64,000 nt of DNA, from the NCBI GenBank assembly GCA_013176395.1, contig JABMLP010000010.1, forward strand, positions 124,001-188,000, in the 5' to 3' direction. Below, in pieces: positions 1 to 64,000 of the stretch; position 1 is the stretch's first letter; the number at the start of each line of letters is the position of its first letter. The stretch comes from Venturia oleaginea (taxonomy: Eukaryota; Ascomycota; Dothideomycetes; Venturiales; Venturiaceae). The position numbers were made by a program, and so were the translations under genes. The notes beneath the pieces were generated by a model. It was given only the letters and a program-made list of their open reading frames with translations, searched no databases and was not told the DNA's origin.

Positions 1-2430
1 GCGAATGCTCATCACTGCTGTACCCATAATACGGGCTCCCGCTCGTCGTGAAATTAGGCGGCGTGGCAAATTCCTCCATACTACTCGCCGTAGTCCCAGC
101 ATTCGAAAACCCAGGCGTCTCAATCTGCACTGGAAGAAACCTCTTCAACGCTTCAATCGACCTCGTGATGGGCGCTGATGACCCCAATGGATCCATACCC
201 TCGTTGATAGACGACATGACTGATATGAGTTTGGTGAGTAACGTTTGAACACGCTCATTCCGGCTTGGTTCGCGAAGGATGCCCAACAGGAGCGCGGAGC
301 TGAGGGAACGATGGACGGCGGCCCATGATTGAGACGCGAATTGGGTTATGTTTTGGAGGCCGATGAATGCTTCTACTGTGTTGGCGAGAGATTCGATGCA
401 GGTCTTGCGAAGGAAGGAGGAGGCGTCTGTGGCGTTTTTGTCCGCGTTGCGGTGTTTTCGTAGGATGGGAGGGCATAGTTCTGATGTTATGTATGATCTG
501 TGGAGATAGAGGTTCCAGTACTCGAGTTGTTGCTTCATGGACCTACAATTTTTTTTATCGCGAAGATGATCAGCAGCATCGTTGAGCAGGGTAGAGAGTT
601 TTTTGCGTGTCTCGACGAGATGGGATATTTCACTCTTTGAATCTCGATGTGTATTTCTTTCGTAGATAATTTCTAAACCGGTCTTGCAGAGTGTTCGCAT
701 GCATTCAATGTAGTTCATCTTTTCTCCTGGTTGGATAGGAGGTAGTTGCGATTCTAATTTCGCCGTTGATGAGGCACGGTCGTATGTGATAGATAGAAGA
801 CTGTCTTGCCATATGATCTGCCACCAGACGTGACTTCTTTGTTGCTTTACCTCAGCAGCGACGAAAGGTGGAGCCTCGCGATGGAGGCCTTGACTTTGAG
901 CAAGACGACTTGTCAAACCTGGGCAAGTTTTGGCAAAGGGGTTATCATCGACGAAGCAGAGCTTATAGACTCCCATCTGCCAAAACATGTTGCGGGAAAT
1001 CGTTGTATTGTTTTTGAAGTATGCCGATAGTCTCAATTCGCAGATTCTGTCACTCCCACTCGCATTCGCAGATCCCGCACTGTTTCGATTCCATCACGAT
1101 TTTAAAAGGTCGGATTTCAGGTCTCAAGCAACTATTCATCGTCCATTGCAATAATTGGTGTACCATCGAAACAAGTAAAGGAGCGTAAAAGACATGATCA
1201 CTTACCGAGTAGCGACCATGCAACACCTGCGTTCATATTGTTCGAGATGACATTCCCAAGCACAAGCAGATTCTGGACATCTGAAAGATTCGAATGTGAG
1301 AGGTAATTGATGATGCGCAGACATTCATAAGCGCTGCACACAAAGACCTGAGACATTAGTTGCCTTTCTTTTCTTGGTCGTCCTGAGCATTGGCAACCTG
1401 AAGCCAGAGCAGCGAACAGAAGGCCAATCCAGTGTAGATCCTTTCCGTAAGCGCTCTGAGTATCAATGGCACCTCCATAGCTCGCGATTTCACTATTCGT
1501 GCGTCTGTTCGAGAGGAAGTTGATTAGATCGTACTCCATTCCCGGTATGTCGGCTATTCCTGGATAGAGTATGTGTGCAGTTTGTTTGTATTTTCTAAAG
1601 TATGACAAGCACTCTGAATCCGCTGGTATGAGACTACAAAGCTGTTGAACCCGGGAAATAGAACCATGTGGCAAACCCCAAAGGTCAACAAAAGGATACG
1701 TCGCAGAGTCGTTGTCGAGGCCAAACACAGGGAGAAGACTTTTTCCGATTAGCTCTTGGATGCCCTCATCCCCCTTTCCCATGGCGACCACCATGGCGGG
1801 TACGGAGTTTCCTCCCAGAAAAGTATCGTGTTGATCACCGAGGAGTTGATTATTGGCGAGGATAGATGGAATGCTGTCGCTACTATCTCGATTTGGTTCG
1901 CCTGGCTTGAACGAAGAAGATGGATTCTCCTCGTCATCTTCAGAACTATTTCTAGGACCAAGGCGCCTTCTTTTCAGAGGACGTGACGCTTGTTGTATAG
2001 TGACCATGACTTCGAAGATTGTATCCACCTTCGCACGCATGTCTTCCCATTCCTTTCGCGAGAGGCGGAACCCGTCATGGGCACCGGCTGTGTGAATGCC
2101 CTCGACGGTTTGAGATGGCGAGTGCAGAGGCAGCTGGGTAGTGGGTGGGTTGTATGTGCATAGCTCCGGGTGTTCCCTCTCAATGCAGGTCTTGCACTAA
2201 GCTATCATTAACTCCACACCCTACAAAAGTAGTCGGGCAGAGCCACGAACCGGGACATGGTGCGAGCATTTTACTTTGCGCTGACGGCAGGGATAGCAAG
2301 ACTTCAGACCGCTGCGAGCCTTTCTCTTGGTGTGGAGGATCTCATTGACGTCCGTTTCAGGCAATGAGGCCAGATTCGGAAGCTGGGAGGCCATGGGATG
2401 GGGATGGGCTGATGGTGAGGTGAGACGCAC
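1..2430 (-). CDS. Zn2Cys6 fungal transcription factor, 3' end outside window
   Basis: Probable sequence-specific nuclear regulator. Exons read on the minus strand are 2430-2251, 2196-1206 and 918 to the window edge. The zinc cluster is split by intron 1 (54 nt): CYPCRQRKVKC lies in exon 1, and exon 2 opens with CKTCIERE followed by a sixth Cys, giving C-x2-C-x6-C-x5-C-x2-C-x8-C. A second intron of 287 nt joins AWSLLG to LTSRLAQSQGLHREAP, which matches the usual signature of the fungal-specific middle homology domain. From there the frame stays open to base 1, so about 696 residues are present and the C-terminus is missing. The start could be 2430 or the internal Met at 2394. Target genes cannot be inferred. 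The class is secure; the length of intron 2 is less so. Confidence 0.85.
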
Positions 2431-2836
2431 TACCTCGGCGTCGCTCGTGGATCAGGATCGGGACAATTCTCGCTTGCGGAGCCCGTGACTGAGAACAAAA
2501 CTATGCTTCCAATAAAAGAAGTCCGGGGACTAGAACCCCGGGTCCAATCAGTGTTGGGCAGGATGTCACAGCTGTTCTGGAAGATTAGTCATCCGTTTCT
2601 GTGAGGTGCAGATGATAGGAAGTAGAAAATCGTGCGTTTCCCGAACTATCGCGAACCAGCCGAGATAATGGCGACCACCGCTTTCTTCCATATAAGTACT
2701 ACGGGCATTCCACTTTCAGCATAATATCATCATTCCAAATCAAAAACCATCATCCATTCATAACCCACACCAAAACGATCCTATCGCAGACCAATCACAT
2801 CACTCAGCCTTTCGAAAAGGCCTCACCACCACAACA
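2431..2836. promoter_or_regulatory. Shared divergent promoter, Zn2Cys6 gene and bHLH gene
   Basis: This 406-bp gap separates two divergent regulators. A TATA-like TATAAG lies at 2691-2696, 146 bp before the bHLH start codon, and is followed by a C/A-rich leader typical of fungal 5' UTRs. No other gene is seen. Confidence 0.5.
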
Positions 2837-3553
2837 ATGCCCTTCTCAGACAACGCCTTCACAAATAGCTGGCTCGAAAGTACATACTCCGATCCCACCT
2901 TCGCCAGCATCGACTTCGACAATTTCGACGCTGCAATACGTCTCTCAGATCCATCATTAAACCAATGGGGCGCATCCTACCTTCAACAACCGCAACAATC
3001 ATTACTAGACACATGCTCATCACCGACCTCCGAATGCGAAGAATTCTTCAGCAGCCCCGTCCTCCAAACCACTGAAATCACCTCTCCAAAATCATCCACT
3101 ACAACACAACAAACCCCACTAAAACGTCGTTCTTCATCTATAGACTCGGGAGATACACCATTCGAAGTACAACAACCGAAACCGAAACGAGGACGTCCAT
3201 CTATGGCATCCAGTCCCCGACTTTCTCGCACCAAAGCAACGATATCTAGTTCAGCCTTCTCTACTACATCCGAACAGAGCACCAAAAATAACTCAACCGC
3301 TCGCACACCACATAACCAGGTCGAACGCAAATACCGCGAATCCCTCAACACAGAGATGGAAAGACTTCGTCTGGCCGTTCCATCGACGGCACGGTGGGAA
3401 GAAAACGTGTATAGTCTGGCGGGGAAGATAAAGCCGAGTAAGGCTATGGTGTTGGCGAGTGCGATTGCTTATATAAGGGCTTTGGAGAGGGAAACGAAGG
3501 GTTTGAGGAGGGAGAATGCGGGGTTGAGTAGTAATAGTGGTGATGATGAATAA
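2837..3553 (+). CDS. bHLH transcription factor, SREBP-type basic region
   Basis: Single-exon protein of 238 residues with ATG in a good context (ACAACAATG). The N-terminal 150 residues are acidic, then Ser/Thr/Gln-rich, with a basic stretch (KPKRGRP) near 115. The bHLH spans about residues 155-232: basic helix HNQVERKYRESLN, a long loop with a Trp, then KPSKAMVLASAIAYIRALE. The Tyr in ERKYRE, where most bHLH proteins have Arg, is the hallmark of the SREBP/SRE1 class. Membrane segments of true SREBPs are absent, so this is a soluble nuclear factor that probably binds E-box or SRE-like sites. The gene at 14,886 encodes a second protein of the same type. Targets are unknown. Confidence 0.85.
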   Translation: MPFSDNAFTNSWLESTYSDPTFASIDFDNFDAAIRLSDPSLNQWGASYLQQPQQSLLDTCSSPTSECEEFFSSPVLQTTEITSPKSSTTTQQTPLKRRSSSIDSGDTPFEVQQPKPKRGRPSMASSPRLSRTKATISSSAFSTTSEQSTKNNSTARTPHNQVERKYRESLNTEMERLRLAVPSTARWEENVYSLAGKIKPSKAMVLASAIAYIRALERETKGLRRENAGLSSNSGDDE

Positions 3554-3985
3554 ATAGTAAGGGTTGCATTTTCATTTCCCTATCATGCATAGTGTTTTGT
3601 AATGGAGTTTTACGATGGGGGAAAATGTCCGCTCGGATGCGTTGACTGGGGTTTTTTTTTGTGTTGTTAGTTGGTTTTTTGAATATCATGGAGTTGCGAT
3701 GGAGAGTTAATTTGACTCTGTAATGAAAGATTGGACTGTTTCTCTCATCGTGCCATACTTGAGTCAGCTTTAAGAAGCACATATCTATGTTAATAGTTCC
3801 CTTGCTGCCACTTCTTTATAGTTTGTCTCCTTCGCTATAGTACATATAGGATACCATCTATCAGTTTCTCGATAAAAGCCCCACTATGCGCTAGCACCGG
3901 CGTCGAGCTAGGTGTTATTGTCTTCTTTATCACTGAAAGCGGTTGACAGCTGTCTTCCCCTTGGTTACACCGTCACCAGTCATGC
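3554..3985. other. Intergenic, 3' flank of the bHLH gene
   Basis: Contains a T-run at 3651-3659 and no coding potential I can support. Its right edge is the left copy of a 16-bp direct repeat. Confidence 0.5.
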
Positions 3986-5563
3986 TCTTATGCCTTTCTT
4001 GATTGATTGATTGATTGATTGATTTTATCCTACTCGGTTGCAGCCGCTTAATCAGGCAGCTATGTCCGGTTAGGAGGACTTCATCAGACAGCCGACACGT
4101 GATAGATTACATAATCCACCGCGCCCCACTTCGCCCCGTTCACTGAAACAAGACCAGCTGTCCCCTCCGTCCTCCCTCTTTTCCCTTAACCAGTATCTCC
4201 AAATGCCCGCTGGCTCTTGTAGATACTGGGTATTCTGCTAGTATATCTGTGCTATGTAGACTCAAGAGGCAATGCCTCGTGTTTCGCTATCCTTCTACCT
4301 ACAGTCTCCCTCTAATGCTCAGCTTTGTCTATCTGTTTCGCCTTATCCCTCAAGGCCAATGGGTTCCCTAAGTATGTTTCTGCTTGTGAAAGTTGCCTTG
4401 CACCAGATTCCTATGCGGCGGTGTATTTGGTTGTGTGATGCTGGAGACAATAGTAACCATCGTAGTCGTGATTTCGCTGCTTGGGTGTGATACTCCGGGT
4501 ATGCCCGTGGACGAGGCTGTCTGGTAGCTGCCGTATTGTATGGCGCCGATCGTGCTATAGACCTGCCGTCTTATAGTCGGAGCCTACCTGCTGCTAGTCG
4601 CTCTCCCTACTTGCTATATCGCGCTCCTACTCTTGCCAATGCCATAACTGGGACGCAACAGTCTGGGGAGAGGCTCAAGGCTACGTCTGCTGGCTTGTAG
4701 GGAGGGGATTTGCCGCCAATAAGCTCCTTCTATACGTCCTTACTGCTTACTGTGTTGCGCACCTACTCTTGCCAATGCCATAACTGGGACGCAACAGTTT
4801 GGGGAGAGGCTCAAGGCTCTGAACATCAGCTTGCAGCAGGACGGTTTGCGGAGACGATAGTAGATGAGGTTCTCTAGCAGCTGCCGTATCGTGTCGCACC
4901 GATTGTGTTGTAGACCTGTCGTCTTATAGTCGGAGCCTATCTGCTGCTAGTCGCTCTCCCTGCTTGCCATATCGCGCACCTACTCTTGCCAATGCCATAA
5001 CTGGGACGCAACAGTCTGGGGAGAGGCTCAAGGCTACGTCTGCTAGCTTACAGGGAGGGGATTTGCCGCCAATAGGCTCCTTCTATGCGTCCTTACTACT
5101 TACTGTGTCGCGCACCTACTCTTGCCAATGCCATAACTGGGAGGCAACAGTTTGGGGAGAGGCTCAAGGCTCTGGGCAACAGCTTGTAGCAGGACGGTTT
5201 GCCAAGACGTTGGGAGAGGTTGTCTAGTCGTTGCAGTGGTGTGTGGTGCCGATTGTTGCGCACCGGGCGTCTGGTGTTTGAGTTGTGTTGAAGGTATTGC
5301 CGTTCTAGCAGTGACTAGATGGTTGCTGTTGTCTTTGGTGGACGCATCGTTCGTGTAGCTTGCTCATGTATTCGTCTGCTTGCTCTGCCGTGGCCGCGAC
5401 GGCGACTCTAGAGATATCTCATCGACGCTGAGGGACGCGCGATGGCCTCTAGAGGCCGGAGCGGCCACTGGCAGAGGTGTTTTGATGATCTTTAGATGAT
5501 ACTTCTGTAAATTCCAAAAATTGAGTTCTCGCTGTGTGTGCTGTTTTTCTTATGCCTTTCTTG
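3986..5563. mobile_element. Candidate retro-inserted element with 16-bp target-site duplication
   Basis: The 16-mer TCTTATGCCTTTCTTG occurs at 3986-4001 and again at 5548-5563, bounding 1,546 bp. Directly inside the left copy is a GATT microsatellite (about 4001-4024). Read on the minus strand this gives an (AATC)n tail next to the repeat, as expected for a non-LTR (LINE or SINE-like) insertion primed at its 3' end. The interior has no long ORF and contains a 353-bp tandem array. A long, variable target-site duplication is typical of target-primed reverse transcription. Family is not recognised; a chance 16-mer repeat or a segmental event is the alternative. Confidence 0.45.
4515..5275. repeat. 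Tandem array, 353-bp period, about 2.2 copies
   Basis: The anchor CTACTCTTGCCAATGCCATA appears at 4627, 4763, 4980 and 5116. Spacings are 136, 217 and 136, so a 353-bp unit holding two internal half-copies is duplicated. A partial third copy starts near 5215. Copies differ mainly by C/T and G/A changes. It lies wholly inside the candidate element 3986-5563. Confidence 0.8.
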
Positions 5564-6689
5564 CTCAATCCCTCGACGAAGATTTTCAATCATCGGTTAG
5601 AGGCTGCTAGCTTTAACACAATCATTAAAAATACCGACATGAGATGATCCGTCTTCCAAGAAACACAAAGATTCCGTCTAATCACAATAAACCCAGATCG
5701 CGCACTTCTCAATTCACAAACACCCGAACAATAAATAACAACACCCCCCAATAAGGCACAAACTCTTCCAACAAACAAAATAAAGTATCCTTCCAGATGA
5801 AGCAACAAAAAGAAACAGCCACTATCCTAACCACTGAACGACGGATCCTTTTAATGCTTCGCCCCCTACCCGTTCGTCGGGTAGGTGCAAAGCATTAGAG
5901 AATACTTGGGGAATCGAACTCTAGTCTCTGACTGTTTACTTGATGGAATAGAGATCTAGAGGAATTGGTCACGCCAATTCCATCTCATGTTGAGATTATT
6001 TTGAGGAGTTTGGATCATATTGAGTTATAGAAAGGGTAATCCTTATATTTATGTACTAGTGGTTGGAATGGAAATGCCTATTTACTTGGTATTGTAATCG
6101 GTCATGTCGTTAAAATTCTTCGTAGCTGACCTGTTCGGCGTTTGTTTTCTCCCATGCTAGTAATCCTCTGGAAGGTACTCATCTGAACAGGTTGTACGAT
6201 AGATTGATGAGCTATGTGTATCGAATTGTCACCATCAAGGGTTTTCGTTGGTCGAGAAGAGAGCGGTTTGACCTCCAGGAACGGTTACAGTACGTGGTTC
6301 CTGGATTGAAAGAACAAATGCGGGAAATGAATTTATGCTTAGTTCTTGCATTGAATCTTCATGCCAATTGTGTGCATCATCCCTGATCCTCGTTATCAAC
6401 GCGAGGAATACGTCGTCCACAGTATCAGCCAGTCATGAGCTTCGTTCACTAATCATGAGGCCGAGGCTGTAGACACAGCCTGAACGCTACTCACGATGAG
6501 TATACAAGATTACTTGTCACTACGCAGCGTTGATCTTTACCTCTCCGATAGAGCGCTGGTAAATACCGGACTTCTTCACGGACGAAGATTATGAAGGGGT
6601 ATCAAAAAGGAAAAGTTGATGAAGAAGAACGACGGTCAATGATCACCTACCAACACTTGCAAATTACCGTCTCACGAATACAGGCGCAA
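5564..6689. other. Non-coding stretch with hairpin and possible LTR fragment
   Basis: No supported gene. It holds the hairpin at 5852-5897, a short inverted repeat GGAATTGG/CCAATTCC near 5960-5980, and TGTTGAGA near 5987, a start often seen in Ty1-copia LTRs. I could not find a matching LTR end or target-site duplication, so the LTR idea is weak. Confidence 0.35.
5852..5897. repeat. Long imperfect inverted repeat (hairpin)
   Basis: TAATGCTT (5852-5859) pairs with AAGCATTA (5890-5897), and CCTACCCG (5865-5872) pairs with CGGGTAGG (5878-5885) around a TTCGT loop. No adjacent gene uses it as an obvious terminator; it may be the end of a decayed repeat. Confidence 0.6.
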
Positions 6690-7738
6690 CGTCTTACATT
6701 CTCCTCACTGGCGCCACTGACATGCTCGGATCTGTGATTTTGAAGCAGCTCGTTGACGCTGACTTCAAAGTCAACGCCATTATTCGCTCCTTCGGCAAGT
6801 CTAAAGAAGCCCTCACAGTCCAGTACCTTCCAGCAGTCGAATCCAGCCAACTCATCTTCACCGAATCCCAGATATTTCTGTTGACAGCGTCTTCGACGAA
6901 TCACTCACGAACGCATCAAACTTCATTCACGCAGCCACACCCCTCTCCGACAAAGATTTTCACGAGACGATTATCAAACCTGGATTGGCCATCACCGATG
7001 ACGTCATGTGATCAGCGGCCAAAGCACCACACCTCCAGCGGTTAATTATCACCGGTTCCATTGTCTTATGCTTCCAGATTCCCGATGATCTGATGATCGG
7101 GAAGATCATTTCCGAGAAAGACTGGAATCCTGTTACTTTGGGCGAGGGCAGACGCGATATGGCTTCCGCATATGGCTATCCCAAAGTCACGTCCGAGAGA
7201 GAAGCCTGGGCCTTCATGGAGAAGGCAGAACCGAGGTTTGAACTCGTGTATCTGCTTGCGCCGAGCATTATTGGGAAGAATATGCAGGTTGGGTGGGTTC
7301 TGACGAAGGATGCGTTGGGTGGTGCGAGCAACGTGTATAATTCGCTTTTTGATGTCGAACAGCCGGGGATTCTGTTCCCATAATACATGTATGTCGTCTG
7401 TCTCATCCCAGATGGTTGTGCTAATAGTGGATATAGGGACATTGAGGATGTAGGGGCCACCCATCTCATGGCTCTCGAACCAAAGGTGAAGGGGAACGAG
7501 CGGTATCTGTTTCATGCTAAGGGAGCGTTGCTTGGAGACACTGTCGCCAACTTTATAAAGGAGACGTATCCGCAGTTGAGAGTTAGGGTGCCTGCTGGTG
7601 CTGAGGGGGCGAGTTTGCCTCCAAGGCTTCTTGCAGACGGACATTTCGAAGTCTGAGGCCACCTTTGGAAAAGAGTGGAGGGATTGGGAGGAGGGCGTTG
7701 TCGACATCGTGGAGGACCTGTTGAAGTTGGGGGCGTAG
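6690..7738 (+). pseudogene. Decayed NAD(P)-dependent short-chain reductase (GRE2/dihydroflavonol-reductase type)
   Basis: Three frames together read as an extended SDR: YILLTGAT (Rossmann start, near 6690), FKVNAIIRSF, NFIHAATPL, LQRLIITGS, YGYPKVTSEREAW (YxxxK active-site region) and a normal C-terminal helix ending at TAG 7736-7738. The copy is broken by a frameshift near 6864, stops at 7009-7011 and 7381-7383, and a second frameshift near 7630. The dinucleotide-binding glycine motif reads TGATDMLG in place of TGATGFLG. An intron signal survives at about 7388-7436 (GTATGT..TGCTAAT..ATAG). Intact relatives reduce small aldehydes or ketones; this copy cannot make the enzyme. Confidence 0.8.
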
Positions 7739-8226
7739 GAGGGAGGGATTACTATCTGTTGCGTATTCATGATGAGCTATACAATAGTTGGATGGACTGG
7801 GAAGAAAGCGGCATAATGAAAGGTCTGCTAGAATCCTAATCAGTAGGGTCTTACGAAGTAGATTCCTTGCTCTTAAGGCTCGAGAGCCGCAAAATCAAGA
7901 ATTATGGGTGTGAGTGGGATCGGGAGGAAGAAATTTCCAGTGGTGGTCGATGATCTTTCTCTTGGCCGTGGGGTGCCCGACACATCGCACTCCAGTCGCT
8001 CCATCGTCAACCATCATCTCTTCTCCCTTTTTCTCTGATATCCGACCAGGATACTAGGAGGTATCATCATCCGCTCTCTGTCGTCAACCGCTCGAAGAAC
8101 CAATGGTGTAGTGCGAAATCTGAGGCGGCCAACTGGCAAAAGGCATCTCAGGTCTCACCGGCAGGAATTTGGAATTAAATTTTTATACTGCTCTGTCTCC
8201 CAAAATTAAAACTGCCGACACTTTGC
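7739..8226. other. Intergenic, no feature seen
   Basis: Lies between two pseudogenes. No ORF or repeat could be supported. Confidence 0.4.
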
Positions 8227-9166
8227 ATCAGCCTCGAAGCGATGAGAAATTGCGTCAAACCTTCTAAGATGCAGTCAAGATCACAAGAGGACTTGGTGTG
8301 GATTACCTTTGGATCCATTCTATCTGTAACCTCCAGGAAAGCCCCTTGGACTGTGAAGCCGAGGCTAAGATCATGGGGCAGATGTGCTCTGGTTCGTTTA
8401 GCAATATCGCAGCAACAGCTGCAGACGACTCTCTAGAAAGATGTTTTCTAATCGAGCTCATGAGCTGGTAATACTTCATACTTTCGACAGCAAATAACTT
8501 CTCCTTCATGGAGATGATTAGACTGGGCCACTTGGGCTCATTGTCCCGGAACATTACTTTTTGTCTACCCTAGCGACTTTTGGAGGAAAGGGATGACGAC
8601 CCAACCAGATGGGTCGTTTAAGATCGTTTGCTCGCCCCGACGGACCCGATCCTCAGTTGGTCTGGGAATGCTCGCATGTTGTTGCGTGTGAAACGTTCCC
8701 CAACCGTCTTACACACTCAACACTGGCTGACACTTTACAGACTTGGAGATTTTCAGTAGTCGAGATGAAATCTCCACAGGCGGCTTTGGATTGGAGAGCA
8801 ATTGCCATGTTCTACACAAAATGCTCGTTGATCAGGGAAAGTAATAGGCTTCCTGCCATCGAGCGCCTCTCAAGGGCGATGGGCGATGGAGCCTGTGGTT
8901 GATATCTAGCGGGACTTTGGGAAGTAGACTTCCCCGTTTGCTGTGTTATCCCAGTTGCAGGACCCATTCCATTCAAATTACCGAGCTTTTCTTCAGATGT
9001 GACTTCTTTGCTCAAGTACATCGAAGCAGGATCGGAACCACGATGGCGCGCGCGGTTGGTAGAACCACTTGGGCGTGTGGGTACCGACTTCGAAAGCCAC
9101 GGCATTATTAGCCGGGACAGTGGCGTTAACCACCCACGCTGTTCGTATTACCAGTGCTGGAGTTGA
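8227..9166 (+). pseudogene. HET (heterokaryon incompatibility) domain gene relic
   Basis: Two blocks resemble HET proteins. Block 1 (8250-8471) reads DAVKITRGLGVDYLWIHSIC, then MGQMCSGSFSNIAATAADD: the helix, the LWIDslC motif and the iaAtaA motif of the HET core. The usual Asp of WID is His here, and an in-frame TAA lies at 8265-8267. Block 2 (about 8630-9166) reads QLVWECSHVVACETFP, RLPAIERLSRAM, then after TGA 8900-8902 YLAGLWEVDFPVCC: the C-terminal WEC and LPAisGLA..YlaGLW motifs. The central segment is lost or scrambled. Intact homologues mediate self/non-self recognition at hyphal fusion; this copy is dead. Confidence 0.75.
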
Positions 9167-9629
9167 AATCATCTCGCAGGGAATATCATGCTGTACGTCT
9201 CGTGCTGCGGCTCACGTCGAGAACCAATAGTGAGTATGAACAATTTATCAATATTGTCCAGCCATGCATTGTGCGACGCTATTCCCATCTTGCTTCATGT
9301 TTCTCTGAATCACGCAGAACGTTTTTTGGTCTCACGGGAGGAGAAGTTGTGTACCCATTTTCAATTGTATAGACAATCAACTACAAAGGCCGACAGGAAT
9401 TGCCAGCTGCTATCCGGGAGTAGTCATTTTGAGTAAACTTGGGCGACATCTTTATCGCTACAACACCATTACCATCAAAGTTCTACCTGCAAGACTGGGT
9501 TACTCTTTTCACTTTCACAGTCGTCTTCCAAACTTGTAGCTGCTCATGATCGACTCGATTCCATCAGAGATCCTTGGACAACTCCAAATACAATCAACGC
9601 CTGATCAACCACTGCCACACCTTACCCAC
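9167..9629. other. Intergenic, no feature seen
   Basis: No conserved reading frame or repeat was recognised; short plus-strand ORFs lack any family signature. Confidence 0.4.
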
Positions 9630-9914
9630 CTACCACCTGCGCCCACTCCCACCCAACTCCCCATCCACCCACGCCGCCCCCTCCTCCGGCCAACACTGAT
9701 CACATCTCTCATGGTTCCCCTCGACATCACTCCTCTCCTTCCAACTCCGTCCGCTCTGCTTCAGTTCCTTCTGCCGTTCGACACCTTCGCAGTCTTCCTT
9801 CTTTGGGTTTTGACAGTTGCGGAATTTGCCCGTTTTGTTGTGGTAGAGGCAGACGCAGCAGATCCAGGCGCGGTGGGTTGAGCCGCCTTTTCGGGGGCGG
9901 GCTGGTGAAGACAT
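9630..9914 (-). CDS. Small CCxC zinc-binding protein, paralogue of the 24.5-kb gene
   Basis: 94-residue ORF with ATG at 9914. The motif order is W-x-CCVC-x-Y-x-NKTG (residues about 17-29), then NCQNPKKEDC, then HERCDQCWP near 70. The same order and spacing logic occur in the protein at 24,488-25,327 (CCVCGYKNKTG..C..C..HRRCDNCFP), so the two are paralogues. The seven cysteines and the His suggest a zinc ribbon or similar fold. I do not recognise a named family or a function. No signal peptide or membrane helix is seen. Pairing with the other copy argues for a real gene rather than a chance ORF; an upstream exon cannot be excluded. Confidence 0.65.
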   Translation of the reverse strand: MSSPARPRKGGSTHRAWICCVCLYHNKTGKFRNCQNPKKEDCEGVERQKELKQSGRSWKERSDVEGNHERCDQCWPEEGAAWVDGELGGSGRRW

Positions 9915-11283
9915 CCTGGGCTGGTCTCGATTTCGGTAGTGCTTCTGGTGAAGAATTTGGTGATGCTTTTCTTGATTTTGTGAAATTGAATAATTTCTTG
10001 GGTTATGGAAATTTATCGAGATCTTGAGTTCTAGCGCTAAATGGTTTGAGTCGATGAGGTATCTCAGATTGGTTTATATGAAGAGCTTGGTTTTGGTTTG
10101 ATGATTTGACTGAATAGCAAAGCCTGTCTCCAGTGCGAAGAAGTGGTCGAACACAGTTTGCTGAAAGTTGTGGTTGAGAATTGACGAGATTTATAGTCCC
10201 CGAAGTTGACAGTGATAGAAAGGAAAGAGTCAACAGAATGTGGCTTGTCAAAACCGATTGCGGATGTACGATAATCTCACGATAACCGCGAGCCGGCGAT
10301 TAAACTTTGTCTAGATCTGGAGGCGTATCTGGCGTAACGTGAGGTTGTTTTGTATGACCCTGTACCCAAATGCACGGCGTCTCCCTTACTTATACTTGCT
10401 CTCTCATACAACCTCAGTCCCACCATTCCCTCGACTGCCCGTCGTACCAAGGTCATTTGCTCAAGAATTGATCCGGTCAACTGATCTGGCATCACTGTTG
10501 TGGACGGAAATCCCCCGTCCTCTCTTGTATGGATGCATTATTTTGCGAACACGGCGTCATCGTGGGGGTACCAATAATTGACCTTCCGCAGATGAGAAGG
10601 TTCCGGTTACATGGCATGATCTTGATGGGCGCTTGTGGGATACGTACCTTTTGAGTGTTTTGGAATGCTGGCAGGCGGAGCATTCACCGGCGATGATGTC
10701 GCTTTGTTTTCTAGCGAGGCATGCCACGTGTCACATGTTTATGTAAGTTCCGGTGGTTAAGGTTGAGGCAGTGTAAGGCTCAGGCTTAGGTATTGACAGG
10801 TGTTCCTGCAGATAAAGCGGACAGGCCTGCATGATTTTGGATCGCGTCGTGGCGAGATCTGTTGATGAGTTGGAATTTTGTACCTGGATGCGAATCTGAC
10901 GACATTTGCAGTGAACTCTGCTATCGTGGCGATATCGAAACAAAGTGCTGTCGCTTAATGTCCCTTTTGTCAGCTCTCTTTATAAGCAGGGTCTCGATCC
11001 CTCTGCTGGTGGTCGTCGTGGCGAGTTCGATTCGACAGCCTCACTTGTTCTCACCATCGTGGCAAATTGCTCAATAGCTTTTGTACTGAGTTTTCAGTCA
11101 GTTACAAAATGTCTCAAGATTTCCAAGCAAGATGATTTCATCTTTCACTTGTCGTGGTGGAACTGGGAAGCCACGTGTATATCAATCTTGTCGACCCTCT
11201 TCTGCTGTTCTCATAATCTCGCAGCAGCTGTTGTCACCATCCTCAAAAGCTTGCCAGAAACTCATCAAATCCGTTCCTAGATT
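9915..11283. other. Long non-coding stretch
   Basis: About 1.4 kb without a supported gene. Several short ORFs on both strands lack conserved motifs. A minus-strand ORF at 10003-10251 begins with a hydrophobic stretch but has no supporting context. Confidence 0.35.
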
Positions 11284-12474
11284 TCACTCTTCTATCGTCA
11301 AATCAATAATGTTATCTGCAGAGGGCGTCTCGGTCACGTCCACCATTTCGGCCTCTACTTCCGTCCTTACTAATGCTGGTGCAATTCTTCGCAGAGGTCC
11401 TGCTGCATCTTCGCCCGATAATTTGAGGTCAGCATTCTGCTTTGTCGCAATCTTTGCCTCAACGTCTGCCTTGACTTTGGCTGATATGAAACACAAGACA
11501 CGCATAGTCTCTTCTATAGTCGCATCCTCGTACATAGAAGGAATACTCCCGGCAGCCAACCATTGGGGAGAAACCTTAGTTGAAGACTTGGATAAGCTCT
11601 CTTTGTCAATAGCCAGGACCGCAGTCAAGGGAAGAACCATTATAGTAGCGCATCTGTGTAACTGTTGAAGCAAAGCAATGCTTTCTTTACTTAAGTCAAT
11701 GAGTTCTAGCGACGTCATCGTAGCGCCGAGATGTAGTGATCGACGCGTATTTCAGTACCCATGCCAGAAAAGGCGTGATGGATAATTCGATTGAAACGCT
11801 GGCGGAAAAGGTTCGTATTCTCGAGCAAGTCAATTCTATCTTGTCAGCTCGCCCTATCACTATCTAGACATTCTTACTGAAATGATTCTGTAGCCTGGAT
11901 CGCAGTCACCAGCAATGGGTGCATGTCTTTGTGCTCTATTTCGTGAGGAGTGAAGATGGAATTGAAGCGACCGCGCTTGCCAGGGGATTCTGATGCCTGC
12001 TGTAACATATGCATGCGCCTTGAGGTATCGACAAGTCCACCGATAGTTACGTCCAATTCAATTGCTTGCGTGCATGGCAAATGGATACCTTCGTTGCCCG
12101 GCCAGGTGTTGGCAACCAGAATCCCGGCTTTTCGCTTTGCAAATTTCACCAAATTTGCGCCTCGCTCATTCTGAAGAGCGGGGCCGTCAGCTCATGGTAG
12201 CCATATGATTGCGGTATCGAGGTTGAGAGCGAGCAGTAGATTATAGACAGCGTCTGGAGGTTTGGTATCCGCGAAGATGGCGATCTTGAAGTTCTCGGGG
12301 TCTTCGAAGTACCTGTAACGTGACTTGAATTAGCATTGTTGGTATAAAATCTGATGATAACGCTTACTCTTGAAGAATTACCACCAATAACGCCCAGAAG
12401 GCGTCGCAGAATTCTGGAATGGCGGCCTTGTAATGATTGGTATTGTCAGGGAGCTGATGCTTCTTTCTCCCCAT
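11284..12474 (-). pseudogene. Unrecognised four-exon gene with one in-frame TGA
   Basis: A gene model joins 12474-12368, 12312-11878, 11835-11759 and 11705-11284 in a consistent phase (346 codons plus stop). Introns are 55, 42 and 53 nt. The start MGRKKHQLPDN is at 12474; exon 2 contains YFEDPENFKIAIFADTKPP; the C-terminus IIDLTIEE is a textbook SUMO-interacting motif. Against an intact gene: TGA at 12192-12194 interrupts exon 2 between IIWLP and ADGPALQNERG with no shift of frame. Either the gene is inactivated, or an extra intron covers the stop: GCTGAC followed by CTTCAG just downstream looks like a branch site and acceptor, but the only phase-compatible donor (GTCTAT) is poor. Function unknown. 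Confidence 0.45.
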
Positions 12475-12927
12475 GGCGAATGGTAGTTCCAAGAGGAATG
12501 ATAGATGGTAGGTTTAGTGGCGAAGAGAGATGTTGTGAGTGTTGATGAGCCTTTTCACACGAAGCACAATTCGATGCGGAGAAGTATCACGCGTCTGATG
12601 CCGGATGAGCTGATTTGATAGAGGCTGCATACTGTAGAGATACAGCTCCAGAGGGAGATCAATGAAATAATGGACACTTCGAGAGAGTGTCTCATCAAAA
12701 CTGAAAGATCAAACGGAAGGGTCGAGGACTTTATGGAGATGTGATATCGTCATGGCAAAATTGGATGACCCCTGATTGAATATGTATCAGAACTTTGCCA
12801 TTGAGATTCACCCACATGCATAATCGATCTGACCCAACCGAACGTGGTTACTAGTTGAAGCCTTTCACGCAGTTAGTGGCTACAGTACCGTGTCCATCAT
12901 AATATTCACATAATGCCGTATCAAGAC
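12475..12927. other. Intergenic, no feature seen
   Basis: Separates the two minus-strand genes. No ORF or repeat is supported. Confidence 0.4.
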
Positions 12928-14054
12928 CTATAACTTACTTGATCCCGTCACCTCAACCACAAGCTTTCCAAATTGGCTGCCCTTTTTCATATCCTCAAAC
13001 AATTCATCAATGGCTTCGATGTCAAGGCCCTGAACCGTTCTTGAGATGACCGGTTTGACCTGCTTGTTTTCACAAATTCGATCATTTTGGAAAACTCCTT
13101 ACGAGAGCCCATGGTGGATCCGCGGATATCGATGTTCTTAAGGACGGCGCCCATGAGGTATGGCAATTGAGGTCCGAGAGTCATACCATAGGAGACAATT
13201 ACACCGCCAGCCTTTGCACATCATATTAGCCACAGCTAAGCAAACGACAAGATCAAGCGTACCTTGAGCAATCTCATCGAGTGGTTGACAATGTCACCTC
13301 CAGCTCCATCGATCACAGCGTCCAAGAACGGCCTGTCCTTGGGCAGCAGAGCACCCAACTTCTTACCCCAGTCCTTCTCCTTGTAGTTGATGCCACCAGC
13401 AGCACCAAGCTGCTTTGCCTTCGCCAGCTTCTCTTCACTGCCACTGCTCACATATACGCGTGCCCCCGCAGCCGAGGCGAACAGCAATGCCATAATTGCG
13501 ACACCTCCACCAATACCCGTCACCAGTATATTCCGTCCCGGCTTCGCATTCCCACTTTTTGTCATGACCGCACGCCATGCCGTGAGTCCAGTCAAGCACA
13601 CAGCCGCCGCCTCAGCATCACCCAAATGCTCCGGCGCATCTTCAAGCTCGCTGGCTCCAATGACCATGTACTGTCCCAGCGTGCCGGCCGGATTCGTCTT
13701 TGTTCCACCTAAGATGGCGTATCCTTTTGGATCCTCAGGACCATCGACATCGTCCTTCCATCCCGTTCCTGGATTTATGACTACGCGTTTGCCTTTCCAT
13801 TTCTGTGCTTCGGATGAGGAACCTGTGGATACGACAGTGCCGCAGCCATCAGCCAGAAGAGGGACACCAAAGGTCGTGCCTGGGTACAGATGTTGTCGAA
13901 TGAAGAGATCGCGATGGTTGAGCGCAGCTGCTGCTATCTTGACAACGACATCGTTTTCTTTCGGCGATGGCTCGGGTACATTGATTTTCTCGAGAGGATA
14001 GTAAACGTTTCCAGGCTTTCCTTCGATTTGACGTATGACGATGGCCGAAGGCAT
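12928..14054 (-). CDS. Zinc-type/quinone-oxidoreductase-like MDR dehydrogenase with late frameshift
   Basis: Member of the medium-chain dehydrogenase/reductase superfamily, expected to use NAD(P)H. Exon 1 (14054-13263, 264 residues) has the GroES-like part (ALNHRDLFIRQHLYPG, GVPLLADGCGTVV) and the Rossmann part (ILVTGIGGGVAIMALLFASAAGARVYV, given here as separate motifs ILVTGIGGGV and FASAAGARVYV). A 51-nt intron follows. Exon 2 (13211-12928) continues AGGVIVSYGMTLGPQ. At about 13063-13072 the frame breaks in an A-run: the C-terminal sequence KPVISRTVQGLDIEAIDELF is encoded in the next frame, so one A appears to be missing. As written, the frame runs into an abnormal tail. Either a recent null allele or a sequencing error in a homopolymer. 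Substrate cannot be told. Confidence 0.8.
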
Positions 14055-14885
14055 GTTTGGCGAGGACGAGTTGTCTATGGGCAGGATGGTGGGTATGTCT
14101 AACCGTCAACCGATATCATCTACTTGATCTGGAAATGGCACAAATTAAGTTGGTCATGTACAGCTTCCCCATGACTTCACAGTTGCTTTCCCCACCTGCA
14201 CACAGAGCGTTGTTCCCGAGGTCCCCATTTTCCCCGGTGGTGCAAGGAGATGGTTCGGGCTTTCATCTGATTGAAAAATAGCCTACACCTTCGCATCAGC
14301 AAGGCTATCTCCGTACCACAGTACACCAATCAGCGACCCGACCGTTATCATAGAAACTGGTGACTGGTGGCTCATTCACGATTGGAGCGAAATAGTGCGA
14401 CCATGTCCGAGTTTGTGCGAGTTTGACCGTCGACACGTCCGTTGTGCATCTTATTGGAGCAGAACAAGGAGCGCCGGGTGACTGCCCATGGAATGGCATC
14501 AAGGCGGCGTGGTACAGGACACCGACACCGAAACCGAAAGCTAGGTATAGTCCCACAGTATGTCTTGAGTGTGGACGGGGAAACACTCTATACTGGGCAC
14601 TCAAGGAGTGAAAAGCTGATTCCGCTCCTGCAGCCAACCAGAAGACGATCCTCTCGCCATCTAACCCGAAGTAGCCCGTAGGTGGTTCAAAGATCAGGCC
14701 ATGTGGTGTGATATATGGAGTCTGACATGGGGTGTTATGCAACTTGCGCGCTCCTTCTCAGGGCAACTTCGCTCAATGCTTGACTTCTGAGGCTCCAGCA
14801 GCGCTCTAAGGCCGTCAACCACTTCTAGCAGCTCTCACTTCTGCGACCCAATCCTTGTCTCTCCTTGCCTGAAGATTATCACCCT
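14055..14885. other. Intergenic between MDR gene and second bHLH gene
   Basis: Divergent promoter region. A minus-strand ORF at 14305-14742 starts with TTG and shows no domain, so it is not called. Confidence 0.45.
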
Positions 14886-16664
14886 ATGGACTTTCGACAC
14901 ACGCAAGACCTCAACAGCTTGGACCGCTACCGCTCTTCATCAAGAATGGAACCCAACACGACCAACTCTATGGCCTCAAGGCGTGAGTCTGCACAGAACT
15001 ACCTGCAGTCCAGTACTCCATTGAGCACTTCACATACATCCTCCACATCCGCGACGTCTGGAGAACCCCTCACACCGCTGGACCAGTACAGCCTTTGGCA
15101 GAACCTTTCCTCATACGACTCCCCAGCAGAGCTTTCGTCAACCTCTGCATCCTACAAGGGCATGCCTGGCGACTGCTTTCTAGGCCAGTTTGTACCACAA
15201 GAGCCTCTTACTTGGAAGCAAAATTCGGATGGTGTACAGAACGGACAGTCTCCATTCGACGTCTCGAACGTATACAGCAACAAGTACCACCAGCAATTCC
15301 AACCAACCTCGAACGGAAATTGGTCTGCCTCGCCAGCCTCGATCACTTCACCGCCTGTTCCGAGGAAGGTACGTAGCTATTCATCGAGGAAATTCTCGGG
15401 TCGAACTAATAGCAATCTGTCGTACACTTCCTCATCCACTTCGACCTCGCAGTCCGACCGGTTCCCGCCATTGACGCCATTGACGACACCTGGGGAACTT
15501 GACTCTTGCCAAGATTCGAGTCAAGACTTTCCTTTCTACTCAAACGCGATCAATTTCCAGACCATGTCACCGACACAGAGCCCTCTTGACTCCCTCGACT
15601 CCTTCCCACAGGAACCAAAGTGGGTCAGTCACCCTATCTCCCCGTCACCTTACCCAACCTTCTCCTCGTTCTCCAATCCGAGATCGACGTCGATAAATCT
15701 TAGCGAATTGCCAGAAACCTTTATTCATTGCTATATACCTCATAATTTCCTTTGCTAACAACCATTGTAACAGGACGACGACAGAAGCTACCGGGACATG
15801 ACACCCGCTCAAAACTTCGCAGACGCAACCTCGAAGCGAACACGTGCAGAAGGACGAAGCGATGCAATCTCAGCATGCTGGACTTCTCCGTTATGTCCCA
15901 ACCACACCGACCCGCGCGATGGTACGCCACCTAACCCTGCAACATGTGGAGGTGGATGCGCTCCGTTTCTGTTCGGAGAAGAACCGTTGCCAGAGGGTTT
16001 CAATGACGCCGCTATGGACCTGCCTGTTGTAGCTGTCGAACAAGTCACAATGGTATCGAGGCCGCGCTCCCAGCAGCAGAAAAACCTACATCAAAATCAG
16101 CAACCGAATAAGCCTAAAGTTCAGCGTGTACCAAAGCGCTGGGATACCGATACCAAACACGAAGATCAAGGCCGCAATCTGTCCAAAGCCACGAACAACA
16201 ACCTCAAGCAATCATCCCCACCCGAGGCCAACATCACAGACTCTATTGAGACCACCAAGAAAGCCACTCGTCAACCCCACAACAAAGTTGAACAGAAGTA
16301 CCGCGATTCTATCAACAATCAAATGGAGGCCCTGCGAAAAGTAGTACCTGCTCTGAGTGAGTCTGCCCGGGCATGTCTGGACGATACAGATATCGAGGAC
16401 TTGCCTATCCCGAGTAGGCCTTCGAAAGCAGTCATCCTGGCCTCCGCCACCGCTTTCATCAAGGTACAAACAAAGGAGAAGCGGCATTTAGAGGCTGAGA
16501 ACGTTGCACTGCGTCAACGAGTGCAGTCCCTTCAGGCATTGCTGAGAAATAAGTGTGATGATTGCTCACTCATGCAGAGTGCGATCGGTATGAATCTGCG
16601 AAATGGAACGAAAACGGGTCAATGGCCCCTGTCTTTTTTAATGAATGACCAGAACGGATTGTGA
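14886..16664 (+). CDS. bHLH transcription factor, SREBP-type, with leucine-zipper-like extension
   Basis: First in-frame ATG is 14886 (MDFRHTQDLN). Exon 1 encodes a long Ser/Thr/Pro-rich region; exon 2 starts at 15774 after TTTGCTAAC..TAACAG, in phase 0. The best matching donor is GTCAGT at 15624, giving a 150-nt intron; this donor is not certain. The bHLH lies in exon 2: PHNKVEQKYRDSINNQMEAL, a long acidic loop, then RPSKAVILASATAFIKVQ, followed by a heptad-like helix (HLEAENVALRQRVQSLQALL). The Tyr in EQKYRD marks the SREBP/SRE1-like class, as in the protein at 2837. No membrane anchor is present. Likely a nuclear regulator; targets unknown. Confidence 0.8.
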
Positions 16665-17183
16665 TGTCGAATTTGAGGTCAATGCTGATAGTCTTATGGC
16701 AATTTCTCCTTTTGAGGTTTCCGGAATTCTAGCCATATCGATCTGGATTGGGAGTCGGAAATGAAACGGGCGGGCGCTACGATATGATTCCCCTGTATGG
16801 ACGGACCTGGCGCAAGGAGTCTTTTTTGGCGAGCTTTCTGCTCATTCTGGTATTTCTGCGAGTGGGCGGCGAAGCTGTGTGAAAGCACTTGCCGGATGAG
16901 TTGCTATTGCGTTTTTGCTAGACATGGTCAGCTCTGAAAATTTCCAATAATGGTTGAGAAATGATGGAGCGAACACGCGAGAGAGATGGAGAAGGGGCAT
17001 GAATGAATGAACTTGGGCTGTATTAAGTGGCAGTCTGCTATGAACGCATTATCCCAATGTCCTAATATGAATTGACTGGCTGAATCCAAATTTAGTGTAT
17101 ATCCCGAAATCAAACCTGACGATGGACTCCTCGATTTCCCGGCCCAGGCATGAGAAGAAAATCAACACTCACTACCACCATAA
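16665..17183. other. Convergent intergenic region
   Basis: Lies between the bHLH stop and the stop of the minus-strand repeat protein. It should carry both terminators; no gene is seen. Confidence 0.5.
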
Positions 17184-17939
17184 TCATAACTTCAAGCCTG
17201 GCGTGACATGATAGATCTCAGGCAAGACCTCCGTCTCTCCCTCTCGCAAGCCAGCATGGTCCTGTCCAGGCCACATAGGCCCATCCCACCGATCAATGCC
17301 ATCCTCATACCCCGCAACCACAATCTCAACCTTGGGCTTATCCTTCTTAATCAACGGGATCAGTACTCCTCCTTTCACAACACGATATCTCTTCGGCAAA
17401 ACCTCTGTCTCGCCCTGTCGTAATCCCGCGTGGTCTTGACCTGGCCACAAAGGACCATCCCATCGATCAATCCCTTCTTCCAACGAAGAAGGCGTAGCTA
17501 GAGGCAACGGACTCGACGTCGAGGACACAGTATAATCATGGGGTAAAACTTCCGTCTCTCCTTTCCTTACTTCAACGTGATCTTGACCTGGCCACATGGG
17601 ACCATCCCAATCGTCAATCCCATCTTCATAAGCAGCGATTTCGTTGACGTGTGCATCAGCGACTTTGTAGTCGTGGGGTAGGACTTCCGTCTCGCCCTTG
17701 CGGAGATCAGCATGGTCTTGATGTGGCCACATTGGTCCGTCCCATCTGTCCATGCCTTCTTCGTAAGACTTTGGGAAATTGGGAGAGGTTTGGGGAGTCA
17801 TTTTGGGGAGATGGTAGAGGACTGGTGGTGCTGTTTTCACGATTGGTGAGGGACGGTGTGAATTTTCGATGGAATGTTTCTGGGCGGTGATGATGTGTTC
17901 GGAGTCTAGGAGGGCAGTGTGTGGACCGTAGACTGGCAT
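17184..17939 (-). CDS. Protein with four 33-residue RWDGPMWPGQDH repeats
   Basis: Uninterrupted 251-residue ORF, ATG at 17939. Residues 59-91, 104-136, 153-185 and 211-243 are near-identical repeats: (Y/L)E(E/D)G(I/M)D(R/D)WDGP, then (M/L)WP(G/H)QDH, (A/V)x(L/V)RxGETEVLP and a closing Tyr. Linkers of 12, 16 and 25 residues vary freely, so the repeat unit is under selection while the spacers are not. There is no signal peptide, membrane helix or Cys. Each unit is Trp-, Asp- and Glu-rich with a central QDH. Kex2-type dibasic sites do not flank the units, which argues against a secreted RiPP precursor. I do not know the family; function unknown. Confidence 0.8.
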   Translation of the reverse strand: MPVYGPHTALLDSEHIITAQKHSIENSHRPSPIVKTAPPVLYHLPKMTPQTSPNFPKSYEEGMDRWDGPMWPHQDHADLRKGETEVLPHDYKVADAHVNEIAAYEDGIDDWDGPMWPGQDHVEVRKGETEVLPHDYTVSSTSSPLPLATPSSLEEGIDRWDGPLWPGQDHAGLRQGETEVLPKRYRVVKGGVLIPLIKKDKPKVEIVVAGYEDGIDRWDGPMWPGQDHAGLREGETEVLPEIYHVTPGLKL

Positions 17940-18644
17940 CTATTGTTTCAATTTATCGACCCCTAGCGTTTGGTGATTGGTGATAATTGTTGGCGAATGT
18001 ATCGTGATCTGAAAGTATCTTCGTGGTGATATGATGTGAAAGTATCTACATCCTTCACGAAGCTAGACAATAGATACTCCTTCCACAGGGAAATTCTCCC
18101 TATGCACATGCCCATTTTTGAGGTTGTACTGTTCATGGCGTGTTTGCGGTCTGAGACTACTAAGGCTGAGGGTTGGAGATGATCAGCTCACAATCATAGC
18201 ACCGAGTTAGTCCGAGGGTAACGGGGCGTTGAGACACACGATGAAAAGCCCATAATATCGTCATGACATTGCTATCGAACCATCCAGGTGTTCATTCCAT
18301 TGGTTTCTACAAGCCCTTTATCGGCAGCCACATGTAGATGATTCGCTGATGTGGAGAGATCGTGGTGATTCGCGGCGTTGTCGCAGTCTTTCCTTGCTTG
18401 GACAACCCATCACTCCATCACCTTCTAAACGCCCCATCGAGCCCTGGTGGGCATGAACTCCATCTATCCCACGATGGGCCTTGGCTTTCCCCTGACGGAC
18501 GACGTTATTGTCACCCGCCACGAGATTCAGCGAACGTCAAACGAACAACCCCATAGTGGAGTCATCCTGAACACCAATTTATAAACCGTCAGGAGAACTG
18601 CCTCACTTCGCATCTTCACTTTCACTAGAGCTTCTCGCAACGAT
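17940..18644. promoter_or_regulatory. Divergent promoter region with TATA box
   Basis: Separates the repeat protein from the first orphan ORF. TATAAA at 18580-18585 lies 60 bp before the ATG at 18645. Nothing else is supported. Confidence 0.45.
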
Positions 18645-19301
18645 ATGTCTGACCTAGTTGAAAGTGAGACCGGTACAGACCATTCGGCAGCAGAGGCCAA
18701 CGAACTGCACACGTCGCAAGAACCGGATGGTGAGGGTAACGGAAGCAGATCAATCTTCACTAACATACGCAACTACTCATTCAAGAACAAGACAGTGACA
18801 GATCCCACCGCGTCCTTCAATACAGCGCAGAAGAAGAGTAGCACAAAGCCTCATATTGACCTAGAATTAAGATACCCGTTGATAAATATCCATGAATTGG
18901 AACCAGAAGTTCTCGAGGCCTACGATAGAAGGGTGAAGGAGATGTCGAAACGTCTTTCAGAACCATTAAAAGTAGGAGGAAGAGTTGGAACAGGGACCTT
19001 CACGCGGGATTTGGCCGAAGAGATTGTTGGCACTGATCTCCGGATGAGGAGACACGTTGATAAACTTTACCGTGAGCTTTGTGAGGTCATGAAATGGTCT
19101 TTTGTTAAAGAAGATGAATTTACAGGGGAAGTGAGTGAGTTACCGGAAGAAGAACGGTGGGAATCTTTGGAGAGTCGGCCATCTTTCATATCGCAAAGGA
19201 CGAAGGAGGAGGAGGAGGAGAAACAGACATCGGAATGGCACGTACAAACATTGGAGTATGGACCAGGAGATAGGCGACGAGGCAAGCAGAGGGTGGAGTA
19301 A
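18645..19301 (+). CDS. Orphan protein, 218 residues
   Basis: ATG-initiated single ORF with a TATA box 60 bp upstream. Composition is charged, with a helical middle (EVLEAYDRRVKEMSKRL, then DLRMRRHVDKLYRELCEVM) and a Glu-rich, then Arg-rich tail. No signal peptide, membrane helix or recognised domain. First of several small plus-strand ORFs up to 23,704. Probably a real gene given its length and promoter; function unknown. Confidence 0.55.
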   Translation: MSDLVESETGTDHSAAEANELHTSQEPDGEGNGSRSIFTNIRNYSFKNKTVTDPTASFNTAQKKSSTKPHIDLELRYPLINIHELEPEVLEAYDRRVKEMSKRLSEPLKVGGRVGTGTFTRDLAEEIVGTDLRMRRHVDKLYRELCEVMKWSFVKEDEFTGEVSELPEEERWESLESRPSFISQRTKEEEEEKQTSEWHVQTLEYGPGDRRRGKQRVE

Positions 19302-19846
19302 ACTGGGAACAGAACTGTTCCAAGGACATTGTAAGACGTCAATTCGCGAAGAAGCCTTGGAAATTTTCCGCTAGAGATGCTCTCCCAATGCCGAATCTTC
19401 TTTTAGAAATGCATTTTGAGAGACGAACTTGGTTTCTAAGAAACCGCGATGTTGAGCCAATCTTGCCAAACTTGAGTGCTGCTTCCTTCCACTTTTCATC
19501 ATGCATAAGAAGTCAAGCTGAAGAACTATCGTTAGCCATCGGTCGGCAGAAGGCGCGGCCTCCATGCGAGAGTTTCAAACTTGTACGAAGAATGGTGCAT
19601 GCTAACAGATTTCCACCACGACACCAACTCATCAATCTAACCATCATTAGAGTCGGTGTTTTACCAACCTCAACCCAGAAGGCGACGCACGAGCAAGGAA
19701 ACAACCAGTCTTGAACGACAAGATGGCGAGATTAAGCCAAAGCATCGTTGGCCCAATGCGCAGCTGGGTCAACAAAGACGAATCTCCGTGGGATCTCCCA
19801 AACGATTCATTTGTGAGATCTTCCAAGATCTTTTAACGAGCTAAAT
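19302..19846. other. Gap in the orphan run
   Basis: No supported coding region; short ORFs here lack features. Confidence 0.35.
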
Positions 19847-20191
19847 ATGAAGAGCTCACGCCGTCTCAAGACTAGTGCAGAGAAGCAACCTCTACTGCCT
19901 ATAATGCCGCCAACACAGCCATTGGACAACGACACATCGAGTGCACGATCGGTTTTCGACTCCGACCCCTCCTCTCCCGCAAGTAGCCAACCAGAGTGTA
20001 AATCATGTTGGACGAGGGTGAAGGAAGCGCTGGGTCTTGTGAAGAAACTACAAAGGGTTTACTTGCATCAGGAGATGGATTTGCAAAGGAGAAAGAAAAG
20101 GTGGAGGGCGAATGATGTTCAGTTGAACAGGAAAATCTTATGGAGACAGAAGTGGAAGAATGTGAAGAAGATATGGTGTAAGATGGACTAG
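19847..20191 (+). CDS. Small basic orphan protein, 114 residues
   Basis: ATG at 19847. The N-terminal half is Pro/Ser-rich; the C-terminal half is strongly basic and Trp-containing (RRKKRWRANDVQLNRKILWR), which could bind nucleic acid or membranes, though this is only inference from composition. A CKSCW motif sits near residue 51. No family recognised. Confidence 0.4.
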   Translation: MKSSRRLKTSAEKQPLLPIMPPTQPLDNDTSSARSVFDSDPSSPASSQPECKSCWTRVKEALGLVKKLQRVYLHQEMDLQRRKKRWRANDVQLNRKILWRQKWKNVKKIWCKMD

Positions 20192-20686
20192 TGAGAGGAT
20201 CGTGCGTACAAGGGTGCTGCAGTGGTGGATCAGAGATTGTTTGATTGTTGTGGGCATGGAATTGCCAGGTGTCAGAGTCTAGACGCAAGTTATCAATCCA
20301 TCTTTCGTTCTTCATAAGCCCGGCACACTAGAACTTCGGCCTGCTAATTGGTGTAATTCTATAAGTGTGATATGGATAGACAATGACTGAATTCAACGCT
20401 GACAAACGCGGCTCACCTGAGCAAATCCCACAGGCGGGATCGCTTCCATGAAGAAGGCAGATGCATCTCGCTTGAAGATTGAGACCAACAATTGTGATCA
20501 GAGATTGATTCTAGGTTCCATAGGAGATGACTACTACATCCTGGATCTCAACTCAATGAATCAATTCAGAGATGGCAAATAGTCAGTCTCAGCAAACACC
20601 CTGAGTTATCTTATGATAAGCCATACGTTCTGTGGCTCTCGCATACTTACTAAGTACAGGACGACAGCCACACAAGCCATCCACTC
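20192..20686. other. Gap in the orphan run
   Basis: No supported gene or repeat. Confidence 0.35.
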
Positions 20687-21268
20687 ATGTTGCAATTCAA
20701 CTCAGCACTTGCTTGGACAATGTCCAGGCCCGTCTCAAAAACATACGGTATTCAAGAACCTACATCCGAAAGAGCCAAAGGCTGGCGAAAAAACGTGAAG
20801 GCTTTCCTCACGACGAAGAGGAAGAAGACAAATAAGAAGGGCTTGGGAAGTGAAGATAAGACCCCGTCCCAATCCCAAACGCCTTCCTCTTCATTTTCGT
20901 CGTCTTTCATAGTCTTAGGGATTGAAGACGCGATTGCACGAGACGGTCCTTTGTTCACGCGTCCTTGTGCATCATCTTCGTCTCTTGAAGTGCACGTCAT
21001 CGGGCACCCGTCTGGAGAACTTGTAAGTGATGTCCTACAGGAGATTGATCCACAGAAAGGAGTTTGGAAGGGGTCATGGAAACGAGGGGTATGGGATTCA
21101 TGGGAAGCAGATATCAAAAGTCGTACCAAGAACGGTGAAGAGTATGAGTGGGAAAAGTTGAGAAAAGCCAGATTTGAGACGATAGAAAGGCGTGAGGGGT
21201 GCCCTTTTGTCTCACAGGTTGGTCTATCAGCTTACACGTCGGGAACTGATTACGGAAAGAATTCCTAG
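20687..21268 (+). CDS. Orphan protein, 193 residues
   Basis: ATG at 20687, with a second Met at residue 12 (MSRPVSKTYG). The region around residues 30-50 is Lys-rich, followed by a Ser-rich stretch (SQTPSSSFSSSFIVLG). The C-terminal third has WEADIKSRTKNGEEYEWEKL. A second open frame (21192-21545) overlaps the end; I could not find a convincing intron joining them, so the C-terminus is uncertain. Function unknown. Confidence 0.4.
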   Translation: MLQFNSALAWTMSRPVSKTYGIQEPTSERAKGWRKNVKAFLTTKRKKTNKKGLGSEDKTPSQSQTPSSSFSSSFIVLGIEDAIARDGPLFTRPCASSSSLEVHVIGHPSGELVSDVLQEIDPQKGVWKGSWKRGVWDSWEADIKSRTKNGEEYEWEKLRKARFETIERREGCPFVSQVGLSAYTSGTDYGKNS

Positions 21269-21922
21269 GGGAGTGGTCGTGAGGAGGAAGGTGGAAACGA
21301 TTGTTGGCAGCATGGGCAAATACGATTACCATGTGCCATTCGACAACAAAGTGCGAGTGGACGGTACTGAACCCAATGGCATTGGCCTGAATGTACTAAC
21401 GGAAAGGAGAGAAAATCAAGATATCCAGACCACCGAGATTATGGTAAAGGCTCGTAAGGTTTGTCGTTTGGTGGTTGATACTAAAAGGCTGTTTGTTAGC
21501 AGACTGGTAGCAATTACAAGATATGCGTGCAAACAAAAAGCATAGACGGACTCAGAAGCCAGCAGTTGATGGATAGTAAACAAGAGATGCTTAGTCTGTT
21601 ATTGAACAATCGTGCTTCAGTTGCAATCTCGAAGATAACGATCTTTCCTGGCACTAATTCTAACATATTCACCATCTCTCCAGCGTCGACAAACACGATT
21701 ATCTAGATCTCTGAGTTTTCTTGTGGGAGGGTCGACGCATAGTCTTTAAGAAGGCAAACATCTGTGCCTTCTTTGATAAGCAGGAAAAGTCTGTCCTGTC
21801 CTCCAATTCTGCCGTCAGAGCTTGAAAACATTTGAGAAACAAGGCTGAGCAGCACGTCACCACACTGAGAAACATACTTACCAACTCCATCCAATCAACA
21901 GACGACACAGGTCCAAGTAGAC
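21269..21922. other. Gap in the orphan run with possible downstream exon
   Basis: The open frame 21192-21545 extends into this gap and may be a 3' exon of the preceding ORF, but its splice signals are poor. Nothing else seen. Confidence 0.3.
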
Positions 21923-22324
21923 ATGAATTCACAAACCAACAGCGTAGCCATGGAATCGATCAAGCACCCCGAGCCTCCACATGAACGGTACTATTGGTCG
22001 TCTCCAGATGCTGGAGAACTGTGGTCTAGACTTCCAAGAAAAAACATGGGACGATTGAACGGGTTGTTGGTGGCAGTGCTGGGCCCGCCAACGAAAGAGG
22101 AAAATGAGGAATTGTGGAGGAAGATTTATGCTCGATACGGTTTGCCGAGTCCTGCGGCGGGAGAAAGTTATACGCCTGGTCCTCGGCATCCATATTTTAG
22201 GGCGTACGATTCTTTGGAAGACGGACTGCCCTTGAATAGGTGGCACAGGTTCACGAGAGTTGTGAAAGGAATCAGCAAAGATAGGGCTGTTGAGTTGTGT
22301 GTCAAGCAACTTGATTCACGATAA
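21923..22324 (+). CDS. Orphan protein, 133 residues
   Basis: ATG at 21923. The sequence is rich in Pro, Trp, Tyr and Arg (HERYYWSSPDAGELWSRL, then RYGLPSPAAGESYTPG), with no signal peptide or membrane segment. Compact and without low-complexity runs, which suggests a folded domain. Family not recognised. Confidence 0.5.
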   Translation: MNSQTNSVAMESIKHPEPPHERYYWSSPDAGELWSRLPRKNMGRLNGLLVAVLGPPTKEENEELWRKIYARYGLPSPAAGESYTPGPRHPYFRAYDSLEDGLPLNRWHRFTRVVKGISKDRAVELCVKQLDSR

Positions 22325-22476
22325 CCATCTGTACGAACAAACATTGAGCTAGGCTCATCGAGATATCCATCAAACTTAGCGTCGGAAAGGGATATAGATT
22401 GAAGAAAACGACCTGTTCCTAAAAAAAATCATCGCATAAAGCGTAGAATAACTTGTCGCAAGCAAAGAGAGCGAAT

Positions 22477-22758
22477 ATGGCAGACGATTTCCCCCGCGGA
22501 CCGGAAACTTCAATGGAACCTTATCCCCAAAGTCATCGCCCAAGCAGGCCAGGCCGTCTAAGATATTGGAGCGCCAAAATCTTCCAGAAATTCCGCTTCT
22601 TTGGAAAAAGTGTGCCACGCAGACTTAGGCGACAAGAATCAGTTGAATTTAAGCCCAAAAAGGAGAAGTTGATCAGGCCAGACGCTAAACGCAAAGCTAC
22701 CAAGAAGACTACCATTTATTCAAACGTGAATGCAGCCAGGGCATTCGCATGTCATTGA
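22477..22758 (+). CDS. Small very basic orphan protein, 93 residues
   Basis: The first ATG in the frame is 22477 (MADDFPRGPETSMEP). Arg and Lys dominate the rest (RPSRPGRLRYWSAKIFQKF, then RRLRRQE, then RKATKKT). Lies 150 bp after the preceding ORF. Could be nuclear by composition. No family recognised; a chance ORF is possible. Confidence 0.35.
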   Translation: MADDFPRGPETSMEPYPQSHRPSRPGRLRYWSAKIFQKFRFFGKSVPRRLRRQESVEFKPKKEKLIRPDAKRKATKKTTIYSNVNAARAFACH

Positions 22759-23095
22759 TACTGTGGAAGTTTTGAAGCAGGGCACCAAGATCAAAGGTCC
22801 TAGAAGTCGAATTCTGAAGCAAGGCGGAAACGAACAGCTGGCAAGTCGATTTGGTAGGGTTTTCAGTATCAGTGTCCAACGAAATCGAAGATCTAGGTTG
22901 AACTTATGATCTTGTCATATTGATCAAGGAAAATAAGTCCGCAACTGGCGTCACTGGCGATGTCTGAAGCTAGCAAGCTTCTCACCCGGGTGGTTAGTCA
23001 ACTGCAATGTTTGTCAGTGAACGAGCTTTATATTGATATACTGAATATTTCATACACCCCCTTAACACCCCAGATTACTGCATTGGCTCTGCATC

Positions 23096-23704
23096 ATGCC
23101 ATTCTCATTTATGAGCACACGTCGAACCCTGACTCTGAGTGCAACGATTGAACCATCAACCGCGCGTCCTGCTATATATCATTCGCAAAGGGTAAGAACT
23201 ATGGTGGAACGTCTGCTCGTTGGTAGTAGTAGCAGCAATAGCGCACCTCCAGGAGGATGGAGTATTCAAAACGATGCGGAAGCAGCTAACCCGAGCGGAG
23301 CATTGACTCATCCTGGCCATTTCCAAACCTTCAGTCGTCTGAGGTCAGAAGTTCACGAGAAAGCCAAGTCACTCGCCAGGAGGATCTCAGGAATAGACAG
23401 ACCTATCGAAGTCGAGGCCCAGCGCGAAGAGAATCGAAACCTCATACGATCATCAATCCGTCATGCAAATCACCAAGTAGATTCAAACGCTCATGGCATT
23501 GCCTTCGCTGGACTACCTCAACAAGACCTCAAATCTAGATATCTCATGCCGGTGAAACAGGGTGTTCCACCAAACATGAGACGAGATAATGGAAGGCCTG
23601 CTGGAGTAGTGGCGAATCTCGAGAAAGTCTCAGTTTTGACGCAGGATCTGACTGGAGATACATTGGTTTCTGAGAGTGCAAGAGGCATCAGGGAGGTTCT
23701 TTGA
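23096..23704 (+). CDS. Orphan protein, 202 residues
   Basis: ATG at 23096. Contains VRTMVERLLVGSSSSNSAPP near residue 37 and a helical segment SEVHEKAKSLARRISGI near 85. No signal peptide or membrane helix. Last of the run of small plus-strand ORFs; function unknown. A start at an internal Met (MVERLL) is possible. Confidence 0.45.
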   Translation: MPFSFMSTRRTLTLSATIEPSTARPAIYHSQRVRTMVERLLVGSSSSNSAPPGGWSIQNDAEAANPSGALTHPGHFQTFSRLRSEVHEKAKSLARRISGIDRPIEVEAQREENRNLIRSSIRHANHQVDSNAHGIAFAGLPQQDLKSRYLMPVKQGVPPNMRRDNGRPAGVVANLEKVSVLTQDLTGDTLVSESARGIREVL

Positions 23705-24487
23705 CGTTTCGACAGATGATCCTTGTTTTAGGTGGGGTAGTAGGAACAAGAAGCGACTCCAAAGGTAGCCAACGATTGAATCTGTTGACGAGTTTCTGAG
23801 TCTCCAAGCCTGGATCTTGTAGGTTGTTTGCTTTATCGTCAGATCTCAGAACTATAGATCAATAAACATGAGCCTGAATCTCGATCGCTGTAAGCACACA
23901 TGAACCCTGATGAGGGCTGGAGAATACCTATAGAAGTACGGATGATGTGCTGAGCTCCAGGAATCCAACATCAGCCTCATATTATTCAGCGCAGTAATCA
24001 AACATTCTCCTGAGTTGACAGCTTCTCAAACTTGCTCACCTTGCTGAAATAAAGCTCAAGTCAGAATTGGTTGGTGTCGAAACTTCGCCCCAAAGCCGGT
24101 TCATCTCCTATAAACAGTCGCCACTTTCCCAAAGCTCTGATCAACTCAACACTACAATCGCTCTCATTCGAGTCGCGGTCTCAACCAGGTATTCGTGTCA
24201 ATCCCCGTATTCATCTACTCATTGCCAATGCCGTTACCATGGATTGCCAGTCACTCACACCATTCTCCTGCGCTTTTGACGCTGACTGCTGCTTTCAGAA
24301 ATGCACATCGGACACTTCCATTCCCAAGCGATGAAAAAGAATTCTGGTTACCTTAAGTATCGATGTCTGGCAATTGCTCCTTCGTTTTTGGTCTCTCCTT
24401 TTCCTTTCTCTGTAGTCCCCCATTGCTCTTGCCATACTTTGAACCCCAAGCTTACTTGTTTGTGCGCTTTGTCAACTTCAGCTTGCA
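23705..24487. other. Intergenic, no gene seen
   Basis: Precedes the CCxC gene and should hold its promoter. Only short ORFs without features are present. Confidence 0.4.
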
Positions 24488-25327
24488 ATGAACCACTCTC
24501 ACTCCTTGCCAGCACCTAGCGTCGCACCCGCATCTCAGCAACACCTCGCGATCTCCTACGGTGGTGAACGACGCGATCATCTTACGCAAACTCGCCTTTG
24601 TGTACGCGTTTGTACGACCAAGAACAAACCCCGCATCACGCTACCTGTACACCAAAGACACAATCTCGAACAACCGATACATTCGCAAATGGCAACTACA
24701 GGAACAAGACTCTTGACGAAATGGACGCTCGGTTTTCCTCTGTCATCATCCCATAGAAATTCGGAAGATTCGCATGGCGCGAATAACTTCTCAAACACTG
24801 ATGTGTCTGGCTCAACGGCGCCCTTCTCCATCGAAAGGACTCTCGCCGAGATTGAGGCCAAGCCAAAAGCATACAGAGTAGGACCAAGAGGGGGCCTTAT
24901 AGGTCCACGTCGCGGCGCAATGACAACATCAGCTTGGAGGTGTTGTGTCTGCGGTTACAAGAACAAGACGGGTGAGAATAGCAGGACATCGCGCAGCAGC
25001 GTATGCTCCAATCTTGACAAGGACAAATGTGCGGCTAGGTTGTCTGTAGACGAAGCGGAGTCACGACCGGAGGCAAAGAAGTCGCTCAACCACAGGCGCT
25101 GCGACAATTGCTTCCCATCGGACAGGGGAGTCTATGCTGCTGGTCATGAAAAGCTCTGGCCGCTGCATCTGGATTCACTGGCAAAGGGGGAGCTGGAAGA
25201 GAGAAAGGCGAAGGATATGGAAGAGGAAGCGGATTTTGAGTTTGAGGTACTGGTGGCGGAGAGGAAGCCAAGGGCAGTTGAGCGGGATCCTCTTACATGG
25301 CAAAGGATTGGAGATTGGCCGCAGTAG
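24488..25327 (+). CDS. CCxC zinc-binding protein, larger paralogue
   Basis: 280-codon ORF with ATG at 24488; an internal Met at 24689 (MATTGTRLLTKW) may be the true start, because the first 67 residues are low in features. The conserved core, residues about 150-215, is W-x-CCVC-x-Y-x-NKTG, then VCSNLDKDKC, then HRRCDNCFP, matching the 94-residue protein at 9,630-9,914. A downstream acidic helix (KGELEERKAKDMEEEADFEF) and a Trp-containing tail (DPLTWQRIGDWPQ) are specific to this copy. The cysteines probably bind zinc. Neither copy carries a secretion signal. Function unknown. Confidence 0.7.
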   Translation: MNHSHSLPAPSVAPASQQHLAISYGGERRDHLTQTRLCVRVCTTKNKPRITLPVHQRHNLEQPIHSQMATTGTRLLTKWTLGFPLSSSHRNSEDSHGANNFSNTDVSGSTAPFSIERTLAEIEAKPKAYRVGPRGGLIGPRRGAMTTSAWRCCVCGYKNKTGENSRTSRSSVCSNLDKDKCAARLSVDEAESRPEAKKSLNHRRCDNCFPSDRGVYAAGHEKLWPLHLDSLAKGELEERKAKDMEEEADFEFEVLVAERKPRAVERDPLTWQRIGDWPQ

Positions 25328-25534
25328 GCGGGGCTGAGATGACAGTATTCAACACAGCTGGCACAGGATTTGCCATGGTAGAATTGGACATATGTTGGAT
25401 AGGGGACAGACTTGAGAGAGGGAGTGAGAAGGGAAGTAGATTCTGGCGAGTCATTGGCTGAAAACGTCATCCTAGATTTGTATTCTATACCACCACAGCA
25501 TTTCTCTCTACTGCCTCCTGCCTCCACCATAATC

Positions 25535-26702
25535 ATGTTTACAAGAAGTGCTTTCAGGTCAGCTACGGCTTTCAAAAGCGTGAGCCCCCCAATTGAACCT
25601 CCCCTCCCCCCCATCTTACTCCATTGGAGCCCTTCCCAATGGGAGCTCTTCCCAATGGTCACCAAGTCCCTCGCTGATTCGATTGGCATAGCAAATCCGA
25701 AGATACGCATCAGAGGCCCCCGCAAAATCCTCCAGCCTTCCATACGCAGCTGCCGGTGCCGCCATTCTAGGTGTTGGCGGCTACTATACCCTCTACCGCG
25801 ATGCCGGACATGCGCCATCAGCTTCAGAAGCCAAGGAGAGCATCAAATCTGCTGTGGGAGCTGAGCCAAAGAAAGCCTTTACTGGTGGAGACCAAGGCTT
25901 CATCTCATTGAAGCTCGAATCCGTCGAGAACATCAACTCAAACACCAAGAAGTTTCGCTTTGCGCTTCCAGAAGAGGATGCTGTTTCTGGTCTTGCCGTG
26001 GCTTGTAAGATACACTCATTCAACGTGCAGTGAAACAATACTGACAATTCTACAGCCGCTCTCTTGACAAAGTATCAAGGGCCAGAGATGGAGAAACCGG
26101 CGGTCCGCCCGTACACTCCTGTCAGCGACGAAGGCGACAAAGGCTACCTCGATCTTCTCGTCAAGAAATATCCCAACGGCGTAATGTCCACCCACATGCA
26201 CGATATGACTCCCGGCCAACGGCTCGACTTCAAGGGGCCAATTCCCAAATTCCCATGGACCGCCAACAAGCACGAGCACATCGCCCTCATCTCCGGAGGT
26301 ACAGGAATTACGCCAATGTACCAGCTTACGCGCGCCATCTTCCAGAATCCAGAGGACACTACAAAGGTTACATTGGTCTTTGGAAACATTTCTGAAGAGG
26401 ACATCTTGTTGAAGAAAGAGTTTGATGAGCTGGAGAACACATATCCAAGAAGATTCAAGGCATTCTACCTGCTGGACGAACCTCCAGAGTCGTGGCAGGC
26501 AGGCAAGGGCTTCATCACCAAGGAATTGCTCAAGACGGTGTTGCCAGAGCCAAAGGAGGGTGACAAGATCAAGCTGTTTGTTTGCGGCCCACCAGGGCTC
26601 GTCAAGGCTATTTCTGGATCAAAGAAGGGCATGCAGCAGGGTGAGCTTGATGGATATCTTAAAGAACTTGGCTACAGCCAGGACCAGGTATACAAGTTTT
26701 AA
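25535..26702 (+). CDS. MCR1: NADH-cytochrome b5 reductase, mitochondrial
   Basis: Flavoprotein that passes electrons from NADH to cytochrome b5 or related acceptors at the mitochondrial outer membrane and intermembrane space. Exons 25535-25579, 25716-26004 and 26056-26702 give 326 residues. Exon 1 encodes only [15 protein letters not shown], a basic, Ser-rich mitochondrial presequence. Exon 2 begins at GCC after ATCAGAG and encodes a Gly/Ala-rich membrane anchor ([18 protein letters not shown], residues about 24-41). FAD-binding RPYTPVS is near residue 128, the NAD site GGTGITPM near 192, and CGPPGL near 288; the protein ends in VYKF. All key motifs are present. Intron 1 (136 nt) contains a 16-bp direct duplication. 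Size matches the family. Confidence 0.93.
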
Positions 26703-27633
26703 GCAATGAGTTCTTGGATTGTGGTTGCTGATTGCTCGCTGAGCATTATACTCATAGACATGCGGTATGTAACATAGATAGAACGACCAACCAGCACCGC
26801 TACTTACAGCAGGACAATGTTGCTTTTTAGTGGGGTTCAGGTGGCAGTATGGGTGCTATGCGAAGCGATGATCGAGTCAGCCTCGCTTGAACACTTGCTT
26901 TCCACGACCTGCAACTCCACCGATTGACTAATAACCCGACATGTTATCCACCACCTTCAACAACAAAACCAACCTCACCTCGCATGAGCTTGAATGTGTT
27001 TGCAGGAAGTTAAGATGGAACACAGCCTTCCTCATTCAGGCATTTTCGTAGGGTGTGCCTTTTTGGGATTACAGCACTGGCTATCCCACTTACTCTTCCC
27101 CGTCTCGCACCATTTAGACATCTCCTTACCTCCAATCCAGCCATCGTCCGGTGCAGTCGACTTGGCATACAGGTAGCAGCCTGGCCAGAATTAGTGCCAG
27201 TATAAGTATGGATATAGAGAGTCCTACCTGTCCCGCAACCTTCCGGAGCGCCATCACTTTGGACTCAGGTTGTAGTCGACAAGACCAATCTCTTGGGATA
27301 GGTGTCCGCGACTTCCTTGGTTTTTTCGGGGGAGCAATAACCGTCGGAGGAACAGTAACAGAGGCGGTGTTTCTTAGTGTAGGTCGTTGAGATACTATAA
27401 ACTGTTAGGTAAGATACTAAGATGATCTAAAATAATTCGAGTTTAGTGTGCCATGCAAGTAAACTAAGCGCAGTAGAGAGCTTCATTATGAGGTTAGGTT
27501 AGGAGGTAAGATCAAGGGTTGAAATTGCATTTGGCTGTATTCCAAGCCTAGGAGGATAACAACTTTTTAAAAGGACTTATTTTCTAGGTCGCCGAGATAG
27601 CCGTAGATTATGACCCCTGTGGGATTCATGTTA
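26703..27633. other. Intergenic, becoming AT-rich
   Basis: No gene supported. From about 27,400 the base composition shifts to AT-rich with many TA steps, as in RIP-affected or old transposon DNA, and this continues to about 28,690. Confidence 0.4.
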
Positions 27634-27754
27634 TACTGTGGTCTGATGGACAACAAATGTCAGTGGATCCCCCTTCACTAATACATGTTTTACGGTACAA
27701 ATATCCTTACGAGATCTTAGTAGCTAGACTTTTGTTATCCATCAGACCATAGTA
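27634..27754. mobile_element. MITE copy 1, 121 bp
   Basis: Terminal inverted repeats TACTGTGGTCTGATGG at the left and the complement of TACTATGGTCTGATGG at the right enclose a short interior with no ORF. A second copy of the same length lies at 28129-28249. The TA at each end could be the TA target duplication of Tc1/mariner or pogo-type elements. Confidence 0.8.
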
Positions 27755-28128
27755 AGATCTTTATCGTTAACCGTAGATTCCACGCAAATTTGCAGACGAG
27801 ACCAGAATAGGTAGCTTCGACAATGTTCATTCGTATTTTCTAATCTCCCTCCAGATCTCTCACATAAAAATCTGCCCGTGTCGAACTACCCCTGAACTCG
27901 TCTGCAACTTTGCACGGCATCTACGGTACGGTGGCGAGGTTTGTACTTCGGTTTCTACTGCAAGCTCTTTTCCAATCCTTATTGAAGTTTGTATATCGAC
28001 GTGGATGTTCTTAAGTTGTTTAACCAACTAAGTAACGTCCGCCATTTTAATCTACTCCAAGGTAGTGTATTAATAGATAAGAGTAAGGAATAGGACCGTT
28101 CCGGAGGCTTTTTTAGATATATCATACC
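27755..28128. other. AT-rich DNA between MITE copies
   Basis: No ORF or RNA gene supported; probably degenerate repeat. Confidence 0.4.
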
Positions 28129-28249
28129 TACTATAGTCTGATGGGTAACAAACGGTAGTGGATCTCCCTTATCCGATCTATACTTCGCAGCAAAAACACC
28201 CTAACGAAGATCTAGACGCTAGACATTTATTGTCCATCAGATTACAACG
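28129..28249. mobile_element. MITE copy 2, 121 bp
   Basis: Same length and layout as copy 1: left end TACTATAGTCTGATGG, right end the complement of CGTTGTAATCTGATGG, and shared interior GTGGATC..CCCTT. Differences from copy 1 are mostly transitions, and the right terminus is more eroded. Confidence 0.78.
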
Positions 28250-28696
28250 TTTGGAGGGGTTCAATTACTTACAATATAAAGGGCGCTATTAGGCAGAGCT
28301 ACTAGAAAAGAAGACCTAGTCAGTCCAAAAACTTGAAGAATATCACGTTCATGCACAAACGATAACATAATCTGAGCTAATATAGACTTGTAGTCTCATC
28401 GCTCCCTTTACTCACAGCTCCTCTCTCCCTACTCTCATACATCTTCCATAACCCTATCTGATTTTCAGCAAGTCGATGATTCGAAAAGTGGACCAGAATG
28501 GATGTGCCGGCATAGACGTGGTTGTGGTGTGGCGCGCTGGCTAAAATACAGGCTGAAAATTCATGGACTAAATAGGGATGCGTAAGAAGAAATTCCGGAC
28601 AAGCTTCGGCCCGCGCGATACTATATTCCCTATGGAAAAAGATTAATCTCATCTCTAGAAGAACACCTCGTTCGACGTTATACTCGGCTAGAGCTA
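28250..28696. other. Flank of piggyBac-like element
   Basis: A minus-strand ORF (28377-28652) has no recognisable domain and is not called. Nothing else is seen. Confidence 0.35.
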
Positions 28697-30330
28697 TCCC
28701 TTTGGAGGCGGGGGTTGGGCATTAACTTTTTACCACAATATACCTCGTATACTTGCACCACAACGCCGCCGTCAATTGAGCTCAAATAATGCTATAACTT
28801 TATAGGCTTGCTAAGATAGGTACAATAATGCTCTAATTGATTAATTACATCGATAGCATCAAGGTGGTTGCTCCAACAATCCCCATTCTTGCAAAGTGAT
28901 ACTTTGCACACGTCACACCCATATAAAGTACGTGGTGTACGTACTCTCCTTCCTTTGAATGTAGTGTCTGGTATTATACGAATACTCTGGGCACTTAATT
29001 CAATAAATACAAGCCTCTGTTTCCGTGGTACAACCTCCTTACCAGCTTCTTGACAAGCCTTACAATAACCCCCTTTGCCTGAAAGTCGATTATGCCTGTG
29101 TTCTTGTATATCTACTGCCTTAACGTGCTCACGGAAGACTGTACGTGTAGGAGGGTAAGGCCGTGGGTTCGTAGAGGACGAGGGGGAGCGCCCAAGAAGG
29201 CCGTCAGTTAGGTCTGCAAGGAAGCGACGGTGCGGAGAGCGTTGAATCTGGCCTGGCTCGCCGTAGGTCGATAGTTTGTAGCAATTGCAGGCCACAGTAT
29301 CAATCAGGAAGTGACAGAAAGGCTTCCAAGTCTGGTGGTGACGTCGCTGGCTCGTATAGGAGGCTCTAAGTTGATCTGCAATATCAACGCCGTTCATGTA
29401 GTGGTTGTATTGATCGATAAAGACTGGGATAGGTAGATTCTTGATAATCTCAGAGCCAAAGAGCTTCCTAGTCTGTCGCTGGGAGATCGATGCAGGCCGG
29501 CGCCGTGGCTTGATAACGCTCTCTGAGCCATTATGCACCGTGGTCATAAAGAGCACCAACTTTGCATCCTTCCAAGCCAATTCAAGAACGTCGTTATTGT
29601 GAGAGAGGGCACCATAGAGCTGGCCCCAGGGTATTGCATCTCCAAAGTCTCGAGGCTCAGCGAGAGACTGCTGGATTGGCTCGGATTGAAGCTCGGATTG
29701 AGGCTGGATTGGCTCGGATTTACGAGGCCTCTTAAGAGGTAGGCTTCTGAGGAGGATGATCCTAAGGAAGTCCTCTCCTTAATATTCCAGCATGCACCTC
29801 TCTCTGCCTCCTGATGCAGGCCAAAGGTTATGGTGACTCCGATATACGCGTGTATCTCCTCTCTTGTACACGGAATCCACCTCTTCTTGTGCCCCTTCAG
29901 ATCCTCCTCTTGCGGTGGATCCAGCTCAGCATTTCGGTTTGCGTACGTGGCAATCTCGTCGATGACGGCCTCAGGTAGAAAGAGGTCAAATAGCTGCAAA
30001 GGATCTGCCCTATTGACGCTGGGAGGAAGGTTTGGCTGGCCGTGCCGTAAGGGAGGTTTGAGTGGCGAGAACTTTGGGAGCGGCTGGGGCTCTGGGATAG
30101 GCTTCTTTGGGCGATGCACCTTAGAAGCAGGTGGAACAAGGTCAATATCTTTCGAGAACTTGCAGGCATGCCTGGAAGCAAGTGGTTGAGATGAGATTTG
30201 TGTGTTTATTGAATCACTACATAACTCGCGACTTTGGTGTTGCAGTTGCCAAGGCAAGACGTTCTGAGATATTCTACGTACGTGCTGTAGTATTCAGAAT
30301 TCAAAGTTAGTGCCCCCGCCTCCAAAGGGA
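28697..30330. mobile_element. piggyBac-like DNA transposon with terminal inverted repeats
   Basis: The 18-bp sequence TCCCTTTGGAGGCGGGGG at 28697-28714 is repeated exactly in inverted orientation at 30313-30330. A further TAACTTT match lies inside each end. The 1,634-bp interval encloses a defective piggyBac transposase on the minus strand. The flanks do not show the TTAA duplication normal for this superfamily (left CTAT, right ACAG), so the boundaries or insertion history are unclear. Confidence 0.75.
28792..30257 (-). pseudogene. piggyBac transposase (DDE_Tnp_1_7) with internal deletion
   Basis: The N-terminal part (from 30257, no ATG at the frame start) reads LFDLFLPEAVIDEIATYANR, then EEIHAYIGVTITFGLH, which is the family's N-terminal domain. 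The reading then jumps near 29,790-29,810 to a linker with KRPRK and continues AIPWGQLYGALSHNN, LFMTTVHNG, FIDQYNHYMNGVDIADQL, then the fungal Cys-rich tail (CKACQEAG, GCDVCKVSLCKNGDC) to the stop at 28792. The central catalytic block with the first two Asp residues is absent, and the two halves are in different frames. It cannot transpose itself but could be moved in trans. Confidence 0.85.
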
Positions 30331-30621
30331 CAGGGGTCAAGGCGGTTATGATCCTGGTATTGATATTGTTGGTGGCTGTTGCCAATGCTGGCAGCTGATA
30401 AAATGCGAATTCGCGTGCACGTCGACAAACGTGGGGTAGCTGCCTAGATTCACTAATGCATTCTTTCCTCCCATTGATTTCGTGACTCGATATACCGTGC
30501 AGTGACTCACTAATTTCTACTTTGCTTGAAGACGTTATTCACGACTCGTAAACACTATTGACGAGTTCAAATAACATCGCCTGCATCACCAATGATGAAC
30601 CAAGCACTCTGAAACGACATC

Positions 30622-31497
30622 ATGGCACGAAGAAAAAACGACACGATGGCTTCATCATTGAGCGCGGCATTACCTTTACCCCAGGGTTTCCTCATCGGAC
30701 CACCAAAAGACATCGACCCGAAAATCGAGAGAATCGATTTCTCGAAAACAGAATTACCCGAATACACAGGCCTCTACGCAACTATCATCAATGACATCTT
30801 CACCATTCGAGAATGTGAAGAGATGGTTCGACTAGCAGAGGCGCAGGCGAAGGCAGACGGAAAACTGTGGGAGAGGGCAATGTTGAATACCGGCGGTGGC
30901 AGACAAGAAATGTACGAAGGTATACGAAAATGCGGCAGGATCATTTGGGACACTGAAGAGCTCGCGGAACGGATTTGGAAAAGAGTGACACCACTCGTGC
31001 CAGAACTAGGTAGGATTGAGGGAAAGGCGGAGGTAATGGGGTGGGGACCTGTCAAGAGGGGAGAGGTATGGAGATGCGTTGGTGTTAATGAGAGATTAAG
31101 GTTGCTCAAGTATATCGGCGGTGAGTACTTCAAAGCCCATTGCGATGGCATGTATGAAGCCCCCAGCAAAGAGAGGTCGTATTATACGCTTCATCTCCAC
31201 CTCAACGATAGGGATCATCAACCTACCGACGAACCGCTGATTGGTGGTGCGACGACGTTTTTCGGGGATGTTATGGAGAGACGCTTCGATGTGGCGCCGA
31301 AGATGGGTTCTGTCCTCATTTTCCAGCAGAGGAATTTGCTGCACTCTGGCGATGATCTTGTTTCGGGAACGAAATTGACGCTGAGGACGGATATCATGTA
31401 TGAAAAAACGGGGGAAGTAGCGGAGACGAGGGAGGCGCCGAAGGAGGTAAAGAAGCAGCCTGCTTGGGTAAAGGATCGAAGAGCCGGCGCGAGTTGA
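30622..31497 (+). CDS. 2-oxoglutarate/Fe(II) oxygenase, prolyl 4-hydroxylase-like
   Basis: Single-exon 291-residue protein of the P4Hc type, which uses Fe(II), O2 and 2-oxoglutarate to hydroxylate a protein or small substrate. The iron triad is visible: HCDG (His about 173 and Asp about 175) and LLHSGDD (His about 241), with TLRTD supplying the Arg (about 254) that binds 2-oxoglutarate. Further family motifs are LLKYIGGEYFKAH and PLIGGATTFF. No signal peptide, so probably cytosolic or nuclear rather than the ER collagen-type enzyme. Start may be 30622 or Met 9 (MASSLSAALPLPQG). The C-terminal tail is Lys/Glu-rich. Substrate not predictable. Confidence 0.88.
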   Translation: MARRKNDTMASSLSAALPLPQGFLIGPPKDIDPKIERIDFSKTELPEYTGLYATIINDIFTIRECEEMVRLAEAQAKADGKLWERAMLNTGGGRQEMYEGIRKCGRIIWDTEELAERIWKRVTPLVPELGRIEGKAEVMGWGPVKRGEVWRCVGVNERLRLLKYIGGEYFKAHCDGMYEAPSKERSYYTLHLHLNDRDHQPTDEPLIGGATTFFGDVMERRFDVAPKMGSVLIFQQRNLLHSGDDLVSGTKLTLRTDIMYEKTGEVAETREAPKEVKKQPAWVKDRRAGAS

Positions 31498-32559
31498 TTG
31501 CGGGTAGATGTTCGGATCCGAGGCGTGGTTTGAATTGATGTTAAAATGGGGAAAGAAGAGCTGGGGGCGCGTAATCAGAGGAGGCGCTGAATGGGGACAG
31601 CATGCTTTACTGGTTCTGTGTATTGCCTGCTCTGTAGCCTCAGACGATTGAGCTACTTACTGCTGGTTGGCTTTTTCGCTTTTTTAAGCCCTGAGATCGC
31701 CATGTATTCTGTGGGACATGGATAGAAGAGTTGTCATAATGAAAATGTACGAGCCTTCTTAATAGTCCTAACTCCACTTGGCGGGTGCGGGTATCCAGCA
31801 GTCAATACGAGATCCATGTTGTCAACCTTCTTGGCAATGGGAAAATTAATTTGGCAAGAAAGTCCCTACTACAGATGTTAAAACGAGATTGATGTCCCAT
31901 ATATATTTAACCATCAACGAGACAGTCCACAGAGAGTTCACTCACTGTCTTAACAGAAGATGCTCGTCACCAATGTGTGATCACCAGTTCTATCGATCTG
32001 CAAATATCGGTCATCTGTCCAACCCCTGAAAAGAATTGATTCATGTCTCATCAAAGAGGCGACGCATCGAAGTCATGATTGCGCTTCTTCTTTCCTTTCC
32101 TCTTCCAGGTATACACAAACGATATATATATATATGTTCGGCGGACACTCGCGCCTGTGAATAAACAATGCCTCAAACGACACCTCAACCACCTTGGGAG
32201 AGAGTGTGGAATCCAACGCTTCCAGAACTCCCTTTCGCCAAACTCGTGGGTTCTCTTGGCCCATCCAAAATTTCAAACATTGAAGATCCATCAAAACAGC
32301 ACATTGCCCAATGCCTCAGAACCGAAAAGAGAAAGGGTCGTTCCAAGGTCCGAAAGGAGAATAGGCGAGCAACGCTTTCAGGCATAACAGAAGTGGGTAT
32401 GTTTCATGTGCGAAGAGCGACTGGTATAGCGGGGGTAACTCATCCCTAGATTCGAAGTATCGAAATTTCAGCGTCCCCGGTCCTCACATTTCTAGAAAGG
32501 GGGTTGTTTAGCTGATGCAACGATTGTCCAGAGGGGTGTATATTAACCACTATGTGACC
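31498..32559. other. Convergent intergenic region
   Basis: About 1.06 kb between the oxygenase stop and the kinase stop. A (TA)n tract lies near 32122-32134. Two overlapping short frames at 32079-32449 have no family signature and are left uncalled. Confidence 0.4.
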
Positions 32560-35500
32560 TTAGGAGAAGCTGGCATCAATCAGTAAGGGCGGCGTTGAGA
32601 GAGAGGGATATTCACATACGCTAATTGGATCATCTTGATCCGCAGTAAGTATGGAAGGACTGTGAGCCCCTAGTTCTGTATTAGCGCGAAGCTCAAGTGC
32701 AGGTCTTCTCGGCGTTCCTCCGATGGATGGTGATAGGCTGCCTGGTGTCGAGGGTGGGGGCGCTCGTGGATGATCATTCATACCATCGCTACCCATCATC
32801 TGGTTTTGCTCCAGCAGCGCGCCTCCAAGTGTTGCGCATTTGAGAATTGTCTGGATAAGTTGGTTCTGCTTGAGTGGTTTCGAAAGATATTCCTGTGACA
32901 CCGTTAAGGCCACTCCTAGAGGATATATCAATATACTTACGTCCATCTGAGCTTGAATACATTTTTCGCGGTCGCCAACCATGGCATGGGCGGTAAGGGC
33001 AATGATCGGTGTCCGCTGGGCGTCCACTTGAGCCCGTTCCCATTCTCGAATATTCGCGGTGGCTTCAAATCCTCCCTGTGAAAGAACAAGTCAGCTTGGT
33101 ATTCATTATATCGCCATTTCGATCCTTACCATGATCGGCATTTGTACATCCATGAGGATGATGTCGAACCTCTTCACCTTAACAAGCTCCAACGCCTCGA
33201 GACCATTGTTGGCGACGGTCACCTTATGGTGGTATTTCTCCAGTATCTTAACAGCCAATCTCTGGTTGACAGCATTGTCTTCTGCCAGCAGTATGTTCAA
33301 GAATCTGGAATTCTTGGATACGAGAGGCGCTGCTCTACCCTCGAGGGCGGGAATGAGCGCATTGCCCATGTCGATAGCAAGGCATGGTGTAGTCATATAG
33401 CTTGAGATGCCGTCTTCGAGTGCATTTTTGAAGCTAACAGAGATGTTCGGCGTCAGCATTACAAGTGGCGTGTACTTGTATTTTTCGAATTCTCGCAGCT
33501 TCTGAGCAGTGTCGTTGCAGTCAATAATGACACAATCGTAAGGTGGTTTGACAGAAGCATCAGGAGTCGGTATCGGCTCATTGGGTCCAATAATATGTGG
33601 GATAAGATCCAGTGCTGTGAGGTGCTTGACAATATCATCGCTGCACCCTGTCTTACCGCGGTCCACGAACAAGACTGGCCTACTTCTATACGGTGCAAGC
33701 TGAGGTGCGATGATGGTAATGTCAGGATCTGCAAGATGGACCTTACATGTGAAGTTGAAGGTACTACCGACACTGTATGCAGATTCCACCCACATCTCAC
33801 CCTTCATCAGATTGACCAGGCGGCGAGAGATGGACAAACCGAGACCAGTTCCGCCGAATTTCCGAGTCGTCGAGCCGTCAGCTTGCTGGAATGTGTCAAA
33901 AATGAGGTTGAGCTTGTCGGCCTTGATTCCGATACCGGTATCTGAAACCGCAAACTTGATCATGTACTCGGAGACGTCGCATTGAGGAGATTTGAAGGTA
34001 CCAATCTTGACCTTGACCTCACCATGCTCGGTGAACTTGATGGCGTTTCCAACGAGATTGAGTATAATCTGTCGCAATCGGAACGAGTCGCCCACAACGA
34101 AGTCCGGAACATCATGATCGACTTGATAAGCAAGGTTGAGATGTCTTTCGTTTGCTCGCGTGGTGAGTGACTTCAGAGCATTAAAAACCGTGCCCCGAAG
34201 CGAGAATGGAATCTCCTCCATGACCATTCGGTTGGCCTCTATCTTTGAGATGTCGAGAATATCGTCGATGATTGTCAAGAGCTGGTTGCCGAGATTGTGA
34301 ACGATGGTGATCATCTCTCGCTGGTAGCTAGAGAGCTCCGTGTCAAGCGCCAATTGACTCATTCCGATGATACCGTTCATAGGCGTGCGGATTTCGTGAC
34401 TCATGTTGGCAAGGAATTCGGATTTTGTTTTGTTGGCGAGTTCGGCTGCTTCCCTGGCTTGTGTGTTCTTTTCGATACTGTCCCGCAAGTTGGATATCAT
34501 GTTGTTGATTTTACCCTTGAGCTCACCCATCTCGCCGGAAGCTTCAACTTGTATCGTTGTGAACTTGCCCTCCATTGCCATGGTGGTGATGTCTCCAAAG
34601 GCTCGAACCTGTGCTGTCAAGTTCTGGGCCATGGTATTGACTGAAACGGTAATCTCTCGCCACCGCCCAGTGATGCCTTCGACTTCTGCCTGGCCGCCCA
34701 TTTTCCCTTCTACTCCGACTTCTCGAGCGACGCGTTTCACTGCAAGAGACCAGTTGTCCAGTCTTGCCACCATGTCATTGATGGTGTCTTTGAGTAGAGC
34801 GATTTCTCCTTGGGCGTGAACTTCGACACGTTGGGTCATGTCGCCACGAGCGATTGCTTGGGTGACGTCTGAGATACTCCGCACTTGCGTGGTGAGATTC
34901 TGGGCCATGGTGTTGACATTGTCTATTATTGATATCAGCGGTTGAATTTTTAGAGCAATTGAATCCTGCTTACCGGTCAGGTCTTTCCACTTCCCATCAA
35001 CTTGCTCAACCTCAGCCTGCCCACCGAGTACACCTTCAGTACCGACCTCGCGGGCCACTTTACTGACTTCGAAAGCAAAAGCATTGAGTCTGTCCACCAT
35101 GGTATTGATGGTGTTTTTCAGGGTCAAAACTTCCCCTTGGACATTGGCGCGGACCTTCTTCGTGAGATCTCCATTGGCGACCGCAGTGGTGACCATGGCG
35201 ATTTCCCGCACCTGGGTGGTGAGGTTATTCGACAATCCATTCACAGAATCTGTCAGATCTGCCCATGTTCCCTCCACACCATGGACTGTTGCTTGTCCAC
35301 CGAGCTTGCCTTCTGTGCCGACCTCGCGTGCAATCTTTGTTACTTCGTGAGCAAATTGTTGCAAGCGGTCAACCATGGAATTGATGGTCGTCTTCAATTC
35401 CAGAATTTCGCCCTTGCAGTCTGCCTGTACCTTACGCTGTAGGTCACCTTTGGCGACGGCTGTGGTGACCTGAGCGATATCTCTGACTTGTGTGGTGAGA

Positions 35501-36743
35501 TTGTTGGCCATGGCGTTGACACTGATTGTGAGATCATTCCACATGCCCTGGACACCGTCGATCTGGGCTTGGCCTCCCAAGAGACCCTCGGTCCCCACGT
35601 CGCGTGCGACGCGTGTAACTTCTGTTGCAAAGGAGCGGAGTTGGTCCACCATGGTATTGATAGTTTGCTGGAGCTCAAGAATTTCACCCCTTGCTGGCCT
35701 CTCGATTTTCTTCCTCAAATCACCATGGGCCACGGCGGTGGTTACTTCAGCAATTTCTCGCACCTGGTTTGTCAGATTCTCGGCCATCAAGTTGACTGCA
35801 AGAGTTAGTTGTGAAGCACTGGATTTAAAAACCATCACCCACCATTGTCTGTCAACTCTGCCCAGATCCCCTTAACACCAGGTACCACAGCTTGACCGCC
35901 TAGTCGACCCTCGGTGCCTACTTCTCTTGCCAGCCTTGTCACTTGGGATGCGAACTCTTGCAGTTGGTCTATCATTTTGTTCGTCGTCTTCTTGAACGTC
36001 GCAATTTCAGGGTCCAGTTCCTTTGCGTGAATCAAGACCTTTTTCCCCAGGTCTCCGCTAGCAACAGCTGTGATAATTGTGCCAATTTCCCGCAAAGCCT
36101 TTTGGAACGCCAAATTTGCCTGTTGATGTTTGGCCAGCTCCCGCTTGAGGGCACCAATATCTTCCATGCCGTGTCCGAATGCCGTGTCTTGCGCCTCCTT
36201 TTGGGTTGAGATTTGCGTGCTCAGCTCATCGATCTGGTCTCTCTGTGTTTTGATTTGATCGGCTTGCTTGTTGAGGTGATCCCTGATGTACCCTAATTGT
36301 TCTTCTGTCAGGCGAGGCGACAGAGGCTGGTCGCCATCGTTGGAAGCATCTTCGGCCAACCAATTATTCACCCAATGTGTTCGCGGATCTCTTTGTGCGT
36401 TCGAGACCTTGCGCACTGCAAAGGATGTGGGTGTCTTGGGAGGATCGCGCGGTAAGTCTGTAGGATAGGTTGGAGGTAAGCCCGGCTCATTGGGGGTCAT
36501 GGGAAACGCACCCGAATTAGCAGCCTTGGACTCCAAAAAGTTGACGCGTGCAATCAAGGCGGCTAATTCGCGTTCCAGCGTCTCTTTTTCAGGAGTATCG
36601 GGGCCTGGCAGGAAAGATGGCACGGGCGGGGTCCCATTTGCAGCTACTTGGCCAGGAAAGCTCTTGTCCAGGCGAGGATCATGTTGCCTCGCAATGTTAG
36701 AAATAATGGCAGCGAGCGCTGCGCTCGTGTCGATGGACGACAT
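32560..36743 (-). CDS. NIK1: Group III hybrid histidine kinase (Nik1/Os-1 type)
   Basis: Cytosolic osmosensor kinase upstream of the HOG MAP-kinase pathway and known target pathway of phenylpyrrole and dicarboximide fungicides. Exons are 36743-35843, 35795-34974, 34922-33130, 33075-32941 and 32892-32560, giving 1,327 residues, normal for the class. Order: disordered N-terminus with coiled coil ([12 protein letters not shown]), HAMP array from about residue 213 to 700 (repeated TTAVAxGDL and REVGTEG motifs), H-box [10 protein letters not shown] (His about 747), N-box [11 protein letters not shown]-boxes DTGIGI and [10 protein letters not shown], and receiver AEDNAVN with phosphoacceptor in ILMDVQMP (about 1163), ALTAHAM and LSKPLK. 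No transmembrane segments. The intron at 34973-34923 is 51 nt and free of stops. Everything needed for phosphorelay is present. Confidence 0.95.
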
Positions 36744-38665
36744 TTTTGTGCCTGGGAAGACAGGCTCGGTAACTGATTCTCAGTGCCGCATTTGGCTGGG
36801 GTCGAGGCTGGATGGTGCTGTGTTGTCGATGTAGCTAGCACAGGGTGGCGGTGGATGGCAGGAATTGGGTGTACAGTGGATTGTTGGTCGCTTCTCGCGT
36901 GCAAGGTGAAAGATGCACTTAGTGAAGGAAAGTGTCGAAAAGAAAGGTGCTTGTGAATATCTAAAGGAGCGATTCGGTAAGGCGTTCCTTGGAAAGGGCA
37001 AAGCAGGGAGTAGGTGGTGACTGGTGAGAGGGGTCCAGTGGTAGGTATTGTTCTCGGAGGCAGTCGAACAAATCAATTATTCTGTGCACAATGTCGCAGC
37101 TTCGATCCCTGCCTAGCTTTCCAACGGGAGCTCGTTAAGGGGGCCAGGAGCCTCTGACGGTCGCCCAGCTCAGGGCCCTGCTGACTCGGCGGGCGGAGGG
37201 AGGAGAATAGAATTCTTGACGTCGGTGGCGTCTGTCGTTATGCAGGGTGGGTGGAGCGAGACGTTGAAGGACGGTTCGGGGTAGGAACTCCCAAGGGCAA
37301 AGGATGGGGAGGGGATGGGATGGATGGATGGGATGGGGTGGGGGGATAGAGATGGTGAGGGAGATGGTGGTGGAGATGGAGATGGAGATGGTGATTATGA
37401 TGCTGGAGTGAGGGAGCGTCAGGGAAGGAGAAAAGAAGAGCAAATGGCAGGAAATGAGAGAGATCCACTAGAGATTGCTCATCTTCGGTGTGTTACTCGT
37501 TCCAACAGACCAACATAGATGCCTGCATGCTTTTGGACGATCTACGTGCGTGGAAGTGCGAGGCGGAGCGATGGTCACATCTGAGTGGGCACCCACGGCA
37601 CCCGTATCGATCAATTACTGGCGAGCAGGCCGACTGACTAAGCGGCGTGGAATCTCGGGCACGCACTCGGCACCCTTCATGGCAGAATTGTTAGCGAGAG
37701 TACTTGGGTTAGATGTGCATGTTTGATCTCTGTACTTAGTGTTGCACATTCATGAACTGAGCAGTGTGTGCGCTAGATACTGGTGCAAATCTATGGAGTC
37801 GCTGCATGCGAACGCTGGTTGCCGCATCTTCGCCACCAAATCCTTCATATGCCAGCTTCCGAGTCATTATCTCAGGCTTCCTCCTCCTGCCCTTTTCGAT
37901 GGTGGGAATGGGAATGGGAATGGGCATAGCATTGCTGCGCGAAGTGCTGAAACAATGGCGTCAAACACAACTGCTCTACCTTCGCTGCCTACATCGGATT
38001 GTGCCTCCAGACTTTGACGCGTTGAACAGCTTTGGTTAGTCTCGTCAGGGAGACGTCGGCTAATTCTAGAAATATGGGGTTGCCTAGGTTCCACCCAGGG
38101 TCCATCCAGCCACGGCCGTAATCCTATCTCCGCATCGCCCCCATCAATCGAATCCCGCCCTTCATGAAGACACAAATACAATCGACTCGTCGAGTGCAAT
38201 CACCTTTCGCAGTTGTCTCTCACCACAAAGTCTTCCCTCACAGGAAAGATACCTGTCCCCGGGATCGGATGTATGTGAATCGTCCGTCCGACAGGTGCCC
38301 CCTTCTCCCACAGCGCCCGAACTACGTGCCATCGGTTCGGGATCTACAATCTAGCATGTCAGCATCAGTCTTGTTGCGGCTCTTCACATCATCAACATCA
38401 GGTATGGGTCCATATGGGCAGGCGTTGAATTTCGACAAGAGCTGTTAACTTCTTATACTTCCTTTGTACCGCCAAAGACAAACAGCAAGATCAATCCCCA
38501 TGTCCTTTGAAGTCTAGGGCAACATGTAAAGTTTCAGGACCATGCCCAACCTCTTGTACTGCACTTGCCATCGTTGTCCTTGTACTACAGTCTTCCTTGT
38601 TCATGCAAAAGGAAATTCCATGTCTGCGTCGACGCCGCATCTTTGCTTTCGAAAAACCGATGCTG
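36744..38665. other. Long intergenic region upstream of the kinase gene
   Basis: About 1.9 kb. It contains the kinase promoter and leader (pyrimidine-rich on the minus strand near 36,800-37,080) and a purine-rich low-complexity tract at about 37,300-37,440. ORFs here lack conserved motifs. Confidence 0.4.
37290..37440. repeat. Purine-rich GGAT/GGAGAT low-complexity tract
   Basis: The plus strand is almost free of C over about 150 bp, with runs of GGATGG followed by GGAGATGG. It lies about 550 bp upstream of the kinase start codon. Confidence 0.7.
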
Positions 38666-39487
38666 CTAAACAAACTCACGCGCCGCGGTAGCTAGACCAC
38701 CTTGTTTGCCCACTGAGCCGGCATCGTCCTCACCAGCCACGTCACTGGTTCCGCCTCTTTTCAGGGTATCGACGAGCTCGAGTCCGTCATATTCTGCCTT
38801 CTGCACTCCCACTCCCCTCCTCCGCCTCCGCAACTCCGAAGCACACCTCCTCCACGCCAGAGATACGGCCAGAACCACAATCGGCCCCAAGGAAAAGCAT
38901 AGGATCAATGCCATCTCTGCCGCCGGGTATGTCTTTTCCAATACGGCCTTGATCGCTGCAATTGTCGCCGGAGGAGGGTAACCGGCGTCTGATGCGTCTC
39001 CAATTGTCTCCATGGCGTTAGTCCAGTGCTTGTAGTATATCCTTCCCCGATAAACGCCTTTGCTTTTCAACGAGTCAACGTAGAGCCAGCCACAGCTCTG
39101 TTCAGGGGTTGGCGTGTGTAAGACTTCGAATTGGCTGGAGTTAAAGGCGGTTTGAAGGTGCATGTCATAGGAGGCAGTCCAAGGTGTCTTGATCAGGTAT
39201 GTTCTTCCTGATCCATTCTCGTAGAAATCTTGGAAATGTACCAGGCCCCGTATCTGATTGAGACAATGACTTTGTCTTTGGAGCTCGTAGCTGGTGCGCT
39301 CTATTTCTGTATTCATCCCATTGTACCTGCCGGCGTCTACTGGGATGCTGTTGTATTCTTCCCATCTGTTCTGGCCATAGTTTGATATCTCGAGCACTCG
39401 AGCGTGCGGGCGTTTCGGATGTTCTTGGGCTGAGGCGAGGTACGGTATCGTAAGCAAGATACTCAAGGAGAGAGCAAGGAATCCCAT
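38666..39487 (-). CDS. Predicted type I membrane protein with signal peptide
   Basis: 273-residue single ORF, ATG at 39487. An N-terminal signal peptide (FLALSLSILLTIPYLASA, cleavage likely after ASA at about residue 20) is followed by an extracellular or lumenal domain with Cys residues and N-glycosylation sequons (NGS, NSS). One transmembrane helix (MALILCFSLGPIVVLAVSLA) lies near residue 192, then a stop-transfer Arg cluster (LRRRRRGV) and an acidic cytosolic tail. This is the layout of a surface sensor or adhesion protein, but no named domain is recognised. Confidence 0.7.
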   Translation of the reverse strand: MGFLALSLSILLTIPYLASAQEHPKRPHARVLEISNYGQNRWEEYNSIPVDAGRYNGMNTEIERTSYELQRQSHCLNQIRGLVHFQDFYENGSGRTYLIKTPWTASYDMHLQTAFNSSQFEVLHTPTPEQSCGWLYVDSLKSKGVYRGRIYYKHWTNAMETIGDASDAGYPPPATIAAIKAVLEKTYPAAEMALILCFSLGPIVVLAVSLAWRRCASELRRRRRGVGVQKAEYDGLELVDTLKRGGTSDVAGEDDAGSVGKQGGLATAAREFV

Positions 39488-40678
39488 CGTGTACGTGTTC
39501 GAGAAACGAGAATTTTGAAGAGACCGTAGGACATGAGATTTGAGGGGCTAGAGACTTTGTGTACGACTGAACATCGACATGCGCTCAAAAAGACTCACGG
39601 CAACCACGGTACGCCAAATCTTATACTCACCCAACGCTCTACCAGACTCCGCGAGAACGGGTTCATCACATGGTCACCACATGGAATATCATGAAGCCAG
39701 TCTTTCACGCGAAGGGGAACACCGGCTGCGCTGAATTGTCAGAAAGTTTGCCAGCTCGAACAGGAGGAAAAACTGGCCTCCAAACGCAGCTCCCGTTGTC
39801 GAATGCCCAGAGCAGGTATCTTATGAGGAATACGCCCCCGGCTACATGATAAGAAAGTTCCAAAAATTCGTGTTTGAGTAGGTAGACGTCTTGTCGAGAG
39901 CTACTCGAGTTCGAATCATCTTCTTTTCGATTACAAACACCATGTCGTCCAATCACGCTAACCATTGATAGCTACCATTTTTCTCGGCGATGTTCGTACA
40001 GGGCGATACCGATTCACAGGCATGTAAAATTGAGGCATGATGCAGCGAGCATCGACAGAGACCCCCGCATGATCTCATCGCCTGATCTGATACATTATCG
40101 ATTTGCTCATCTTTCAAATGAGGCTTCAATATGTGCGCGACTTGGTAAGTTAGGACCGATTGGTTCGAAATGACACTGAGAGATCTTGGTCTCCACGTCT
40201 ATCCAACAACATCCCGCTTTCTCCAACCCCGCCGATTGTCAGTCTCTTTTCTTATAAATGAATACTTTTGCATTTCGAGCTTATTTCTTCTAACTTGTCA
40301 ATACTATACTCCGACTAAACAAACCATCTCCCTCTTCGGTCAATATGATCATTCTATCAAGAGGCATGAAATTTCACCGCAGTCAATCTAAGCCCACGCC
40401 TCAATTGCCCAGCATATCCTCCATCTTTCACATCAGCGCCAGAATAATATCTTTCTTTAGCAACACGAACAAAGTCGCAACAATTCTGCACAATTCCCTT
40501 CGATACATATCCTAGACTCCATTCAATCCTGCGAAAAGTATACAACCCCAATCGATAAGAAACACGCACCCTAGCTAGCAACCTGCAGCATCCACCTCCT
40601 CAATCGATAACCGGCCTTCCCACACCCAATTACCCACTTTGCATAAACACACTCCACCTATCGTCGTGCATGAACTCA
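39488..40678. other. Intergenic, no gene seen
   Basis: About 1.2 kb upstream of the tRNA pair. The segment near 40,150-40,620 is AT-rich and pyrimidine-rich; no coding or repeat feature could be supported. Confidence 0.4.
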
Positions 40679-40693
40679 GCGTGGGTGGTTTAG

Positions 40694-40743
40694 GTTAGCG
40701 ATCCTTCCTTCTCCCACGCAGCCATCGAACTAACAATATCCAG
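40694..40743 (+). other. Spliceosomal-type intron 1 in tRNA-Gly (50 nt)
   Basis: Begins GTTAGC, has GAACTAACA as a near-perfect branch site and ends TATCCAG. It is inserted between tRNA positions 15 and 16, inside the A box. It also contains CCCACGC (40713-40719), the exact complement of the tRNA 5' acceptor strand. Confidence 0.75.
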
Positions 40744-40747
40744 TGGT

Positions 40748-40799
40748 GTGAGTACATTCTCCCCAACCCTTCCCATCAGGAATGCTAATGCATGAGCAG
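40748..40799 (+). other. Spliceosomal-type intron 2 in tRNA-Gly (52 nt)
   Basis: Begins GTGAGT, has TGCTAATGC as branch site and ends GAGCAG. It lies between tRNA positions 20 and 21, only 4 nt after intron 1. Confidence 0.78.
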
Positions 40800-40867
40800 A
40801 AAATCCGTGCTTGCCATCAGTTACAAGTTGCACGGGCCCCGAGTTCGATTCTCGGTCCACGCATTCC

Positions 40868-40873
40868 TTTTTT
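40868..40873 (+). terminator. Pol III terminator T6 after tRNA-Gly
   Basis: Six T residues begin 5 nt after the discriminator base, the normal place for RNA polymerase III termination. Confidence 0.8.
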
Positions 40874-41521
40874 GTCTTTTTGCTCCTCTCGCTGTTTTTG
40901 TGTATTATAAATGGGTGGGGAGATGATGGTTGGAGAAGACAATTTTGGGAAATGTGTACGCGTTGAAAATTGACTACATTCTTTTCCTGCCGTCATTATG
41001 ATGGGGGTTCTGTCCACGCTCATTCTTTTTGTATCTCCATATATGGAAGAGGTGTACGAGAGGCAAGGTAAGATGGAAGGTGAGATGGAGTGTGGAATTG
41101 CAAGCTTCGTACAAACTTCTTGGAGCATGTAAACTCGGCATGAAGGATCTTGTCCTTCCATCGTTCCGTTCAACACTCGGATTTTATTTGATTAGTTCAT
41201 TCGTCTCGAGGCGTAGAAAAGGGAGTTGAGAAGGGGAGAAGGGGATTCTTTACTGCAATTGCGATCCCGATGAAAGACTCGGTGACTTCGCATTAGTTTG
41301 GTTGGTTCGAAAACGCTGGTGATCTTTTCTCGTTCGAGGGGGCTGCTCTCGTTTCCTAAGTATGATAGAGAACAAAGCTAGGAAATTCCAGTGTCCAGCC
41401 ATTAATACAATTGTGTATGCTCTCCATGCTTCTTGCTCAGCCTTGGGCTGAAGTGACCATGATTTGCTTGCCGTACCTCATTGACTATATAGATTCAACG
41501 CCTCATTTTGAATCACAGTAC
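40874..41521. other. Spacer between the two tRNA genes
   Basis: No gene or repeat seen; short ORFs are judged to be chance frames. Confidence 0.45.
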
Positions 41522-41665
41522 GGCGCCGTGGCGGAGTGGTTAACGCGACAGACTTGAACACCTCTTTCAGAAATCTGTTTCCTTCGGGAGCGCATGTTCG
41601 GTACGTTTCATGGTTTGAAAGTGTAGACAAAGCCAACTAATCTGAGCAGAACCATGCCGGCGTCG
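41522..41665 (+). tRNA. tRNA-Ser(UGA) with canonical 14-nt intron and a spliceosomal-type T-loop intron
   Basis: Exons are 41522-41558, 41573-41600 and 41650-41665, giving an 81-nt type II tRNA. Acceptor GGCGCCG pairs with CGGCGTC, D-stem GCG with CGC around GAGTGGTTAA, anticodon stem ACAGA with TCTGT, loop CTTGAAA (anticodon TGA), variable arm TTCC/GGGA, T-stem GCATG with CATGC, loop TTCGAAC, discriminator G. The 14-nt insert 41559-41572 is at the usual position 37/38. The 49-nt insert 41601-41649 splits the T-loop between positions 57 and 58, begins GTACGT, has AACTAATCTG and ends GAGCAG. Without its removal the T-arm and B box are broken. Confidence 0.88.
41601..41649 (+). other. Spliceosomal-type intron in the T-loop of tRNA-Ser (49 nt)
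   Basis: Donor GTACGT, branch-like CTAAT 10 nt before the acceptor GCAG, and length as in this window's mRNA introns (42-54 nt). It contains CATGGTT (41609-41615), complementary to AACCATG at the start of the next exon. Confidence 0.8.
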
Positions 41666-41709
41666 TCTACTAATACCGACTGGCTACATCCCTCATCATC
41701 TAGACATTC

Positions 41710-41714
41710 TTTTT
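41710..41714 (+). terminator. Possible Pol III terminator after tRNA-Ser
   Basis: First T5 run downstream, 45 nt after the discriminator; rather distant for a tRNA gene. Confidence 0.4.
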
Positions 41715-42298
41715 GCTCGATCAAGATTGTGGGTGCTTGATGTTTGTTTGCTGGTGTTGAAGAAGTTATTTTGTCCAGTCATGGACCCCCACTACATCAA
41801 GACGTTCATATTTTTCTCGAATCGATCAAGGCATTTGATTTCAAGACTGAGACTATACTCGTGAAACGCATCTGTTATCTGTTCAGGAAAATGCGGGAGG
41901 TATATGCTAGTATTGGGGATTTTGAAAATGGAAATGTATAATGGAATGAATATCTTGCAAATGGGAATATGATGGGGAATTTGGAAATGAAGAGCACGGT
42001 AGAATTGATTGAATTATGAGGCTTCCAGACGTGAAACGCGCCCTCCTGCTATTGCTCTTCATCCGTCGCGATGACGTCGGCAATGACAACCAGCTATCAA
42101 GAAGACCATCGTCCTCTCGGTCGGAAAGAAAGAAAGAAAGAAAGAAAGAAAGACAACACCAGCATCTTCTCCATATTCGCTGAAAGACACACCACAGATA
42201 CTGTCGTTACAGCCTAGCGAGATCTGCGCTGCCATCAAGTGGAGCGAGGGAGACCTTGTCACACAGCAAGGGTCAGCCATCGCCATCGCCACATCGCC
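41715..42298. promoter_or_regulatory. Upstream region of the 42.3-kb gene, with (GAAA)n microsatellite
   Basis: A GAAA repeat of about 30 bp lies at 42122-42151. No other feature is supported. Confidence 0.5.
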
Positions 42299-44436
42299 AT
42301 GTCTTCGGATCAGCCTATCCTCGTTCCTCGCTCCGACATCGTCGAACCATCAAAACAAGGGAAACCCTTTGGCATCACAGTCCCCATTGCCTTCTCTGCT
42401 GCCTCTGTACTCGCACTTGGCCTATACACTTGGCCGACACGATGGTTCATCTCCGGCGCACCAGAACTCACCTTCTTCATCCTGCTCGGCGCGTCACAAG
42501 GTATACGAACGTCTGTTCACGCGTCATCTGGTTCCTGCTAACAAGCTATACAGGCCACAGGGTGCTACCCTTCATTCCACTATGGACACTGCTCTCGACG
42601 ATGCACTTAGCCTACTCAATATGCGCAACATCATGGCTTCTGCACGGATTCTTCACCGCCGCCTGTTGGCCGTTCATCTTCATCACCTGTGTCTTCCAAT
42701 TCGACGCGACTGCCAGAATGGTACGCAAAAGCCTGAGGAGATTTCTCAAACAAATTTCCTTCCTGGACGACAAGATCGCGCTTTTCGATATCCCAGCACT
42801 GGAGATTGACACTGAAGTCGACGGCCTCATGGTCATTCGAGGTGTCACAATTTCACTGTCGACCCTGACTCTTGTCGCTCACGGCATTGAAGTGGGAATC
42901 AAATTGTCCGACGACATGGAGCTTGCCATTTCTTGCGAGAAGGTTACCATTCCGTTTTTTCGGAGGATAGAAATCGACGACTGCTATGCGGCTCTCAAAG
43001 GCGGACAGTATGAGATGACGTTTGCCAACATGGCCGAGAACACGCATGATTCAAATGGAAACGCTCTCATGGTTGAAGACACGCCTCTATTGCAGGCCGC
43101 TTCAGCACATGGCGTGCAAGCTCGGCCGCAACTGGTCAAGATGACGAGCAAATTCACAGACGGCGAAATAATGAAGGACTCGACTGCCCAATCTGGCTTC
43201 AACTCGATAAAACAACTCTCACCCGATGATCGAGTCGCCAGGAAAGAGTTCGACTATGCCATCAAGTGGATCGAGGAGACGAATGTCATCAACGAATGCC
43301 GCAAAGCCGTCATGCAGCGAGCTGAGAAGTCTGACAGCTTCGACGGAGAAAGCATACAAGATGTCCGAGCAGCGATATGCTCTCAACTTCACAACAAGCC
43401 GTCCGTACCTCACCCGCCAGGACACTCAGTCAAAGTCACGACTCTCCGAAACATGTCACCACAGTGGCAGAAGACTCTGATGCATCGCATGCCAATGCTC
43501 TTGCGGTTGCTCCTTACCCCTCTGAGTCATTTCCACCCAATCTCCATCAAATCCATCACAGGTGAGTCCGTATTACTATATACATCCCTTATGTGCTAAC
43601 TTTTTGATCAAGCCGTCGGGTCCGGGAAATGGATGTCCCACATGCTCCAGTCCAAATTCTTCAAAGACTACAGCAAAGACAACGCCGAACTGCGCCGATT
43701 AGAAGAAAAAATTCTAGCCTGGCTCTCCGACGCAAATTTCGCCGTCGAAATGGCAGACGTAACCGGACTAGGACAAGTCCCCTTTTTATCTGCCTTCGAT
43801 ATAGTCGCCTACCTGGGATTCAACGACGTAATGGCTTATCGCATTCTTCCCAACGAGGCAAACCTGAAGCAAGTGGTGCGATTGGGTGGCGCTGATGCAA
43901 CGTTCACTATTCCATCTTACCTGCTTCCCCACCACGACCATCTGCTTCCGCCAGTCCCAACACCCAAAGACCGCGAAGAACTTGAGATTGAAGTTCATGA
44001 CGCCGATGGCAAACCAAAAACAATTCAAAAAAAGAAGGAATTAAAACAAGCCGACAAGGATGAGACTAACATCAAGATATCAATGCACGTCCGATTACCC
44101 GCCTGTTTCGACCAGGAACTTCTCAACTTCGTCGCCGCACTGGTCAAGGCAACGAAGGTTATGGAGCTAGAGAAACAGCCCGATGCCATGGAAGATCGAG
44201 AAGACGGGATCCGCAATTTCGCTCGAGCGGTGAATCAAAGCGTGAAGAATGGCATGAAGAAATCGATGGTCGATGGGATTCTGAACGACAAGCTCATCGC
44301 GAGGTTAGTCGGCAAGGTAACGACGAAATTGGAGCAGAGTGTTGGAGAGGCTGGATATTCGGGTAATATCCCTGTTGCTCTTGGGCCGTATAGGTTACCC
44401 GAGGGACACCAAGAAGCGAAGAAGATATTGGCATGA
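42299..44436 (+). CDS. Predicted membrane protein of unknown function, 677 residues
   Basis: Exons 42299-42500, 42554-43561 and 43613-44436; introns of 53 and 51 nt with GTATAC..TGCTAAC..ACAG and GTGAGT..TGCTAAC..CAAG. The N-terminal 150 residues hold several hydrophobic helices (ITVPIAFSAASVLALGLYTW, LTFFILLGASQ, WTLLSTMHLAYSICATSWLL, ACWPFIFITCVF). After a basic stop-transfer segment the rest is soluble: a beta-rich part (ALEIDTEVDGLMVIRGVTIS, then VEVGIKLSD-like motifs) and a C-terminal half with charged helices ending in EGHQEAKKILA. I do not recognise a named family; the length and clean introns mark a real gene. Likely an organelle or ER membrane protein. Confidence 0.8.
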
Positions 44437-44914
44437 GGCGGGAGAGTCTGGGCGAGTACGATAGGAGAGCGTTCTCATACTGCATCTTGTTGTACGAAAA
44501 ATACCTCGATAGGGACTAGAACTCGGCTGCATGGACAGCGCGAGCGGCAGCAGAAAACCCAACCATCGAACGGACATAAGCCCATCATGTAAGTACTATG
44601 CCTGTGTATCATAACAAAGACAAAAGAAATCGAGCTTCGGAAGACCCAACTAGAATAATAGTTGAACCTTTCAAAACGGTAAAGCTGAGTCTCGCACATA
44701 AAAAATCAAAAAGTAAATTAAAGTAAACCCGTAACCAGAAGGACGTCGCATCGCATCGCAACGCAGGTAATTCCCCCTCTCGCCCCAAACTCCGATCCAG
44801 CGCGCACCAGGTTCCCAATTCTTCACTCCTCAAACAAAGACACTCAGAGGATGTATCCGATCCATTGATAGAAGCTTCCTAGAAAAGAGTAGGAACCAAA
44901 TTAGAAACAAAAAT
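44437..44914. other. Convergent intergenic region
   Basis: Carries the 3' ends of the membrane protein and phospholipase genes; no gene seen. Confidence 0.45.
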
Positions 44915-47900
44915 CTAATCGTAAATCTCAAGAGGCGCTGCGTTATCAATCATGTACCTCCAATCTTCGACTACAAGCCAATCATACGGCCAAGTAACCA
45001 GCGATCCCTGGACCAGTTTCAGCAATTCCTCAGCGTCATGCTTACTTAGCAACACATTCTCATCGTCTGCGCGGAAGGGGCGGTGGGAAGATTTGGTCGT
45101 GGCTCGGCGGCGTCGTTGGCGGGTACTGGCTTGGGCACGTTTGGTGCTGTTGCTTTTCTTCGGCATGGCCTCCTTTTCCTTGTCCTTTGTACCGTTGATA
45201 TCGGTCTCTTCCTTCGGCGTATCCTTTTCGTTCACCTCAGGTGGAGCTGCCTTGTCGAGGGCATTCACAAACTTCCCAACGGTCTCATTCATGGATCCAG
45301 ATCCAGGCGGGCCAGTCTGCCCCGCAACTTTCTCGTGCTTGACCCCCTGAGACTCTTTGAACTTCTCGCTATAAGCCTCGTACTCGTGATACTGTGCCCA
45401 AGTCTTGACCTCGCTATCCGGCATGCACCTGAAAACCTGTCGGAAAATGCGCGTGTTGTTTTCAGCAATGGCATGCCAGGTGTCGAGGAAGAAAGAGTCA
45501 ATGAGGGGATCGCGCATGCAGTCGTCCGTCACAATTGGCCTCTTCATGCCTAGCAAGAGGGGGTTAACATTTTCTAACGAAACGGAAGAGAGCGTACGTT
45601 GGAGAGGAGGGCCTCTGATGTCGGTGTCGTCCATAACAGGTAACCCTGGAAGCTGTGAGCGCAGCGGCAGGCCCAGATCGACGGTGTTTGTACGAGGGAA
45701 CTTTTGCGGTGGCATGATTGCAGGTTCTTGGTCGGCAGTGGTTCGAGCGCGTTCTCGGGTCTTCACTGGGGCCGGAGATCTGACAGGAGATGCAATGCTT
45801 CCTTTCCCTTCGGTGGCGGATAAAGTGCCTGATACCAGAATCTCGTGGCCTCTCTGATCGATGGTCGTATCACGGCCGTCTGGAACACCCAGGGCAACCA
45901 TTTTATCGGGACCTTGACCAAGAACATCATCATCGTGATCTTGATTGCCAATAACGCGAGGGTCTGTGGTCTTCTTCTTCGTTGTGCGGATGTTCTGGTT
46001 GTTAGCCTGTGTCCAATCAACATCGTGGTTGAAGCTGTGAAGCTGCTCCTGCTTGGCGATCAGGTCCTCCTGCAGACGGTGCTTGTTCTCAATCAGGCGT
46101 TTCTCGACAGCGCGATCAGACTCCTTGGAGGCAACAGAGTCGGTGTCAATGTTGTTGTCGTGAGCGTCATTTTCGAACCCACGCTGCCACTCTTCATCGT
46201 TGAGCTCCTCCTCGCGACATCTATCGACGTCAATGCCCAGGTGTTCCCGCATCAGCCTGATACGGAGCTCATGAGCGAACTTTGCAACTGGGTAATCCTC
46301 ACCACCCATCTGTCCTGGCATCATGTCGGTGTCCCGGACGATCGCTGCGATTTCCGAATCTCTCGAGCCAAGCATGGAACGCTCGTTGATGTTGGCGGAG
46401 CCGATAATGGCAACGCGATCGTCGACGATCATGACTTTGGCATGGATGTAAAGCTGCTCGGTGACCAAGGCTTGATCTGGGCCAATTTTACCCCACGAGC
46501 GAAGGGCATAGAACTCAATAAAATCTTCAGGCTCGATACCGCGTTCTCGAAGTCTTGCAAACAATGAGGACTCTCCTCGGCAAATACTCCTATATTGACA
46601 ATTCATGATCAGACGAACACTGGAACCATCTGCCTCTTTCACTGTGTTCTGGAACCCGGGCATCAAAGGAACTATGATGATAGCACGCCAATGTTCATCG
46701 TTATCAAAGGCTTTTACAATGCGCTCGAATAGAGTATTCCCAATCTTGTTTTCGATCTTTGCCTCACCGACCTCGCAAGAAGTGATGAAAAACTGGTTCT
46801 CAATGTAGACGAGATGATCCGACTTCTCAATCATGTCAACGTAAGCGTTCATGATGCTGCATTCGACCTTTGTGCCGAGTGACCACAAAGAAGCAGAGCG
46901 AAGAATCTGAACTTCACATGTTCCATTGAGTCCCAAAGCTTCGAGATCCGCGGGGAGGAAATCAGTTGGCGGCAGCAGGAAAGGAGTAGGCCGAGTGGGT
47001 GTTCGCTGACGTAGGATGAAATTCCACCTCTGCACGAAATGACGACTCAAATCTCGTGCTGGCTGCCCGATAATTTGCATACCGATATCGTGCCAAGGCA
47101 TTCGTGGAACTTTGGTCCGATCGTACATCTCTTCGTAGGGCTGATTCAATTTGTAGAAATCCTGCACACGCGGGTTAGAATAGTCCTTGCCTGGCCAAAG
47201 CTGACAGTGATCAGCGTCTTTCGGTTGGTCTGTTTGTTCGAACCCAGTTAGTTTGTCATCGGCGATGGGATGGTTTGGCGTGTCCCATCGTCCAAAGCAA
47301 AGATCGACTCCACCGCAAAATGCTACACAGTGATCAATGACGCAAACCTTTTCATGATGGGCCCAGAAAAACGTGTTTTGGCGGAGTTGATTCGGCGAAC
47401 GCTGGACGTATACGTTTTCGTCGAGGTTTAAAAGGGAGAATTTCGACCATTGCGAGTCGATGGGAATGGCAGACTCGACGTTTCTGTACATGATGACATA
47501 TATTTTGACGCCTTCCTTTGCTTTGCGCTGCAACAATCGATCGAGTCGCCATTTCTGAGCGATGGCAGCTGGTCGTCGCAAGTAGAGCTCCGGGGAGAGC
47601 CACCAGTCGTGGATGTAGATGACATCTCTAGCCATGCTGATAGCGCGAGATACATTCCACATGTAGTCCCGTCCGTCCACAAGAGGTTGAGCCCATACGT
47701 TGTGCCGCACCGGAGCGAAACTGTCGAAGCGGTGCTTCTGAGACCACTCTGTGCTCGATGCCATGAACTCAATCGACTCCTCAAATTGCCTGAGCTGGTC
47801 ATTGTTTTTGGCCAGCAGCTTGTACACCCGTTCGGAGTTGATGATACGTAGATGATGGCCAGTGGGGTCTTTTGCCGACGCCTTTGCTCTTTTTGCAAGC

Positions 47901-50269
47901 GCCTTGGGGTTCTCGTCTCTCTTTCTCGTCTCTCTTTTCGTCTTGTCGATCCGGAATTCGTTATCAACAAGGATAACCTCGAAGACATTCATTTCTTCCG
48001 GCGAGTCTACGCAGACCAAGTAGCTGTGTCGAACCAAGAACCATTTAAGTGCGTGCCTCTCCTTGAAAATGTTATAGTCACGTTTGCTTCCTCTGACATC
48101 CACTCCCCGGCCAGCTCTGATCGTGAGATATCCTTCTTTGCCGTGGTAACCTTCTGTGGCTAGCCGAACACCCAATGCCGACAATTCGAGGAACTTGCAC
48201 AGACGATTACTGTCAGGCCGGAACATCACAAACGTGATGAGCTTCTCCAGATATTGCTCGAACTTTCGTCGCTGTCGCTCAGCAAATGTCTCCGGACGAC
48301 GGCCCGGGGGCCCTTGCGGACCTGAGATACTGCCAGAACGAAGACCGTTGCTCTCAGTTGTATGCAATCTGCTTGGTCCACCAGGCTTTTTTCGAATGCC
48401 AAAATTGAAAGATGGCTGCCGTCGGTTGCCCTTTCCCGGTCTGTCCATCCCACTGGCTTCGCCCTCCATACCGCTCTGCTCTCCAGCTGTATGGCCATCC
48501 TCATCTTCGTCGTCCTCCTCGTCGTCGAAGCTGATGGCTTGGTTTTCCATCCTTGTGCGCAAACCAGGGATCCCACTTTTCGGGAATTTTGGAAGTTTCG
48601 ATTTTTCTGTTGGACGGCTCATGTGGGAATATTTTTCGATGGTCCCGAGGGTTTTGTATTTGGTATGTAGGTTGAAGAAGTCTGTCAAACTGCGATGGAT
48701 GGGCCACTTCATACGAGCAAGAGAACTGCCGTACTCCAACTCAATGCGAAAGACCGGGTGCTTTTCTTTTTCGTCCCTGTAACTATCCGTGATCTTGACC
48801 TTCAACTGCTCAAGCAGTACGGGAATTTTTCTGTGTCCATAGTTGTCGCGCTGAAACATGCTGGCAAAGATCACAGCAGCAGGGGCGCCGGCAAGGAGCT
48901 CAGCCATCAATTCGGCAGATTTGGCATGCTCGATACGATGTTCCTCTCTTCTGCGTGCGCCTAGCATTTTCAATCCTGCCTTTAGCTGTCTCCATTTTTG
49001 TGCGCTCAGGGTAGTTGTCCTCGCGCGCCATGGTGACAGAGAGTCTCCGGTGCTGTCATGACCGAACGCTGTCAATCTGCGTAACCCAGTTGGCCGCTTG
49101 ATCTCGGGACTCTCGTCACCATTCCGGAGCGGACGTATACCGTTGCTCGGACCAGCTGCCGAATAACTGAATGAATGATTGTGCATCCACGCGCTGCCTT
49201 TCCGCCACAATCGCCTCTCTGATGCTAATCGATCACGGCCCTCGTCTTCTGACATTGCTAGCCTATGGTTTTCTGGTACATCGGGCATCGTATTCCTTCG
49301 GAGCATGAAAGGAGGTCTGGGATGGCCCAGTTCATCCACCGGATTGAGGGAAGAGGTAGGTAGCAGGCTTTCTGTTGGAGCACGGCGAAGATAGGATGAC
49401 ATCTTGGAGGCTTTTGGGGTTGTTGGAGCCGTATGGGGACCCTCACTTGTATCTCGGTAGAATCTTCTTCTCTTTCTGGACTTTCCAGGCTTGCCTGAAC
49501 CCTCTGCTGCACTTTCCTCGGCATCCGCATCTCCTTCGTCCTCGCCAAAACGGTGCTCGTACAAAGCTGCTGCCGCTTCTTCCTCGGCTGTCATGGGCGA
49601 AGCTTGTAATTGTGAACTTGAATAATTGCGGGAATGCCCTTGGCCGGTCGACGAAGACGTCAAAGCCTTGAGCTTCGAAACTAATTGCTTGAAGTCTCTC
49701 TTGCCTGTTCCCTCGATATTTTCTCCTGCCCAAGACGGCTCTCTTGAATGACCAGCTTGTCCCTGTCCTGGCTCACTGTTCGTTGGCCGTATGAACTGCA
49801 CACTTTTTCGCCCTTGAGGAGTGCCGTCCCCTTCTAACGTCTGTTTCCTCGACAAGGTCCCATTCTGTGTGGGTCCAGTGAACCGGTCGGCGACCTCGCC
49901 AGCAGAGGCATGATCGATCCTGTGGACCAGTTCGTCTGTCGTGGGGTGGACACCAGCTACGCCAGGTCCGGCGGTGAAGGGAAACTCGGATTCCTCCTCA
50001 GTCGTTGGCGAAGTCTTAGGTCCTGGAGCAAGCAGCTTTCCATTCTTTCCCCCATTGGTGAGACTCGGAGCGCTGGCAGAATGCTCTACACGCAGCGGCG
50101 AAACAGCACGCGGCTGAGATTCCGGCTGATCTAGCTTGGTTTTCGTCATGGAAGGCGAGAGAGTTGGTGGGCTTGTCATGGGAGAGACATTGGAATCCAG
50201 ACTCTCATCACCAGCGGCTTCACCGATGGATCTCAATACGCCTCCAGCTTTCAGCGGGGTCGCACTCAT
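44915..50269 (-). CDS. SPO14: Phospholipase D, PX-PH-HKD type
   Basis: Hydrolyses phosphatidylcholine to phosphatidic acid and choline at membranes; yeast Spo14 acts in sporulation and vesicle traffic. One uninterrupted ORF of 1,784 residues, close to Spo14 size. Residues 1 to about 450 are Ser/Pro-rich and disordered. A PX domain spans about 480-690, with an acidic insertion, and ends FVMFRPDSNRLCKFLE. A PH domain follows at about 700-835. The catalytic motifs are HEKVCVID (about 968) and HAKVMIVDD (about 1273), each with the downstream GG/GS motif (FCGGVDL, IIGSANINERS). The C-terminal region is Lys-rich with a low-complexity segment, then LVTWPYDWLVVEDW. All catalytic residues are intact. 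Absence of introns over 5.3 kb contrasts with neighbouring genes. Confidence 0.95.
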   Translation of the reverse strand: MSATPLKAGGVLRSIGEAAGDESLDSNVSPMTSPPTLSPSMTKTKLDQPESQPRAVSPLRVEHSASAPSLTNGGKNGKLLAPGPKTSPTTEEESEFPFTAGPGVAGVHPTTDELVHRIDHASAGEVADRFTGPTQNGTLSRKQTLEGDGTPQGRKSVQFIRPTNSEPGQGQAGHSREPSWAGENIEGTGKRDFKQLVSKLKALTSSSTGQGHSRNYSSSQLQASPMTAEEEAAAALYEHRFGEDEGDADAEESAAEGSGKPGKSRKRRRFYRDTSEGPHTAPTTPKASKMSSYLRRAPTESLLPTSSLNPVDELGHPRPPFMLRRNTMPDVPENHRLAMSEDEGRDRLASERRLWRKGSAWMHNHSFSYSAAGPSNGIRPLRNGDESPEIKRPTGLRRLTAFGHDSTGDSLSPWRARTTTLSAQKWRQLKAGLKMLGARRREEHRIEHAKSAELMAELLAGAPAAVIFASMFQRDNYGHRKIPVLLEQLKVKITDSYRDEKEKHPVFRIELEYGSSLARMKWPIHRSLTDFFNLHTKYKTLGTIEKYSHMSRPTEKSKLPKFPKSGIPGLRTRMENQAISFDDEEDDEDEDGHTAGEQSGMEGEASGMDRPGKGNRRQPSFNFGIRKKPGGPSRLHTTESNGLRSGSISGPQGPPGRRPETFAERQRRKFEQYLEKLITFVMFRPDSNRLCKFLELSALGVRLATEGYHGKEGYLTIRAGRGVDVRGSKRDYNIFKERHALKWFLVRHSYLVCVDSPEEMNVFEVILVDNEFRIDKTKRETRKRDENPKALAKRAKASAKDPTGHHLRIINSERVYKLLAKNNDQLRQFEESIEFMASSTEWSQKHRFDSFAPVRHNVWAQPLVDGRDYMWNVSRAISMARDVIYIHDWWLSPELYLRRPAAIAQKWRLDRLLQRKAKEGVKIYVIMYRNVESAIPIDSQWSKFSLLNLDENVYVQRSPNQLRQNTFFWAHHEKVCVIDHCVAFCGGVDLCFGRWDTPNHPIADDKLTGFEQTDQPKDADHCQLWPGKDYSNPRVQDFYKLNQPYEEMYDRTKVPRMPWHDIGMQIIGQPARDLSRHFVQRWNFILRQRTPTRPTPFLLPPTDFLPADLEALGLNGTCEVQILRSASLWSLGTKVECSIMNAYVDMIEKSDHLVYIENQFFITSCEVGEAKIENKIGNTLFERIVKAFDNDEHWRAIIIVPLMPGFQNTVKEADGSSVRLIMNCQYRSICRGESSLFARLRERGIEPEDFIEFYALRSWGKIGPDQALVTEQLYIHAKVMIVDDRVAIIGSANINERSMLGSRDSEIAAIVRDTDMMPGQMGGEDYPVAKFAHELRIRLMREHLGIDVDRCREEELNDEEWQRGFENDAHDNNIDTDSVASKESDRAVEKRLIENKHRLQEDLIAKQEQLHSFNHDVDWTQANNQNIRTTKKKTTDPRVIGNQDHDDDVLGQGPDKMVALGVPDGRDTTIDQRGHEILVSGTLSATEGKGSIASPVRSPAPVKTRERARTTADQEPAIMPPQKFPRTNTVDLGLPLRSQLPGLPVMDDTDIRGPPLQRTLSSVSLENVNPLLLGMKRPIVTDDCMRDPLIDSFFLDTWHAIAENNTRIFRQVFRCMPDSEVKTWAQYHEYEAYSEKFKESQGVKHEKVAGQTGPPGSGSMNETVGKFVNALDKAAPPEVNEKDTPKEETDINGTKDKEKEAMPKKSNSTKRAQASTRQRRRRATTKSSHRPFRADDENVLLSKHDAEELLKLVQGSLVTWPYDWLVVEDWRYMIDNAAPLEIYD

Positions 50270-51697
50270 GGTCGCAAGATAAAAGGGAGGATGTCTACAG
50301 CAAGCACTCTGCCTAGTACCAAAATCAAATGCGCAGTACAGATGCTCCTTAGGTCAGCATTGTGCTCGTGGTCATGAGTGTGAGATTTCGTCGCATTGAA
50401 GAACAGACAAGGCGGCGTTGCTTTTCCAGGCGAGGATCCGGATTTCGTACTTGTGCGAAAATTGGTTGGTAACAAGAGAAGGATGCAAGAGGATGCAAGA
50501 GGATGCAAGTGCGAGGGGAATTCTTTGGCAACAAAAGCATCATGACCCTTCACTTTACAGGGGCAACAGTCGTTTCGTCCAAATCTCCCTCACGCCAAGC
50601 CTTCACCAGGGCAATTTATGAAGAAACACTTCATTGGCCCATTTTCTTCTGGAAGGGAATTCCACATCTCCAAATAGGACGTGTTCTAGGCTTGTAATGC
50701 GGTGCAGTCTATATCCATTCTGGCATCATCTGCATAACCCGGGGTCCCCAAATGCAGCCTCGCCAGCCTTGTTAGACATGGGGAATCACATACGTCGACG
50801 CACCTAGAACATATCTTCCAGCAAGTTCCCTGCATGTACCAAAAGCGACTCTTTCAACACAATAGGTGCTTTTTAAGTATGAAGCATGGAGTCAAAGTTC
50901 AAAAAATTGCTGAAGAAATAATACTGTAAATACAAAGTGCATTCCTACGGCTCGAAATTTGAGAAATCTGAAAAGAGTTGATTGTGATGTACAATCAAGC
51001 AATCCAGTTTAATGGATTGAACTACACAGTGGTTCGAGAGATTCACAACAGAATTTGTCATGTTTCCGTGTTTGTTAGTAGGAGTGGAAGGCTTGAGAAA
51101 ATGTGGCACAAGGAGAAATGGGGGAGATCCAACCCGCATCAGGAATCCTTGTATCCTAGTAGCGAACCTAAAGTCCAAGTTCTATTAGATTACATCAAAG
51201 AATCTGACAATTCGGCTGCTCAGTATTGAATTTCGGTGACCTGGATTTGGACTGGCAGTACATTGAATAGAATGTACCCAAAGCAATCGATCACACTGCC
51301 AAGAAAGGGCATTCCGGTTGCGAGGAAGAACGAGGAAATGGCGTGTTTCATAGCGAGAATGGCATGTGTTCTAATTTTGCACATTTCGAGCTCCTAACGA
51401 TTGATGTCGGCCGCACTGTGAATCCACAGTTGCGGAGCTGAAGGGAAATAGGGCGCAGGAATTGATGATTACACACGCCTCACCTACACAATGGGAGAGG
51501 AAAATGTTCGTTGCCAAAGAAAACAGCCCGGATTTGAATTTGATAGCCTTGCGTCACTCGAGGAAGGCAAAGAGTCTCGATAACCCCTTGCGCCTATATA
51601 AACAATGCATTTCCATCATGATGTCTTCTTCCTCTGTTATCCGCTACTGCCCTGTTCCGCAAACGCAACACTTTCCTGCAGGCACATTCCGAATTGT
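50270..51697. other. Intergenic with short tandem repeat
   Basis: A roughly 10-bp unit (GGATGCAAGA) is repeated three times near 50480-50510 in the phospholipase leader. An 83-codon plus frame at 50978 has no features and is not called. Confidence 0.45.
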
Positions 51698-52401
<704 letters not shown>

Positions 52402-54618
52402 CTTGTCGATATCTAATCGTGCAAATGGGTGGGTTGATGATCGATGGCGGCGAGTCCATTGCCCTATGTGCGATTCGACTCAAAATTGACGCCAAGCCGC
52501 TAACGTCACGTGGTCAATAAATCAGACTAACATCGCCGTCACAATTATTCAAATCCATTATTCCCACGCGGCAGACTTGACTGCATCGGATGAATGATTG
52601 GCTGCTCGGAGCTGTCAACTCATTCAAGTCCCTCCCATATTAAGGATAAATATCTCCTGGATAGCGAACATTAGACCTGGTGCCATTTGCTCGGTCCCTC
52701 CTAGAAGATTCAAATATTCGGTTTCCAAGGGGCCAAGTTTACGATCTCGATGAACCCATTGGTGGTAATTTGGCATATTCCACCCTGCCGTGCAATCTGA
52801 CACATGCGTGAACCAAATTAAGGATGATGGAAGGGGCCAGCCCTCTCCTAATTCCGAGGTTCTCGAATCTCGATCTCTCCTATCATCAGTGTTGCTCGCC
52901 GATCAAGAAGTTCAATTTCCATCGCAAGCAGACTCGTTTGGTTCGACATCAATCAGAAATGCCACAGATGGCAATATGAATCCCAGGATGCCCAGAGATC
53001 CTGTGTTCACGAACTGGTCTGTTGCATATCAGGACTACGACCGTACTTCGTCAGTTCCATCGCAGACTGTTTGCCAGTCTCCCACCTCTCGACGGACAAC
53101 CAGTCTTGAAAAGGCATGTTCAAATCTAGATCGACATCAACCGATTGCTAGCGACTTCAACCGACCACATGGTCAGACTTAATGCAGAGTGAGGTATGAA
53201 AGTTGGTACTCAGAAACCCCAATGGCTACAGGAGTACTAAAGCAACATGCTCGAAAATGTAGGAAGAACCTGGAATATAGGAGGTCGAATTTCAAAATCC
53301 GAGTACGATGAGATGCTCTTGACAAGCAATGTGAGGTCGGGTTGAATCTAACGAGAAGCCCTTCTCCATCTTCTTTCGACCCCACGCTATGGACAAAGAA
53401 AGCTTTCTCCGTGAAATTACCGATTCATTTTACTGTATGCCAGATTCCTTGCCGTCTACCAGCTCTCTGGTTACTCGCTGCAGATGGTATCTCTTATACC
53501 TGAAGGATGTCGAAGCAATAGCACACAATAGCCATCCAGTTGAAGGTCGGTAGACACAGCACGCACGTGATTTAATTATAATACTATCAGACCCGTCTCG
53601 TCTTTTACCATCTCAATACGCTATAGCTTTCCTAAATAACCCAACCTCTTTCCAGCTCGGCGCAATCATATTGGATATGCGAGATCCCGAGTAATATTCA
53701 CGTGATTTTCAGCCTCGCGAACCAGGCTGACGCATAAAAACCTCTATTTTTTGTCGAATTTGTGAACTCTCTTCGTTCGTAACAGAGAGTTCATGAATTG
53801 AAACTACCATTGTCAACGAGGGAGTCATCAGCACCAAAGTCCAAGAACTCAATTCCGCTTGGAATCGACAAGAATGTCATCCATAATACTCACAATAGAG
53901 GCACAAGATATTTACCACTCCATACGTCTTTCAACCGCAACATTGAATCACACACGCTCAAAATCACTGGCATGCATGCAATCACAATTCCGAAAAATCT
54001 ACTACTTTTACTCTACGCTATCAACCGCCTCTCTAACGTATTGTACAAACAGATTTTCCACCAACACAAAATGAGCCACTATTCAATCAAATTTCCTCCC
54101 TCTGCCCCATCACAATCATATGAATATGCTCCTCCCTCCTCACAAATGCGAACAACACAATAAAAAGAAAACCTCGCCAATCCACCCAGGGATCTGTGCC
54201 GGGCAAGAACGCGAATCATCGGATTGGAAACGTGGAAAACGAAGACCGACGCCAGCCAATGAGCCACAGAAAACGTGTGCAAACCTGTGACAGAAGGTAT
54301 GCCACGAGAATTACGAACTCCCCGTTGACTAGAAGACATGCCGTAGGGTTGTGCTTCGCCGGATCAAAAAAACAAAAACAAAACACCTATGTACAGTTGC
54401 CATGAGAGAACGCCTTGCTGATCTGGTGTAATCAATGCCTGAGTAGGAAATGATAAATGGAACAAGCTTGGGTATTTGGTGAATGATGCGGGGGGTTAGA
54501 ACATTGGATGGAGGATGGCGAGGAAAGGATAGATGCAAGTAGGAAGCCGTGATTTATAATTCTGAATACCGTCATGGTAAGGTGATCCGGCAATGTTCTT
54601 GTGAGTTCTTGGAATGTC
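52402..54618. other. Long intergenic region
   Basis: About 2.2 kb. It holds the ubiquitin-L40 promoter. An open plus frame at 52790-53182 starts with GTG and has no family signature, so it is not called. The segment 53,780-54,170 is AT-rich with short frames only. Confidence 0.4.
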
Positions 54619-56225
54619 TCAGACGCGTGGTTTTTTCCAGTAGTATTGCTGTTCACAAAATCAACACAAGCAATCACATACCGCAGACACAGACTAACCT
54701 TATGATTCTTTCGCACAGATCGAAGACCAGTACCACCGCGTCCACCAAGCACAGCATCACGTCGCATTGCGTTGTCATCCATTTCTGGAACGTAGTAGAA
54801 CTCGTTCTCAAGTGGCTTGCCAGCGGCATCCTTGCCTTGTCGGTTGATCTCGCCGACACATGCGATCGCATGCAATACGCGTCGTAGATCCGAGTCCGTC
54901 AGCTCTTCCTCTTCGTCAATGCCAAGTCCTGTGCAGGTTTTGAGGTCTGCTGGTAGATTGCTGTGAATCAGAGACAGTGGCATGGCATGAACGCGGGAGA
55001 AGGCAAGTTGGTTGATGACGTGATTCTTGACCGGGCTGTCTTGGATTTGCTTGCTTGGTATGGGATCGATCTTCTTCGTAGAGACGGGCGACTCGCGTTT
55101 GGGAGACTCCGACACAGCCTCGAGGACCTTTCTTTTTCGTTGTTGCGGTCGCAAAGGGGAGGTGTGTGAGAATGAGCCGAGCCGGTTTATCAGATTCGAT
55201 CCATATGGCCCGAATGAGTGAACGACAGGATCATTCTCTTCGTTCTCATTCTCCTGATCGGACAAATCATCGGCATTGGATGAAGAGAAGCTAACCATGG
55301 AAGCCCGTTCGCGCAGGAGTGGTCTGGTCTGGACAGGCTTGGATGGCGATTCTGGATCGGCATAGGCGTGATCCGAATTGTCGTCTTCGTAAACTTGAAC
55401 AGCAGTCTGTTCTGACATGATTGTTGCTTCGGAAGTTAGGATATCAGAAGACAGGTTGCGTCGTGCCGAAAGGGGAGATATTGGCGAAGGTGCGCGCATT
55501 GCAGGAGGGCTTGAGGATAGGACTGTGTTCTCCAAGCCAGCAAAGACGCGTCGAGGAGGCGAGGAATCCTCAGTCCAGGCACTGCTAGATCGTACAGAGT
55601 TGCTCCTCTGCTGTTCTGAGAGAGGCCATTTAACCATGACACGGCAGTCCATCACGTCCAGCATAATTTCCGCAGAAGGCTGAGTTGAGACCCAGGAGTC
55701 GCCTTTGTCCAACTCGTATAGTTGTCCCCCACATCGCACCTTTGCACCATTCCACCCAAGGCACTTGACTAGTATGCTCGACGCGTGTGAATGCGAAGGT
55801 GGTTGGTACTGGGCCGTGACGTGGACGCGAGAAATATGGCGATTGGTAGGGAATTGGTGGTCCGACGAGTTGCTAGAGCGTCCAAACCGCATGGGCTCTC
55901 CATTGGAAGGCACGACGACACTTGGGAGGTCAGAAAGTGGAGCACGCTCAGAAAGCGTGGAGAGAGTTCGCTGGAGAGCTTGCGGATGCGGTGGTGACGA
56001 GGGGAGAATGCCCGTGGAAGACGTTGGCGCGGGGGTAGGGTAGGATACGTGCTCGTCGTCAATGGCATTGAATTTGCGTTTGCTGGGCAGAGCGGGAGGT
56101 GAGGACGACAACGGCTCGAAGGGTGGAAGCAGCTGTGAGGGCTGTCGCGTGAGGTTTGGACGTGAACGCGGAGCGGACCTGGAATTCGAGTTACGCGGAG
56201 TCGATCTGCTTGGATAGTGGTCCAT
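54619..56225 (-). CDS. FHA-domain protein, Tos4/Plm2-like
   Basis: Probable chromatin- or cell-cycle-linked regulator that reads phosphothreonine. Start is ATG at 56225 (MDHYPSRSTPRNS). Exon 1 ends at 54699 and a 50-nt intron (GTTAGT..GAACAG) leads to a 30-nt last exon, giving a natural end RKNHKQYYWKKPRV and 518 residues; ignoring the intron adds a spurious hydrophobic tail. The FHA domain lies at about residues 110-205: MRFGRS, then HISRVHVTAQY, then CLGWNGAKVRCGG, with the phosphopeptide-binding Arg, Ser-x-x-His and Asn-Gly residues present. The remainder is Ser/Pro-rich with an SSP-rich N-terminus that suggests CDK or MAPK phosphorylation. The Tos4/Plm2 assignment is by architecture only. 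Confidence 0.8.
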
Positions 56226-57837
56226 AATGGTCAATTAAGACAGTGTGAGCGTGGTGTCTTTGTCGACTGGACGCGGAATGCTGGAGTATCGGACTCGGAT
56301 TTGAGAAGTGTAAAGCTCAGATCACGGCCATGTCCCGGGATGATGAACAAGGCAAAGAGAGTCCAAAGCCGAATGTCCCAGTGTTTGAAGGGTTCCTTGA
56401 TAGTGGGAATGAACGGAACGTGTTGTTCTTGGACGCGGTCTTTGGTGAAGGAAAGTTGAAGTCGATCGCGGTGGCTCTAGCTCAATAAATGGCAGGGTTT
56501 AAACCGCTTTCGCTTTGCTGCATTTGTTTGCTGCCGATTTCGACAGTCACTGGGTTTGCAACAAAGATTTGGAATTGATTGATAAGTGCAGGCAGAGATG
56601 GATATATTCCAGCCCAAATCAACGTGTAAAACTGGAACTCGCTGACTCTTCTCCGAGTCGTTCCACCTGTACCCGACTAATAGAAATCCATCTCGACCCC
56701 GCTTGGTCGCATCGTAGCCTTCACGTACCATAGTGCTGTGGCCCGTTTGAACGCGTGCAACGCGACAAACACCGAGATTCTCCTCCAGCGGCACAGCCGT
56801 CTCGCAATTCAGATCTTGTGGGTTTCATCTTGCAACTGAAAGAATATTGATGGCTTCAACCTCAAGAGTGTAGTGGATTCATGTCTGGCGATGGAGACCA
56901 TCTCAAGCGGAGGCTGTGGTCTGGATATCTATCGTCTACTAATATGAATGAAGTTCGAGATGCCACAGCAACATCTATGCATTTGTTAGAAGGAGGACGT
57001 AGTCTACCGGTCAAGGATACGCGACGTTTATGTAATTTGAGCCCAAGAAGTACTATCTCGAGGCACAAATGAGACAGCAATTCAGCAAATGCCCTCCGTG
57101 CCAAATGCAGTTCCTCTCTCCCACAAAGTTCAACATCATGATCGAGCGAACAAAATGTCGGATTCCAGAGGTTTCGCTAATCCCGTGACGGCGTGTCCCA
57201 TGCCTATTGTATAGAGAGCTTCTCTTCTGGAAATTCAGCATAAATGAAAAGGGGCCTAGGATGCGCAACAGTTTCAAGGGGATCTTTCTCGACTTGGACA
57301 ATATGAAAGATTCTCCGACAACAAGAAAGACTCTCCGCTATATGCTGAATCTGTCAGACGTGGGCGAGAAAGGTACAAACTTTAAAAGGAATGTCCCGCA
57401 AAGTTGTTGCCAAATGCGAGCCGATTACTGAACTCTCTCCTTCCTCAAAATGTGGCGCCTGTGTTTGGCCCATTCTTGATTAGTGAACACTGCCCATCAA
57501 CTGATTCCGAGGGTGGCGTTTATCACTACCTGTACATCGCTGACACAGCTTAGTGTTGCGATGTTCGCAAGACAATCGCGATGTGCTGCCTGTCCTTGGC
57601 GTAATGCCGACAAGAATGTTTAGTGAGGTGTTCGGTCCATAGGTGAGAAATATCTCCGAGTCCTGTTGATGGTGACGGAAGAATGGCTTGTGTAACCTTG
57701 GGACCCTTTAAAATGGTATAAGGAGCAGCAGGTACGACGTATTGTAGTGGATTACTTCTTCCCATCCATCGGCCTCTCGAGCACCACTTACCCACCACTT
57801 TCGACACAGGCTTTCTCGACTTTGGATTGTCTCAACC
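56226..57837. promoter_or_regulatory. Divergent promoter region, FHA gene and MFS gene
   Basis: About 1.6 kb. TATAAG in GGTATAAGGAG near 57716-57721 lies about 120 bp before the MFS start codon. No gene is supported within the gap. Confidence 0.45.
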
Positions 57838-59680
57838 ATGGACAACCACATTTCGAACGAAAAACACCAACCTAGGAAATCGAGCTTCTCAAACGACCCA
57901 GTTCTAGCCGATGAGGTTGATCTGGAAAAGGAATGGGACGGGAACTTGTCAAAAAACCCATCAGAAAGCGCTTCAGCAATCCATGAACCCGAAAAGGCTA
58001 GAACGAGGGCAATTGAAGGAGACGATGCAGCTTCTTCACATCATGATTTGGAAGGAGATCCAGTTATGAGAACTGCCACAGCACAGGATTGGACAGGACC
58101 TGATGATCCAGAAGTAGATATCTTCCCTCATGGCCAATTCAAACAAACTGACCGCATTCTAGAACCCGCATAACTGGTCACTGGGCAAGCGAATCTACCA
58201 CACAATCCCTCCCGGCCTCTTTGGCTTCATAGTCACGTTCGGTTCTTCAGTTTATACTCCAGCAACCGAGGAAATAGCAAACCACTTCAACGTCTCTCCC
58301 ACACTCGCTCTCCTGGGCGTAACCCTCTATGTCATCGGTCTAGGCTTCGGTCCTATGCTCTCAGCTCCCGCCTCGGAAACATTTGGTCGTCTAATAGTTT
58401 ATCGCGTCTCGCTACCTATCAGCCTTCTCTTCACCCTCGGCGCCGGCTTCAGCAAGACCTTCTACTCGCTGATGATTTGCCGATTCTTCGCAGGATTTGC
58501 GGGAAGCCCGGTGCTGGCTGTTGGCGCGGGAACGAATGCAGATTTGTTTCCGCCAAAGTATAGGGCCATAGCTACGAGTTCTTTTCTGTTGGCGCCGTTT
58601 CTGGGACCCAGTCTCGGACCATTTCTTGGTGGTTGGGTGGCGCAGTACAAAGATTGGCGGTGGACGCAGTGGGTTACTCTCTTCATCGGCTTAGTAGTGT
58701 ACATCGTGTCCTTGCCCATGAAGGAGACCTACAAGAAGGTATTCACTCTCACTTCTCCCTTGCCAATGCTGATCTTAATCCTGCCCAGACGATTCTCCAA
58801 CACCGCGCCAAACGCCTCGGGATCGAACCACCACATATGCCCGGTCCCAAATCCGGCTGGGCCATAATCAAATTCCTATTCACAGTCACACTCTTCCGAC
58901 CCGTGCATATGCTTATCGCCGAACCCATTGTCGGCTTTCTATCCCTCTACAACGCCTTCACCTTCTCCATCCTCTTCGTCTTCTTCGAGGCTTTCCCCAT
59001 TGTCTTCGGTGGCGTCTATGGTTTTAGTATTTCTCAAGTCGGTCTTGCCTTCCTGGCTGTTGGTCTTGGTGTCGCATTGGGAGTTATGAGTGCCATTGTC
59101 ATTGATCAGGTCATCTATCAAAAGTTGCACAAGCAAGCGCTTGCCGAAGGACGAACGATTGCGGCGCCTGAGCATCGACTTTATGCGGCCATGTTTGGGA
59201 GTATTGGAATCCCCATCGGTTTGTTCATATTTGCTTGGACTAGTCGGCATAGCGTTCATTGGATCGTGCCGACACTTGCTTCGATTCCGTTCGCTTGGGG
59301 GAATATCTCTATCTTTGTGAGTTTTCAATCTCCCACTGGGATCTGTTCTGACTATGGCGATTAGATCTCAGCAGCACTTTACTTGGTCGATACATACGGC
59401 CCTCTCAACGGCGCCAGCGCTATCGCGGCAAATGGACTCCTTCGATATGGAATGAGTTCTGTCTTCCCTCTTTTCACCGTGCAAAGTATGTCCCTGTCTT
59501 ATCCCCGTATCTTCTGAACCGAAGCTGACCAGGGTTGCAGTGTACAAGAAGATGCATATCAATTGGGCCACCACATTTCTGGCGCTCATGTCCATGCTTA
59601 TGCTGCCGATTCCGTGGGTCTTGTTCAAATGGGGACCTAAGATCAGGGCGAAGAGTCATTATGATACTATTAGGGCGTAA
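57838..59680 (+). CDS. MFS drug:H+ antiporter, DHA1 family (12 TM)
   Basis: Plasma-membrane exporter, probably of drugs or polyamines. Exons 57838-58113, 58163-58738, 58789-59316, 59365-59485 and 59541-59680 give 546 residues. Intron 1 (49 nt) restores the family hallmark DDPENPHNWSLGKR; reading through it gives an early stop. The N-terminal 90 residues are hydrophilic and acidic. TM helices start at GLFGFIVTFGSSVYTPA; motif A-like GPMLSAPASETFGR and motif C-like LAPFLGPSLGPFLGGW follow. A large central loop (AKRLGIEPPHMPGPKSG) separates the two six-helix halves, and the second half ends WGPKIRAKSHYD. Introns 2-5 are 48-55 nt with normal signals. Substrate not determined. Independent of the adjacent second MFS gene, which belongs to another family. 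Confidence 0.92.
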
Positions 59681-61100
59681 GGCCGGATTGAAAGTGGGAG
59701 GAAGTGGGAAGAAATGAGCTCTTATAATGGAAATGGAGTTGATGGTGAGGTCTCGGTGTTGGTTAAATGCTGTCGAGCTGGTTCAGAAGTGTCATACTAG
59801 TTTTAGATGATCTGAGGCTGGACACTATATTGATGGTTTTGCTAACGGTAAGGATGCTCGATGTGTACCCAACGCGAGCCATTTGCACTCGTCTGATAAG
59901 TGCTTCGTGGGCGTGGGTGTAGCTCCCGGGTAGTGATGCTTCGGGTTATCGGGACGGGATGAAACCATCACCGGCTGGCCTTGCTTACGTTTTGCGAACT
60001 CGACATCTGTGAAGATGCGAGACGCATGCCAGGATGGTCACTGGGCTGAAATCCGCACGTGAATAACCAGGCAAACTTTTTAATCAGCAAACACTTGCTG
60101 GAAACAACGTTAGCACGAAATTTGCATCCAGAATCTCACAACAACGTTTATGGATTTGCGTTACAGCATGATTCCTTCTCCTGTACGATTCTCAAGCTTC
60201 TGTAGGATGTACCGCTCCGGCTCCGGCTCCGGCTCGTGCGGGAAATTTGCACGCCGCGCAAAGAGCCATCGTCCCACGCCAACATCTCTGCAGCGATGCC
60301 TGACCCAATATCTGCATACCATACAGCCAGCGCCCGCAAAGTCGAGGGCGATGCAAAATGCTCGGCCCATTTATTTCACTCGTTGATTCGCGCAATACGA
60401 GGGACATGAGTACTCGGTCTGATCCGAGTGGGATTTGCGTAAATTACATGGCCTTTGACTGGTTGGAACGTCTGGGCCGAGGACGCATGAAGCCCGGCTG
60501 GCTATTACTTACTTTGTTCTTAGGACTGTTTGACCCTAAAGATAAAGCTCTTGTGCTTTGCAAGCTAGACCCTCGCTCCCGGAACTGTATTCGACACTCA
60601 CGATAAGCAGCTCTTTTTGACACCGACAACGCGCCTATGCCTTTGGAGACTATGTTATTCAAAGGAGAGTCGTACCGCCGCACGATTCACTCCAGTGGAC
60701 AGAATGGAAGTAACTCCGACAATTTCATGCATCACCTTCGTGGAGGTTTGATAGACACTGGCAAGCCTTGAGGTTTGCACAGCTGAATAGCCTAGCGGTG
60801 ATATCTGATGCTCTAATTGGCGCAAACCACACTGCCCTGGTGAGTACGTGCATACCCGTAGACTGCCGTGGATGCGCTTTGGTACCAAATTATGTACAAG
60901 TTGCAGGAGCATGCAGAATCCCACCATGGGACTGAGATAGAGGAAAAATTTGAAGTCCACAATCTGCTTCCCAAACTTGTGACGGGGGTCTTTACCGCCT
61001 AGCGATAGCCTTGGATGTAGGTAGGTACAACAAACTCGCTTTCTCAGTTTTCTGTTACCTTGAACATCGAGTTGATTTCGGCCTTGAATTTGCTGGTGAA
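59681..61100. other. Intergenic between the two MFS genes
   Basis: About 1.4 kb without a supported gene. A short GGCTCC repeat occurs at about 60215-60235. Confidence 0.4.
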
Positions 61101-62931
61101 ATGGACAATTCAATCAAGTGCTCTGCTAGCGAGACCTTGCCCTTGTTGGCATCTAAGAACGAAGATGAAGAATGGACACCGCCAAAAGGATTCTGGTTCA
61201 TTGAAGTTGGTAGGTAGCGTTATCCGGAGTTACTTCCAGCGGAAACTGATAGGCAGATACAGCACTCTGGTCAAACGCATTTCTTTCTGGCTTCGATGGA
61301 ACAATCACAGCATCAACATACGCACTTATCAGTTCCGATTTCCACTCCGCAAACAGCGCTTCGTGGCTCACAACGAGTTATCTGATCACCAGCACCGCGT
61401 TTCAGCCTCTCTACGGGCGATTCAGTGATTTATTTGGTCGACGAGCATGCTTTTTCTTCTCTACGACTTTGTTCACCATCGGGTGTCTTGGTTGTGCCAT
61501 TGCTCCTAGCATATTCTGCCTTGATGCAATGAGATGTGTCACTGGAATCGGAGGTGGAGGACTGATAACGATGGGTGAGTTTGATTAGACAAGCTTAACT
61601 CGAGATTGCTGACCGAAGATAGCAACAATCATCAATTCCGACATCATACCCTTCAAACGGAGAGGCATGTATCAAGCAGCGCAGAATTGCCTCATAGGCT
61701 TTGGTGCCGTATGCGGTGCCTCACTAGGCGGTGCCATTGCCAATTATTTTGGCTGGCGATGGTGCTTCCTCGCACAAATCCCGTTTTCTATTGTAGCCCT
61801 CGTTGTGGGACAAATTGTGCTAGAAGATCCACCGAGGGAGATGTTCTGTTTCGGAAAAAAAGCAAGCCTGAAATTTGCACTAACACATATCGATGTCCTG
61901 GGATCTGCGGTCCTTGTCGTGGTACTGCTTGTGCAACTCCTGGCGCTATCCTTGGGTGGGAACCAACTGCCTTGGAGTAGCCCTTGGGTTGTGGGTGCGC
62001 TGGCTGCGAGTGTCATCTTCCTGGGGATGTTCGGGATCGTGGAGGCGACGACGAAGACTGTCCCGATCATTCCGCTTCGCATGCTGAGAGGGAGGCTGCC
62101 TGTGTTCACCCAGATCACAAACATCTTCTCCGGCATGGCGGCGTATGCTTTCATCTTCATGTTGCCCTTGTTCTTTCAGGTTGTTGTCATGGACACTCCG
62201 TCCAAGGCCGGTATGAGACTGATGATTCCTTCCCTCTCTACGCCATTAGGAGGATTGATCGCAGGATATACAATGTCCAAGTGCGGACGACTCGCGCGCT
62301 TGATTCACGTTGGGACGCTCTTCATGACAGTCGGGAATCTGCTGCTGGTCCTATTGGACTTTGACAACGCCTCGTGGAAGTATCTTGTCTTTCTGTTTCC
62401 AGCCAATCTCGGGCTGGGCATGATGAATCCCAGCGTGCTTTTTAGCTTCATCTCTGCCTTTGAGCACCGAGGTAAAAGGCCTGTCTTTTGAAGATAAACA
62501 TTCGCTGACTTCAACCAGAACAAGCCGTTGCGACGAGTCTGGTATACCTCATCCGCTCCCTCGGCAACATCTGGGGCGTCACAATAACGAGCTCCATTGT
62601 GCAAAATGTCTTGTCGATGAGGCTTCCAGAGGCGCTGAAGGATATACAGCATCGTGATAGGGTAAGTCCTGGGGAGTTCGAGTTTGGCATTCATAAGGCT
62701 GATTATCGTGTGCAGGTTATTGACGAGATTCGACACTCGGTCTTTGCGCTTCGCAGTCTTCCACCTGAAGTTCAATTAGCAGCAAGGCACGTCTACTTTG
62801 ACGCAATACGGATCGCCTTCATTGCTTCGACTTGCTTCGCGGCCGTTTCGTTCCTGGCTTCGCTGTTCGCAAATGCAAAGTCGCTGGAGAGGGTACCCGT
62901 TGAATGCATTGAAGAGGAGGAAGTGGTCTGA
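61101..62931 (+). CDS. MFS transporter, DHA2 family, vacuolar amino-acid transporter-like (14 TM)
   Basis: Resembles the Fnx1/Vba group that moves basic amino acids into the vacuole. Exons 61101-61209, 61263-61574, 61623-62471, 62519-62661 and 62716-62931 give 542 residues. The N-terminus has ETLPLLASKNEDEEW, with a dileucine-type vacuolar sorting signal (TLPLL after acidic/polar residues). Motifs: LSGFDGTITASTYALI in TM1, SWLTTSYLITSTAFQPLYGR and DLFGRR (motif A), GGGGLITM, then GWRWCFLAQIPF. Introns are 47-54 nt. The last one (62662-62715) is a multiple of three and free of stops, so naive translation keeps it. Helix count is about 14 by hydrophobicity. Substrate is inference. Confidence 0.9.
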
Positions 62932-64000
62932 ACAGTGTAGCGATGAGGTGTGCTCGTTATACACGGTAGTGCTAGATGAAGACGTGATGAATTGCTGTAT
63001 TTTGAGCTAAGATGGCGTCTTTTGGGCTAGGCTGGATCGGGGTGCTCAGGTGATTTGCGTTGTTTGATTGGCGGCGTATAGGGTTTGATCCGGGCAATAT
63101 GTAAGCCCTTGCCTAATTGGCTCTGCCGTTCGGGTTCCTGTGGATGCAGATCAGCCTTGTAGATATCATTCATTATTCTGAACATGTCATGCCGTGGCTA
63201 TTAACCCCGTACCCCCCAATAACAACACTGGATCTAAAGCTACCGTTGGCTGTACAGTTCTCCACTTCGAGCTCGATGTGGGAAGGCCATGGGTTGACGG
63301 TTCGACTATTATACAGCTGCGCATGTTCGAAAGTTGCGTCTAATCGTTTGCCCATAAACGTTAGCCCTTGGGCCTTGAACATTCGAAGTAAAACGCTAAC
63401 TGACACGACTTGCAATCCTCTCTGAAGCCATGAGTAGAGACTTTTACCCTTCGCTGATTTGTGTTTGTGGATGGCAATAACGAGGCTTCCATAATTGGGT
63501 CTTGTCTAATTTAGAAATGTTGTTGTTTTGTCGTACCAACTATGGGAGGATAGCGTATTGTAACAAACAACATAGCACGTGATATCCTTTGGAAGGCGCA
63601 TACAAAAAGAGCTTTTCTCCATCTCAATTCCTTACTCCCTCAAGTCACACAAATCGATTCACAATCGTATTCATTCTTCACAACCACCCAACAACTCACC
63701 TACGCCCTTCAACCATGCCAGAGACCTCATAGATAGCAGCGACAACGACGATGGATACAAGGATTTGCAAGACGAGAACGACAGCCTCAACAAAGAGCTG
63801 AAGCAGACGACCGAGTTTGCGCGAGGATGCTCTGAAGACGAGTCAAACACGTCAAAATGATGATGGAGTTCGCGGGCGTTTGAATTGAAGTTTGCAGTGG
63901 CTGGAGGTGGTGGACGGAGCGTTTGAGGACGGTTTTGCGCCTCATCAAGTGGAGTTTTAGAGTTAGTGTACCATCTGATGGAAGAAGATGAGGAAGAAGA
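62932..64000. other. Right-edge region, no confident gene
   Basis: About 1.07 kb. A frame encoding an acidic segment (DLIDSSDNDDGYKDLQDEND) runs through about 63,715-63,858 but has no ATG; the well-placed ATG at 63714 is in another frame and stops at once. It may be a relic or an exon of a gene I could not assemble. Confidence 0.3.

Follow-up and report, generated by a model that had tools for sequence, protein, structure and literature searches.

Can a nuclear tRNA gene carry introns of the mRNA kind, and would the spliceosome then take part in making a tRNA? In fungi, the canonical tRNA introns lie between positions 37 and 38 and are cut by the tRNA splicing endonuclease. The question is raised by a tRNA-Gly(GCC) gene that has such an intron and is, in addition, interrupted twice in its D-loop. 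This gene lies in the window, by which we mean the whole stretch of 64,000 nucleotides that was analysed (G000:C2:124001-188000), part of a 46.1-Mb genome in 61 contigs. One protein of the window shows 87% identity with its match in Venturia inaequalis, 89% in V. nashicola and 81% in V. effusa (82-85% of the query covered), which places the fungus in Venturia or close to it.

The gene occupies positions 40679-40863 of the forward strand. Exon 1 (40679..40693) provides the 5' strands of the acceptor stem and the D-stem up to position 15. It is followed, at the D-loop site 15/16, by a first ectopic intron of 50 nt (40694..40743; GTTAGC...CTAAC...CCAG), whose branch-like motif CTAAC (40730..40734) has its A 10 nt from the 3' end. 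A micro-exon of 4 nt, TGGT (40744..40747), also in the D-loop, separates this intron from a second one of 52 nt (40748..40799; GTGAGT...CTAAT...GCAG), in which the branch-like CTAAT (40785..40789) has its A 11 nt from the 3' end. Exon 3 (40800..40816) runs from the 3' strand of the D-stem to position 37 and contains the anticodon GCC. The canonical 37/38 intron of 12 nt comes next (40817..40828), with the tRNA splicing endonuclease as its expected cutter, and exon 4 (40829..40863) supplies the anticodon 3' strand, the T-arm, the acceptor 3' strand and A73. By the consensus of the two internal promoter elements, the box A sequence is split by intron 1 and the B-box sequence in the T-arm is uninterrupted. 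A T6 run resembling a Pol III terminator (40868..40873) starts 4 nt past the gene. All these features are on the forward strand.

Joining of the exons gives 71 nt, and 21 of 21 cloverleaf pairs are formed. ARAGORN makes no call on the unspliced gene, whereas removal of the two D-loop inserts yields tRNA-Gly(gcc) with a 12-nt intron; in the raw window, no tRNA was reported by ARAGORN (bacterial code) or by Rfam at the gathering score. A sequence-only reading of this locus had proposed a 71-nt tRNA-Gly(GCC) on removal of 40694-40743 and 40748-40799, with an extra 12-nt intron at 37/38, and proved exact to the base. The GT donors, CTAAC and CTAAT motifs and CAG acceptors that it described are present in both inserts, and the resemblance in size that it noted to local mRNA introns holds as well (50 and 52 nt vs 47, 51 and 50 nt). 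The Nik1-like kinase gene of the window contains mRNA introns of 47 nt (with CTAAC) and 51 nt (with CTGAT), and the PLM2-like gene contains one of 50 nt, GTTAGT...ACAG, without CTRAY. This benchmark of size and signal is small, consisting of three introns, two with CTRAY, and the Nik1-like introns were mapped by means of the repeat sequence itself, the named organisms among the 120 protein matches listed being bacterial.

Two minor properties of the unspliced gene can be recorded here. The heptamer CCCACGC in intron 1 (40714-40720) would pair base for base with the acceptor 5' strand, GCGTGGG. A hairpin between the two was dropped as a feature, since pairing of this kind was seen in one of 22 inserts, with P = 0.05 by shuffling. 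The fold of the unspliced gene gave z = -1.25, an uninformative value.

A genome search with the joined window sequence found four tRNA-Gly(GCC) genes without ectopic inserts, on contigs C45, C16, C22 and C18. All four have a short 37/38 intron, which differs from that of the window gene in sequence and lies at the same site. The window exons are identical to those of C45:91281-91361 and C16:1059725-1059805 and differ from those of the C22 and C18 genes. Two further Gly(GCC) paralogues have a single insert at the exact site of window intron 2. One of them, on C60, has an insert of 53 nt (GT...AG) and exons identical to those of the window gene; the third interrupted copy, C22b, was found by a spacing pattern 462 bp from the C22 gene. 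A chance origin of the match in the window is therefore excluded, because its exons are those of two uninterrupted genes and its second insertion site is common to two paralogues. On the other hand, the window gene may be dispensable and need not be functional, since four genes without ectopic inserts exist. The sequence-only reading had tied the status of pseudogene to two findings together, several intact tRNA-Gly(GCC) genes elsewhere and no spliced reads from this locus; the first of these holds in this genome.

Introns of the spliceosomal type in tRNA genes are spread across this genome and extend beyond the window gene. We found 17 tRNA genes with 22 ectopic inserts, for Gly, Arg, Ser, Pro, Leu and Cys, at sites in the D-arm region, the anticodon stem, the T-stem and the T-loop and in none of the 22 cases at 37/38. 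The number of genes is a lower bound, the Rfam tRNA search having scored 63 of 1697 candidates. Five genes with an insert in the T-arm were among its matches (Arg(TCT), two Ser(AGA), Ser(GCT) and Gly(CCC)). Leu(TAG) came from the pattern CTAA..AGGTTCGANYC (19 matches; read-backwards control, 33), and so did the Ser(GCT) gene of C15, which has two inserts, one in the anticodon stem and one in the T-arm. A search with Ser(GCT) added C23, interrupted at both C15 sites, C5, with an insert in the T-loop, and the degenerate copy C19. The two Pro(TGG) genes on C61 and C11 have two inserts each, at the end of the D-arm and at 15/16, the latter being the site of window intron 1, and the Cys(GCA) gene on C45 has one insert in the D-stem. 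In the pattern searches that added genes, total matches did not exceed those of the read-backwards controls (19 vs 33, 11 vs 130 and 30 vs 34), and the true genes among the matches were told by their tRNA context. A pattern for the D-loop CAGTTGG in a lengthened gene gave three matches (control, 9), none of them tRNA-like by eye in 80 letters. Copies without ectopic inserts are present for Gly(GCC), Ser(AGA), Ser(GCT), Pro(TGG) and Cys(GCA), and 13 uninterrupted comparator loci were picked as tRNA-like from 30 extracted (Ser, Cys, Thr, Asp, Val and Gly); the Pro(TGG) gene on C34 is a further uninterrupted comparator. Gly(CCC) and Leu(TAG), which came up in the Rfam and the pattern search respectively, were seen there in interrupted form only. 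As a separate observation, a Pro(AGG)-like gene (G000:C56:547448-547546) has an unusually long stretch 3' of the anticodon that does not start with GT and is perhaps a long 37/38 intron.

The inserts share the signals of mRNA introns. In all 22, both window inserts included, GT...AG stands at the exact exon boundary. The position of the cut is ambiguous by one to six equivalent positions per insert, and exactly one of them is GT-AG in every case; the chance of this for all 22 is about 10^-45 if the inserts are independent, which those at shared sites may not be. The donors resemble the extended 5' splice site of the fungal consensus (GTRNGT-like), with G at +5 in 20 of 22 and T at +6 in 15 of 22, and the commonest are GTAAGT, GTGAGT, GTATGT and GTCAGT (three each). 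The acceptors are TAG (11), CAG (8) and AAG (3). In 19 of 22 inserts, again including both from the window, a CTRAY motif places its A 10-18 nt before the 3' end, and three inserts have no match to it; 2000 dinucleotide shuffles gave a mean of 4.0 (sd 1.8) and a maximum of 11. For insert 2 of Ser C15 and the Leu insert, the search pattern itself included CTAA and AG, and with these two left out the count is 17 of 20. Lengths lie between 50 and 60 nt, with the single exception of 89 nt. The best reading of these features is that the ectopic inserts represent U2-type spliceosomal introns in Pol III tRNA genes. Very probably, at least 17 nuclear tRNA genes, the window gene among them, have such introns outside the anticodon loop.

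It might be argued that the inserts are instead ectopic tRNA introns of the sort known from Cyanidioschyzon, nucleomorphs and archaea, and are cut by the tRNA splicing endonuclease. Archaeal introns occur at 20/21, 25/26 and 53/54, and introns at other sites occur in some algae, according to excerpts of PMC4090602. The D-, anticodon- and T-arm introns of Cyanidioschyzon merolae, the Guillardia nucleomorph and Crenarchaeota, sometimes several per gene, resemble the present ones in location (PMC4090602 and PMC3978253, in the portions considered). In those portions the splicing endonuclease is credited with their removal, a bulge-helix-bulge (BHB) is given for archaea and C. merolae, and no GT...branch...AG signature is described. 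In our set, a strict BHB was found at 0 of 22 junctions, against a shuffle mean of 0.5 and maximum of 4, a count that applies to the strict form and has no positive control. Its absence alone does not exclude the endonuclease, because many introns of the Guillardia nucleomorph have no defined BHB, as stated in part of PMC3978253. Those introns measure 3-24 nt, as opposed to 50-60 nt (one of 89 nt) here (PMC3978253, same portion). It also speaks against cutting by the endonuclease that its pathway has no role for a GT...branch...AG signature, and that the canonical 37/38 introns taken from this genome do not have one (0 of 11 GT..AG, with borders as set here) and are 10-29 nt long. The window gene contains both kinds, its 12-nt 37/38 intron being unlike its ectopic inserts in position, length and signals. 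We regard removal of the ectopic inserts by the endonuclease as very improbable.

No group I or group II intron was matched by Rfam in the window at the gathering score, and self-splicing of these types was rejected because inserts of 50-52 nt are too short for a catalytic core. A mobile sequence common to the inserts was also considered and not found among the 22; the longest exact word that they have in common, compared among the inserts only, is 11 nt. Processing of a tRNA precursor by the spliceosome, as proposed for this locus, is strongly supported, as far as genomic signals can tell, by the GT-AG ends of 22 of 22 inserts, the branch motif in 19 of 22 and the strict BHB in 0 of 22.

A different objection is that the interrupted genes are pseudogenes, mRNA-type introns having settled in dead spare copies while the uninterrupted copies do the work. 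The five isotypes noted above that have copies without ectopic inserts fit this explanation, as do several defects. Ser C5 has one mispaired T-stem pair. A run of at least four T within 40 nt downstream is present at 14 of 17 genes and absent at Arg C6, Ser C5 and Ser C19. The Ser(GCT)-like C19 (G000:C19:172608-172666 and downstream), with its T-loop insert, has lost the acceptor 5' strand and is perhaps decaying. In view of the mispair in C5, the degeneration of C19, the substitution in Arg C20 described below and the three genes without a T-run, some interrupted copies may be decaying.

The exons, however, mostly speak against this explanation. With the inserts removed, ARAGORN gives the expected isotype for 17 of 17 genes. 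The mature parts are identical in the shared-site pairs Gly window/C60, Ser C15/C23 (81/81) and Pro C61/C11 (73/73), and they agree at 71/72 in Arg C6/C20, 77/81 in Ser C15 or C23 vs C17 and 73/81 in Ser(AGA) C20/C13. Beside these exons, the inserts of the identical-exon pairs and of Arg C6/C20 are 55-61% alike (55-65% for all 11 shared-site pairs, by gapped alignment), and the upstream flanks of shared-site paralogues are 40-51% alike. Insert similarity exceeds that of shuffles at P < 0.05 in 4 of 11 pairs, which indicates that the inserts have diverged and are not unrelated; for those four, common descent followed by deep divergence would fit better than independent insertion. Where exons do differ, pairing is kept across the introns. 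In Gly C22b, two acceptor pairs and one T-stem pair are changed and all are compensated, the acceptor strands lying in different exons, and in Ser C15, C23 and C17 two T-stem pairs differ from uninterrupted C12 and are compensated with the intron between the strands. The exon and intron anatomy, the splice and branch signals, the recognisable tRNA left after removal and the conservation of the exons can all be read directly from the DNA. Gene conversion could keep exons alike, but uninterrupted donors would be expected to erase the introns. Together with the T-runs at 14 of 17 genes, the splice ends kept in 22 of 22 inserts and the branch motif kept in 19, the identical or compensated exons, the many further genes of this kind and the Arg(UCU) genes, found in interrupted form only, weaken the pseudogene explanation, which we consider unlikely.

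AGA codons are read by tRNA-Arg(UCU), and they account for 43 of the 3244 codons counted in three open stretches of window sequence. The joined Arg(TCT) query gave two candidates, on C6 and C20, with an insert at one and the same site in the T-arm. Among 11 pattern matches (control, 130; three read in context and the rest by eye), no nuclear Arg(TCT) gene without an insert was found, and none was recognised among the 100 of 130 matches listed in another search (control, 190). These searches are not exhaustive, and the one with the joined Arg(TCT) sequence missed even the related Arg(CCT) genes. It is nevertheless likely, judging from the genomic matches, that the genome has no uninterrupted nuclear copy of Arg(UCU). 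Since both genes found are interrupted, decoding of AGA would need splicing of ectopic introns unless a gene was missed. The C20 gene (G000:C20:147032-147153) has A in place of the near-invariant U33 of the anticodon loop, which may leave C6 as the one good Arg(UCU) gene. We lean towards the view that the spliceosome would routinely, and in part indispensably, serve the maturation of Pol III RNAs in this fungus, tRNA precursors having up to two ectopic introns, in several genes alongside the one for the endonuclease, and translation depending on the spliceosome through an Arg(UCU) tRNA encoded in interrupted form only. Most of the 100 matches listed in the second of these Arg(TCT) pattern searches belong to a dispersed repeat containing CTTCTAAAGCCCAGCAAGAAGG, with dozens of near-identical copies on many contigs.

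How such a precursor may be processed is a pathway that we infer as a whole, from the polymerase, transcription and spliceosomal splicing to the order of steps and the function of the product. RNA polymerase III would transcribe the window gene through to the T-run. The spliceosome would remove the ectopic introns of about 50 nt by intron definition, one after another where exons are tiny; an exon of 4 nt flanked by two introns is hard for two spliceosomes to serve simultaneously. In the window gene, this removal would join the TGGT exon to its neighbours. Ligase joining and end trimming are regular steps of tRNA maturation. The tRNA splicing endonuclease and ligase would take out the 12-nt 37/38 intron, and end trimming and CCA addition would give a normal tRNA-Gly(GCC). 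The spliceosome thus probably helps to make tRNAs in this Venturia-like fungus.

It is also conceivable that the introns are spliceosomal and that the precursor is a Pol II read-through transcript, trimmed afterwards. Splicing is normally coupled to Pol II, and some copies have an interrupted promoter element, box A being split by window intron 1 and box B by the T-loop introns of Ser C5 and C19. Pol III transcription would better explain why T-runs stand close downstream of 14 of 17 genes and why the AG ends of the stem-side T-arm introns are followed by (G)TTCGA, so that the gene still contains a B-box-like RGTTCGA. Furthermore, Pol II is not strictly required for splicing, as indicated by fission-yeast U6, a Pol III transcript that can be spliced (excerpts of PMC10484740), and by an rRNA intron removed from a Pol I transcript in yeast (excerpts of PMC8527467). 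Origin of the precursors from Pol II read-through seems quite unlikely to us.

Spliceosomal introns are known in U6 and rRNA genes, and those in nuclear tRNA genes appear to be a new class. The U6 snRNA gene of fission yeast contains an mRNA-type intron that is spliced from the Pol III transcript during maturation (Tani and Ohshima 1989, 1991; PMC10484740, in part), as proposed here for tRNA genes. The same excerpts describe an snRNA whose intron lies near catalytic nucleotides and is thought to stem from reverse splicing (PMC10484740); tRNAs are no component of the spliceosome, and in the present genome many genes are affected, with up to two ectopic introns each. The 57-bp intron of lichen-fungus rDNA, which yeast splices out of a Pol I transcript, is likewise of the spliceosomal type and in a structural RNA gene, with the difference that the gene encodes rRNA (PMC8527467, in part). 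The portions of reviews considered locate the ectopic tRNA introns of eukaryotes in a red alga and in nucleomorphs and attribute them to the endonuclease (PMC4090602, PMC3978253), and a passage of one review describes the spliceosome as unused in tRNA splicing. No report of spliceosomal introns in tRNA genes was found among open-access papers by title or start of abstract, a scope that leaves subscription journals and bioRxiv preprints largely outside. If our reading is true, it would break the view of tRNA splicing as spliceosome-free and link translation capacity to splicing. Such genes would also be natural substrates for asking whether spliceosome assembly requires Pol II, and would lend themselves to the study of how small structured RNAs gain introns. 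Annotation by program will probably overlook or mislabel them: with inserts left in, ARAGORN did so for 15 of the 17 genes (11 without a call and 4 wrong; 2 right).

Two other Pol III RNAs were surveyed in the same genome. For 5S rRNA, with 47 of 2145 candidates scored, the 33 matches measure 106-121 bases, and no insert lengthens any of them. For U6 snRNA, there were seven matches (47 of 2907 candidates scored), three with inserts that resemble those of the tRNA genes and four of normal length, two of which were read. One insert of 52 nt, GTAAGT...CTAAC...CAG, lies between GAGAA and GATTAGC (C12:1178138-1178189), and another of 58 nt with the same signals lies between GCATG and GCCCC (C36:59898-59955). 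The third, of 49 nt (C2:1122109-1122157; GTCAGA...TAG, without CTRAY), is in a diverged copy, as would be expected of a pseudogene. If U6 copies do carry such introns, a component of the spliceosome would itself depend on the spliceosome. The C12 and C2 inserts both stand at GAA/GATTAGC, adjoining the ACAGAGA box.
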